Below are positions 1 through 48,597 of a DNA stretch of 48,597 bases, piece by piece. Location: positions 1-48,597 of the forward strand of contig CANQSO010000003.1 of the NCBI GenBank assembly GCA_947626535.1, in the 5' to 3' direction. Within the stretch, counting starts at the first letter, position 1. Each line of letters opens with the position of its first letter. This DNA is from an uncultured Bacilli bacterium. Lineage in GTDB: Bacteria > Bacillota_I > Bacilli_A > RF39 > UBA660. Under the pieces are notes generated by a model, which had not been told where the DNA came from, did not search any database, and was given only the letters and a program-made list of their open reading frames with translations. The position numbers were made by a program, and so were the translations under genes.

Positions 1-64
1 TATATAAACAGCCTACTAACATTAAGCCTATTAGTATTAGTGATATCTTATATCTTACTTTCAT
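1..64 (-). CDS. Lipoprotein, N-terminal fragment cut by the window edge
   Basis: Only the first 21 codons lie in the window. They read as a charged start (MKVRYK), a hydrophobic stretch and a lipobox-like LVGC, as in a lipoprotein signal peptide processed by signal peptidase II with lipidation of the Cys. An AAGGA ribosome binding site lies about nine bases before the ATG, and a good promoter lies at 96-124. The mature protein is outside the window, so its function cannot be stated. It follows the ABC exporter genes but has its own promoter. Confidence 0.6.
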   Translation of the reverse strand, partial: MKVRYKISLILIGLMLVGCLY

Positions 65-95
65 ATTACCAATTCCTTATTTTTAAACTATCTAA

Positions 96-124
96 AGTAT
101 ACAATAGTTTTTAGGGATTAGCAA
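96..124 (-). promoter_or_regulatory. Promoter of the truncated lipoprotein gene
   Basis: On the minus strand TTGCTA (119-124) is followed by a 17-base spacer and TATACT (96-101). This is a good SigA-type promoter ending about 32 bases before the ATG at 64. Confidence 0.6.
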
Positions 125-156
125 GTTTGTAACAGTTAAAAAATCTAACATTGACA

Positions 157-1467
157 TTAATTTTTTACTTTAATTGATTTAAATAATTTATGCCATAATT
201 TTTCTGAAGAATAATTTAAAATTCCTACTTTATAAATCCTTAAACCATATTTAAAAATCACAAACATAAATATTCCCGATATAGCTGTTGCAATTCCCAG
301 TTCTAATAAAGATACTTGTCCTAAAATAAATAATGTTGGCGAGATTAAAAATGATAACATTGGTATAAAAGAAATAACTTTAATAAATAATGAACCTTCA
401 AAAGTTGTAGCCATCATTGCTAAATAATAACCTAAGACTAAAATAATCATTAAAGGCATTTGCAATTGTTGAAAATCTTCAGTACTAGTTGTCATTGAAG
501 CTAAAACTCCCGAAATAATAGCATATGATATAAAAGAAAAGATAAATAAAATAATAATAATTGGTAGCCCTTTTACTAATAAACTTGTTATTCCTAATTC
601 ATTAACAACTGAAATAATTTCTCCAAGTTCCCCACTACTAAGGCTTAAAGAAATACTTCCACCTATAATTACTCTTACTAACATAGCCAATAAAGCATAC
701 AAAATAAATAAACATCCTTGAATAGTTACAAATAAAGTTGAAGCAATAATCTTAGCTAAAAAATGAACTTTGGGCGAAACATTTGAAATGATTATTTCCA
801 TACTTTTAGTTGCTTTTTCATCATTTACTTCAGCCCCAATCATTTGAACAAGTAAAGTAATTAATAAAAAGCATGGTAAGATAAAAATCATCATTACCCC
901 AACCGAAATAAATTCTTTATTCTCAGCATCATTTTTTTCTGGATTTAAAGTTTTTATTTCAACATTTACAGGACTAGTTAAAGCCACAATTTCTTCTTCA
1001 CTTAAATTATTCTCTTCAATAACAATTTTTGTTTTTAAACTATTTAATGAAGTATTAATTAGTTGTTTAGTGATTGTTCCAATTTCATCATAGCTAATTA
1101 TTTTACCATCTAAATAATTATCATTTTCTTTATCAATAACTAAAACAATTTTATCCAGTTCATTTTCTAAAGTAGAAGTTTCTTCATCTTCACTTTTAAA
1201 AGATTTTTCTAATTTATAATCTTTCATATCTAAATTTAAAGCCATCTTATTAAATTCACTAACAAAATCATCATAAACATTTAATTTATCAACAACATAA
1301 ATAGTTGTTAAATTATCAAAATCTCCTCCAAAAAAAGTAATAATTTTATCAATATTAAAAATGCCAATTAATAATATTGCAATAATAATATTAGCAATTT
1401 TAAACCATTTAGTTCCTATCTTTTTCATTAAACTTTGTTTAATTAAAAATTTAAACTTATTCTTCAT
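157..1467 (-). CDS. ABC-2 type exporter permease (NatB/YhaP-like)
   Basis: This is the membrane subunit of an ABC exporter whose ATPase is encoded immediately upstream. One N-terminal membrane helix (around residues 25-40) is followed by a hydrophilic extracytoplasmic domain of about 140 residues. A block of five or six hydrophobic helices then starts near residue 190. This is the layout of ABC-2 permeases of the NatB family, which export sodium, peptides or antimicrobials. The substrate cannot be read from the sequence. I place the start at the ATG at 1467, behind AGGTG, rather than three codons upstream; this start lies inside the last codons of the ATPase gene, so the two are translationally coupled. 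Confidence 0.8.
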   Translation of the reverse strand: MKNKFKFLIKQSLMKKIGTKWFKIANIIIAILLIGIFNIDKIITFFGGDFDNLTTIYVVDKLNVYDDFVSEFNKMALNLDMKDYKLEKSFKSEDEETSTLENELDKIVLVIDKENDNYLDGKIISYDEIGTITKQLINTSLNSLKTKIVIEENNLSEEEIVALTSPVNVEIKTLNPEKNDAENKEFISVGVMMIFILPCFLLITLLVQMIGAEVNDEKATKSMEIIISNVSPKVHFLAKIIASTLFVTIQGCLFILYALLAMLVRVIIGGSISLSLSSGELGEIISVVNELGITSLLVKGLPIIIILFIFSFISYAIISGVLASMTTSTEDFQQLQMPLMIILVLGYYLAMMATTFEGSLFIKVISFIPMLSFLISPTLFILGQVSLLELGIATAISGIFMFVIFKYGLRIYKVGILNYSSEKLWHKLFKSIKVKN

Positions 1468-2356
1468 AGTATGCACCTACTTTACTTAAAAATATTTCAT
1501 TTAATGAAGGATCTTCTACCATAAATTTAATAATATTTTCTCCCTTTTTAACAACATCAAAAACATCATTAATATATTTTTCATCTTCTATTTTAACTAT
1601 AATTTCATTAGCATTATCTACTACTTCTATAACCCCTTTAATACTTTTTAATTTTTCTTCATTAACATCTCCAATAATATGAATATTTTTCTTCCGATAA
1701 TCTTTTTTTATTTGTTTTAAACTTCCCTGTAAAACACTTTTACCTTTAACTAATACCACTAAATTATCACAAAACATTTCAACATGTTCCATTCTATGAG
1801 AAGAAAAAATAATAATTCTTTTTTTATCTTTAAATTCTTTCATTACTTTTACAAATTCTTCAACATTTATTGGATCTAAACCCGTAAATGGTTCATCTAA
1901 TATTAACATTTTAGGATCATTTATAATGGCACTTATAAATTGCACTTTTTGTTGATTTCCTTTACTTAATTCTTTGATTTTTCGATTTTTATATTCACTA
2001 ATATGAAAACGGTTTAAATAGTAATCTAATTTTTCTAAGATATCTTTTTCTTTCATACCTTTTAAAGTTCCATACATTATCATTTGTTCTTTAACTGTTA
2101 ATTTAGTAAGTAGACTTCGCTCTTCAGTTAAAAAACCAATTTGATCAGTAAGATCATAATTAATCGGTTTATCATCTAAAGTTATTGTTCCACCAGTTTG
2201 TTCAAGTAAACCAATAATCATTCTAAATGTTGTTGTTTTTCCTGCTCCATTTACACCCAATAAACCAAATATTTCGCCTTCCTTAACAGTTAATGATAAA
2301 TTATCAACAGCTAAATTATTACCATAATATTTTGTAACATTTTCTAATTTTAACAT
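1457..2356 (-). CDS. ABC transporter ATP-binding protein (NatA-like)
   Basis: This cytoplasmic ATPase powers the neighbouring permease. The nucleotide-binding domain is complete: Walker A GVNGAGKTT near residue 35, the signature LSKGNQQK near 130, Walker B LILDEPFTGLDP near 150 and the H-loop SSH near 185. About 90 further C-terminal residues are typical of NatA/CcmA-like ATPases (299 residues in total). Its end overlaps the permease start. The ATG follows a GAGG ribosome binding site. The frr gene lies 27 bases upstream on the same strand, so all three may be cotranscribed. Confidence 0.88.
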   Translation of the reverse strand: MLKLENVTKYYGNNLAVDNLSLTVKEGEIFGLLGVNGAGKTTTFRMIIGLLEQTGGTITLDDKPINYDLTDQIGFLTEERSLLTKLTVKEQMIMYGTLKGMKEKDILEKLDYYLNRFHISEYKNRKIKELSKGNQQKVQFISAIINDPKMLILDEPFTGLDPINVEEFVKVMKEFKDKKRIIIFSSHRMEHVEMFCDNLVVLVKGKSVLQGSLKQIKKDYRKKNIHIIGDVNEEKLKSIKGVIEVVDNANEIIVKIEDEKYINDVFDVVKKGENIIKFMVEDPSLNEIFLSKVGAYYEE

Positions 2357-2383
2357 AATCGCCTCTTATAAAAAAATTAATGA

Positions 2384-2911
2384 TTAAAAACTCATTAATT
2401 CACTTTCTTTTTCTTTTAAGTGTTCATCAACTATTTTATTATATTTATTAATTAATTCTTGAACGTCTTCTAATTCTAATTTTTCTTCATCTTCTGGTAA
2501 TTCCAATTTTTTAATTTCATTATTCGCGTCTTGTCTAATATTTCTTAAAGCAACTTTAGCTTCTTCACAAACATTTTTAGCTTCTTTAACATAATCTTTT
2601 CTTTTATCTTCAGTTAGTTCTGGAACAGTTAAAATAATAATCTCCCCATTATTAATTGGTGTAATCCCAATATTAGCTTCATTAATAGCTCTTTCAATTT
2701 CTTTTAAGGTACTTCTATCAAAAGGTTTAACCATTAATTGTCTTGCTTCTGGAACCGTAATATTTGCTAAACTTTGAATTGGCGTTGGAACATCATAATA
2801 CATAACATTAATCCCATTTAACATACTAGGATTTGCTCTTCCTGCTCTGATATTTAATAATTTGTTTTCTAATGAAACTATCGCTTTTTGCATTTTTTCT
2901 TCTGTGTTCAT
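2384..2911 (-). CDS. frr: Ribosome recycling factor
   Basis: Together with EF-G, RRF splits the post-termination ribosome. The 175 residues (usual length about 185) contain the family hallmarks: NIRAGRANPSML near residue 20, the NITVPEARQLMVKPFD segment near 50-65, and the charged helix around LRNIRQDANNEIKKL near 125. It is normally essential and single copy, and usually follows pyrH or tsf. Here it sits between thioredoxin-like genes and an ABC exporter, which suggests local rearrangement. An AAGG ribosome binding site precedes the ATG at 2911. Confidence 0.95.
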   Translation of the reverse strand: MNTEEKMQKAIVSLENKLLNIRAGRANPSMLNGINVMYYDVPTPIQSLANITVPEARQLMVKPFDRSTLKEIERAINEANIGITPINNGEIIILTVPELTEDKRKDYVKEAKNVCEEAKVALRNIRQDANNEIKKLELPEDEEKLELEDVQELINKYNKIVDEHLKEKESELMSF

Positions 2912-2949
2912 AATAACCTTCTTTCTAATTTAATTGTAACACATTTTAT

Positions 2950-3447
2950 TTAATTATTGAAAAAATATTCTAATTCTTCATCTTTAGATATTCCTAAAAT
3001 AGTTTTAGTAATCATTCCCTTTTCTACTTTAATTATATATGGAGTCAAATCAAGATTTTCTTTCACTTTATCATTTAAATTACCTAACTCTTTAACTAAA
3101 TCACGATTCTCATTATAAGTATCTCGATCAACAAAATAAATTGGTAATTTACTATTTTTCATTACATCTTCTTTACTCATTAATTTATCACAAGACATAC
3201 AATTACTTCTTGTAAAAATAACATTAAAACTATCAAAAGAATTTATCTTATTCATTATTTCATCTAAAGTTATTTTACTTACATAAACATTATCATAAGT
3301 TAGTTCTTGTTTTTCTTCTCCACCAAAAGTTGTATTATTAGCATTTGGATCTTCTGGAATAAAATGAAGCATAATTTGATCGCCAAAAAAAACTAAAACT
3401 ATAACTATAACTACTATAACGCAATAAATCTTTTCTTCTTTTTTCAT
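2950..3447 (-). CDS. Membrane-anchored thioredoxin-like protein with a CxxC motif
   Basis: An N-terminal membrane helix (residues 7-22) is followed by a thioredoxin-fold-like domain. The strand FNVIFTRSNC leads into a CMSC motif near residues 83-86, and a later TPYIIKVEKG segment resembles the cis-Pro strand. It probably faces outside and acts in thiol-disulfide exchange. Its redox direction and partner are unknown. Its ATG overlaps the stop of the upstream thioredoxin-like gene by four bases (ATGA), so the two are coupled and may work together. Confidence 0.65.
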   Translation of the reverse strand: MKKEEKIYCVIVVIVIVLVFFGDQIMLHFIPEDPNANNTTFGGEEKQELTYDNVYVSKITLDEIMNKINSFDSFNVIFTRSNCMSCDKLMSKEDVMKNSKLPIYFVDRDTYNENRDLVKELGNLNDKVKENLDLTPYIIKVEKGMITKTILGISKDEELEYFFNN

Positions 3448-4049
3448 GATAAATTTCCTTTATAGACTCTTATCGCATTTTTTAATTCTTCACTCTTTAA
3501 ATTTCTTTTTTCCTTAGTCCAATAATCTTTTATGGTACTTTCCCCATTCATAACCGCAGTTTCATTATCAAAATACAAAACTTGACCATCTTTAACAATT
3601 AAAAAGGTTGGTGAATAAAGATTTTTAGTATCATCATCTAAAATAGTTGTATAACTTGCTAAATAATTAACAATATTTTCATAATAATAATTATCATTTT
3701 TACGATCATTATAAAAATTATAAAAATATATTTCATTAACATTTTCTTTTATTGCTACGTCATTTAATAAATCAGCATAATAACTAGTCCATGTATTTTC
3801 AGGAAATCCCATAAAAATTAAAGCTGAACCAGTATTTAAAGTTTCTAATATTTCACTATTTTTTTTATATTTAAATACATTATTTTGAGGTACTCCAAAC
3901 TCTAAAGTAAATTTTTCACTATCAGTCATTTTACTTTCACTCGCATAACTTTTAGTTCCTAAATAAACAAAAGCGCCAATTAAAACAACAAAACTAATTA
4001 AATAAAATCCTTTTTGCCATCCATTCATTTTAGGCTTATTCGACTTCAT
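3444..4049 (-). CDS. Membrane-anchored thioredoxin-fold protein lacking catalytic cysteines
   Basis: One N-terminal membrane helix (about residues 13-30) precedes a thioredoxin-like domain. ALIFMGFPENTWTSYYADLL has the shape of the active-site strand and helix, but the positions where relatives carry a C-x-x-C read E-N-T-W. Further on, SPTFLIVKDGQVLYF matches the Pro strand. A redox role for this protein alone is unlikely. It may be a scaffold or a partner for the CxxC protein whose gene overlaps its 3' end. Assignment rests on secondary-structure-like patterns. Confidence 0.55.
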   Translation of the reverse strand: MKSNKPKMNGWQKGFYLISFVVLIGAFVYLGTKSYASESKMTDSEKFTLEFGVPQNNVFKYKKNSEILETLNTGSALIFMGFPENTWTSYYADLLNDVAIKENVNEIYFYNFYNDRKNDNYYYENIVNYLASYTTILDDDTKNLYSPTFLIVKDGQVLYFDNETAVMNGESTIKDYWTKEKRNLKSEELKNAIRVYKGNLS

Positions 4050-4088
4050 ATAAAAACCTCTTTCTAAAATTATTATAACAAAATTTTC

Positions 4089-4823
4089 TTATTTTTGTAT
4101 ACTACTTTCACCGGTTAAATAATTTATATTAACACCATCTTCAACATTAAAGATAAAAACATTAAATTCTAGATTATCATCTTCAATTGATTTAGCTTCG
4201 ATTTCTACTCCTGTAGCTAGTAAATTAACCCCTTCAAAGATTGGTGTTACTCGATATAAAACATGATTTTTACTTTTTTTAACATAATCAGCAACTTTAT
4301 TTTCAAACTCTAACATGACTTTAGCATTCATATTTCTTGTACAAGTTATTAAGTTGTTGGGATTAGCATTTTCACCAGTTAATTGAAATCCTATTAAATG
4401 ACAACGATTATATAAATATTTACCATCAACAAAATCATATTTAACGGTATGCCAACCACTTGGTTTAATCATCCCAATACTTTCTCGTTCTTCATCAGGC
4501 ATGGTATCAAGGCCAACTCTTGCAACAGCTACACCACATCTACCTAAAGAATCTAATTCGCTATAAGATTCAAAAGCCTTAGAAGTATCATATTCATCAG
4601 TAAAATAAGGTTTATTATTATTGATAATTACGTAAGGTTCGCCATCATAAGGAGGTATTTCACTAATTTGATAACTTCTAGCTTCCGTTTTAACAGTTAT
4701 CTCATTTAAAAATGCAATTACATAATCTTTACTAGTATAAATTAATAAACCAATTATTAAAACTAAAACAATATTAATAATATTAACTTTATTTTTACTT
4801 CTTCTCTTTGCCAAATTATTCAC
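4089..4823 (-). CDS. Membrane-anchored DNA/RNA non-specific endonuclease (EndA/NucA-like)
   Basis: The protein has an N-terminal membrane helix (about residues 14-35) and then a beta-beta-alpha-metal nuclease domain. The catalytic motif is NRCHLIG around residues 140-146, corresponding to the DRGHL of the EndA family with His as general base. It is followed by the metal-binding Asn segment NPNNLITCTRNMN near 155-167. Relatives degrade extracellular DNA or process it during uptake. No competence genes are adjacent. The ATG at 4823 lies behind AAGAAGGTGAA. Confidence 0.85.
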   Translation of the reverse strand: MNNLAKRRSKNKVNIINIVLVLIIGLLIYTSKDYVIAFLNEITVKTEARSYQISEIPPYDGEPYVIINNNKPYFTDEYDTSKAFESYSELDSLGRCGVAVARVGLDTMPDEERESIGMIKPSGWHTVKYDFVDGKYLYNRCHLIGFQLTGENANPNNLITCTRNMNAKVMLEFENKVADYVKKSKNHVLYRVTPIFEGVNLLATGVEIEAKSIEDDNLEFNVFIFNVEDGVNINYLTGESSIQK

Positions 4824-4831
4824 CTTCTTAT

Positions 4832-6025
4832 TTAAATATTATCAAGTGAATCCATTAATAAAAAATCTTTAAACTTTAAATGTGTTACTGTACTTGTAGA
4901 ATAATCTATATCATCATTTGTAATTAAAATCTTTTTCTTATCATTTGGTATTTTAGCAAAAGCACTAAATTCTCTTTCATATGATTTTTCGTTCTCAACG
5001 CTATAAGCAGCTTGAATGTAATATTCTTTACCATCCTTCATAGCAATAAAATCAATTTCTTTATTACTTTCATCATTATTTACAACTTTTAGCTCATATC
5101 CCATATATATTAATTCATTATATATAATATTTTCTAAATTATGAGTTAAATCATATCTGTTATCTAAACATCTAATTGAATTAAATGATACATCTTCATC
5201 ATAAATTTTAAAATAATATGCTAATTCACTTCTAGTTTTAGAAGAATATGGTTTTATACTATTAATAACATAAGCTTTTTCTAAATATCCTAAATATTTT
5301 ATAATTGTATTTATAGATCCTTTTATATGTTCATTTTTTAAATATCCTTCAACACTTCTTGAAGAAAAAATTCTTGAATTAGACACTAAAATATAATTAG
5401 TTATTCTTCTAAAAAGTTGTTCATTTTTAATACTAAAACGATTAATTAAATCTTTAACAACAATTGATTCATTTAAATCTTTTAAATAAGTAATCATATC
5501 ATCTTCATTAAATTCAAAACGCTTAGGAAAACCACCCCAAATAAGATAATCAGAAACACTACATTCTTTATTTAATTCCTTGGTATATAAAAGAATTTCT
5601 TTATAAACAAAAGGTTTTATTCTAAAAGATACATATCTACCACTAAAAGCATCAGTATATTCTTTAGAAAGAATTTTAGAGTTTGAACCGGTTATAAATA
5701 CGGAATTATCATGTAATCTTAAAGATTTAACTGCTCTTTGCCAATCAGTAACTTCATGAATTTCATCTAAAAAAACATAACATTTTCCTGGTTTACGATT
5801 ATTTTCGACATACAAAGTTAACTTTTCACTATTATAAATATTAGTTATAACACTTTCATCTTCAAAATTTAAATAAATAATATTATCCGTTTTTTCTTTA
5901 ATTTCTTCCATAATCTGATTTAAAATAATTGATTTACCACATCTACGGACACCAGTTATGATTTTAATTAAATCAGAATCATAAAATCCTCTAATCATTT
6001 TTAAATAATGTTCACGATTTATCAT
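4832..6025 (-). CDS. AAA ATPase with C-terminal DUF4143 nuclease-like domain
   Basis: An N-terminal AAA domain carries Walker A GVRRCGKS (about 20 residues in), Walker B YVFLDEIHE and the sensor-like FITGSNSKIL. The C-terminal half is DUF4143: ELIYMGYEL, then EIDFIAMKDGKEYYIQAAYS, which has the D-x(n)-Q-x-x layout of a PD-(D/E)xK-like core. The cellular role of this widespread family is not established. I use the ATG at 6025, preceded by GGTGAT and by a strong promoter, instead of the in-frame start 19 codons upstream, which would overlap that promoter. The gene is monocistronic and may be a recent arrival. Confidence 0.85.
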   Translation of the reverse strand: MINREHYLKMIRGFYDSDLIKIITGVRRCGKSIILNQIMEEIKEKTDNIIYLNFEDESVITNIYNSEKLTLYVENNRKPGKCYVFLDEIHEVTDWQRAVKSLRLHDNSVFITGSNSKILSKEYTDAFSGRYVSFRIKPFVYKEILLYTKELNKECSVSDYLIWGGFPKRFEFNEDDMITYLKDLNESIVVKDLINRFSIKNEQLFRRITNYILVSNSRIFSSRSVEGYLKNEHIKGSINTIIKYLGYLEKAYVINSIKPYSSKTRSELAYYFKIYDEDVSFNSIRCLDNRYDLTHNLENIIYNELIYMGYELKVVNNDESNKEIDFIAMKDGKEYYIQAAYSVENEKSYEREFSAFAKIPNDKKKILITNDDIDYSTSTVTHLKFKDFLLMDSLDNI

Positions 6026-6041
6026 ATTTATCACCATTTTA

Positions 6042-6070
6042 ATTATACTGAACAATTTTTCAAAAGTCAA
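6042..6070 (-). promoter_or_regulatory. Promoter of the AAA/DUF4143 gene with an embedded operator half-site
   Basis: On the minus strand TTGACT (6065-6070), a 17-base spacer and TATAAT (6042-6047) form a near-consensus promoter about 17 bases before the ATG at 6025. The spacer contains TTGTTCAG, the same half-site found in the palindrome just upstream. A DNA-binding protein could therefore occlude the promoter. Confidence 0.75.
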
Positions 6071-6073
6071 ATT

Positions 6074-6095
6074 ATTGTTCACTCAAGTGAACAAT
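6074..6095. promoter_or_regulatory. 22-bp palindrome, candidate operator
   Basis: A perfect inverted repeat: ATTGTTCACT, two central bases, AGTGAACAAT. The TTGTTCA half-site recurs in the promoter spacer (6048-6064) and in the hairpin at 6111-6137, giving five half-sites within 90 bases. It lies directly upstream of the -35 box of the AAA/DUF4143 promoter. No cognate regulator gene is adjacent. Confidence 0.5.
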
Positions 6096-6110
6096 TTTAC
6101 AAATTTTAAA

Positions 6111-6137
6111 AAATTGTTCATTTCACTGAACAATTTT
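6111..6137 (-). terminator. Rho-independent terminator of the carboxypeptidase gene
   Basis: On the minus strand AAATTGTTCA and TGAACAATTT form a hairpin with a six-base loop, followed by a T-rich tract. The first arm overlaps the stop codon of the carboxypeptidase gene. Confidence 0.65.
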
Positions 6138-7323
6138 ATTTATGGCTTTTCTTTTTCTTAACTAATACAAATACTAAAATTAATAATATAATTAAAACTC
6201 CATACCAATAATTAATTAAAAATGCTATTAAGGAAAATGTTAATTTTTCATTTAAAATAATATCTATATTATCAATAATTTCATCATTTAAAATTACTTT
6301 AACTGTTCCTAATTTAGTTCCAACTTTAGTAAAATAATTTATTTTATCTACTCCTTCATATTGATAGATTAAATTTTTTTTATCAAAATCTTTTGATAAA
6401 TATTTATTTAAAGTTTTATTGGCATTAAAGACTACTTCTTTTTCTTTAGAATTAACAGTTTTTAAAGATAAAATAAGGTCATTTTCACTAATTACTTCAT
6501 AGGTATCATAATGACTAATAAAGTAATCATAAATCGTTTTAGCATCTTTAATATGTCCACCATCATCTTCAGCACCGGTTGTAACTAATAAATAATTAGT
6601 ATTACCTCCTACAGCAAATGTTGCAAGGCAAAGTCCTGCTTCATCTGTTGTTCCAGTCTTCCCACCAATTAAGTAATCCATTTCTAAATTATAACTATTT
6701 TTATAAGCCATAACTGTACTAAAAAATGATTTAGAATTATCACTAGTTGTATATGTAGGATTAGAGAAAATTTCTTTTAAAGTAGGATTTTGTAAAGCAT
6801 ATTTAAACATCGTTGCAACATCTTTTACGGTAGAATAATGTGCTTCATCATGTAAACCAGTCTCATTAACAAAATGAGTATTTAATAAACCTAACTCTAA
6901 AGCTTTTTCATTCATTTTTTTTACAAATTCTTCTCTATTACCCGCCACAATTCTTGTTAGTGCTTGGGCAGCATCAGCACCTGATGGCAGTAATAAACCA
7001 TATAATAAATCTCTTATTGTAACTTCTTCGCCAACATAAAAACCCGCAACTGATGCATCAGCTTCAATTAAACCAGCAAAGTCTTCATAAGTTAAAGTAA
7101 CCTTTTCATCTAAATCATTAATATTTTCCACAGCAATAATTGCTGTCATAATCTTAGTTAAAGAAGCAATAAAAGTTTGTTTTTCACTATCTTTTTCATA
7201 AAGAATTGTATCTTCATCTAAATTATATAAAATAGCATTTTTAGAATTAAGATCAAAATCTATTGCTTTGACATTGCCTAAAAAACCTAAAAAAGCCAAT
7301 AAAAAAATAATTATTTTTTTCAT
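6136..7323 (-). CDS. D-alanyl-D-alanine carboxypeptidase (PBP5/DacA family)
   Basis: This low-molecular-weight penicillin-binding protein trims the terminal D-Ala from peptidoglycan stem peptides. It has a signal peptide (residues 1-20), the catalytic SLTK tetrad at 54-57, a middle motif SGA at 115-117 and KTG at 223-225. A C-terminal domain follows, then a membrane helix near 365-385 and a KKKK tail. Length 395 is normal. The middle motif is usually SxN; here Ala takes the Asn position. It sits in a compact run with dgkA-like and deoD genes and ends in a hairpin terminator. It implies that the host makes peptidoglycan. Confidence 0.9.
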   Translation of the reverse strand: MKKIIIFLLAFLGFLGNVKAIDFDLNSKNAILYNLDEDTILYEKDSEKQTFIASLTKIMTAIIAVENINDLDEKVTLTYEDFAGLIEADASVAGFYVGEEVTIRDLLYGLLLPSGADAAQALTRIVAGNREEFVKKMNEKALELGLLNTHFVNETGLHDEAHYSTVKDVATMFKYALQNPTLKEIFSNPTYTTSDNSKSFFSTVMAYKNSYNLEMDYLIGGKTGTTDEAGLCLATFAVGGNTNYLLVTTGAEDDGGHIKDAKTIYDYFISHYDTYEVISENDLILSLKTVNSKEKEVVFNANKTLNKYLSKDFDKKNLIYQYEGVDKINYFTKVGTKLGTVKVILNDEIIDNIDIILNEKLTFSLIAFLINYWYGVLIILLILVFVLVKKKKSHK

Positions 7324-7701
7324 TTACATCAAGCCTTTCACAAATATTATTATTTTAGGTAAAAAAATAATTAAACCAATTAAAGCTGAGAAAAATGCTG
7401 TAACTAAAACAGCTCCTGCTGAAATATCTTTAGCTAATTTAGCTAATTCATTAAACTTTGGAGATGCTAAATCAACACATTTTTCCATAGCTGTATTAAA
7501 TAATTCACTACTAATAACACTCATAAAACAAATTAAAATAATTAACCATTCAAAAGTATTAATATTTAGAATAATAGCCATTAAAATAACTAATTCCATA
7601 ATAATAAAATGGACTTTCATATTCTGTTCACTTTTTAAAGCACTTTTAATTCCCCTTATCGCATATTTAAAACTATTAATTAATTTATTAAACGATATCA
7701 T
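7324..7701 (-). CDS. dgkA: Diacylglycerol/undecaprenol kinase family protein
   Basis: A small integral membrane kinase (125 residues) with three hydrophobic helices. The conserved core ELFNTAMEKCVDL lies near residues 66-78, followed by AKDISAGAVLVTA. In Gram-positives this family phosphorylates undecaprenol to make the lipid carrier for wall synthesis. The ATG is just after the deoD stop and the gene abuts the carboxypeptidase gene, so the three are probably one transcript. Confidence 0.88.
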   Translation of the reverse strand: MISFNKLINSFKYAIRGIKSALKSEQNMKVHFIIMELVILMAIILNINTFEWLIILICFMSVISSELFNTAMEKCVDLASPKFNELAKLAKDISAGAVLVTAFFSALIGLIIFLPKIIIFVKGLM

Positions 7702-7703
7702 AA

Positions 7704-8441
7704 TTAAATACTTTCTAAAGCTAAGAGGATCATATCATCTAATGATTGTTCACGATCTTTAATAGACATAAATTTTTCACTAAATTTACTATCAACAACC
7801 GTTAGAATAACTGATGCTTCTTTTGAAAAACTACTTGCAATATGAAAAAGCGCAAAACTTTCCATTTCTTCACCAATAATATCAAGATCTTCTGGTACTC
7901 TTTTTAAAACATGTTCATTATCAGAATAAAAACCAAATTGTTCAGTACACATTACACATCCTTCATGAATAGTTAAACCTTTCATTTTAGCATTTTCTAA
8001 AATTATTTTATTTAATTTTTTAGAAGGATAAGCTATATGGGTAGGATCTCCATTATAAGAATATGCAAAATTTCCTTCCGTATAACTAGCATTTGCTAAT
8101 ATTAAATCAGGTACATTTAAGTATTCTTTTAAACCACCACAGGTTCCAATCCGAATAATTCTTTCCACCCCAAAAAAGTAAAATAACTCAAAGGCATAGA
8201 TACTCATTGATGGCATTCCCATTCCAGAACCCATAACTGTAATGCGTTTATCACGGTACATTCCCGTATAAACAAACATATTTCTTGCATCACTTACTAA
8301 CTTATAATCAGTTAAATATTTTTCAGCTATATATTTAGCTCTTAAAGGATCTCCTGGCATAATAACAATTGGAGCTATATCACTTTTATCACAAGCAATA
8401 TGAGCCGGTTTGATATGATCCATTACTTTTGGTGCTTTCAC
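7704..8441 (-). CDS. deoD: Purine-nucleoside phosphorylase, DeoD type
   Basis: It cleaves purine nucleosides with phosphate to a free base and (deoxy)ribose-1-phosphate. The family signatures are clear: MPGDPLRAKYIAEKYL near the N-terminus (phosphate binding), GSGMGMPS in the first quarter, GTCGGL near residue 98 and EEMESFALF near 190. The length of about 245 is slightly above the usual 235. The start is uncertain: a GTG at 8441 behind AAAGAG, a TTG three codons earlier and an ATG six codons later are all possible. Confidence 0.9.
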   Translation of the reverse strand: MKAPKVMDHIKPAHIACDKSDIAPIVIMPGDPLRAKYIAEKYLTDYKLVSDARNMFVYTGMYRDKRITVMGSGMGMPSMSIYAFELFYFFGVERIIRIGTCGGLKEYLNVPDLILANASYTEGNFAYSYNGDPTHIAYPSKKLNKIILENAKMKGLTIHEGCVMCTEQFGFYSDNEHVLKRVPEDLDIIGEEMESFALFHIASSFSKEASVILTVVDSKFSEKFMSIKDREQSLDDMILLALESI

Positions 8442-8482
8442 CCTAATCAACTCTTTTCTATTCTAAAAATACTATAACAAAA

Positions 8483-8513
8483 AATAAGAAATTTATAAAT
8501 TAAATTTCTTATT
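8483..8513 (-). terminator. Terminator downstream of ileS
   Basis: AATAAGAAATTT and AAATTTCTTATT form a perfect 12-base-pair stem with a seven-base loop, followed by T residues on the minus strand, between ileS and deoD. Confidence 0.75.
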
Positions 8514-8531
8514 CACATCGTAAAGTAATGT

Positions 8532-11500
8532 CTACTTTTTTAAAATATCAATATATACTTCTTCACCATTTAAATCATAACTATCAGTTAAATCTTCTTT
8601 TTTAATTAAATCTACTGCTAAAGTTTCTTTTTTAATATAATCATTAAACATTTCTAAAGATTTAATAAATTTATCAGGACCATTATAATAAATAATAATT
8701 CGATCAACAACATTTAAATCTTTTAATTTTCTTAAGTTTTGAACTTTACTAACAAATTCTCTTGCTAAACCTTCTAAAATTAATTCTTCACTTAATTCCG
8801 TATTTAAAATAACAAAATTATTATTTTCCATACCAACATTAAAACCATCTTTAGCATCAACTCTAATATCAACCATTTCTTTATTAACCTTTAATTCTTC
8901 ACCATCTAAATTTAAAGTAATTTCTTGATTATTTTGTAATAATTCAATTTCTTCGTTACTTAAATTTAATAAAGCTTCACTAAACAGTTTAATTTTAGGC
9001 CCTAAAATTTTACCTACAACTTTAAAATTAGGTTTTACTAAGAAGTTCATATATTCGCTTAAATTATCAATAAAACTTACTTCTTTAACATTTAATTCTT
9101 CTTTAATTAAAGAAACTAAATCATTAATTATTTTTTTATTTTTACCATCAATTAAAACTTCTTTTAATGGTTGTCTTACTTTAATTTTAGCTTCTTCTCT
9201 AACATATCTGCCAATGCTAATTAAATCACGAACTAAATCCATTTTGGCTTCAACATCTTCTAAAATTAAAGATTCATCAGCAACTGGAAAATCTTCTAAA
9301 TGAACAGATTCTTTACCAGTTAATTTTTGATATATTTCTTCGGTTGTAAATGGTATTATTGGGGCACATAACTTACATAGACCACATAATACTTCATAAG
9401 TTGTCATATAAACACTTTTCTTAGAATTATCTAATTCACTTTTCCAAAAACGATTCCTATTACGTCTAATATACCAATTAGATAAATGCTCAGATACAAA
9501 ATTAGTAATTAATTTAACAACTTGATTTAAGTCATATAGTTCATAATATTTAGTACATTCTAAGACTAAACGATTATATTTAGAGATTAACCATTTATCA
9601 ATTTCTTCACGATCATTTATTTTAACATAACAATCATCTATATCAATATGATCAGCATTAGCATACATTTGAAAGAAAGAATAAGTATTTTTAAACGGAT
9701 TAAAGAATTTAGAATGAACTTCTTTTACTCCTCCTTCATCATATTTTAAAGGAGTCCAGACTGGTGATGCATAAAACATATACCATCTTACATTATCAGC
9801 ACCATACTCCGTTAAAGCCACAGTTGGGTCAATAACATTTCCCGTAGATTTACTCATTTTTTTACCATTAGCATCTAATACCATATCATTAACGACAACA
9901 TTTTTAAAACTAGATTTACCAGAAATAATAGTTGAAATACAGATTAAAGCATTAAACCAACCACGAGTTTGATCTACTCCTTCGGCAATAAAATCAGCTG
10001 GAAATTGACTTTCAAATAATTCTTTATTTTCAAATGGATAATGGAAACTTGCATAAGGCATAGCTCCTGAATCAAACCAAACATCTAATACATCTAATAC
10101 TCTAGTCATGCGTCCATTACAATGTGGACATTTAAGATGTAGCTCATCAACATAAGGACGGTGTAATTCAATTTTACTTACATCAATATCTTCAATTAAC
10201 ATTTCTTGTAATTCTTTTAAAGAACCAATAACATGTTTTTCCCCACAATCATCACAAATCCATATTGGCATTGGACAACCCCAATATCTATTTCGACTAA
10301 TTCCCCAATCTACCATATTTTCAAGCCAATTATTAAATCTTTTTGTACCTACATATTCTGGATACCAATTAACACTTTTATTAGCTTCAATAATTTGATC
10401 TTTATATTCGGTTGTTCTTATATACCAAGCCGGTTTAGTAAAATAAATTAATGGTGAATGGCAACGCCAACAATGAGGATAATCATGATTCATCTTGATT
10501 TTTTTAAATAGCTTATCATTTTCTTTTAAATATTTGATAATATCTATTTCCAATTCAGGTGAAGTAACTAAAGTTCCTTTCCATGGCCCTTCCGTATAAC
10601 AGCCATCTTTACCTACTGGATTTACAAAGGCTACATTATTTTCAGCACATACCCGGTTATCATCTACACCATATGCTGGAGCAATATGAACAATTCCTGT
10701 TCCATCTTCACAAGTTACATAATTATCAGCAAGAACTTCAAAAGCTTTACCTTCAACTTTAACAAAAGGCATTAATTGTTCATATTTAATACCTACTAAA
10801 TCAGTTCCTTTAAAGGTTTCTAAAACTTTAAAATCATCACCTAAAACTTTTTCGGCTAAAGCTTCAGCTAAGATAAATTTATAACCCATTGATTCAGCTT
10901 TAATATAAGTTAATTCTGGATTTACACATAACGCAACATTAGCAAGTAAAGTCCATGGAGTTGTAGTCCAAACTAAGAAATACTCATCACTATCAACTCT
11001 TTTAAAAGGCACAATTACGGTATTTACAGATACATTTTCATATCCTTGTGATACTTCATTTGCAGATAGTTCAGTTCCACATCTTGGACAATATGGTAAA
11101 ACTTTATTACCATAATAGATGACTCCTTTTTTATCCATTTCTTTTATTAGCCACCATTCAGACTCAATAAATTCATTACTACAGGTTACATAAGGATGTT
11201 CACAATCAATAAATTGACCCATCATATCGGTTACTTCATTTATTTCATCAATATTTAAAGCCGTAGCCTTATTACATTCTTTACAAAAATTTTCAATACC
11301 AAAAGCTTCAATATCAGCTTTAGTCTTAAAACCTAACTTTTTTTCAACATTAACTTCAATTGGTAAGCCATGAGTATCAAGACCAATCTTTCTTAAAACT
11401 CGGTACCCTTGCATAGTTTTATATTTACAAAATGAATCTTTAATTGCTTTAGCTAAAACATGATGAATTCCTGGTTTAGCATTAGCATATATTGGTCCAT

Positions 11501-11636
11501 CATAAAATACCCAATCTTTTTTACCTTTACGATTATCAATAGTTTTATTTAGAATATCTATTCTTTTCCATTCTTCTAAAATATCATTTTCAACATCATG
11601 AACATTTCTTTTGTCTAATTCTTTAAAATCTTTCAT
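8532..11636 (-). CDS. ileS: Isoleucyl-tRNA synthetase, type 2 with a GXHH active-site motif
   Basis: It charges tRNA-Ile. The class I catalytic core has PGIHH near residue 57 in place of the usual HxGH, and the second signature KKMSKS near 590. A CP1 editing domain lies between, with CPRCG, CWRCH, CDDCG and CPHCN pairs along the protein. The C-terminal anticodon-binding region brings the length to 1034 residues. The residue pattern and length fit the eukaryote-like IleRS2 group, which is naturally little affected by mupirocin. I choose the second ATG (11636), six bases after GGAAG, over the one at 11642 that overlaps the ribosome binding site. A T-box leader precedes it. Confidence 0.95.
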   Translation of the reverse strand: MKDFKELDKRNVHDVENDILEEWKRIDILNKTIDNRKGKKDWVFYDGPIYANAKPGIHHVLAKAIKDSFCKYKTMQGYRVLRKIGLDTHGLPIEVNVEKKLGFKTKADIEAFGIENFCKECNKATALNIDEINEVTDMMGQFIDCEHPYVTCSNEFIESEWWLIKEMDKKGVIYYGNKVLPYCPRCGTELSANEVSQGYENVSVNTVIVPFKRVDSDEYFLVWTTTPWTLLANVALCVNPELTYIKAESMGYKFILAEALAEKVLGDDFKVLETFKGTDLVGIKYEQLMPFVKVEGKAFEVLADNYVTCEDGTGIVHIAPAYGVDDNRVCAENNVAFVNPVGKDGCYTEGPWKGTLVTSPELEIDIIKYLKENDKLFKKIKMNHDYPHCWRCHSPLIYFTKPAWYIRTTEYKDQIIEANKSVNWYPEYVGTKRFNNWLENMVDWGISRNRYWGCPMPIWICDDCGEKHVIGSLKELQEMLIEDIDVSKIELHRPYVDELHLKCPHCNGRMTRVLDVLDVWFDSGAMPYASFHYPFENKELFESQFPADFIAEGVDQTRGWFNALICISTIISGKSSFKNVVVNDMVLDANGKKMSKSTGNVIDPTVALTEYGADNVRWYMFYASPVWTPLKYDEGGVKEVHSKFFNPFKNTYSFFQMYANADHIDIDDCYVKINDREEIDKWLISKYNRLVLECTKYYELYDLNQVVKLITNFVSEHLSNWYIRRNRNRFWKSELDNSKKSVYMTTYEVLCGLCKLCAPIIPFTTEEIYQKLTGKESVHLEDFPVADESLILEDVEAKMDLVRDLISIGRYVREEAKIKVRQPLKEVLIDGKNKKIINDLVSLIKEELNVKEVSFIDNLSEYMNFLVKPNFKVVGKILGPKIKLFSEALLNLSNEEIELLQNNQEITLNLDGEELKVNKEMVDIRVDAKDGFNVGMENNNFVILNTELSEELILEGLAREFVSKVQNLRKLKDLNVVDRIIIYYNGPDKFIKSLEMFNDYIKKETLAVDLIKKEDLTDSYDLNGEEVYIDILKK

Positions 11637-11652
11637 AGCCATCTTCCTTTCA

Positions 11653-11695
11653 TAAAAAAAGATGATACCAAAGGAGTCAATAAGACGGTACCATC
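11653..11695 (-). terminator. T-box intrinsic terminator
   Basis: In the ileS leader, GATGGTACC (11687-11695) pairs with GGTATCATC (11661-11669), followed by seven T residues. The 5' arm overlaps the T-box sequence, so formation of the antiterminator excludes it. The hairpin ends about 17 bases before the ileS start. Confidence 0.88.
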
Positions 11696-11842
11696 CTTAA
11701 TTTAACTTATTTAACAAGATAACGTTTGTTAACCGCAAAGATTATATAAGTGATATTTATAAAACTTCTTTATTTGGTTTCCACCAATACCAAACTCTCT
11801 TTAAAAGATAATTTTTATAAACGTGTCTTAACTCTTTTGACA
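11653..11842 (-). ncRNA. T-box riboswitch of ileS (isoleucine specific)
   Basis: The leader contains the conserved T-box core AAGGATGGTACCG (minus strand, about 11686-11698), which pairs with the NCCA end of uncharged tRNA, overlapping a terminator. Upstream are a purine-rich AAAGAGAGTTTGG segment, a GGTGGAAACC hairpin and a likely specifier codon AUC at 11752-11754 followed by A, as expected for tRNA-Ile. When tRNA-Ile is uncharged, readthrough into ileS is expected. The stem I boundaries are approximate. Confidence 0.9.
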
Positions 11843-11847
11843 AATAT

Positions 11848-11876
11848 ATTATATGAAAAACCATTTATTGTGTCAA
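11848..11876 (-). promoter_or_regulatory. Consensus promoter of the ileS T-box transcript
   Basis: TTGACA (11871-11876), a 17-base spacer and TATAAT (11848-11853) on the minus strand match the SigA consensus exactly. Transcription should start near 11841, at the beginning of the T-box leader. Confidence 0.92.
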
Positions 11877-11884
11877 ACATTTTT

Positions 11885-12226
11885 TTAAGCATTAAGTTGT
11901 AATTGGTAAGGTTCAGAATAAGTACCTTCACCTGATGTTATTGTTACATTTTTATTTAGATAACCGACCGGATCGACCTCGAACACGCCGTTTGCACCGC
12001 CGTAGCCGACAAGCCCAGAAGAATTGACACGGAACACACTGGAGGAGCTAGAAGAATACGGGGATAAAGTCCATAAAGTATCACTTGGTTTTAACCAGTC
12101 TGTTCCTCCACATTCACTTTGGTAATTAATATTTTCAACTGTTTTAGACCAATTAAATAATTCTTTTGCAAAACATTTTTCCCTTCCGATACTTCCTCCA
12201 TTTGTTGCATATCCATAATCACTTGA
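11885..12226 (-). pseudogene. 3' remnant of a DGR-type variable surface protein gene
   Basis: An open frame of 113 codons without a start runs from 12226 to the TAA at 11885. It begins SSDYGYATNGG and continues through WSKT, GGTDWL and WTLSPYSSSSSSV. It ends with VTITSGEGTYSEPYQL. This matches the C-terminus of prepilin-like or lectin-like variable proteins of gut Firmicutes, whose last about 35 codons are rewritten by diversity-generating retroelements. Bases 11957-12064 are far richer in G and C than the surroundings and are full of NNY codons (TCT, AGC, TCC, GGC, GAT), as expected when adenines of AAY template codons are replaced. An in-frame stop precedes codon 1 where the ICE joins. No template repeat or reverse transcriptase is visible. 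Confidence 0.75.
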
Positions 12227-12248
12227 TTAACACCTATAAACCCACAGG
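12224..12248. other. ICE-chromosome junction (att site)
   Basis: Chromosomal coding sequence (AAGTGATTATGG on the minus strand, from SDYG) ends here, and the serine recombinase stop codon is at 12249-12251. The crossover must lie in this short interval. Large serine recombinases usually leave only a 2-3 base shared core, so no long direct repeat is expected. The partner end is not identified in the window. Confidence 0.6.
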
Positions 12249-14291
12249 TTAAAAATTCCATTGAATTTCTATATTTCTTAATCCAGTATCCTTATCTTTT
12301 TTTCCTATGATGATTTTATCTATCCATTCAGATATTATTTCAGAAGATAATTGATTTACATCATGATATTTTTCAAATAAACTTTTTGAATTTATCATTT
12401 GTTCTTGTTTAGCAACAACTATTTTTATTTCATTATTAATTTTTCTACTGCGTTCAACAAGATTTTTTTTATCTTCTTCATATTGTTTTACCAATAAAAA
12501 ATACTGTTCTGTAGTAATTGTTTCGTTTACTTTATCTTCGTAAAGATGTTGAAAAAATTTATCTTTCTTTTCTATTTCATTTTCTATTTTTTGTAACTCT
12601 TTCTTTAATGTTTCTTTTTTTTCATTGAAATATTTTTTATCAATATTTTCTTGGTTTAGTTGCTTTAATAGATTACCATTTTTATATTTCTCGATATTAT
12701 CATTTATTTTTTCAATAATATCTTTTTCTAATACATCAAGCCTTATTAGACTTCTATTATCACAGTCATGCCATTGTCGTTGTCTATCAGAACATACTAA
12801 GTATTCATGATTTCTATTTTTTGTTTTAGAAAATGTTTTGCCACAACACTCACAATAAACTTTTTTACTAAATGGATTTATTGTTCCAGTAGTGAACTGA
12901 CAAGTTGTTTGATTATTCATTCTGCTTTGAACACTATACCATGTATCTTTATCTATAATAGCATCGTGCATATTCTCTACAACTATCCATTCTTCTCGTG
13001 GCTTATGTTTTGATTTTTTTATCTTATAAGATATCTTTTCATATTTTCCTTGTACTGTATTTCCTATGTATGTTTCATTTCTTAGCATTTCTCTTATTGT
13101 ATACATACTCCAACTTGGCTTTTTTTCATAAGTGACAGTTGATAAAATATTATTTTCTTTAAGAACTTCTGTTAAGTAATTTAATTTTGCATTATTTGAA
13201 TTTGATGATACTTCAACCTCTAATTCATAAGATACTTTACCATATCTTTTTAATTCATTTATTAAGCAAATAACATACTTTGATTCATTTGGAATATAAT
13301 CATTTTCGTTAAGTTTATGATACTCATTTTCATTAGTTAAGTCCTCAATTTTAATATTTTCATTGTACGAAGTAGAATAAAATAATTGCATATTTTTATC
13401 TATTTTTCGTACTTTCATTTTTACGTTTTTCTTTATTGGACTTCCTAATTCTTCAACAAGTGTTCCTATTGTTATTATTTTTTCATATTTTTCTTTAATA
13501 GGATTTTCTATTGTGTTAAATATTATATAACTTCCCATATTTTGAATGTATTTTCTTTTTCTATTTTCACAAGAAGAATTTCCTATTTTAATTCCATTTA
13601 ATCTCTTATAATCGTAAGGACATAGTATATTTTCTGAATTTAAATACTTCAAAATTTTTACATATCCCCAACCATTTTTATACAATTCAAATATCTTTTT
13701 AACGTTTTCTGACGCTACTGGGTCTACAATTAAATGGTTTTTATCTTCTGGGTCTTTTAAATATCCATAAGGTGCTTGAGAGCTTGTAAATAAACCTTTT
13801 TCTTTTTTATTTCTTAATGTTGCTTTAATATTTTCTGATGTATCTTCTAAATACCATTCATCCGTCATTGCTGTTATTTGACTTGCTTTTTTGGTTTCTT
13901 TTCTAGTATTATCAATTCTATCAACACAAGCTACAAATCTAACTCCCCATTCTTTAAAATAATTGTGAATGTATTTATCTACTATCTCGATATCTCTTGC
14001 AAATCTTGACTGACTTTTACATAAAACGATATCGATATTTCCTTTTTCACATTCACTTATCATTTTATTAAAGTTTGGTCTATCCCTATCAGAACCAGAA
14101 TAATCTTCATCTTCATAAACTCCAACGACTTCCCAACCGTTTTCTTCTGCATATTTTCTTAACATCAATTCTTGATTTTTAATGCTTTCTGAACTGTCCT
14201 CAGGATTCTTTTCTAAATCTTCTTTTGATAATCTTATATAAAGTGCAACCCTCCTTAATGATTGATATAATTTAGTTATTTTATTTTTCAT
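12249..14291 (-). CDS. Large serine recombinase (ICE integrase/excisionase)
   Basis: It catalyses site-specific integration and excision of the ICE. The resolvase domain (residues 14-160) carries the nucleophile Ser22 in YIRLSKED, with CKSQSRFARD near 91-100. The recombinase domain starts near 170 (APYGYLKDP) and resumes at SWSMYTIREMLRNETYIGN near 393. A zinc ribbon has Cys480, Cys483, Cys500 and Cys510, and a long coiled coil covers about 540-650. Between residues 234 and 391 lies an extra segment of about 155 residues that breaks the recombinase domain and that I do not recognise. At 680 residues it is longer than TndX-like relatives (about 530-560). It lies at the ICE end, beside the att junction. 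Confidence 0.95.
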   Translation of the reverse strand: MKNKITKLYQSLRRVALYIRLSKEDLEKNPEDSSESIKNQELMLRKYAEENGWEVVGVYEDEDYSGSDRDRPNFNKMISECEKGNIDIVLCKSQSRFARDIEIVDKYIHNYFKEWGVRFVACVDRIDNTRKETKKASQITAMTDEWYLEDTSENIKATLRNKKEKGLFTSSQAPYGYLKDPEDKNHLIVDPVASENVKKIFELYKNGWGYVKILKYLNSENILCPYDYKRLNGIKIGNSSCENRKRKYIQNMGSYIIFNTIENPIKEKYEKIITIGTLVEELGSPIKKNVKMKVRKIDKNMQLFYSTSYNENIKIEDLTNENEYHKLNENDYIPNESKYVICLINELKRYGKVSYELEVEVSSNSNNAKLNYLTEVLKENNILSTVTYEKKPSWSMYTIREMLRNETYIGNTVQGKYEKISYKIKKSKHKPREEWIVVENMHDAIIDKDTWYSVQSRMNNQTTCQFTTGTINPFSKKVYCECCGKTFSKTKNRNHEYLVCSDRQRQWHDCDNRSLIRLDVLEKDIIEKINDNIEKYKNGNLLKQLNQENIDKKYFNEKKETLKKELQKIENEIEKKDKFFQHLYEDKVNETITTEQYFLLVKQYEEDKKNLVERSRKINNEIKIVVAKQEQMINSKSLFEKYHDVNQLSSEIISEWIDKIIIGKKDKDTGLRNIEIQWNF

Positions 14292-14349
14292 TGATTCATT
14301 TCCTTTCTAAATGAATCGTTAAAATAACTTACTTTTTCAACCATCTTCA

Positions 14350-14529
14350 TTATAACACTTTTTTCTCAGAGTTACAGCCATAAAATGATTCTTTTTCTAA
14401 AATATAAATCATATTAAGTAATTTTTTATTAAAGATTAATTCTATTTCTTCTTTTGACTTATTTTCATTTTTATATTTATCAATATAATTATAGTTATAT
14501 TTAGTTACTTTTTTATTATTTTTCTTCAT
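14350..14529 (-). CDS. Small basic protein upstream of the recombinase
   Basis: A 59-residue lysine- and asparagine-rich protein. The ATG at 14529 is preceded by AAAAGGGGG at good spacing; a TTG two codons earlier is less likely. It is transcribed towards the recombinase gene, 58 bases away. Its position is where many ICEs encode an excisionase or directionality factor, but it has no clear helix-turn-helix pattern. I do not recognise the family and assign no function. Confidence 0.5.
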   Translation of the reverse strand: MKKNNKKVTKYNYNYIDKYKNENKSKEEIELIFNKKLLNMIYILEKESFYGCNSEKKVL

Positions 14530-14592
14530 AAGCAAACCCCCTTTTCATTTCTCTATCTTTACTAACTTTTTTTCATTGATATAACAAAATAT

Positions 14593-14617
14593 AAAAAAAA
14601 CTTGTAATTACTACAAG
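14593..14617 (-). terminator. Intrinsic terminator upstream of the integration module
   Basis: On the minus strand CTTGTA, a five-base loop and TACAAG are followed by eight T residues. It separates transcription from the 168-residue protein gene and upstream ICE genes from the recombinase pair. Confidence 0.7.
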
Positions 14618-14640
14618 CCTGTGTTTTTATTCCAATTCCT

Positions 14641-14754
14641 CTATTGACTATATGAACCCATTTTAAATTCTTATTTTAAATATGCCAAGCAACAAAAAAT
14701 TTTGTTGCTTAGCAAATAAAAGCATGAAGAATTTTAAATGCCTATAGTAAATAG
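14641..14754. repeat. 114-bp nested inverted repeat
   Basis: Outer arms 14641-14672 and 14727-14754 are imperfectly complementary: CTATTGACTATATG against CCTATAGTAAATAG (12 of 14) and CATTTTAAATTCTT against AAGAATTTTAAATG (13 of 14). Inside is a perfect 11-bp hairpin, AAGCAACAAAA/TTTTGTTGCTT (14687-14710), whose stem continues with one mismatch. No gene lies here. It could be a structured RNA, a recombinase accessory site or a replication origin; the sequence does not decide. Confidence 0.7.
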
Positions 14755-14777
14755 ATTTTCTCGGCATAAAATAAATT

Positions 14778-15284
14778 TTATTCATCTACTTCAAGCATAT
14801 TTTCATTAGTACCAAATATACTTTTTGAATAATTTAATAATTCATTAATAATATCATTAAAATCAATATCTAATTGGCTAACCTCATCTATTTCACTAAT
14901 TATATATATTGTGTTCATTAAAAAATCAATTTTATCTTTATAGTTTAAGTTATAAAAATTATTTAATCCTAATTTATCAACATCACTTATATAAGGTTCA
15001 ATATCAATTCCATTAGGATTTATTGTTTTATTTTCCAACTTAGCTCCAATTACCAAAAGGTTTGTAGCTAATTTAACAGGGTCATCTAGGTTAATTGATT
15101 CTGCCAATAAGACATCAGCGTCATTTTCAAATGCTTCATCTTCCGATAGATAATTACCATCATTAATTAGTCCGTTATATAAATGATTTAATAAGACACT
15201 TATATAATAGAGTTTTTGATAATCTTCCAATTTTTTAAATTCATTTTCAGCTTTTGTTACTGAAATGCTTACTTCATTTCTCAT
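14778..15284 (-). CDS. Acidic ICE protein of unknown function
   Basis: 168 residues, strongly acidic, predicted mostly helical, with no membrane segment and no motif I recognise. It begins MRNEVSISVTKAENEFKKL behind a clear AAAGGATGG ribosome binding site and ends ENMLEVDE. It sits between the methylase-helicase and the integration module, separated from both by untranslated gaps, with the nested inverted repeat and a terminator after it. Acidic small proteins of ICEs are sometimes DNA mimics acting against restriction; here that is only a possibility. Confidence 0.6.
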   Translation of the reverse strand: MRNEVSISVTKAENEFKKLEDYQKLYYISVLLNHLYNGLINDGNYLSEDEAFENDADVLLAESINLDDPVKLATNLLVIGAKLENKTINPNGIDIEPYISDVDKLGLNNFYNLNYKDKIDFLMNTIYIISEIDEVSQLDIDFNDIINELLNYSKSIFGTNENMLEVDE

Positions 15285-15467
15285 ATTTTTCCCATCCTTT
15301 CTTATTGCCCGTTTAATTTAATTTTAAAGACTTTTTTTAAAATCTATTTATAGCTATATAAATGACATAGCCACATTTAAAATATCTCATTTTAACTATC
15401 TCTAAAATCAAATTGGGGTTTAATAATTAATCACTCTAACTTCAAAAAAAATCAAGCACTTTTTTAA

Positions 15468-18400
15468 TTAAATTTCCATTTCTGTTTGCTTTTCATTTTC
15501 TTCTAAAGGATTAACTATATTTTCTTCATTTTCATTAATACCTAATTTTTTATATATTTTTTCTTTTTTTATTAGCAAATCTTTTAATTCTTCTTCTTTA
15601 TTAAAAGGTTTATTTAATTCCTCTTGAGTTTGTAAAATTTGCTTTTTTAAGTTTTCAATATTTTCTTTTTCTTCTTTTGCTTTTTCAGGAATACTTTTTA
15701 AAACATTTTCGATTTTGATAATATTACCTAACATATTAGTTGATAATTCTATTGGATATTTATTTTCACCTTTTAAATAATAATGATTTAATTTCATTAA
15801 TCCATCTTTAAATCCAATAATTTCAAAATTACTAATATGCCCTATTAATTCTTTTTCATATCCTATAGATGATATTACTTCTTGCAATTTTTGACTAGCA
15901 TCCGTTCTTTCATTATAATTAATTCCCTTTATTTCAATAAAGAATTTTTCACCAGAGATATCAACAACTTTAGGTATATCACTTTCAATAGCCTTTAATT
16001 TATTTTCACTTTCTTTTAAACGTTTTGGATAATTTACTGTAACATCATATTCCATTTCTCTTTTAGAAGATTCATAACGTGATTTTAGTAAACTAATTTG
16101 CTTTAGATCATTTTCTATTTTAAATTTTTCCATAATTAAAGGGTCGCCTGTAGCTATAGCTTTAACTTCTGCATAAGACAATGCACTATCATCTACATCA
16201 TTCATTGTTCTAGTACCAACTTCTGATGTCATTATTTGATTTATAAAATTAGCTTTTGTTTCAACTAATTGATATGAATATCCATCAAAACTTCCCTCAG
16301 TAACATATCTAAAAATTTGCACTTCTTCATTTTCATTGCCTTGTCTTAATATTCTTCCCTCTCGTTGTTCAATATCGCTTGGACGCCACGGACAATCTAA
16401 ATGATGTAGTGCTATCAATTTATTTTGAACATTCATGCCAGCTCCCATTTTTGATGTACTACCTAATAATATTCTAACTTTTCCATTTCTTACATCTTCA
16501 AACAATTCAGCTTTCTTTTGGTCGCTATCAGCATTATGAATAAAAGCAATTTCATTTTCATTTACACCTTTATTAATTAACTTTGCTTTAATGTCGTCAT
16601 AAACATTAAAACTTCCATCATTTTTTGGTGTTGATAAATCACAAAATACAAGTTGAGTTGATTTTTTATCTTTTGTATCCTCATATATTTTAAAAATGTT
16701 TTCAATAGCTATATTAACTTTACTATTAGCTAAATCGGGCATATTTTCATCTATAAGTCTTAAATCAAGTGCTGCCTTTCTTCCATCATTTGTTACTTTT
16801 AACATATTATCTTCATGTGGTGATACTTCACCATTTTTTATATCTTCACTTCGCTCTACTAATTCTTCTATATATTTAGTTATCTCTTCACTTTTTGGTG
16901 CTGAGATAATTTCGTATCTATTGAATTTTAATTTTGGAACAGGTAATTTTAAAGTTTTAGCTGTTTGAACATCAGCAACATTTTTAAACAAACTTAATAA
17001 TTCAGGGACATTATTAAACTTTGCAAATCTCGTTTTATTTCTAAAACCAGAGCCTTCGGGTGAAAGCTCTAAAGTTGTTACTGTTTGACCAAAGACACTT
17101 GCCCAACTATCAAAATAATCTAATCCTAATTTTTTTAATGTATCGTACTGTAAAAATTTTTGCATAGTATATAATTCAGCCATTGAATTTGATATTGGTG
17201 TTCCAGTTGCAAAAACAACGCATTTATTAGGGTTTTGTTTTTCTAAATATTGTATTTTCATATATAAATCGCTTGCTTTTTGACTAGCTACTTGACTAAC
17301 ACCACTAACATTAGTCATTTTTGAAAACAATGCCAAATTTTTAAATTCATGAGCCTCATCTACAAAAAGATAATCAACTCCTAATTCTTCAAAAGTTACA
17401 CCATCATCTTTTGGTGAATCTAATAATTTTTTTAAATTATTAGATAAAGATTTTTGGGTTGATTCCATTTTTTTAACACTTAGTCCCTCGCCATGAACAT
17501 TTTTAAGTCTATCTATTGCAATACTTATATTTCTTATTTCTTCGTTTATATGTTCTATTTCTAATTCTTTCGATACAGGTATTTTGCCAAATGAACTATG
17601 TCCTATAATTACAGCGTCCCATTCGCCCGTTGCAATTCGTGCCATAAGTTTTTTTCTATTATTTTTTTGAAAATCTTTTTTACTTGCAACTAAAATATTA
17701 GCGTTTGGATATAACTTTAAAAATTCCGAACCCCATTGTTCAGTTAAGTGATTTGGAACAACAAACATTGGTTTATTAGTAACTCCTAATCTTTTTAATT
17801 CCATACAAGCCGTTGCCATTTCAAAAGTTTTTCCAGCTCCTACCGTATGTGCTAATAATGTATTACCACCGAAAAGAATACGGGCAACTGCATTCTTTTG
17901 ATGTTCTCTTAATTGTATTGAACTAGACATACCTTTAAATTCTAAATTAGAGCCATCATATTCTCTTAATTTTATAGAATTAAATTTTTTATTATATAAG
18001 TCTACTAATTCTTTTTTTATATCTTCATTGCGATATATCCAATTCTTAAATTCTTCTTTTATTTCATCTTGCTTCTCACGAGCAATAGCAGTTTCCTTTG
18101 CATTAAAAACATAATTCATATCATCATCTCTATCAAATATTGAAATCATCTTTAAATTTAAAGACGATTTAATAAGTGTTAAAGCATCAGCTCGACTTGT
18201 TCCCCATGTTTTTGTATTCTTTATATTCCCATATTCAAAATTTACTCCTGCTCTTTGTAGAATCCAACTATTCATTTCAGGAACATAGTCTATAAATAAT
18301 TTATCTTCATACCTATATGATATATCAAGTAAATCAATGCAAAATCTTTTTATATAATCTGGTGGTATCCACACAGCTCCTAAAGAAATATCTATTTCTT

Positions 18401-21400
18401 CAGCAGTAAGCTCTTTAGGTTGAATACTTTTTAATGCTTGAATATTTTTATCTAATGAACCATCTTCATTTAGTTCTATTGCTTCTTGTAATTTTTCACG
18501 AACATTTCCACTTAAATATTCAGCTGATGTTACCCAAGTATCTTTATGTCTTTGTTTTGAAATTGTTGGTTCTTTATAAATCAAACCATCTAATTCTTCA
18601 AATACTTCATCTTCACTTTTATTAATTAAATTTGCTATATAAGGAATATCTACTAAACCTCTTTCATTTAATGAAATACTAAGTGCCTCAATAGAATTAT
18701 CAGCTTTTTCTATTTCTTTTGGTTTTCTTATTGTTCTTTCGTGAAATACTAAACCTTTTTTATAAAGTACTTTATCATCTTCTTTATATTCATCTTCAAT
18801 TGACGCTAGTAAATAACAGTCTGGGTCATCTGCAAATGCTTTCATATTTGCTTTATCATTTAAGAAACCATATTTTTTAACAAAACTATCATATTTTGCA
18901 TTTAATTCTTTTTGAACATTAACTAACTCGTTATCATCATCACTAGCTAATTGAATATCAAAAAGTTTCTTTAAACTATCTCTTATACCTATCATACCTA
19001 AGACGCGTTCAAAAACTTTTCCATCTTGTTTTGCGAGTGGAATCATAACTGAATCCACTCTTTGATAAATTTTATTATCAATTAAAACATAAGCATTATT
19101 TTTTACATTAGGTAGTGCTTGTAATACATCTTCTTCTTTTTCAATATTTTCATATTCTACTTTTTCATAAATGTTGCTATCAAATTTATTTATAACATCA
19201 TTAAGCATACTATTTAAGTCTTTATCTTCATCTGCTAATAAAACTGTATTATCACTACCATACATTGATTTATCATGTCCCATTTTTCCAAGTAACATAT
19301 CAGGGTGTTCAATATAATATTGATTTAAGGATATTTCATTTTCATCTAATGAAACATTTAACCAACTTGGATTAGCTTCTAAATCTATTTTACATTTCTT
19401 CTTCAAGAAAATAACATCACTATCAACTTTAGTATTTGCGATATTTTTAAATGTATTTTGTGGTAATCTAAAAGCTCCTATTAAGTCAGCACGTTCAGCA
19501 ATATACTTTCTTACTTTATCGTCAACTTTATCAAGTGTTCCAGTTGAAGTAACAAATGCAATTATTCCTCCAGCCCTAACCTTATCTAATGTTTTTTGAA
19601 AATAATAATCATGAATCAAAAAATTTGTCTTTTTATATTTCCTATCATATACCGAAACATTTCCAAATGGAATATTACTAATTGCAACATCAAAAAAGTT
19701 ATCTTGATAATTTGTATTTTCATAACCATTAATTTCAATTTTAGCATTAGGATATAATTTCTTAGCAATTCTTCCACTTATACTATCAAGTTCTATTCCG
19801 TATAAGTTAGAATTTTCTAATTCTTTAGGAATATTTCCAAAAAAATTACCAATTCCCATTGATGGCTCTAAGATATTACCTTTACTAAATCCCATTCTAT
19901 TTAGTATTTTCCACATTGTTTTAATTACATTATTTGGAGTATAAAATGAAGTTAAAGTTGATTCTCTAGCTTTAATATATTCTTCATCATTTAAAATATT
20001 TTTTAATTCTTTATATTCGCTTGACCATTCTTCTTTTCTTTCGTCAAATGCTTCAGGTATTCCACCCCATCCTGTGTATTTTGCCAAAATATCTTGTTCT
20101 TCTTTAGTAGCGTTTCTATTTTCATTTTCAAGATTCTTAAGTAATTTTATAGCCTCTACATTATTTTTAAATTTTGTTTTAGCACCACCATAATCAATAT
20201 CATTTTCAATAGCATAATTAGTTGGTTGAATATTTCTTTTTTCATAATCTTTTATTTCATTACCATCAAAATCATAATATCTATATTTTTTTTCGGATAA
20301 TGTCATACCATATTCACCTGGTATTAAGGATTGTTCTACTGTTCTATAATAATAATCTGGTTTGTCATTAACTTTATCTGTTTTAGGACTTATTATTTCT
20401 TCATCTTCTATAGATTCTTCTTTTGGTTCTTCTCTTGATTCATCAAAAAGATTTAATTGTTGCTGATAATTATTCATTTGAATATTATCATCTACTTCTT
20501 TTTCTTCTTCTATATCATCATCTTCATAATCCATATCATAACTATCCATATAATCTTCAGGAATTATAAATTCATCTTGATTCAAATGTCTATCAACGGC
20601 TTCATCAAATAATTCATCATATTCTTGTTCAGTCAATTTATAATTATCGATAAAATTACCATCTTTACTAGATTTAACATCATCAATTTGATAAACGTCA
20701 CTTAACCCAGCTTGTATTTTCTGCATACTTTCTAAAGCATTATTATATAATTCTTTTATTTCATCATATTGATAATATTCGTTTAAGCAAAAATTATTTA
20801 TATAGTCATTTACTTCATCTTCCGTATATTTATTATGTATATAATTTTCTGCTAAATTATTAACATATTTTTCTGTTTCCTTTTCACGTTCTTCTATTGA
20901 TAAAATAATGGTATCTAAATCTTCTTCTATAATTTCACCAACATTAGTATCTTCAACAAGTCCAATAGAATTATCATCTTTATCAACACCTATAAATTTA
21001 TAAACTATATCAAAATCTTCAATTTCTTCTTCTTCAAAACGTTCAGAGTTTACTTCATCTTCTGCTTTTCTAACATAAGTTTTACCAATATATTTAGAAA
21101 TATCAATTTGTTTATCTTCTTTTACTTCTTCACTAGCATTATCATTAAATAATTCTTGTTCTTGTAAAATATTTTCACTTTTTAGTTTTTCATTTTGTTC
21201 AACATTTAATACATTTTTTTCCTCGTCATCTCTAGTATTATGAATAGAATCAATATCTTCTCTTTTTATTATTTCATTTTCCACATAATAATCTAGCAAT
21301 AAAACTGTATCTTGTATATCTTCTAAAGTTTCATAATATCGTTCTACATATCTCTTATCTTCTTCAATTTTATCTTTTAAATCATTCAAATCAGTTAAAT

Positions 21401-22553
21401 TATATTTATCACATAAAATATCTAAAAATTGATAAGCGTCATTTAAGTCTTTTAAATTGTAATTATTATTTAGTATATTATTTTTATTTTTTTCTAATTT
21501 CTCTAATTTTTCCAATAACTCTATTTTTGGGAATTTTCTCTCTGCAATTAATTTTTCATAAGATTTATAAACGTCATTCCAAGTATATTTATATTTTATA
21601 TCATCATCTGTAGTTAAATAAAAGCCTTTTGAATCGTAATCAACAAATCCCTGTGTACCATTTAAAAAATAGTATGTTCTTCCACCTATTCCAAAACAAT
21701 TTCTTAATTCTTTTATTGCCGTCTGTTCATCATTAATAGTAGTTATAATTCGATATATTCCTTCTCCACCTTTTTGAGTATAATTTCCTATTTTTAAAGC
21801 ATTTTCAAATTCCATTTCTCTAGGATTTTCAGTTTCAAATAATGATGTTTGAAAATGTTTTTCATGAGTTGTATCATTCTTAATCTCTTTATTTTCTTCT
21901 TGTACTTCTTTTTTTATTTCATTTTTTAATTTCTTTTCTATATTTTTTATTTCAAACATTAAATTTCTATAAAAGAAATAACTTACATCTAATATGTATC
22001 CAAAATTTGTTTTTTCTATATTTTTCAAATTATTTTGATATTCAACATTTTTAAAACTTTCATCAATATTGTAACCACATTTATTCAATGTTAATAAACT
22101 TGTCGTAAATGCCACAAAATTTGTTTCTTGTTCATTAAAATTCAATTCTTTGCTTTTAATTAAACATTTAGTTATCATATTTAATGATTTAAAAAACATA
22201 TTATTATTATCTTCTAAATTTATGTTATATTTTTCTTTTAACTCATTAATAACATTATCAGCATATTGTTTATCAAATTTTTGAAATACTATATTTTTTC
22301 CATAAGTTTGAGATATATCAAACAAATAAAAATTAGAATTATTTATTCCTGTTAGTTTTACACCATGTTGTCCAGCAATTATTTTCCTACCAATACTATT
22401 CCAATCGTCATAAGTTGCAAACATCTTACCTTTAGGAAAATATTGATATAGTTTTACTATATTATCAATATTATAATAATTTGCTTTATAAAATTGTGAA
22501 GAATACTTTAAAAATTCTAACAAATTTTCCTTAATATTAAACTCCTGTATCAT
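15468..22553 (-). CDS. Giant ICE methylase-helicase (ArdC/LtrC-like N-terminus, N6-adenine MTase, SNF2 helicase)
   Basis: A 2361-residue multidomain protein typical of large conjugative elements, probably modifying, protecting or remodelling ICE DNA. The N-terminal about 110 residues ([20 protein letters not shown]) resemble ArdC/LtrC domains. An acidic, low-complexity linker covers about 380-740. The methylase has [11 protein letters not shown] near residue 895 (SAM binding) and SNIPFG near 957 in place of NPPF/NPPY. The helicase has Walker [13 protein letters not shown] near 1566, DEAHEF near 1730, [13 protein letters not shown], and [11 protein letters not shown] near 2065. The C-terminus is charged coiled coil. 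Its start overlaps the sortase gene end by 17 bases. Confidence 0.93.
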
Positions 22554-23142
22554 TTTCTATCAACTCCCCCTCTATTACAACTCGATAATTATCATTATTA
22601 TTTTTACAAGTAATTAATGTTATTGTTGATGTAGATTTATTTTGCATAACTGGTGTAGAATTAGACATAGATATTTCTTTATTATTAGTTACTAAATAAT
22701 GATATTTTTTGCTTTTATAATAAACATAAATATCATCATTTTTCTTTAATTTATAAATATTTTTAAAAAAGGAGACAACGGTATTACCATTATGAGCAAA
22801 TAAAATAAAATTACTATTTTGTTCATTAGGCATTTTGGAAGTTGGATAAATACTTACTGCTCTATTCATTGAATAAAATGACCAGTCGCTTTTTACAATA
22901 CCAGTTTTTAAATTAATTACAGGTATTTCAATAACTGCTACATAATTTTCATTATTTCTATTATTTAATACTGTTTGTGTTTTATCTTTTTCATTTACTT
23001 GTGTATTATAATTATCAAAAAATACTTCCAAATTTTGTTGTTGTTCAACAATTGTTTTTCTTTCATTATTTATGGTTAAATTATAGAAAATAAGACTTGC
23101 AATAATTATAATTAGACCTATTAACTTAATACATTTATTCAT
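22537..23142 (-). CDS. Sortase
   Basis: This membrane-anchored transpeptidase joins LPxTG-type proteins to the cell wall. It has an N-terminal membrane helix (residues 5-22), a linker and the sortase beta-barrel, with His117 (FAHNGN), Cys179 (TLITC) and Arg187 (NYRVVI). Length (201) and the single N-terminal anchor fit the family. The only evident substrate in the window is the ICE's own LPQTG adhesin, 14 kb upstream in the same transcription direction. The gene ends inside the start of the methylase-helicase gene. Confidence 0.9.
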
Positions 23143-23151
23143 TTTTCATAC

Positions 23152-23361
23152 CTAATCTTTTTTCATATAATCAAATATAACAATATCTAATACATCACAT
23201 ATTTTTAAGATAAGAAAAAAATCGGGATTATCAACTTTTCCCAATTCTATATCTTCAATTGTTTCTTTATCAGTATAAGATAATTTTGCAAGTCTACCTC
23301 TACTCATTCCCCAACTTTGTCTTTCCTTTTTTAACACATAACCTAAATTATCTATAAACAT
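23152..23361 (-). CDS. Small XRE-family DNA-binding protein
   Basis: A 69-residue Cro/CI-type helix-turn-helix protein: LGYVLKKERQSWGMSRGRLA, then YTDKETIEDIELGK and a short C-terminal helix. The length allows only the DNA-binding domain. A good AAAGGGGG ribosome binding site precedes the ATG. It lies between the VirD4 and sortase genes and may set expression of the distal ICE genes. Confidence 0.8.
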   Translation of the reverse strand: MFIDNLGYVLKKERQSWGMSRGRLAKLSYTDKETIEDIELGKVDNPDFFLILKICDVLDIVIFDYMKKD

Positions 23362-23375
23362 TCTTACTACCCCCT

Positions 23376-25472
23376 TTATTTAACTTTTATTTCTAATCTA
23401 TTTTCATACTTTTCATCAGGAAACATTTTAAAATTAAATTCATATTCATCTTCATTAATTAATTGCACTAAATTCTCTAACTTTATTTGCGATAATGGTA
23501 TTGGAAAACCTATTACACAAACTACTTTATTTTCTTCTTCATAAAATTCAGTTTTATATTGTAAAGAATCTAACTGTATTTTTAAGTTGTTAATTAAATT
23601 ATCAAGTTTTTCTTTTTGACTTTCTAAGGTTAAATCTTTCACATTTAACAATTTATTTCTTCCACTTTTAATATCTTCAACAGTATAATAATAATCTGTA
23701 AATCTCTTTAAAGGACAACTTTTTCTTTGAATCATACCATCTTTAAATATTTTAAATTTTTTATAAAATACTGTATCTCTTAAAATTGGATGACCTACTA
23801 TTGGAAATATTATTGTTTTGTAATGTAACTGTTTTATTTCATCAGCCGTTAGTAGTGGCCTACCAATTAAATTAGTGCCTTTACTTCCACTTGCATTTAT
23901 GTTACTTAAAGAATAATTAATTGATGATGTTTCTAATGTTTTTGTTCCTAATAATTTACTAATTCTTTCAGCCGTATCTTGTGTATTAGTTTTTAAATAT
24001 GCTAAACCAGAATTATCTAAAATTGTTTGAGCAACTTCTTTACCATATACATTATCAAGTTGACTAAAAGACTGAATATACATATGAAATCTTAGTCCTC
24101 TTGACCTAGCTACTGAAATAATTGTTTCTATTTCTGGTAATGGTGGACAGTTGGCAAACTCATCTAAAATCCAGTCAATTTCTATTTTAGTTTTCTTTTC
24201 TTCTCTTGAATTAGCATATTTTGTTATTTCACGATAAAGTAACCCAATTATTATTGTTATTAAATTAAAATATATTTTTTCTTCATCAGGAACAATAATA
24301 TAAAATGCCGTTGGTACTTTGCCTAAAATATCTAACGGAAATGAAGAACTTGATATTATATTTTCAACATTAATATCATCAAACAAAGACATTTTTTCAT
24401 TAAAGACACTAGTTATAGATTTATATGTATTTTCACTACTAGCTAATATTGATGTTAAACTATCTTTACTCTTAGAGCCATACGGTTTTGATTCGATATA
24501 TCTTTTAAATTCTTCGGCATTATCTTCGGGCATAGAACTATTTTGAAATTTCTTTATTGCCGATAAAGTTATTTGACATCTTTCAATTTTTTTACTTTTA
24601 TAATCTTCTAAAAATAAACCTATTATTCCCTCCAATAAATTTCTAGCTGAATTATTCCAAAACGGGTCTTTTGTATCCTTTTCATTCATAATCATTGAAC
24701 TTATAAATGTTATTAATCTATTACACTCAGCATAATGATATAAAGACTTATTTTCATAATCTTGCTTTTTCTCTGTATCATCTTGAATACATTTTTCTAT
24801 AATAGATATATTACTTTCTAAATTTAATAAATGGTTTGTTGAATAATAATCTTTATCTTCAAATTCTTTATCGCTATTTATATAATCACATTCTTCTTTA
24901 TATATTTTTTTTCGATTTTTCATTTCGATAATTTTATTATCTAATTCATAAACATTATTTTCATTATCCATATATTTTTCATATTCTAATATACATGGTT
25001 CAAGCAAATTTATTTTATCCGAATTTTCTGGATGACGGAAATCAATTGTAATAATATTATAATTTTTTTCTTGAAACATTTTACTTGTTTTTGAAAAAAT
25101 TTCACCTTTAGGATCTGTTATAAAAACTGACCTATGTGTTTTAGCATTCGCAATAAATGAACATAATGGCAAAACACTTGTTGATGATTTACCACTTCCT
25201 GTTGAACCTAAATATACCCAGTGAGGTGTTTCATAATCAAACCATACATTTTTTAAGTTTTTATCAAAATAAATAGGAAAACCTACTTTATCAATATTAT
25301 TGAGGTTTTCCTTTTTAAAATTCTTCTTAATCTCTTGTACTGTTGACCATCTTGCTGAACCATGTTCATTACTATTTTTTAATTTTTGTTTAGACATTCT
25401 TGGTTCAATATAATACATAAAAAATACGATTAGTAAAATTAGCAATAAAATTATTATATAACTGTAATTCAT
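23376..25472 (-). CDS. VirD4/TraG-type coupling protein
   Basis: It links the relaxosome to the conjugation channel and drives DNA export. One N-terminal membrane helix (residues 4-21) is followed by the ATPase domain with Walker A GSTGSGKS at 89-96. Walker B WILDEFANCPPLPEI lies near 430, followed by SRGLRFHMYIQSFSQL. A non-conserved, Lys/Glu-rich insertion at about 150-240 carries an all-alpha-like region. Length is 698. It lies downstream of the relaxase operon on the same strand, as usual in ICEs. An AAGGA ribosome binding site precedes the ATG. Confidence 0.93.
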   Translation of the reverse strand: MNYSYIIILLLILLIVFFMYYIEPRMSKQKLKNSNEHGSARWSTVQEIKKNFKKENLNNIDKVGFPIYFDKNLKNVWFDYETPHWVYLGSTGSGKSSTSVLPLCSFIANAKTHRSVFITDPKGEIFSKTSKMFQEKNYNIITIDFRHPENSDKINLLEPCILEYEKYMDNENNVYELDNKIIEMKNRKKIYKEECDYINSDKEFEDKDYYSTNHLLNLESNISIIEKCIQDDTEKKQDYENKSLYHYAECNRLITFISSMIMNEKDTKDPFWNNSARNLLEGIIGLFLEDYKSKKIERCQITLSAIKKFQNSSMPEDNAEEFKRYIESKPYGSKSKDSLTSILASSENTYKSITSVFNEKMSLFDDINVENIISSSSFPLDILGKVPTAFYIIVPDEEKIYFNLITIIIGLLYREITKYANSREEKKTKIEIDWILDEFANCPPLPEIETIISVARSRGLRFHMYIQSFSQLDNVYGKEVAQTILDNSGLAYLKTNTQDTAERISKLLGTKTLETSSINYSLSNINASGSKGTNLIGRPLLTADEIKQLHYKTIIFPIVGHPILRDTVFYKKFKIFKDGMIQRKSCPLKRFTDYYYTVEDIKSGRNKLLNVKDLTLESQKEKLDNLINNLKIQLDSLQYKTEFYEEENKVVCVIGFPIPLSQIKLENLVQLINEDEYEFNFKMFPDEKYENRLEIKVK

Positions 25473-25475
25473 ATC

Positions 25476-25721
25476 TTATTCCTTACTATCTATTAAAGTT
25501 ATTTCTTCAAGACTTCTTTTAAAATCTTTTTTTATTTCAATTAAAAGATTATTAATACTTTTTTGAATCACATCTTTTTCCGTTTCATTTTTTTGCTCCA
25601 ATTTTGCTATACTTTTATCTAATTTTTTTATATTATTATTTATTCCTTTAGAATATCTTTCACTATTTTCAAACTGTTTTTGTAAATTTTGAAACTCATT
25701 ATTTAATTTTAAAAAATCCAT
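25476..25721 (-). CDS. Small coiled-coil protein between relaxase and VirD4 genes
   Basis: 81 residues, almost entirely heptad-like charged helix (NELQNLQKQFENSER style), with no membrane segment. The ATG at 25721 follows AAAGGTGGG at good spacing; an in-frame GTG six codons earlier overlaps that site and is less likely. It ends three bases before the VirD4 start, so it is cotranscribed and may assemble with the coupling complex. Family not recognised. Confidence 0.6.
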   Translation of the reverse strand: MDFLKLNNEFQNLQKQFENSERYSKGINNNIKKLDKSIAKLEQKNETEKDVIQKSINNLLIEIKKDFKRSLEEITLIDSKE

Positions 25722-25741
25722 AAATATCCCACCTTTCACTA

Positions 25742-26929
25742 TTACATTTCTAAATCATTGTCTTTTGAATTTTTAATATTTTTATCTTCAACTTTTTGAA
25801 GTTCTTTACTCAATGTAGGATTAGAACTTGCTATAACATATAGCAACATAATCTTTTCATTTGTAAATGAATCAAGTTCCTTGTCATTTTCATATTTTAA
25901 ATAACTACGCAATGAATATGAATTATTTTTTTCATACCATTTCTCGTTTATTTTATCATTTTTACATTCACTAATTAAATAATCAGCAATTTTTTTAGAT
26001 TCATCTTCACTTATATATGAAAATTTATCATTTAATTGTAATTCATTTAATAATAGCAAATCTTTATCTTCAAATTCTTTAACAATATTATCATTATTTA
26101 TAGCAACATATTTATTATTAGCATAATAAAAGTCTACTCCACTTTCATACGACGCAACATAAGTATATTTATTAATATCTTTACAAGATAATTTATTTAT
26201 CACATTATCTAATCTTTTTAGCTTTTCTTCATCAGTATATATTTTATCTTCTTCCATAATATCAATATTTTCTTTAGACTTCGTAACTCTAAGTATATCT
26301 CGACTAGTTATAAATCTTTCTTTGCAATACTTTTTATAGTTTTCTATTCCCTCTTTATATTTTTCTTCTAAAGATTCGTCGCCATATATTTCATTTTTTA
26401 TAATATTTCTAATTCCTAAATGGGAAGATAAAGGCATATATGCTACTAAATTATTTTTAAATAAATCAAAAATGATTTGTTCTGAATCTTCCATAGGGTG
26501 TGGCTCTTGTACTAAAAAATCTTTACTATTTGTTATATATATTCCATCATCACTAGCATAATATTTATTATCATCTTTAGTTGTTAAAATATATTCCATA
26601 TCACTTGGTTTTGTTTTTGCAAAACTTCTTATACTACTATGGTCATTAAATGCTTGAATAATATCCCATTTATCCACACTAGCTAAATATTGTATATCTA
26701 ATTTATTATTATATATTTCATCTAATAAATAATAAGCATAGTCATCAGCTCCAGCTCTAGTATATTCATCATGTAACCAACACTCATTTGAAAGATTTAC
26801 AATTGTTTCTATAGTATCATTATCAATATCTTCATCATATTCTTTACAAACTTGTACTAATAATATATTCCTTAAATTATTTTTAACTTCTTCTGACATA
26901 TCATCATATAATTTTATTAATGATTTCAT
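25742..26929 (-). CDS. ICE protein of unknown function (395 residues)
   Basis: A soluble, acidic protein starting MKSLIKLYDDMSEEVKNNL. Hydrophilic helices dominate; the motif content (NECWLHDEYTRAGADDYAYYLLDEI, a YYASDDGIYI strand and YYANNKYVAI) suggests repeated small alpha/beta units. The length and the repeats resemble the polyvalent-protein-associated domains that ride on ICEs, but I cannot name one. The start at 26929 is fixed by an ATGA overlap with the upstream 49-residue gene; the longer frame to 26986 would run through it. Confidence 0.6.
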   Translation of the reverse strand: MKSLIKLYDDMSEEVKNNLRNILLVQVCKEYDEDIDNDTIETIVNLSNECWLHDEYTRAGADDYAYYLLDEIYNNKLDIQYLASVDKWDIIQAFNDHSSIRSFAKTKPSDMEYILTTKDDNKYYASDDGIYITNSKDFLVQEPHPMEDSEQIIFDLFKNNLVAYMPLSSHLGIRNIIKNEIYGDESLEEKYKEGIENYKKYCKERFITSRDILRVTKSKENIDIMEEDKIYTDEEKLKRLDNVINKLSCKDINKYTYVASYESGVDFYYANNKYVAINNDNIVKEFEDKDLLLLNELQLNDKFSYISEDESKKIADYLISECKNDKINEKWYEKNNSYSLRSYLKYENDKELDSFTNEKIMLLYVIASSNPTLSKELQKVEDKNIKNSKDNDLEM

Positions 26930-27075
26930 TTCACATCGCCTTTCCTTTCTAAAACGCCCTGTTCCATTTCTTCTATTTGTGAACATATGCTAGCCATTTT
27001 TAATATCCCATATAAAAATAATGCAAGCATAATAATTGGGCATACAAAAAATAACATTAAAATTAAAAATTCCAT
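26926..27075 (-). CDS. Small single-span membrane protein (49 residues)
   Basis: The ATG at 27075 follows a near-perfect GGAGGTGA ribosome binding site, and the TGA stop overlaps the next gene's ATG by four bases (ATGA). The protein starts with a hydrophobic helix, MEFLILMLFFVCPIIMLALF, then a charged tail with EEMEQGVLERKGDVK. It follows the relaxase gene by six bases. It is short enough to be missed by automated callers, but its translation signals are among the best in the element. Function unknown; its position suggests a helper at the membrane for DNA transfer. Confidence 0.75.
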   Translation of the reverse strand: MEFLILMLFFVCPIIMLALFLYGILKMASICSQIEEMEQGVLERKGDVK

Positions 27076-27081
27076 TCTACA

Positions 27082-28434
27082 TCACCTCCAACTATTTTTT
27101 TCATAATCTTTATTAACAAATAATTCATGAAACTCTTTTGCATATTCTTCCATCTCTTCATTTAAGTTTTTTACTGCTTTCATAACATTTTGACTTATAA
27201 TAAATTTTTGATAGTTAGTATTTCCAGATAAGTTGTTTTTTAAAAGCATTAATTTTAAATCTTTATTTTTATATCTTTGATATTGCTCATAAGATAATTC
27301 TTGTAATAAGTCATCTAATGTTATTTTGTTTTCAGTATTTTTTGTTTTTAAAGTATTATATATTTTATTTGTTCTAAACATTGCATGATTAACTATTGCA
27401 TTTGATATAAAGCTATCTATATATTTTTCTTTTGTAATTACTAATTTATTTTCCTTTAAATTTTTTTCAAAATGATTTTGTTCATTTATTTTTAAGTAAT
27501 AATTATTTAACTTCTTTAAATCATTATTAACTTTTGACTTTTCTTTATATAAAATTGAACTCTTATCATCAAATAAATACTTTTTAATTTCATTAGTTAA
27601 AGATTTAATTTCTAAACCTATTTCATTATTTTTAATTGAACCATATTTAACTTTCTTTCCAACATTTCCATCTCTATACATATTTATTAGATAACCTAAT
27701 TTAATTATCTTCTCTTCCATTTTGATATTTTTAATATCTTTTAAAATAAAATTTTTATCTTTAGAATTAAAATATTTTTTTAATTCATCAATATCTTTAT
27801 TTAAATTAGTTATTAATGGTTTCATTATTGATTTTCTTTCTAATGAAATTACTGTTTGATTTAATAAAAATTCTCTTTCATCTTTTGTAATCATTCCTAA
27901 TCTTCGATAATTTATTTTTCCATCACGATTCATATAATTAGGTTTTAATTCTGTAAATGCTAAATGAATATGTAAATGATTTGTATTACCATGTATTGAA
28001 AAACAATATCGCATTTTTTTTATATCAACAAAACCACATTTTTTTAAAAACTTTGGTATTACTTCTTTAGCCATTACATTTTCTAATTCTTTAATTGTAA
28101 TTGTTTGATTTAACCATTCATTATCAAAACTTATTACACCTTTCCATAAGTTAGAATTTTCATTTGCTTTGATAAATTGCTTTTTTATTTTTTCTACATC
28201 TTTTGATGTAGCATATTTACCATTTTCCATAATTAGATTTAATTTGTTGTCTTGTTTACTACCCATATAATAATCAATCATTCCAACAACTTCTTTATTT
28301 TTATCAGCATAATAGTCAATCATATTATTAATATCAGTTTTAATTTTTTTAGTATCTTTTGAATTATGATTTAAAGGATTATTTAAACCATAAGTATACT
28401 TTCCTTTATAAATAACTTTAGGCGAGTTCATCAT
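27082..28434 (-). CDS. Relaxase, MobP/MobL type
   Basis: It nicks oriT and pilots the strand into the recipient. The N-terminal half has the MobP layout: SPKVIYKGKYTYGLNN, a likely catalytic Tyr in the NMIDYY or GMIDYY segments (residues 38-56), and the metal-binding NHLHIHLAF with His153, His155 and His157 (and His148 just before). The C-terminal half is Lys-rich helix with no helicase or primase. Length is 450. Its start overlaps the MobC-like gene by 17 bases, and the oriT-like repeats lie 530 bases upstream. Confidence 0.88.
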   Translation of the reverse strand: MMNSPKVIYKGKYTYGLNNPLNHNSKDTKKIKTDINNMIDYYADKNKEVVGMIDYYMGSKQDNKLNLIMENGKYATSKDVEKIKKQFIKANENSNLWKGVISFDNEWLNQTITIKELENVMAKEVIPKFLKKCGFVDIKKMRYCFSIHGNTNHLHIHLAFTELKPNYMNRDGKINYRRLGMITKDEREFLLNQTVISLERKSIMKPLITNLNKDIDELKKYFNSKDKNFILKDIKNIKMEEKIIKLGYLINMYRDGNVGKKVKYGSIKNNEIGLEIKSLTNEIKKYLFDDKSSILYKEKSKVNNDLKKLNNYYLKINEQNHFEKNLKENKLVITKEKYIDSFISNAIVNHAMFRTNKIYNTLKTKNTENKITLDDLLQELSYEQYQRYKNKDLKLMLLKNNLSGNTNYQKFIISQNVMKAVKNLNEEMEEYAKEFHELFVNKDYEKNSWR

Positions 28435-28768
28435 TTTTCTTCTTTATATATTCTTGAAAAACTAAATCGTCTTTAACATTTCTATTTTTAGGAAAGCCAC
28501 TATTAACAAAAATTTGTTTTACTAAATTTGTTAGCCAAACATTTTTTTTCTTTAAATCTATTAAATCATTTTCAATATTTTCTAATTTTAAAATTATATC
28601 TTTTTTTTCTTCATAAGCATTTGTATCTTTTAAATTATTAATATAATAAGCAATACTTTCATTAACCATTTTTGTTACTGTACTATTTTTTTCTTTAGCA
28701 ATTAATTTCAATGCTTCAGAATTTAGTTTTGTGATACGCACAGTTATTTTTATTTTTTTATCATTCAT
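28418..28768 (-). CDS. MobC-like relaxosome accessory protein (ribbon-helix-helix)
   Basis: 116 residues. The N-terminus KIKITVRITKLNSEALKLIA followed by STVTKMVNESIAYYI fits a beta-strand plus two helices of a ribbon-helix-helix DNA-binding domain. The C-terminal half has a coiled coil and a hydrophobic VWLTNLVKQIFVNSG segment found in MobC-like proteins. It is translated just before, and overlapping, the relaxase, and probably binds the inverted repeats at 28966-29245. Confidence 0.7.
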   Translation of the reverse strand: MNDKKIKITVRITKLNSEALKLIAKEKNSTVTKMVNESIAYYINNLKDTNAYEEKKDIILKLENIENDLIDLKKKNVWLTNLVKQIFVNSGFPKNRNVKDDLVFQEYIKKKNDELA

Positions 28769-28784
28769 ATTCTACTCCAATTTT

Positions 28785-28937
28785 TTAATTTTTAGTCTTA
28801 CTAATAAATGCTTGTATACCAAATTCAATTAATTCTATTAGTTGCTTATTTAAACTTATATTATTTTCTTTAGCTAATATTTTTACTCTTGTCCACAACT
28901 CTTGTGGAATCCGAAATGTTATCCTTTTTATTCTCAT
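28785..28937 (-). CDS. Arc/MetJ-type ribbon-helix-helix protein
   Basis: 50 residues: MRIKRITFRIPQELWTRVKI, then ISLNKQLIELIEFGIQAFI, a compact ribbon-helix-helix domain as in Arc or CopG. I use the ATG at 28937, eight bases after GGAGTGA; the longer frame to 28988 would run into the first inverted-repeat arm. It begins 29 bases after the oriT-like repeats and heads the relaxase operon, so it may both repress the operon and organise the relaxosome. Confidence 0.75.
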   Translation of the reverse strand: MRIKRITFRIPQELWTRVKILAKENNISLNKQLIELIEFGIQAFISKTKN

Positions 28938-28965
28938 AATCTCATCACTCCATTTCATTTTTTTT

Positions 28966-29147
28966 AATTGTTGACTGGCACTTTTCAACTTTTATTCTTA
29001 AATTTAGCTTATTATTTCAAATGAGCATAAGTGTTGGACACCATAAAAAGCGTTTTTCTAATAAAACACTAATCTTTTTATGGTGTCATTCTATTTTTGC
29101 ACTTGCAAAAAATATGGCAACTTTTAAAAAAGTGCCAGTCAACAATT
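28966..29147. repeat. Perfect 20-bp inverted repeat
   Basis: AATTGTTGACTGGCACTTTT at 28966-28985 has its exact complement at 29128-29147. The related GTTGAAAAGTGCCAGT occurs at about 29179-29194 and, inverted, across 28974-28989. The three copies are likely sites for the ribbon-helix-helix proteins encoded next door. Confidence 0.9.
29037..29087. repeat. Perfect 14-bp hairpin inside the oriT-like region
   Basis: GACACCATAAAAAG (29037-29050) and CTTTTTATGGTGTC (29074-29087) pair completely around a 23-base loop. It lies inside the 20-bp inverted repeat, so the two form a nested structure. No long T tract follows, which argues against a simple terminator. Confidence 0.9.
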
Positions 29148-29251
29148 ATGTTTTTCTCTTATATTGCTAAATTTATTTGTTGAAAAGTGCCAGTTATATT
29201 TGCCATCTTTTACTTATTTTTAACTTTTTTTGTATGGCAAGTTATTTTTAA

Positions 29252-30154
29252 TTATCTCAATATCGGTGGTTTTAGATAATCTTCATCTTTGTTTGGAATA
29301 TTTATATCATCTTCTGAAAAACTTACTAAACTCATTCCATCTACATATTTATTATTTTCATCTCTTACTTCAAAATGTAAATGGTCACCTGTTGAATTTC
29401 CTGTCGTACCAACAAAAGCTAGTGTTTGATTTTTACTAACTGTATCCCCAACTTTTACTTTGCTACTATTAGGAAATAGATGTCCATAAATTACACTATA
29501 TTTTGGATTAATATCATTACATTCTAACATAATATAATTTCCATAACCACCAGCCATATCTGGTATGTTTTCTTGATATGTAAATGAATTTGTTATTATT
29601 TTTCCGTCGCATACTGCTTTTACTTCTGGTTTAGAATTACTTGCCAAGTCCCATGCTTTATGAACATTAAATTCATTATTTACTATTCTTTGCTCCATAA
29701 AAAATGATGTAATTACAACCTTAGAAAAATCTATTGGTTTTGCAAATGGTTTATTTTGATATTCATCTATTTGACCACTTACTTGTATTTCATCACTAGC
29801 ACATCCATAATAAAATTTTTTATTTAATGTTTCACACACACTACTTATTGGTTTCATTCTTTTAAGTTCTACATCTAAATTATCTTCATAAATTTCCGAC
29901 ATATTTGAATTTTCATTTCTTAAATAAAAATATAATATTCTTTCTAGTGATACATAACCGTCTTGCTTTTCTACTAAATGTTCATTTAAAATACTTGTAT
30001 ATTCACTAGCATATTGAAAATTATCTTCTACATAACCATCAGTTGTATTAACTCCAAAAAAATTCATAATTAACATACATGGTATTAAAATTATTAATCC
30101 AATTAATAAACCACCTACTACAAAAGGCATAATAATTAATAAAACTTTTTTCAT
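29252..30154 (-). CDS. Membrane-anchored M23 peptidase of the conjugation apparatus
   Basis: A cell-wall hydrolase that opens peptidoglycan for the conjugation channel, the role VirB1 plays in Gram-negatives. The N-terminal membrane helix (residues 8-31) is followed by a spacer and a LytM/M23 domain. Zinc ligands are probably His165, Asp169 (HKAWD) and His260 (DHLHFEV), with His225 (YGHL) and His258 as catalytic helpers. No second lysozyme or NlpC domain is present, unlike many ICE hydrolases. Its ATG overlaps the previous stop by four bases (ATGA). Confidence 0.88.
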   Translation of the reverse strand: MKKVLLIIMPFVVGGLLIGLIILIPCMLIMNFFGVNTTDGYVEDNFQYASEYTSILNEHLVEKQDGYVSLERILYFYLRNENSNMSEIYEDNLDVELKRMKPISSVCETLNKKFYYGCASDEIQVSGQIDEYQNKPFAKPIDFSKVVITSFFMEQRIVNNEFNVHKAWDLASNSKPEVKAVCDGKIITNSFTYQENIPDMAGGYGNYIMLECNDINPKYSVIYGHLFPNSSKVKVGDTVSKNQTLAFVGTTGNSTGDHLHFEVRDENNKYVDGMSLVSFSEDDINIPNKDEDYLKPPILR

Positions 30155-30393
30155 GTTTTATTTGCCTTTTTTATTTTTTCTACTGTGTAATATTTATTAT
30201 GTTTACACTTTACTCCACGTATCTTTTTTAATTCATTTCCAATTATTGACGCTGGAACTAAATCATATAAAACATCTGTAAATTCTTCATTAGGATCTTC
30301 AAAATCTTCTCTACATAATTCCTTAAATTCTTTTTTTATTATATATTTTTTTGTATTTTCTTCTTGTTTTTCATTTCTTATACTTTTACTCAT
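30151..30393 (-). CDS. Small ICE protein of unknown function (80 residues)
   Basis: A soluble charged protein (MSKSIRNEKQEENTKKYIIK, ending VEKIKKANKT) without membrane segment or recognisable motif. Its start shares one base with the VirB4 stop and its end overlaps the peptidase start, so it is tightly coupled within the transfer operon. Not recognised. Confidence 0.65.
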   Translation of the reverse strand: MSKSIRNEKQEENTKKYIIKKEFKELCREDFEDPNEEFTDVLYDLVPASIIGNELKKIRGVKCKHNKYYTVEKIKKANKT

Positions 30394-32864
30394 TATTCCT
30401 CACCCATTAGTTGCCTTTCTAGTTCTGTTGCTCTAACCCATAATCGAACTCTTTTTTTATTTGTTATATTTAGCAAAAACATTCCTTGTTTTGCTTTTAA
30501 TAAAAATTCTTTTTGGGTATCAGTTAAAGGGTTTTGCTTAAATAATTCTAAATAAGCACTTAAATCATCTTCCTTTAACATACCCGTTAATTGATATTGA
30601 CAGTTATTAAATATTGCTGTAGCGTGTCTTAAAATATTTGCTGAACCAATAAAATCTCTTACCGACTGTGTGGCACATACAAAAGAAGAAGAATACTTTC
30701 TTAATCTTCTTGCCATTTGTCCAAAATTTTTTAAAATTTCCATGTTATCTTCATCTATAAATAAATGAAATTCATCAACTACAACCATAATATGTTTTTT
30801 ATCATTTTGATTTTTTATTGATTCATTTTCAATTTTATTTTTTACTATTGCATTATTTAAATAAGTTAAAATGTTTAATACTTGTGTATTTATTAATCTT
30901 CTATTATCGCTAAATAATAATTCTTGCAAATTGAAACCAATTAAATTACTACTTCCTAAATCTAAATTAGTATAATCATTAAATAAAAAGGAATCAGTAC
31001 CTACTAAAAATCTTTCTAATAATATATCAATTTGTTCTATAATTTTAGCTTTTTCTTTTATTTGTTCCTTTTCTTTTTCTTCTTTGATAAACTTTTTTAA
31101 ATCATCAAAAATTGGAAATTCACTTGGTTTCATATTTTCTATCATTGATATTGTTGAATTTTTTGTAATTCCAAAATTTGCGTATAGTTTTTCAGTTTCT
31201 TCTAGCAATACAACTAATTCTTTCTCACTTATTTCTTCAAAAGCACATTTATAAAATGTTTCTAAAAAACCCATGTGTTTTGCTAATGGACAATTAGCTA
31301 TATCACTTTCATTATCTTCATTTTCAACTGGCAAGAATCTAACTTGTAGTGGATTTATTATTCCACCACTTTTTGAATACAAATCTATGTATTCGCCATG
31401 ATTATTATCTACTAATTTTTTGTATTCTGCCTCAGCATCAAATACGAAAACTTTAATTCCTTGATTTACTGCATTAGTAATTATCTTTTTTAAAGTAAAA
31501 CTTTTTCCACCACCTGTCGAGGCTACTATCGATAAGTTATGACTTGTTCTGTTTGAATCTAAACAAAACATATCAAAAAATACTGGCAATGCCGTGTGTG
31601 TATCTATTCCCATCATTATTCCTTTTTTATCATTAAATTTAGTTGTAGTTAATGGAAATCCTGCTGATAATGTGAGTGTAGGAAAATACATTGCATAATC
31701 ATCTAAAAAATTACTTGATATATCATAGGCTTGCCAAGTTTCATATTGTCTTAATCTCGTTACATCTAATTTAATTTTATAATTAGAAGCTAATCTTTTT
31801 AATTCATTTCTAACTTCTTCTCGTTTTTTCTTATCGCCTTTTACTACAATAATAAAATTTACTTTTTTTATTTTTTCATCACCATTTTTAATTTGGTCCA
31901 TTAATATTTGATAACTCTCTTTTAATGTATCTAATTCAGTTGCATCCGAAAGTTTTTTTGTTGTTGCTCTATCCGATAGTAAAAACTGATATGAGCTATC
32001 TATTACTTTTACTAATTCATCTGTATTTAATGTATCTTTTATATGAATACAACATCTAGTATTTGGCAAATTAAATATTTGTTCAAAAAAAGAACCCTCT
32101 AAAAAAAGAGGAACACTTTTTATTGACAATAATTCAATTTCTTCATCATCTATTTTAATTAGATTACTTTTTTCTGATATATTTAATGGAACAATTAAGT
32201 CCGTTAAATTACACCACATTATTTTTTCTAAATCAGTTTTACCACAATATAAATTCATTAAAAAGTGATACACTTCATATCGATTATTTATTTCATCTAT
32301 ATTTATTCTAGGATTAATTCCATAACTTACTCTCATTACTTCATCAATATTTTTCTTAAGTTCGGATTCACTACTTGCCGACAGCAAAAAATAGTAACTA
32401 TTTGATACTACATATTCATCATTTTCTAATTTTTCAATTAATTCATATCTTTCTTGTAAAAATTTTTGTTTTTCTAAATCATCTTTAAATTTTTTCATTA
32501 ATTCTAAAATATAATCTTTATTATCATTTAAGTTAATCTTTTCATCTAATTTATAAATTCTTAAATCTAAATTGCTTACTTGATATAAATATTTTAACTG
32601 TGAAAAAAATGTCATTAATTGTGAATCACTTGATAAAGATAAATCTATTGCCTCGACTGTAAATACTTTAGCTACTTCATTATTCTTTAAATGAATTAAG
32701 CCATTTTCATCAACATAATCAGTTATCATAAATGATTGAGAATTTTTCATCATTTTATTTAACTGTGTTTTAGTAATATATTCCTTATATTTTTTTTCTT
32801 TTCTATTTTTTCCTTTTAAAATGATTTGTTTTTCTTTTTCTTCCTTTTTTTCTTGTTTATTCAA
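30393..32864 (-). CDS. VirB4-type conjugation ATPase
   Basis: The AAA motor of the type IV secretion system, homologous to VirB4/TraC/ConE. The N-terminal half is the VirB4 substrate-engaging region. Walker A STGGGKSFTL lies near residue 450 and Walker B IMVVVDEFHLFID near 688, then FVCATQS and ARRLRK, typical of the family. Length is 823. I use the TTG at 32864, preceded by GAGAGGGGG at good spacing. The longer frame begins with another TTG inside that ribosome binding site. Confidence 0.93.
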   Translation of the reverse strand: MNKQEKKEEKEKQIILKGKNRKEKKYKEYITKTQLNKMMKNSQSFMITDYVDENGLIHLKNNEVAKVFTVEAIDLSLSSDSQLMTFFSQLKYLYQVSNLDLRIYKLDEKINLNDNKDYILELMKKFKDDLEKQKFLQERYELIEKLENDEYVVSNSYYFLLSASSESELKKNIDEVMRVSYGINPRINIDEINNRYEVYHFLMNLYCGKTDLEKIMWCNLTDLIVPLNISEKSNLIKIDDEEIELLSIKSVPLFLEGSFFEQIFNLPNTRCCIHIKDTLNTDELVKVIDSSYQFLLSDRATTKKLSDATELDTLKESYQILMDQIKNGDEKIKKVNFIIVVKGDKKKREEVRNELKRLASNYKIKLDVTRLRQYETWQAYDISSNFLDDYAMYFPTLTLSAGFPLTTTKFNDKKGIMMGIDTHTALPVFFDMFCLDSNRTSHNLSIVASTGGGKSFTLKKIITNAVNQGIKVFVFDAEAEYKKLVDNNHGEYIDLYSKSGGIINPLQVRFLPVENEDNESDIANCPLAKHMGFLETFYKCAFEEISEKELVVLLEETEKLYANFGITKNSTISMIENMKPSEFPIFDDLKKFIKEEKEKEQIKEKAKIIEQIDILLERFLVGTDSFLFNDYTNLDLGSSNLIGFNLQELLFSDNRRLINTQVLNILTYLNNAIVKNKIENESIKNQNDKKHIMVVVDEFHLFIDEDNMEILKNFGQMARRLRKYSSSFVCATQSVRDFIGSANILRHATAIFNNCQYQLTGMLKEDDLSAYLELFKQNPLTDTQKEFLLKAKQGMFLLNITNKKRVRLWVRATELERQLMGEE

Positions 32865-32878
32865 ATTATAACCCCCTC

Positions 32879-33151
32879 TCAATTATTCTTTAAATAAGTA
32901 AATTCTTTCTTAGAAAATATATATTTAAACAATAAAATCATTACTTTATACATTCGATTTTTTTGACTTACTGTAATTGGTATTAATAAAAAAATACCAA
33001 TTATCAATAAAAATAAACCTAATAGTTTAAAACTAGTACAACAAAAAAGAATTAAAAAAACTATAACAACAATACCACCTATTATTAAGTCGTTTACTTC
33101 TAATCCTTTAAAGCCTAAATTCCTTTTTACACTTGGTAACGTTATATACAT
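32879..33151 (-). CDS. PrgI-family protein (VirB3-like)
   Basis: 90 residues with two membrane helices (about 25-43 and 45-62). It starts MYITLPSVKRNLGFKGLEVND, the N-terminal pattern of PrgI proteins, which sit before VirB4 in Gram-positive type IV secretion operons, as here. It probably lies in the inner ring of the channel. An AAGGTG ribosome binding site overlaps the VirB6 stop. Confidence 0.85.
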   Translation of the reverse strand: MYITLPSVKRNLGFKGLEVNDLIIGGIVVIVFLILFCCTSFKLLGLFLLIIGIFLLIPITVSQKNRMYKVMILLFKYIFSKKEFTYLKNN

Positions 33152-33153
33152 TT

Positions 33154-34641
33154 TTACACCTTCTTTCGTGGTTTTCTATATAAGTAAGGATTTGTATTAA
33201 TACGATTTGCAAATGGTATTCTCTGAACTGGTATCATTATTCCTGCTCCTGCTCTCATCATTGTTCCAGTAGTTTGTGAGATTTTTTCATTAAGGGTAGG
33301 TATTTCAGCTCTCTTTATTTCATTTTGATTTGCACTATTATAAAGATTTAACCCGTGATTTCTAATAGTATTACCAGCATTTTGCACCGTTCTTTTAATT
33401 GGATTTGCACTAGACATTGTTGATCTATCTGGTAAAACTGCACTTCCAAATGATTTTCCAAAAGACGCTATTCCCATACCAACATTTTTTAATATATTAT
33501 TAGATGTTTTAGCTACTGCATTATTTAATCCAGTCTTTTTTGCTACATAATTTCCACCTTTAACTAAACCTGCTCCACCTAAAATTGAACCACCAACAGC
33601 TAAGCCTGCTCCTGCTACTCCAACTCCTCTTGCAAGTTTTCCATATCCCATTAAACTCATTAATTGCTCTCTTCCACTATTTGCACTTACATTGCTACCA
33701 ATAAAACGATTAATGCTTTGACTTCCTGTTAATAGAAAAATTGCACTTCCTAAATATAAAATTGACTTCATAGTCATATTTTGAAAAGTGTTATCAAAAA
33801 ATGTAGTACCATTTATAGCACCAGCTATTATTACTGTTATATTAATTATTAATATAACAACTGATGCTTGTAATGTTAAAGACACTAATTGTTCAATTAA
33901 AGCTCCTCTTCGTTGCTTATTACATACACTTGTTGCAAATATTATTGGTGACAATAAAAAAATAAATAAAAATTCTATTTGCCTTTTAGCAAGTAATATT
34001 GCTGAAAAAACTAAAGAATATAGGAAAAAGCCACCACATAATATTGACAGTATCCATTCAATATCATATTTATATTGCTTTTTATCAGCAAACAATTTAT
34101 CTTCCACTACATATTTATCGTTATATTTTTCATATTTTCCAAAAGAACCATTAGTAATATCTTCTTTATAATTTTCATTTTCAAATTCTTCACTAGTTTT
34201 ATAATCAGAATTAAATTCTATGTAATTCATAAGTAATGCTGAACCTAATGTTTCATTTGTATTAGTTGTTATTATTCCACTAACATAACCAGATAGTTGA
34301 ATTGCAAACGTTGATATTTGAACAAAAAGAAAAGTGGATATTAAAACTAATATTCCACATTTTACCGTTTCCGTTACTATTTGATTTATTGTCGGTCCAT
34401 CATCAGGTTCAATTATTTTTTTCGCAAATTGCCATGTTACAAACAAGCCAAATACTGTTAAAGATATTACAATTATTGCTGAATATATATTAGAAAATAA
34501 GGAATTGTTAGCTAATGTTCCTATAATATCTAATTCATTTATTTTAATTATTATATTATAAATTGTATCAATTAAATTATATATTAAACTGACAATTCCC
34601 CAACCTATATTTCTTAAAAAATCTATTGCCATTTGTATCAT
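33154..34641 (-). CDS. VirB6/TrbL-like polytopic channel protein
   Basis: 495 residues with about seven hydrophobic segments in the first 330 (for example SIYSAIIVISLTVFGLFVTW and EFLFIFLLSPIIFATSVC), then a Gly/Ala-rich segment (GVGVAGAGLAVGGSILGGAG) and a basic hydrophilic tail. The position between the pilin-like gene and PrgI/VirB4 and the architecture match VirB6/TrbL proteins that form the inner-membrane part of the conjugation channel. Confidence 0.85.
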   Translation of the reverse strand: MIQMAIDFLRNIGWGIVSLIYNLIDTIYNIIIKINELDIIGTLANNSLFSNIYSAIIVISLTVFGLFVTWQFAKKIIEPDDGPTINQIVTETVKCGILVLISTFLFVQISTFAIQLSGYVSGIITTNTNETLGSALLMNYIEFNSDYKTSEEFENENYKEDITNGSFGKYEKYNDKYVVEDKLFADKKQYKYDIEWILSILCGGFFLYSLVFSAILLAKRQIEFLFIFLLSPIIFATSVCNKQRRGALIEQLVSLTLQASVVILIINITVIIAGAINGTTFFDNTFQNMTMKSILYLGSAIFLLTGSQSINRFIGSNVSANSGREQLMSLMGYGKLARGVGVAGAGLAVGGSILGGAGLVKGGNYVAKKTGLNNAVAKTSNNILKNVGMGIASFGKSFGSAVLPDRSTMSSANPIKRTVQNAGNTIRNHGLNLYNSANQNEIKRAEIPTLNEKISQTTGTMMRAGAGIMIPVQRIPFANRINTNPYLYRKPRKKV

Positions 34642-34652
34642 AACAATACCTC

Positions 34653-34937
34653 TTACTTAAATAAATCTATTATAATATTTACTAGTGATAATGCTAAAAT
34701 TATACCTGCTATTCCTAATAAGGTTTGAATAATTCGTTGCTTGATTCTTGGTTTTTGTTCCACATCAACAACGGCATACATAACAAATCCAACTAATAAT
34801 GACACTCCTGCTAAGGCTATTCCTACTCGCAATACCCATGTTGTTAAGGTACTAATCACATTTAATATTGAATCTACTGTGTATGTTCCTCCCTCTAGCT
34901 TTTCAATTCCATTTGCCATAATTAAAAAATACTTCAT
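34653..34937 (-). CDS. VirB2/Maff2-like small membrane protein
   Basis: 94 residues with two membrane helices (about 33-55 and 70-90) joined by a basic loop (DVEQKPRIKQR). This is the build of VirB2/TrbC-like pilin subunits and of the Maff2 family common in Gram-positive ICEs. The N-terminus MKYFLIMANGIEKLEGGTY does not have a long signal peptide. It lies immediately upstream of the VirB6 gene. Confidence 0.8.
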   Translation of the reverse strand: MKYFLIMANGIEKLEGGTYTVDSILNVISTLTTWVLRVGIALAGVSLLVGFVMYAVVDVEQKPRIKQRIIQTLLGIAGIILALSLVNIIIDLFK

Positions 34938-34950
34938 ATTTCAACCCCCT

Positions 34951-35631
34951 TTATAAAATTTTCTCTAATGTTTTTTTATTTTTTAATAAATCATGTTTAT
35001 AATTATTTTTTACAATATATTGATTAATTTCTTCTTCAGTTCTTACAACTTCATTAATTCTTACATAATCCTTTTTTTCGGAATTATAAAACATATTGTC
35101 ATCTTCTTCACTTTTAAAGAAAAAAGTCATTGGTGCTAATCTATTACACTCTGAATGATATATTGCAAAAAAACCAGTATTTTTCTCTAAAAACTTTCTA
35201 TTTTCATAAGTTTCAGTTTCTACTAAAAAACCCTCTACTTTATAAGTTTCTTTTGTAATATCGCAGTATGCTTCACCCCTAACATATTCTTTAATTTTAC
35301 TTACTTTAAACTTTAAATCTCGATCTATTAAATCATTTCCCCAAACAAAAAAATCATTTGTCATATTATTAAGTAACATATCTAATTTTTCATTTGTTTT
35401 AGCTTGATTTATTTCTTCTTTACATTCATAATACCAACTTAATTTTTGTATTTCCTTATCTTCTTCTTGTAAAACTTCATCTACATACATTAAATCTAAT
35501 AAAACTATTTCATTTGTTTCATAAAAATTTTTATCAACACAGTAAAGAGTATTCGGATTTTTATAACTTAAAAAAACATACTCTTTATTATTTTTAGTTT
35601 TAAATATTTGCCCTTTTTTTAATTCTAACAT
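34951..35631 (-). CDS. ICE protein of unknown function (226 residues)
   Basis: A soluble alpha/beta protein, MLELKKGQIFKTKNNKEYVF onwards, with two Cys-containing strands (TLYCVDKNFY, GEAYCDITKETY) and a charged C-terminus. Its start overlaps the preceding gene by seven bases. The strand YVFLSYKNPNTLYCVDKN and the later NTGFFAIYHSECNRL look like small ICE-associated domains, but I cannot name the family. Confidence 0.6.
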   Translation of the reverse strand: MLELKKGQIFKTKNNKEYVFLSYKNPNTLYCVDKNFYETNEIVLLDLMYVDEVLQEEDKEIQKLSWYYECKEEINQAKTNEKLDMLLNNMTNDFFVWGNDLIDRDLKFKVSKIKEYVRGEAYCDITKETYKVEGFLVETETYENRKFLEKNTGFFAIYHSECNRLAPMTFFFKSEEDDNMFYNSEKKDYVRINEVVRTEEEINQYIVKNNYKHDLLKNKKTLEKIL

Positions 35632-36119
35632 GATTCTTCCTCTTCTATTTTTTCATATAGTTGATACAAGTCTATATTTTTATAAATAATTCTATAAGTT
35701 GAATTATATTCTTTTAATATCTTTTGAATTTTTTCTTCGTTACTTAACTCATAAAATGTGTCACCAATATCAACTTTTGAAAATAAAGTTTCCATTACTA
35801 TTTTTAAATTATTTTTATCGGAAAAATCTAACAACAATTTTTCTTTCCAACCACATTTTAAATCTTCAAAATGATTAACTTTATTATTTTTAATTGCAAA
35901 TTCTTTAAAATCTAAATAATCATTAGGATATTTAGTTCCTATTTCTAATTTTTCATTAGTTATTAAACAACCGTAACGGTCTATTAAAACACTATTTTCT
36001 ATAGTTGTAATATCGTTCCAACTTTCTTTACTGTGTCTTAAATCATAGCAAAATACTCCTAATTTCTCTAATTCATATTTTTCTATTTTATTTTTATAAT
36101 CAGTAATAAAATATAACAC
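35625..36119 (-). CDS. LPD28-like ICE protein
   Basis: 164 residues. The N-terminal half, GVFCYDLRHSKESWNDITTI then ENSVLIDRYGCLITNEKL, matches the pattern of the LPD28 domain (a large-polyvalent-protein-associated domain common in gut conjugative elements). The rest, ending in YEKIEEEESC, is helical and charged. Its molecular role is unknown. The start is a GTG behind GTAGGTG. It overlaps the next gene and follows SSB, so it is part of the transfer operon. Confidence 0.6.
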   Translation of the reverse strand: MLYFITDYKNKIEKYELEKLGVFCYDLRHSKESWNDITTIENSVLIDRYGCLITNEKLEIGTKYPNDYLDFKEFAIKNNKVNHFEDLKCGWKEKLLLDFSDKNNLKIVMETLFSKVDIGDTFYELSNEEKIQKILKEYNSTYRIIYKNIDLYQLYEKIEEEESC

Positions 36120-36127
36120 TAATACAC

Positions 36128-36469
36128 CTACATATCTACTTCTTTTTCGTTATCAGATTTTTCTTTAGTATTAGATTTTTCAAATTTTACAATTTCATAA
36201 GGTCTTAATTGAAAAGCTGTTTTATTTTCTTTTTGATATGTTTGTAATTTACCAATTATATGAAAGTAGTCACCTTTTTTGTAACCATCTTCTTGAAATT
36301 GATTTAAAAACTTATCCTCTAAATATATAGAATAATAACTTGCTTTTCCTGTTCTACTATTTTGAACTATACTTACATAGCAAAAATCTTTTCCTTGTGT
36401 ATTTTTTTTAATATCGCTAATAGAAGCAATTTTTCCTCCTATCTCAATACTATTTTTATATTTTTCCAT
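36128..36469 (-). CDS. ssb: Single-stranded DNA-binding protein (OB fold)
   Basis: 113 residues with an OB-fold: NSIEIGGKIASISDIKKN, CYVSIVQNSRTGKASYYSIY, GDYFHIIGKLQTYQKENK. It probably coats the transferred or replicating ICE strand. It lacks the long acidic C-terminal tail of housekeeping SSBs, ending instead with a Lys/Glu-rich stretch (NEKEVDM). A GGGGGAATG ribosome binding site precedes the ATG. Confidence 0.8.
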   Translation of the reverse strand: MEKYKNSIEIGGKIASISDIKKNTQGKDFCYVSIVQNSRTGKASYYSIYLEDKFLNQFQEDGYKKGDYFHIIGKLQTYQKENKTAFQLRPYEIVKFEKSNTKEKSDNEKEVDM

Positions 36470-36501
36470 TTTTCATTCCCCCTATCATAAATTTATTAAG
36501 T

Positions 36502-36531
36502 AAAAAGGCCTACTTTTTAGTAGAACCTTTT
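36502..36531 (-). terminator. Terminator at the end of the adhesin gene
   Basis: On the minus strand AAAGGttCTACT and AGTAGgCCTTT form a hairpin with a four-base loop, followed by T residues. The stop codon of the adhesin lies inside it. It would reduce, but probably not abolish, readthrough into the SSB and transfer genes. Confidence 0.65.
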
Positions 36532-39500
36532 ACTTTATTTTTTTTCTTATTTTTAATATCAGATATAATAACTAAGCTAGCACCAATTGTTATTAGTCCA
36601 GCAGTTATTAATCTACTATAATCATGAACACCAGTTTGTGGTAAGTGTGTATTAACTAAGCCAACTTCCACATCTTTTCCATCTTCTATAATTGAAAAAT
36701 ATACTACTTCATCATTTAGAACATAATTTTCAATTGTTTCAAGTTCTTTGATATAATACTCACCATATTCAAGATTTTCAATTTTTACTTGCCCTTTTTC
36801 ATCAGTAATATATTTCCCTAATAGAGTTCCATCTTTATAATAAATAGCTATCTTAACTCCCTTTAATGGTGTTCCTTTTTCATTGGTTTTTGTAAAAATT
36901 AAATTACCAGTTATTATTTTATCTTTCATTGTTGATTTTACAACTTCCCCATTTTCCTTAATGCTAAAATACATTTTTTCGTAATTTAAAGCATAAGGTA
37001 CAGGAGCACTTTTTTCTAAGATATAATAATCACCATAAGGTATCTCATTTATTACTATTTTACCATTTTCGTCCGTTTTTCCAGTATAGATGACTTCATC
37101 AGTTTTAGCGTCATAAATTTCAATTTCAGTATCAGGAATTGCTTTTTCAGTAGAAAAATCTTCTTTTGTGAATTCTAAACTTCCTGTAATCTTTTCATTT
37201 TTCATAACACTTTTAACAATTTCGCCATCAATTTTAATTTCAAAATACACTGGTTCATCACTTAATACATAAGATTCAGGACTTTTCTTTTCAATAATTT
37301 TATAATGTCCATATTCAAGATTTTCAACAAAAATCTTTCCATTCTCATCAGTTGTTCCTTTATATACTAATTCATTAGTATCCATATTATAAATTTCAAT
37401 TTCAGCATTTGCTAATGTTTCACCTGTTTTTAAATCTTCCTTTGTAAATTCTAAATTACCAGTTATTTTTTTATCAGTCATAACAGCCTTATAAATTTGA
37501 CCATCTTCTGTAATTTCAAAATACACTGGTTCTTCATTTAACACGTAAGAATCAGGTGCAACTTTTTCAACAATTCTATAACGTCCATATTCTAAAGATT
37601 TTACAACAATTTTACCATTTTCGTTTGTAACACCTTTAAACACTAACTCATTAGTATCAGCATTATAAATCTCAATTTCTGCTCCAGCTAGTCCTTTACC
37701 TGTTGCAATATCTTCTTTAGTAAATTCCAAATCGCCTTCTTTTTTCTTATTAGCCATTTTAGCTTTTACTATTTCTTTATTTTCCTTTATTTCAAAATAC
37801 ACTTTTTCATTACTTAATCTATATCCTGTTGATGCTTCTTTTTCTACAATATAATATTTACCTGCAAATAATTCATTAATAATTATTTTACCCTCATCAT
37901 CAGTAATACCACTAAATACTAATTCATCATTTGAAGTATATATTTCAATTTTTGTATCTTTAATAGCTTTACCAGTTGTAATATCTGTTTTAGAAAATTC
38001 TAATTTTCCCTTTTTTAAATAATTTTTATTTTTAAAAGTTTTTGAAATTATAGAAGTGTATTGGTCTTTGTACTCTAAAGTTACATTATAAATTGTTTCA
38101 TCAAGTATGTAATTATCTAATGTTTTTAATTCTTTTAATGTATATTTACCTAACTTAAGATTTTCAATTCTAATATAGCCTTTATCATCAGTTGTATATT
38201 CTTTTATTAAGTTTCCTTTTTCGTCAAATAAGCCAAATGTTACATTTGATAAAGGAGCTTCAAAATAAGTAAAATTACCGTCTTTAATTTCTACTTTTTC
38301 ACCAATTTTATAAAGTTCAATTAATCCTTTTACTTCTTGGTTAGCAAACTCTAAATCAAGTATATCTTCTCCTAATGTTTCATCATAAACAATTTTAGAA
38401 TTTTCATTAATTTCAAACTCTAAACCATTTGCATTCCAAACATATCCTTGAATTGGTTGGTCAATTTCTTCTAATCTATATCTACCTGGATATAGCATAT
38501 CTAAAGTGATAAATTCACCATTTTTATCGGTTTCAAACTCACAATAAGTCGCAACGTTTGGATATGTTCCTTTTTGACAAACGTATTTATTATTTGTAAT
38601 ATCAAATATTTTAAATCTAATTCCACTTATAGGAACTGCATTTCCCTCCATATCGATTTTCTTTACTCTAATTTTAGCCGAATATGGTTCATTTAGTAAA
38701 GTAATATATTCATCTTCCTTACTCTTTTCCGTTACTGAAAAATTGATATCCTTTGCCAATTTATAACCACTTATACCTTTGGTTTGTCTAATAATGTAAT
38801 CGTCAAATGGAAGTTTTGTGCTTGCTGTTGCAGATTCATCTATCGTTATTGTTGCAACTAATTTATTAGTTGTTTTACTAATAATATCGAATTTTGCTCC
38901 AACTTCTGCATTGACACCATTTTCAGTTAAATAAGTTTTATTAATATGTAAATTAGTGCTATAAACTTCGTCTTTTGATACTACATTTATTACACCGTCA
39001 GCATTTTCCTTTGTTACGGATACTCGATAAGTTGACGGATCTAATCGATAACCAAATGGACTAATTATTTCTTTAACTGTATAATCATTTAGTAATAAAA
39101 TTCTATCAGTTTCACCGATACAATTATCACCAATTGTTACTTTAGTTACAAGTTTTCCAGTATTATCATAAACTCCATATACTGCACCAACTAATTTTGC
39201 TTTACCTTGTGGATTACATGAATTATTATTTTTATCTAACTTTTGAATTTTTATTTTACCTAAATAGATTTTATTATAAAATGTTTTTGTTATATTTAAT
39301 CCATCTTTAGTAATACTAAAATCTTCTCGTTTAGAATCTAATTCATAATTTTTTCCTGCTTTTGTTTCGATTAAATAATAATCACCTAATAATAAATCAG
39401 TTGCCTCTGCCTCACAATTATTATCAATAATTAATTTTTTAATAAATGTTCCATCTTTTTTATATAAAGCAAATTCAGTTCCTGTTAAACTTCCTAAACT

Positions 39501-40625
39501 TGTTGGATTACATTTTCCCGTATCTTTATCAAGTTTTTTAATTTTAACTTTTCCTAAATACATCTTATCATATACTGTTAATGATACATCTGGTTTTTGA
39601 GTAGTAATTTCAAAATAATGCTTATCGTTGTCGATTTCATAATTTTTCCCTGCTTTTGATTCTTGTACGTAATAGCGTCCGATATCTAAATTATCAATAC
39701 TTACCATACAATCTGGTCCTATTGTTAAATCTTTAACAAATGTTCCATTATCTTTGTATAATTTATAAACTGCTCCAATTAATGAACCACCATTTTGAGC
39801 TTTACAAGTTTTATTATCAGCATCATACTTTTTTAAAGTTAATGAACCACCTTTAATAGTTCCACTTATTGATGATGTTACTGAATCAATATTACCTGTT
39901 AATATTTGATTTTGATAGTAGTCTGAAATGTAATAAATTGTTGGTCTATCATAGGCTTCACTTTTTTTCTCTAAATTTACTTGATATTTACCTGTGCTAG
40001 TTGGTGTTACCGTTAATTTATTTCCATTTATTGTTGCATTACAATTAGTGCAACTAGCAACTTTAAAATTTGCTAAGACATTATTACTATCAGTTAAAAC
40101 TTTAGATTCCCCTAAAGTTAAATTTGAAGTAGTTCCATTAAAACTAGGTTTCTTATTATGTTCTTCCACTAATCTTTTAATTTCTTTTCTTTCAGCTGAA
40201 ATATCATATCTTGCACCAGAATCATTATATGTATAATATCCCTCTGGCGAATTTGTTACAGCCTCCCATATCATTGCTTGTGTTGCTAGACGATAATCAT
40301 TTGTTTGATGTCCAGGATACCACCAACCATAATATGAAATTTGAACTACTTTATCTTTTAATGATGAACTTATTCTTGTATCGTTCCAGTCCCATGATTC
40401 TCGATATTCATATCCGTAGTTGGTTTCTACGTGTGGCTCTACACAAAATGTTGGAGCATTATTTACATAAAAAAATGAGGCTTTGTCTACTTCATTTGAA
40501 CCATCAGCCCAGTGATATGATAAATCCATCTCATAATACAATTTAAGTGTTGCTGCCTTAGGTTTATCTACTATAAATAAACTACTAAGTAACAATACTA
40601 AAACATAAAAAAATTTCTTCTTCAT
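36510..40625 (-). CDS. LPQTG-anchored thioester/CnaB repeat adhesin
   Basis: A 1371-residue surface protein. After a signal peptide (1-24) comes a thioester domain with Cys61 (TFCVEP) and Gln116 (ATQAMIWE), which can form an internal thioester that bonds covalently to a target. Then follow about eleven CnaB/SpaA-type domains, each starting with a Lys-bearing strand (LEFTKED) and ending in a YFEI strand, so intramolecular isopeptide bonds are likely. The end is LPQTG (1328-1332), a membrane helix and a Lys-rich tail. Domains 7-10 are close copies. The first three CnaB domains and domain 5 carry conserved Cys pairs. It is probably the ICE's mating-pair or host-surface adhesin, anchored by the ICE sortase. 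Confidence 0.93.
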   Translation of the reverse strand: MKKKFFYVLVLLLSSLFIVDKPKAATLKLYYEMDLSYHWADGSNEVDKASFFYVNNAPTFCVEPHVETNYGYEYRESWDWNDTRISSSLKDKVVQISYYGWWYPGHQTNDYRLATQAMIWEAVTNSPEGYYTYNDSGARYDISAERKEIKRLVEEHNKKPSFNGTTSNLTLGESKVLTDSNNVLANFKVASCTNCNATINGNKLTVTPTSTGKYQVNLEKKSEAYDRPTIYYISDYYQNQILTGNIDSVTSSISGTIKGGSLTLKKYDADNKTCKAQNGGSLIGAVYKLYKDNGTFVKDLTIGPDCMVSIDNLDIGRYYVQESKAGKNYEIDNDKHYFEITTQKPDVSLTVYDKMYLGKVKIKKLDKDTGKCNPTSLGSLTGTEFALYKKDGTFIKKLIIDNNCEAEATDLLLGDYYLIETKAGKNYELDSKREDFSITKDGLNITKTFYNKIYLGKIKIQKLDKNNNSCNPQGKAKLVGAVYGVYDNTGKLVTKVTIGDNCIGETDRILLLNDYTVKEIISPFGYRLDPSTYRVSVTKENADGVINVVSKDEVYSTNLHINKTYLTENGVNAEVGAKFDIISKTTNKLVATITIDESATASTKLPFDDYIIRQTKGISGYKLAKDINFSVTEKSKEDEYITLLNEPYSAKIRVKKIDMEGNAVPISGIRFKIFDITNNKYVCQKGTYPNVATYCEFETDKNGEFITLDMLYPGRYRLEEIDQPIQGYVWNANGLEFEINENSKIVYDETLGEDILDLEFANQEVKGLIELYKIGEKVEIKDGNFTYFEAPLSNVTFGLFDEKGNLIKEYTTDDKGYIRIENLKLGKYTLKELKTLDNYILDETIYNVTLEYKDQYTSIISKTFKNKNYLKKGKLEFSKTDITTGKAIKDTKIEIYTSNDELVFSGITDDEGKIIINELFAGKYYIVEKEASTGYRLSNEKVYFEIKENKEIVKAKMANKKKEGDLEFTKEDIATGKGLAGAEIEIYNADTNELVFKGVTNENGKIVVKSLEYGRYRIVEKVAPDSYVLNEEPVYFEITEDGQIYKAVMTDKKITGNLEFTKEDLKTGETLANAEIEIYNMDTNELVYKGTTDENGKIFVENLEYGHYKIIEKKSPESYVLSDEPVYFEIKIDGEIVKSVMKNEKITGSLEFTKEDFSTEKAIPDTEIEIYDAKTDEVIYTGKTDENGKIVINEIPYGDYYILEKSAPVPYALNYEKMYFSIKENGEVVKSTMKDKIITGNLIFTKTNEKGTPLKGVKIAIYYKDGTLLGKYITDEKGQVKIENLEYGEYYIKELETIENYVLNDEVVYFSIIEDGKDVEVGLVNTHLPQTGVHDYSRLITAGLITIGASLVIISDIKNKKKNKVKGSTKK

Positions 40626-40652
40626 TTCTTACCTCCCTTACAATTTTTTTAA

Positions 40653-40892
40653 TTAATTATGAATTACTACATCCATTAACGGTGTAGAATAAATACCCAG
40701 CATTTGATGATAATTATTAATTTTTTCATACAAATAATCCAAATGCTTAATTAAAACTTGATATCGTTCAAGCGAAATATCTAAGCCTGCTAATGCTCTA
40801 AAATATTCAGCATTAGAAATATTAAGTTTTGCCGTTCGTTGATTAATTAATTTTTTAAAATCATCAGATACTGCAAATTTCATCTCTGCCAT
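40653..40892 (-). CDS. Small DNA-binding-like protein upstream of the adhesin
   Basis: 79 residues. The N-terminus MAEMKFAVSDDFKKLINQRT, then LNISNAEYFRALAGLDI, looks like a ribbon-helix-helix domain (MobC or plasmid-copy type), followed by a helix. I use the ATG at 40892, spaced six bases from GGGGGTG; two earlier ATGs overlap that site. It sits between the sigma-like gene and the adhesin, so it could regulate adhesin expression. Confidence 0.55.
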   Translation of the reverse strand: MAEMKFAVSDDFKKLINQRTAKLNISNAEYFRALAGLDISLERYQVLIKHLDYLYEKINNYHQMLGIYSTPLMDVVIHN

Positions 40893-40942
40893 TTCCATCA
40901 CCCCCATTTCATTTAGTTTTTTTACGAGCTCCCTATAAACTC

Positions 40943-40969
40943 AAAAAAAAAGAATGAATTTAATCACTC
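40943..40969 (-). terminator. Terminator after the sigma-like regulator gene
   Basis: GAGTGA and TCATTC pair (one G-U) around a six-base loop, followed by nine T residues on the minus strand. The first arm covers the stop codon. Confidence 0.65.
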
Positions 40970-41482
40970 TTCACAATATTTTTCTAACTCTGTCCACATT
41001 TTTACAATACAGCTTTTTTTGATTCTTTGTAAATAAGTTTTAGAAATACCAATTATTTCGGCAATACTTTCTTCCGATTTATGTTGAAAAAAAGTATTAA
41101 TTAAATAAACACATTCCGAATTAGTTAATCGGCTACTTACATCTAAAATTGTATTATAAATCTCTGTTGTTAGTATTTGTTTATCAACATATTTTTCAAC
41201 TGCTTTTTCAATTTGACTTTGACTTGATTTTTGAAAGCATATTTCCTTTGATTCATAAGTAGGAGTTATTCTCATAGCATTTGATACTGGAAATTTATAT
41301 AGATATTTTGCCGATTTAAAATTATCAAATAATTTTAGTAATTTTTTTCTTTCATTCAAAATATCATAATAATTTAACAAATCTTCGCCTAGTAATTCGT
41401 TTTGACTATTACTTATTTTTACATTTTGTTCTATTGCGTCGCAAATGTTTACTAATTGTTCAAACGTTACTATTGCATTCAT
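40964..41482 (-). CDS. Sigma-70 region 4-like regulator of the ICE
   Basis: 172 residues. The C-terminal part, LTNSECVYLINTFFQHKSEE then SIAEIIGISKTYLQRIKKSC, is a helix-turn-helix of the sigma region 4 / ArpU type. No region 2 is present, so it is probably not a full sigma factor; Tn916 Orf7 and phage ArpU are functional parallels. The start is the ATG at 41482, eight bases after AGGAGG. A leader peptide and attenuator precede it, so its synthesis is probably the switch for ICE gene expression. Confidence 0.7.
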   Translation of the reverse strand: MNAIVTFEQLVNICDAIEQNVKISNSQNELLGEDLLNYYDILNERKKLLKLFDNFKSAKYLYKFPVSNAMRITPTYESKEICFQKSSQSQIEKAVEKYVDKQILTTEIYNTILDVSSRLTNSECVYLINTFFQHKSEESIAEIIGISKTYLQRIKKSCIVKMWTELEKYCEE

Positions 41483-41505
41483 CACTATTCCTCCTACCTA
41501 TTAAA

Positions 41506-41549
41506 AAAGAGATTTCAAGAGTGCATAAAAACACAATTAAAATCTCTTT
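41506..41549 (-). terminator. Attenuator hairpin before the sigma-like gene
   Basis: On the minus strand AAAGAGATTT (41540-41549) and AAATCTCTTT (41506-41515) form a perfect 10-bp stem around a 24-base loop, followed by a T tract. The 5' arm is made of the last codons of the 19-codon leader peptide. A ribosome finishing the leader would cover that arm and permit readthrough. Confidence 0.75.
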
Positions 41550-41596
41550 GATTTTTCTTTACTACTTTCTAAATCTTTTTTCAGTAAACAAATCAT
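41537..41596 (-). CDS. Leader peptide (19 codons) upstream of the sigma-like gene
   Basis: An ATG at 41596, behind CAGGGGATG, opens a 19-codon frame (MICLLKKDLESSKEKSKRF) ending at 41537. It lies between a promoter and an attenuator whose 5' arm overlaps its last codons. Small size, a good ribosome binding site and this placement are characteristic of leader peptides controlling transcription attenuation, as known upstream of tet(M) in Tn916. No resistance gene follows; the first gene is the sigma-like regulator. Confidence 0.65.
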   Translation of the reverse strand: MICLLKKDLESSKEKSKRF

Positions 41597-41627
41597 AAAT
41601 GAATCATCCCCTGTAAATATGTGACTT

Positions 41628-41655
41628 ATTTTAATACAATTTATTAAATTGTCAA
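41628..41655 (-). promoter_or_regulatory. Promoter of the ICE leader and sigma-like gene
   Basis: TTGACA (41650-41655), a 16-base spacer and TAAAAT (41628-41633) on the minus strand, about 32 bases before the leader-peptide ATG. This is the most upstream promoter clearly belonging to the ICE. Confidence 0.7.
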
Positions 41656-41769
41656 GAGTAGAAAAATCATACTTATAAAAAAACGAGCTATTTCCTTTCA
41701 GAATTAACTCATTTTACCTCATTATACACTACTCTAGTCTATAAACAATAAACTAAATAGTATTTTTTT

Positions 41770-41817
41770 AGTAAACCAATTAGTAAACCAAATAGTAAAC
41801 TAAATAGTAAACTAACT
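41770..41817. repeat. Four tandem 12-bp repeats
   Basis: Four consecutive units of the type AGTAAACYAAWT cover 41770-41817, with a fifth diverged copy near 41748-41760. The last unit overlaps the stop codon of the oxidoreductase gene. The 12-bp period keeps the units on nearly the same helical face, which suits a protein-binding array, but simple repeat slippage is also possible. Confidence 0.75.
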
Positions 41818-43551
41818 TTTTTCAATTATCTTTTCTAAAGTTGTTATTTTCTTATTTTTTATTAGATATTCTAAATAACTATAATAGATAAAAGCAAATA
41901 TTTTATTTTTAAAAGTTCTATCAAGCAAACCACCTGCAACATTTTTTGTATCATCTATTGAAATAAAAACTTCATAACAATTTTTTTCTACTACATATTT
42001 TAAATTATTGTATAATGTATAATTTTCTTTGTAATTAATTGAACTTATTATTTCTTCTTTTTCTAAATTTCTATCTACAAAATTAGAATAATTTCTTAAT
42101 CTCTTAGCAATATATCTATAAGTATATTCATTTCTTATATTAATTTTTTCTACTTTATTTTTATTATTATAATAGTTATGAATGCCTTTTGCACAAGAAT
42201 ATAATATTTCAATTGCTAAAGCCTGGTCTTTAATGTCCCCTTTACATTCTTTATTATTTAAAAAATTTGTTAAAAATATTTCTCTTGATAATTCGTTATA
42301 GCCCAAAATTTTATTCTTTTCTCTTTCAGTATATAAATCGCCTAAATGAATTTCTTTAAATGGTTCTTTATTTACTAGAGGATTACTAAAAATATAAATA
42401 TCGAAATGCTCTAAGCCACCAACTTTTTCTTCATCATTTGTTCTTTCACTTATTTCTTTAGATTGATAACTATGTACTTGAATATTTAAAAGATGTCCTA
42501 TTTCAATATTTATTCTCTCATGTCTAATTCTACCATTACTTTTATAAAAATCTCTTGTTTCAATCCACTCTCTTCTCGACACTCCGTTATGTATTAAATT
42601 AAGATTTGCAGTTGTTATTGTAAAACCGTTTTTATTATAAAATGTTAATAAACCATGATAATCTTTCTCACCATATTTATTAAATTTAGGGTTTGAATTT
42701 TCGTTATAGTAATTAGGAATATTTTGATTTTTAAATAATCTTTTATAATCATCTATTGTTAAAACATTCATCTCATCATTTGGCGTGAATACTTTTGAAT
42801 ATACATCACCACTAGTAATTTTTTTGTTTCCCCCTAAACTATCATTTATTTTAATAAAATCACTTAATAAATCTATAAAATGATATCCACTATGAAACAA
42901 TTTCCCATAACCATACTTGTAAGGATGATTTTCTTTATCCATATCATGTGGAAACTCCCAAGCACCGTCAGAATGGAATATTTCAATATTAGTTATTGGC
43001 ATTTGATATTTATCTACAATTTTTTGCAATTCTTTTTTAACTAATTCATAACCTTTGTGATATTGTCTTTGACACATTACCTTACAAGATGATTTTGAAT
43101 TGTTTGCTAATTCTAATAATTCATAATATTGTTTTCTTATTTTTTCTATACTAGATAAACTAGTCATATTTTTTGTTACAGTAATTGGCTTATCAGTTAA
43201 TACATTTATATTATTTTCTAAGGCAAATTTTAAATACATAAAATGAGCCTTTGGTTCAGTTGAAATCATTATATGACTTATTTCTAAAACTTTACAAATA
43301 GCTAATAAATTACTTTTAATTTCTTTTGATAATTCTTCTTTGTCCTTTAATTCGTCATTAATAGTAAAAATCTTAGTATTTTTAAAACCATTTTCATCTA
43401 AATATTGCCTTACTTGTCCTTTCTTACTATCTAAATCTACAACTAAAGATAAATTAACATTATGTTTTTTAAAATAATTTATATATATTCTTTTGGCGTG
43501 TGGACCTAATCCTATTAAAGCTACGGATATTTTGTTTGATTTCATATTCAT
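41812..43551 (-). CDS. Gfo/Idh/MocA-family oxidoreductase with a long C-terminal extension
   Basis: The N-terminal Rossmann domain starts ISVALIGLGPHAKRIYINYF (NAD(P)-binding GxGxxA-like), with HIMISTEPKAHFMYLKFALE and VLTDKPIT (the EKP-type motif, here DKP) in the first 125 residues. The second domain includes the large sheet region around LFHSGYHFIDLLSDF. Relatives oxidise sugars or other hydroxylated compounds. At 579 residues it exceeds the usual 330-400 by about 180, most of it an uncharacterised helical C-terminus. The substrate is unknown. A GAGG ribosome binding site precedes the ATG. Confidence 0.8.
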   Translation of the reverse strand: MNMKSNKISVALIGLGPHAKRIYINYFKKHNVNLSLVVDLDSKKGQVRQYLDENGFKNTKIFTINDELKDKEELSKEIKSNLLAICKVLEISHIMISTEPKAHFMYLKFALENNINVLTDKPITVTKNMTSLSSIEKIRKQYYELLELANNSKSSCKVMCQRQYHKGYELVKKELQKIVDKYQMPITNIEIFHSDGAWEFPHDMDKENHPYKYGYGKLFHSGYHFIDLLSDFIKINDSLGGNKKITSGDVYSKVFTPNDEMNVLTIDDYKRLFKNQNIPNYYNENSNPKFNKYGEKDYHGLLTFYNKNGFTITTANLNLIHNGVSRREWIETRDFYKSNGRIRHERINIEIGHLLNIQVHSYQSKEISERTNDEEKVGGLEHFDIYIFSNPLVNKEPFKEIHLGDLYTEREKNKILGYNELSREIFLTNFLNNKECKGDIKDQALAIEILYSCAKGIHNYYNNKNKVEKINIRNEYTYRYIAKRLRNYSNFVDRNLEKEEIISSINYKENYTLYNNLKYVVEKNCYEVFISIDDTKNVAGGLLDRTFKNKIFAFIYYSYLEYLIKNKKITTLEKIIEKS

Positions 43552-43639
43552 AATAGGACCTCTTTTCTTTAATTGTTTCCTATTATAATTATGGATATTA
43601 TTTTTGTATAATATAAATTTTATATATTGCTATATAAAA

Positions 43640-43667
43640 AATGAATAACAAATTTTAATTGTTATCC
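43640..43667 (-). terminator. Terminator after the Nudix gene
   Basis: On the minus strand ATAACAATT and ATTTGTTAT form a hairpin over the Nudix stop codon, followed by a T-rich stretch. Confidence 0.6.
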
Positions 43668-44209
43668 ACTCCATATAAACGCTTATAATAATTTAATATT
43701 GCATAATCTCTTTTTACAATAAATCTTGCGTGATAAACACTCATATTACCTTCAAATTTAGATCCGATTAATTTTTTCTCACAATCTTTAATTTTTTTCA
43801 TTGCTTCTTCAATATCTAGCCAAAGCAAACTTGCTTCTTCACCTTTTTCTTGTTCCGTTAAATTTAAAGTTTTATTATCTTTTACAACGTGAGCAACATA
43901 AACATAAGAAGTTTGTTTAAAATTATCATGTGATTTTAATTCCTCAACCGTTCCTAAACAGTCATCTATTTCAATAATACAACCTGTTTCTTCTAAAGCC
44001 TCACGTTTAAATGCTTTAATTGGTTCTTCATCTTCTTCCATTCCACCACCAATTAATTTATACTCACGTTTTGCCTCTTTATATAATATTGCAATTTTAC
44101 CATCATTATTTAAGATAATGCCTCTTGCCCCAAATCTAATTCTTGGATTATTAAATGGAATAATTTCTAAATCTAAATCTTCATCTGTTATTTTTTTAAA
44201 ACACTTCAT
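43655..44209 (-). CDS. Nudix hydrolase
   Basis: 184 residues with a full Nudix box around residues 54-76: GG(M)EEDEE, then KREALEETGC, matching G-x5-E-x7-REUxEExGU. The preceding strand RFGARGIILNNDGKIAILYK is the usual core strand. These Mg-dependent enzymes cleave nucleoside diphosphates linked to another group; the specific substrate is not evident. It lies between the oxidoreductase and a LysR gene on the same strand. The ATG at 44209 follows GTGGTGAAGT. Confidence 0.88.
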   Translation of the reverse strand: MKCFKKITDEDLDLEIIPFNNPRIRFGARGIILNNDGKIAILYKEAKREYKLIGGGMEEDEEPIKAFKREALEETGCIIEIDDCLGTVEELKSHDNFKQTSYVYVAHVVKDNKTLNLTEQEKGEEASLLWLDIEEAMKKIKDCEKKLIGSKFEGNMSVYHARFIVKRDYAILNYYKRLYGVDNN

Positions 44210-44278
44210 ACTTCACCACTTCTTTTTTTTGTCCTAACGTAATTTATTTTATCATATATCTTTTATAATTAAAATAAA

Positions 44279-44307
44279 AATAAACTGACACATAAGCCAG
44301 TTATTTT
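44279..44307 (-). terminator. Terminator after the LysR gene
   Basis: AAATAACTG and CAGTTTATT pair on the minus strand around a ten-base loop and are followed by a T-rich run, just downstream of the LysR stop. Confidence 0.65.
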
Positions 44308-44312
44308 TTAAT

Positions 44313-45197
44313 TTAATTATTGTTCAATAACAATTCTACAAACTTTTTTGCAATATTATTTATAGAGCTTTTAGAATATATTACTCCAATACTATTTAAT
44401 GGCATTTTTTCTTTTAAATTTAAAATTTTTAAGTCATTAGTTATTGCCTCATCTTCAATAAAATATCCTATATAATTATTTTGCTTTATAAAATCAGCCA
44501 TTAATTTTGAATCAGGCATTTCAATATTAGGTTTCAATTTAACATTATATGTTTGTAAAAATTCGTCTAAATATTGCCTTCTTCTTGATGAACCTGGAAT
44601 TACTAAATTATATTTACTTAAATCTTTTAATGACTTAATATTATTTTCAATTTCTTCATAATATTTTTTTGAGCAAGCAAAACAAGTATTAAATTTATCA
44701 AATGACTTTATTGCCATATCATCTTTTTCACTAAAATTTATTTGAGGTAGATAATCTATTAAAATATCAATTTTATGATTTAATAAATATTCGTTTAAGT
44801 TCTTAGCACTATCAGTAATAATTTTAATTTTTACTTTAGGATAATTTTTACTAAAAATATTTAAAAATTTACATAGTTTATTATCAGCTATATTTCGTGT
44901 AGTTCCAATAATTAAATTACCACTTAATTCATCACTAAATAAATTTTTGGAATAGCTTTCGATACTATTAAAATTTTTATCTAATTGTTCAAACAACTTT
45001 TCCCCATCACTAGTTAATGTAATACCTTTGTTACTTCTATTAATTAATTTTAAATGTAACTCATCTTCTAAATTTTGAACACTTTTACTTAAATTCGGTT
45101 GAGCCAAACAATATTTTTTAGCTGCTACAGTAAAACTTTTTTCCTTAGCTACTAAATAAAAATCATACATATTTGCAAGACTGTTTCTTATATTCAC
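44313..45197 (-). CDS. LysR-family transcriptional regulator
   Basis: The N-terminal winged helix-turn-helix (FYLVAKEKSFTVAAKKYCLA, then QPNLSKSVQNLEDELHLKLI) is followed by the ligand-binding periplasmic-binding-like domain to residue 294. The start is a GTG behind AGGGGTGA. LysR proteins usually control a divergent neighbour; here no divergent gene exists, and the downstream Nudix and oxidoreductase genes run in the same direction, so its target is unclear. A promoter lies at 45226-45254. Confidence 0.92.
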   Translation of the reverse strand: MNIRNSLANMYDFYLVAKEKSFTVAAKKYCLAQPNLSKSVQNLEDELHLKLINRSNKGITLTSDGEKLFEQLDKNFNSIESYSKNLFSDELSGNLIIGTTRNIADNKLCKFLNIFSKNYPKVKIKIITDSAKNLNEYLLNHKIDILIDYLPQINFSEKDDMAIKSFDKFNTCFACSKKYYEEIENNIKSLKDLSKYNLVIPGSSRRRQYLDEFLQTYNVKLKPNIEMPDSKLMADFIKQNNYIGYFIEDEAITNDLKILNLKEKMPLNSIGVIYSKSSINNIAKKFVELLLNNN

Positions 45198-45225
45198 GAT
45201 ATATCACCCCTAAAATTTGTTTTAT

Positions 45226-45254
45226 ATACTACATCAAAATATATAAAATGTCAA
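45226..45254 (-). promoter_or_regulatory. Promoter of the LysR gene
   Basis: TTGACA (45249-45254), a 17-base spacer and TAGTAT (45226-45231) on the minus strand, about 29 bases before the GTG start; overlapping TATATA offers an alternative -10. Confidence 0.6.
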
Positions 45255-45314
45255 TTTTTTACAGTAATAACTTTTGATTAACTTTTATTTAATTAACTAT
45301 TATTTTATAAGCAA

Positions 45315-45344
45315 AACAAGAAAACATTTAATTGTTTTCTTGTT
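45315..45344. terminator. 12-bp hairpin between the LysR gene and the unknown gene upstream of it
   Basis: AACAAGAAAACA and TGTTTTCTTGTT pair perfectly around a six-base loop. Only a short T-rich stretch follows on either strand, so terminator function is likely but not certain. The surrounding 45198-45474 holds no convincing gene. Confidence 0.5.
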
Positions 45345-45474
45345 ACTAATTTTTTCTCTAATAAGCATTTTGTCTATTTCTTCATTTTTTAATAATTTTT
45401 TTTGCTTTTTATCTGTCCGTTTTCTAACTTAGGTGCAATTTTTCATTACAAACTAATTCAAATTCTTATTTATT

Positions 45475-45894
45475 TTATCCATTCAATTGGACATGTTCAT
45501 CTAACTTTAAATCATCTATAAAATCAATACTTATAATATGTTCATCTAATTTACTTTCGCAAAAAACAATTTCACCAGAATATTGAAATTTCCAATCAGG
45601 ATTAGAATCGTCCTTTTTAAAGACTATTCTTATTTGAGGTCTTCCAATATTATTCTTTATATATTCGTCAGAATATACAGAACCATAAAATTCTCTTAAA
45701 CATATTTCTAGCATAAAATCCAAAATTTTATCTTTTTCTTTTAAATATTTTTCTGCAATTCTATTAGCATATTCAACAGTTTCTTCATCAAAAATATTAT
45801 TATTAATTAATATTAAGTATTCTTTACTCTCAAAAACATATTCATCCTCAATATAATATTCTGGATTACCATAATTAAAATCTTCTTTCTTCAT
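45475..45894 (-). CDS. Unknown acidic protein, possibly immunity-like
   Basis: 139 residues, acidic, soluble. The C-terminal half alternates strands, with GEIVFCESKLDEHIISIDF the most distinctive segment; such a GEIxxxExxLDEHxIxIxF pattern is seen in some proteins of polymorphic-toxin immunity loci, but I cannot name the family with confidence. An AAAGGA ribosome binding site precedes the ATG at 45894. The neighbourhood also has a SUKH protein. No toxin gene is visible. Confidence 0.55.
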   Translation of the reverse strand: MKKEDFNYGNPEYYIEDEYVFESKEYLILINNNIFDEETVEYANRIAEKYLKEKDKILDFMLEICLREFYGSVYSDEYIKNNIGRPQIRIVFKKDDSNPDWKFQYSGEIVFCESKLDEHIISIDFIDDLKLDEHVQLNG

Positions 45895-46053
45895 AATTTA
45901 TTTCCTTTCTTATATAATAAAATTACTATATTCTTTAATAATTGTAATTAAAAAATAAAGGAATGTCAACACCATTTGTTTTAGCATTTGTTTTCACGTT
46001 AATCCACTATTTCTATAAACCACTAATATCTACTTGCTACATTAAGTACCTTT

Positions 46054-46329
46054 TTATTTTTGACGTTTTAGCATTTTATTAATGCTAGTATATAAAACAT
46101 TTATAAATAATAATTCAATTAATGTAAAAACAATCGTAACATTATTTACAAACCCTAAGCTAATAAATGTTACTGAGCCATTATAATCAATACCGAAACT
46201 ATCAGCAATATATATTCCAAAAGAATGGTTAATCTTAATTAAAATATAAACTAATAGAGCAAAGAAAACATATTTAAGAATTTCAATTATATCTTTAAAA
46301 ATTATAATTATTACATCCATAATATCCAT
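46054..46329 (-). CDS. Small membrane protein with two or three helices
   Basis: 91 residues. Hydrophobic stretches include VIIIIFKDIIEILKYVFFAL near the N-terminus and VTIVFTLIELLFINVLYTSI near the C-terminus, with a short soluble loop between them. The start is uncertain: ATG at 46329 or a TTG four codons upstream. It is divergent from the XRE gene on the other strand and could be its partner. Family not recognised. Confidence 0.55.
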   Translation of the reverse strand: MDIMDVIIIIFKDIIEILKYVFFALLVYILIKINHSFGIYIADSFGIDYNGSVTFISLGFVNNVTIVFTLIELLFINVLYTSINKMLKRQK

Positions 46330-46418
46330 ACTTATCGCCAACTTTACCTAGTTATAATATACTTGTTTTTTTGCATAAAGTAAACACTTTTCTTTAACAC
46401 TTGTGCAAAAGACTTTTG

Positions 46419-46447
46419 TTTAACAGTTATATAAAATAAATTATACA
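46419..46447 (+). promoter_or_regulatory. Probable promoter of the XRE gene
   Basis: TTTAAC (46419-46424), a 17-base spacer and TATACA (46442-46447), followed by GGAGGATT before the ATG at 46466. The -35 is imperfect. Confidence 0.45.
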
Positions 46448-46465
46448 TTTATATGGAGGATTATT

Positions 46466-46756
46466 ATGAATATGACTAGTAAAGAAATACTTGCAATGAA
46501 TTTAAAATATTATCGTTTAAAATATAATTTATCTCAAGAAAAATTTGCTGAAAAAATTGGAAGTAACTTAGTATATATTAATCAATTAGAAAACTGTAAA
46601 AGAAAAGTAACTATTGATATGCTTGATAAAATTGTAAATGGAATTAATAAAAATATTGATTCAAAAATAAAATTAACAAGTTCTGAATTATTAAAATATA
46701 ATCCTAGTCATGTTACAAATTATATTAGAATTGATTCCAAAAATAAAAATTCCTAG
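46466..46756 (+). CDS. XRE-family transcriptional regulator
   Basis: 96 residues, the only clear plus-strand gene. The N-terminal HTH reads LKYYRLKYNLSQEKFAEKIG, then SNLVYINQLENCKRKVTIDM, a standard Cro/CI fold. The C-terminus is a basic tail of about 25 residues. A strong GGAGGATT ribosome binding site precedes the ATG, and a hairpin terminator follows. It is divergent from the small membrane protein gene, an arrangement typical of a repressor and its target. Confidence 0.88.
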   Translation: MNMTSKEILAMNLKYYRLKYNLSQEKFAEKIGSNLVYINQLENCKRKVTIDMLDKIVNGINKNIDSKIKLTSSELLKYNPSHVTNYIRIDSKNKNS

Positions 46757-46781
46757 TTTTAACAATTTAGGAATTTTTTTT
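46747..46781 (+). terminator. Terminator of the XRE gene
   Basis: AAATTCCTA and TAGGAATTT pair over the stop codon, followed by eight or more T residues on the plus strand. Confidence 0.85.
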
Positions 46782-46801
46782 AATTTATTATAATTTTTTT
46801 A

Positions 46802-47188
46802 TTAATTTAATGATTCTTCAAATGACTTCCAGTTTGAAGCAATAATACTAGATTCATCAGTTTCATGATTTATAAAAGCAATTTCATTAGTAGTTTTTTC
46901 ATAAGCTATTTTATTTCCAAAAGGGTCTAAAGCTATAGTAATAAAGTTTACACTATTAGATGATTTATTAAAATTAATAATATATTCTTCATCTTCTTCA
47001 TTAAATGATAATAGTCCTCCAAATACTCTTTGCGTTCCATCAGCTAAGTAAAAAATATTATTTTCTGGTGTTCCGTAATTATTTTTTAAAATAAATTCTT
47101 TAAAGTCATTAGGAAAAACATAACCTAATTCCTTTTCTACTTTTTCAATATTTTCAATTGTTGTTGGCTTAACATATTTCCATTCCAT
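46802..47188 (-). CDS. SUKH (SMI1/KNR4) family protein
   Basis: About 129 residues. The SUKH fold is recognisable from IENIEKVEKELGYVFPNDFK, the FxxFILKNNYG turn, the VNFITIALDPFGNKIAYEK core and the C-terminal WKSFEESL helix. In bacteria these proteins are mostly immunity proteins of polymorphic-toxin systems. No toxin with a matching long N-terminus is in the window, so it is an orphan. I use the ATG at 47188, six bases after AAGG. Confidence 0.8.
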   Translation of the reverse strand: MEWKYVKPTTIENIEKVEKELGYVFPNDFKEFILKNNYGTPENNIFYLADGTQRVFGGLLSFNEEDEEYIINFNKSSNSVNFITIALDPFGNKIAYEKTTNEIAFINHETDESSIIASNWKSFEESLN

Positions 47189-47271
47189 AAACATCCTTCT
47201 TTCTTTCTAATACAATTTTAACAAATTTTTTATAAAAAGTCTTTATTTAATCAAACCCTGTTAGAGCTTTT

Positions 47272-47961
47272 TTAAATATTAAAGAAATTATCTATACCTA
47301 TTACACCATCATAATAATAATTCATTATTTCAATAGCTAATTTAATTTTACTTTTATTAATTACTTTACTACTCAAATATTCATTAATTATTTCCGTAAT
47401 TAACATATCATAATAAAATGTTATTGAACCATATTTAGAATTAATTAATAAGGTAACTAATTCTGTAATCTTTTCATCTATTTCTTCTTCTAAATTAGCT
47501 AATAAATATTCATTTATATTTACTTCTTCGCCATCAACTAACATATCATTTCCTAAAATAGTTGATAATTTTTTTTGTAGTGGTAATTTTTCTTTTTCAA
47601 TATCTTCTATTAAATAATTTTTGTATTGTAAAGTTTTTTCAACTGTATATTTAGAAAGTTCTTGGTCTTTTTCTAAAGTATTTTTAGGAACTAAATTTCC
47701 TTTAACAAAATCTTTATCACTAGTTTTATTAAATTCGATAATTTGATTACTTTCAATATCAATTAAAACCCAATACTCTCCTTTAATTTGTTCATCTTTA
47801 CTCCAAACATTATCTTTACCATGAGTTAATAAAACTCCAACATATAACTTATCATCAATAACTCTTAACATTGGATATAATGGAGCATAATCAGTTAAAC
47901 CTTTCTTCTTCTTTTCTTCATTAACAATATTTAAATATTTATCTAAATTTAAACTATTCAT
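47272..47961 (-). CDS. Unknown protein coupled to an ECF sigma factor gene
   Basis: 229 residues, soluble. The N-terminal part (YAPLYPMLRVIDDKLYVGVL, WSKDEQIKGEYWVLIDIESN) is beta-rich; the C-terminal part is helical and acidic. There is no membrane segment, so it does not look like a membrane anti-sigma factor. Its ATG lies eight bases inside the end of the sigma gene, behind GGAGG, so the two proteins are made together. A soluble anti-sigma or effector role is possible. Not recognised. Confidence 0.65.
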   Translation of the reverse strand: MNSLNLDKYLNIVNEEKKKKGLTDYAPLYPMLRVIDDKLYVGVLLTHGKDNVWSKDEQIKGEYWVLIDIESNQIIEFNKTSDKDFVKGNLVPKNTLEKDQELSKYTVEKTLQYKNYLIEDIEKEKLPLQKKLSTILGNDMLVDGEEVNINEYLLANLEEEIDEKITELVTLLINSKYGSITFYYDMLITEIINEYLSSKVINKSKIKLAIEIMNYYYDGVIGIDNFFNI

Positions 47962-48421
47962 CATATTCCTCCTTTATTTTTTTCCTAGCTTTAAATAAAA
48001 AATATTTAACATTACTTTCAGTAGTATTTAATTTTTCACTAATTTCTTTGATGCTTAAATCTTTAAGATAATACATTTTAAAAATATTTTGTTCTTTTAA
48101 AGTTAAACCTATATTATCTAAATTATTAATAATTTCTTTATAGATTATTTTATCTAGAGTAGTATCTTCATAACCTACATTATCAATAAGATTTGTTTGT
48201 CCTTTTTCTTTAACATAACTTTTAGCTTTATGACACCAAATATTATAAGCAATCTTCCATATTAAATTTTCTAATTTATCAACTTTAATATTTTTATTAA
48301 AATAACTAAAAATTGCTAAAAAAACATTATTAGTTAAATCTTCGGCATCTTCTTTATTATTAGTCTTTTTTAAAGACCAATTATAAATTTGATAATAATA
48401 TTTATCATAAATATCGTTCAC
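47954..48421 (-). CDS. ECF-type RNA polymerase sigma factor
   Basis: 155 residues with region 2 (YQIYNWSLKKTNNKEDAEDL, then NLIWKIAYNIWCHKAKSYVK) and region 4 (LTLKEQNIFKMYYLKDLSIK, then EISEKLNTTESNVKYFLFKA). This is the size and layout of ECF (group 4) sigma factors. The start is a GTG behind GTGGTGATT. It is followed by an overlapping unknown gene. Its promoter specificity and signal are unknown; bases 48422-48597 upstream hold no gene I can support. Confidence 0.9.
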   Translation of the reverse strand: MNDIYDKYYYQIYNWSLKKTNNKEDAEDLTNNVFLAIFSYFNKNIKVDKLENLIWKIAYNIWCHKAKSYVKEKGQTNLIDNVGYEDTTLDKIIYKEIINNLDNIGLTLKEQNIFKMYYLKDLSIKEISEKLNTTESNVKYFLFKARKKIKEEYDE

Positions 48422-48597
48422 ATAATCACCACAATTCTTTTAAATGCTTAGCAAAAACTGTTTAATTTTTTAATATAAGCGTCATAATTTACTTTTCTTT
48501 ATAACATATAAATTACCTCTTTCATATATAAAGTGTTATATATTTAAAAAAGGTTAGTTATTTTTTTATTAAACGAATAATAATTCTAATTGTTGAA

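Follow-up and report, generated by a model that had tools for sequence, protein, structure and literature searches.

Can an ICE place its own regulator directly under the control of the translating ribosome? This question is raised by the window, the whole stretch of 48,597 nucleotides analyzed here, a contig apparently from an uncultured lineage of gut Bacilli, which carries an ICE with its relevant genes on the minus strand. The ICE encodes a large serine recombinase, a MobL-type relaxase, VirD4- and VirB4-type ATPases and, in addition, an M23 peptidase, a sortase and a SpaA-repeat surface protein. The initial annotation had described a leader peptide and an attenuator in front of a sigma-like regulator of this element and had likened the arrangement to the leader of tet(M) in Tn916. 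Based on the analysis presented here, we read the locus as a ribosome-dependent transcription attenuator placed in control of the ICE's own regulator, and we assign this reading a probability of about 0.72.

Organization of the regulator locus and its product

Between positions 41655 and 40964 of the minus strand, a promoter, a leader ORF, a terminator hairpin with a T run, a Shine-Dalgarno sequence and the regulator gene follow one another in this order, and all parts of the anatomy claimed by the initial annotation are thus present. The predicted promoter P2 (41628..41655), obtained by a consensus scan with 11/12 matches, consists of TTGACA (41655-41650) and TAAAAT (41633-41628) with a spacer of 16 nt. 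It is followed by a weak, G-rich ribosome-binding site, AGGGGA (41612-41607), and by a leader ORF (41537..41596) of 19 codons, MICLLKKDLESSKEKSKRF, which extends from the ATG at 41596 to the TAA at 41537. The attenuator is a terminator hairpin (41507..41548) with a predicted folding energy of about -17 kcal/mol and a T run next to it (41506-41503). As had been proposed, its 5' arm overlaps the last codons of the leader, with the TAA located at the inner end of this arm. Downstream follow the Shine-Dalgarno sequence AGGAGG (41495-41490) and the gene of the 173-aa regulator (40964..41482); the ORF as listed starts with GTG at 41485, and an in-frame ATG is located at 41482. The attenuation layout is placed directly on the ICE regulator with no resistance gene in between, again in agreement with the initial annotation.

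The locus contains the parts of a ribosome-dependent transcription attenuator, namely a promoter, a ribosome-binding site with a short ORF and an intrinsic terminator before the gene. The attenuated RNA is predicted to have a length of ~120 nt. Within the full leader RNA of the window, the terminator shows a pairing probability of 0.99, and the whole leader RNA of this locus folds better than its shuffled counterparts (z -2.1). The hairpin escaped a mechanical terminator scan because its loop is larger than the limit of that scan. The chance of finding such a leader at the window locus alone is ~0.5–2% by shuffling; the strong evidence for the predicted switch is comparative, rather than drawn from this single locus.

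The regulator protein features a sigma-region-4-like HTH at its C-terminus, where NCBIfam sigma models match weakly but consistently. Since these matches are limited to the C-terminal half and a sigma-70 factor comprises both region 2 and region 4, the earlier description as a "sigma-like regulator" is fair for the region-4-like C-terminus, whereas "sigma factor" is not. PHROG 248 ("transcriptional activator") matches most of the protein (residues 38-170; 3.2e-5, a weak score) as well as 17/18 aligned homologs at E up to 1, the best at 4.2e-7. We take the activators of PHROG 248 to be of the RinA/ArpU type. The regulator resembles them, and sigma region 4 proteins, in being a small protein with a C-terminal sigma-region-4-like HTH, but differs from the PHROG 248 set by its weak scores and by its origin from an ICE of uncultured Bacilli. 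The structure model of the regulator reached a mean pLDDT of 79 with a middle part of low confidence, and a Foldseek search with this model found nothing at E <= 0.001; among its partial matches, those to sigma domain 4 are the best supported. An hhalign comparison with Orf7 of Tn916 was restricted to a 34-residue HTH match. No regulator homolog was found in plasmids and phages; IMG/VR contained two relatives. Two tandem regulator homologs were observed at L144 (G000:C7:17800-19400) in the same genome and at G020:C20:10367-11588 in another genome.

Recurrence of leader and terminator in related elements

Searches at the level of the family, the order and named genomes provided regulator homologs, which were condensed to 80 distinct loci representing 56 clusters at 60% identity. 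A terminator was scored if it had a strength of at least -10.5 kcal/mol and ended 12-45 nt before the regulator. Such a terminator is located just upstream of the regulator in 32/56 clusters, compared to 0.75 expected from dinucleotide shuffles. Wherever a terminator was nearby, we scored leaders, defined by an ATG with a ribosome-binding site and a stop codon within the hairpin. A leader ending inside the hairpin was found at 41/54 loci (1.7 expected from shuffles) or, counted by cluster, in 24/33 (1.1 expected), where the public homologs are metagenome-assembled genomes, the clusters are related and the shuffles ignore phylogeny. The leader stop codon falls into the 5' arm in 28 cases, the loop in 10 and the 3' arm in 3, while 8 further leaders traverse the whole hairpin. 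In the window as well as in homologs, the leader ends above chance at a place where a ribosome would mask the terminator.

Leader and terminator are mostly present together or absent together (cluster odds ratio 30, p = 3.5e-7, ignoring shared ancestry), and a promoter with 11/12 matches lies upstream of the leader in 11/24 clusters, compared to 0.4% of shuffles. The stem is kept between clusters while its sequence differs; within a close attenuator group, two pairs have both sides changed, and the RNAalifold covariation term by itself is not favourable. The predicted terminator dominates in the full RNA with a mean pairing probability of 0.90. A search for a conserved antiterminator gave no basis for claiming one, as pairing of the 5' arm with RNA further upstream has a mean of 0.38 and varies between 0 and 0.8. 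Ribosome-dependent transcription attenuators form an alternative antiterminator structure in some members, not in all. The conservation of the leader in homologous ICEs, on which the initial annotation had staked its reading, is borne out for the frame by its position (24/33 clusters against 1.1 expected) and fails for the peptide. At the level of sequence comparison, these data demonstrate that the predicted geometry of leader and terminator recurs with unrelated peptides and unrelated stems.

A second ICE, on contig C1 of the same genome, provides an independent example from close by. Its regulator is 54% identical to that of the window and is likewise preceded by promoter, leader and hairpin in this order, with a different leader, MIDLKENLILNKNLLIQNINKKRFLSGFYAL, ahead of its stop codon; the upstream neighbours, a NUDIX and an oxidoreductase gene, match those of the window. 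Matches on contigs C4 and C6 of this genome (G000) were rejected as chance coding matches. In a class-wide sample of 395 genomes, matches were confined to the window's own family. About 23/56 clusters are without a near terminator, including one (L013) with a regulator 51% identical to that of the window. Because of these clusters and of the 8 leaders that traverse the hairpin, the leader-terminator module is not essential.

Further upstream, the region contains a promoter-like element, P1 (41680..41748, minus strand; TATAATGAGGTAAAATGA), with TTGTTT, 16 nt and TATAAT (41726-41721); a small hairpin with a T run (41715-41680) belongs to it. Using a loose regex, a P1-like element was detected in 24/56 clusters, and it is kept in many homologs, some of them without leader and attenuator. 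Upstream of P1, Tandem Repeats Finder identified an iteron-like array (41769..41812) with 3.7 copies of the 12-bp unit TAGTAAACCAAA, which may possibly provide candidate binding sites for the regulator. Other ICEs of the family carry different repeats at the position of these iterons.

Constraint on the leader and proposed operation of the switch

The leader peptides are unrelated between elements and share no common motif. No conserved stalling peptide of the erm or msr/mef type was found among the leaders, and MICLLKKDLESSKEKSKRF shows no run of codons for one amino acid, unlike the leaders of amino-acid biosynthesis. In six close pairs with counts summed, pN (0.067) and pS (0.077) of the leaders are about equal, meaning no purifying selection. 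The same six pairs contain 0 frameshifting indels inside the leader ORFs vs 7 in the flanks, which were about as long as the ORFs (end-of-alignment artefacts left out). For example, the window leader and that of L042 (MICLFKKNLENSKEKSKRF, then stop) are of equal length, with flanks differing by indels. Considering that pN is close to pS and that frameshifts are absent from the ORFs, the constraint seems to lie on translation up to a fixed point in the hairpin rather than on the peptide. Such a pattern fits generic ribosome-dependent attenuation and speaks against an arrest peptide tied to one drug, against an amino-acid sensor and against a small functional protein. The leaders of the window and L042 are identical at 16/19 residues and the corresponding regulators only 57% identical, which suggests that control region and gene have been exchanged separately.

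Among known systems, Tn916 is regulated at least partly by attenuation, and translation inhibitors relieve this attenuation and induce Tn916 (PMC9632896, PMC9154091). The leader/attenuator of its tet(M) gene is orf12 (Su et al. 1992, as cited in PMC9632896 and PMC9154091). The present locus shares with tet(M) a short leader ORF overlapping an intrinsic terminator before the controlled gene of a Gram-positive ICE, and GG..TTTTATG.CC looks common to the inner loops. However, the tet(M) leader of the pCF10 Tn916-type element has 28 codons and spans the whole attenuator, whereas here the stop codon is located inside the 5' arm, so that the analogy drawn initially holds for the general layout and not for the extent of the leader. 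Moreover, tet(M) is a resistance gene (ribosomal protection), while here the regulator itself is controlled, and the leader peptides are not related. In its mode of action, the predicted switch would resemble tet(M) attenuation, without belonging to the tet(M) leader family. Unlike the window regulator, the sigma-like Orf7 of the pCF10 Tn916-type element is without a terminator ending <=45 nt from its start, the nearest hairpin ending ~140 nt upstream. The mef(E)/msr(D) and erm(K) attenuators also combine a leader peptide with an intrinsic terminator on a mobile element (PMC4335068), but use the conserved arrest peptide MTASMRLR and drug-bound ribosomes, in contrast to the absence of a conserved peptide here. 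A precedent for a generic sensor is the toiL uORF of Escherichia coli topAI, where one uORF answers several classes of ribosome-targeting antibiotics (PMC12121999); toiL affects topAI translation and then Rho, whereas the present leader is overlapped by an intrinsic terminator.

How could such a switch operate? On the transcript starting at P2, the short leader ORF would come first, followed by the intrinsic terminator directly before the regulator gene, and a ribosome translating the leader would end within the 5' arm or loop of the terminator. If a ribosome is situated at the leader end during synthesis of the 3' arm, it would cover the 5' arm, the terminator would not form and the regulator would be transcribed. 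If there is none, because initiation is poor, the ribosome stalls early or it leaves the RNA before the 3' arm has appeared, the ~120-nt RNA would be released. The switch would accordingly read the timing of the ribosome relative to the polymerase, with the peptide itself not being the signal, and any change of the translation rate, including that caused by sub-inhibitory ribosome-targeting drugs, could shift it. A ribosome slowed near the leader end is expected to turn the switch on, and one stalled early, or a block of initiation, to turn it off. The regulator would then, as we infer, activate the transfer genes. Since the geometry allows a ribosome at the leader end and one stalled early to act oppositely, the sign of the drug response is unreadable from sequence; the induction of Tn916 by translation inhibitors leans to the direction proposed by the initial annotation, namely that ribosome slowing or antibiotic stress turns on ICE genes.

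With the opposite sign, the attenuator might act as a fitness gate, in which brisk translation of the leader close behind the polymerase leads to readthrough. Regulator synthesis would then take place largely in hosts that translate fast, and the ICE would be turned down by translation inhibitors or starvation. Such a gate is rather unlikely in our view: the stop codon in the 5' arm would let a timely ribosome permit readthrough and an early-stalled one not, and the leader peptides contain no stall motif, both of which fit the proposal, but Tn916, the nearest known layout, is induced rather than silenced by translation inhibitors, and masking would last longer with a ribosome slowed at the stop codon. 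Alternatively, the leader could be specific for a drug or an amino acid and stall the ribosome in response to one signal, through its nascent peptide or through repeats of a single codon, in the manner of the erm, msr and biosynthetic leaders. Peptides of this sort do occur in known attenuators of ribosome-directed resistance genes, MTASMRLR of mef(E) being one of them (PMC4335068); the lack of a motif common to the leaders, the similar pN and pS in close pairs and a window leader free of runs of one regulatory codon make such specificity improbable here.

The remaining explanations deny the leader or the hairpin its role. Insulating terminators are known in mobile elements, e.g. T1 of Tn916 (PMC11658703), and the hairpin could be a plain terminator of this kind that shields the regulator from upstream transcription, with a fortuitous leader ORF. 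Given a hairpin-ending leader in 24/33 clusters vs 1.1 expected, the co-occurrence of leader and terminator and a promoter between the upstream genes and the hairpin, we consider this very improbable. Hardly any weight is left for a leader that encodes a functional small protein (a toxin or signal) next to an incidental hairpin; the leader ORFs are indeed kept together with their start signals, but there is no conservation between elements and no purifying selection in close pairs, and the stop codon repeatedly lies inside the hairpin.

If the ribosome-dependent attenuator operates as outlined above, elements that lack a resistance gene could be woken or silenced in many gut bacteria by sub-inhibitory levels of ribosome-targeting drugs or by nutritional stress. 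The attenuator would also offer an unusually clean natural series for separating the features that a leader ORF has to retain (frame, start and stop position) from the one that is free to vary (the peptide), since many of these leaders have their geometry in common and little else. The recurrent layout with unrelated decoy peptides suggests that the element watches ribosome movement and not one drug or nutrient. The nearest known case is tet(M), from which the direct placement of the predicted attenuator on the element's regulator differs; the precedent search covered open-licence papers, and the lack of a precedent in them does not prove novelty.

A preQ1-I-like element downstream of the regulator

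The regulator gene ends in its own terminator (40943..40969, minus strand), which lies over the stop codon and consists of GAGTGATTAAATTCATTC followed by a T run. The overlap of this stop codon with a second terminator hairpin has the same geometry as that at the leader. Directly after this terminator, GAGTTTATAGGGANCTC and then AAAAAACTA are found at 40948-40907 of the minus strand. Comparison of copies and Rfam describe this segment (40907..40948), located before the first downstream gene, as a preQ1-I-like pseudoknot, GAGTTTATAGGGAGCTC, with the A-rich tail AAAAAACTA.

The 17-mer GAGTTTATAGGGANCTC occurs 14 times in 193 family genomes, compared to 0 for a reversed control pattern. A near-invariant element downstream of the regulator is also present at L002, L012, L017, L018, L027, L040, L042, L043, L050, L113, L186, L187, L188, L195 and L197, and a relaxed regex places it after the regulator in 10/48 clusters. 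The examined 17-mer occurrences lie just downstream of such regulators, with the exceptions of L194, by a RelA/SpoT-like frame, and L196, an apparent chance match. Although absent from the search pattern, the tail AAAAAACTA is invariant in 18 collected copies; a further copy, L139, is without it. A base pair extending the stem is kept in 18/18 copies in the forms U-A, U-G, C-G and A-U.

Rfam found no family at its gathering score anywhere in the window, and the best match at this element is preQ1 class I, with 15.4 bits vs a gathering score of 39. In the comparison with preQ1-I, the pseudoknot pairs and the tail fit, but A, C, G or T can occupy the position of the specificity base, which is G in the window. 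All class I members recognise preQ1 by a cytosine (PMC11625349). As this cytosine is not conserved in the element, a true preQ1 riboswitch was rejected, and by that test the element is a preQ1-I-like pseudoknot. The element may be an orphan variant of a riboswitch or, heading the next operon, an RNA of the antitermination type.

Combining both RNA elements, we tentatively propose, at slightly less than even odds, that an ICE family of uncultured gut Bacilli carries a peptide-independent ribosome-timing sensor directly on its regulator, which would leave the timing of the element's action to general translational stress rather than to a resistance gene, and that in part of the family the second RNA, the preQ1-I-like pseudoknot without the preQ1 specificity base, would guard the downstream genes. 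Beside the recombinase end of the ICE, a short GC-richer stretch (11960-12080 of the window) resembles a fragment of a foreign gene.
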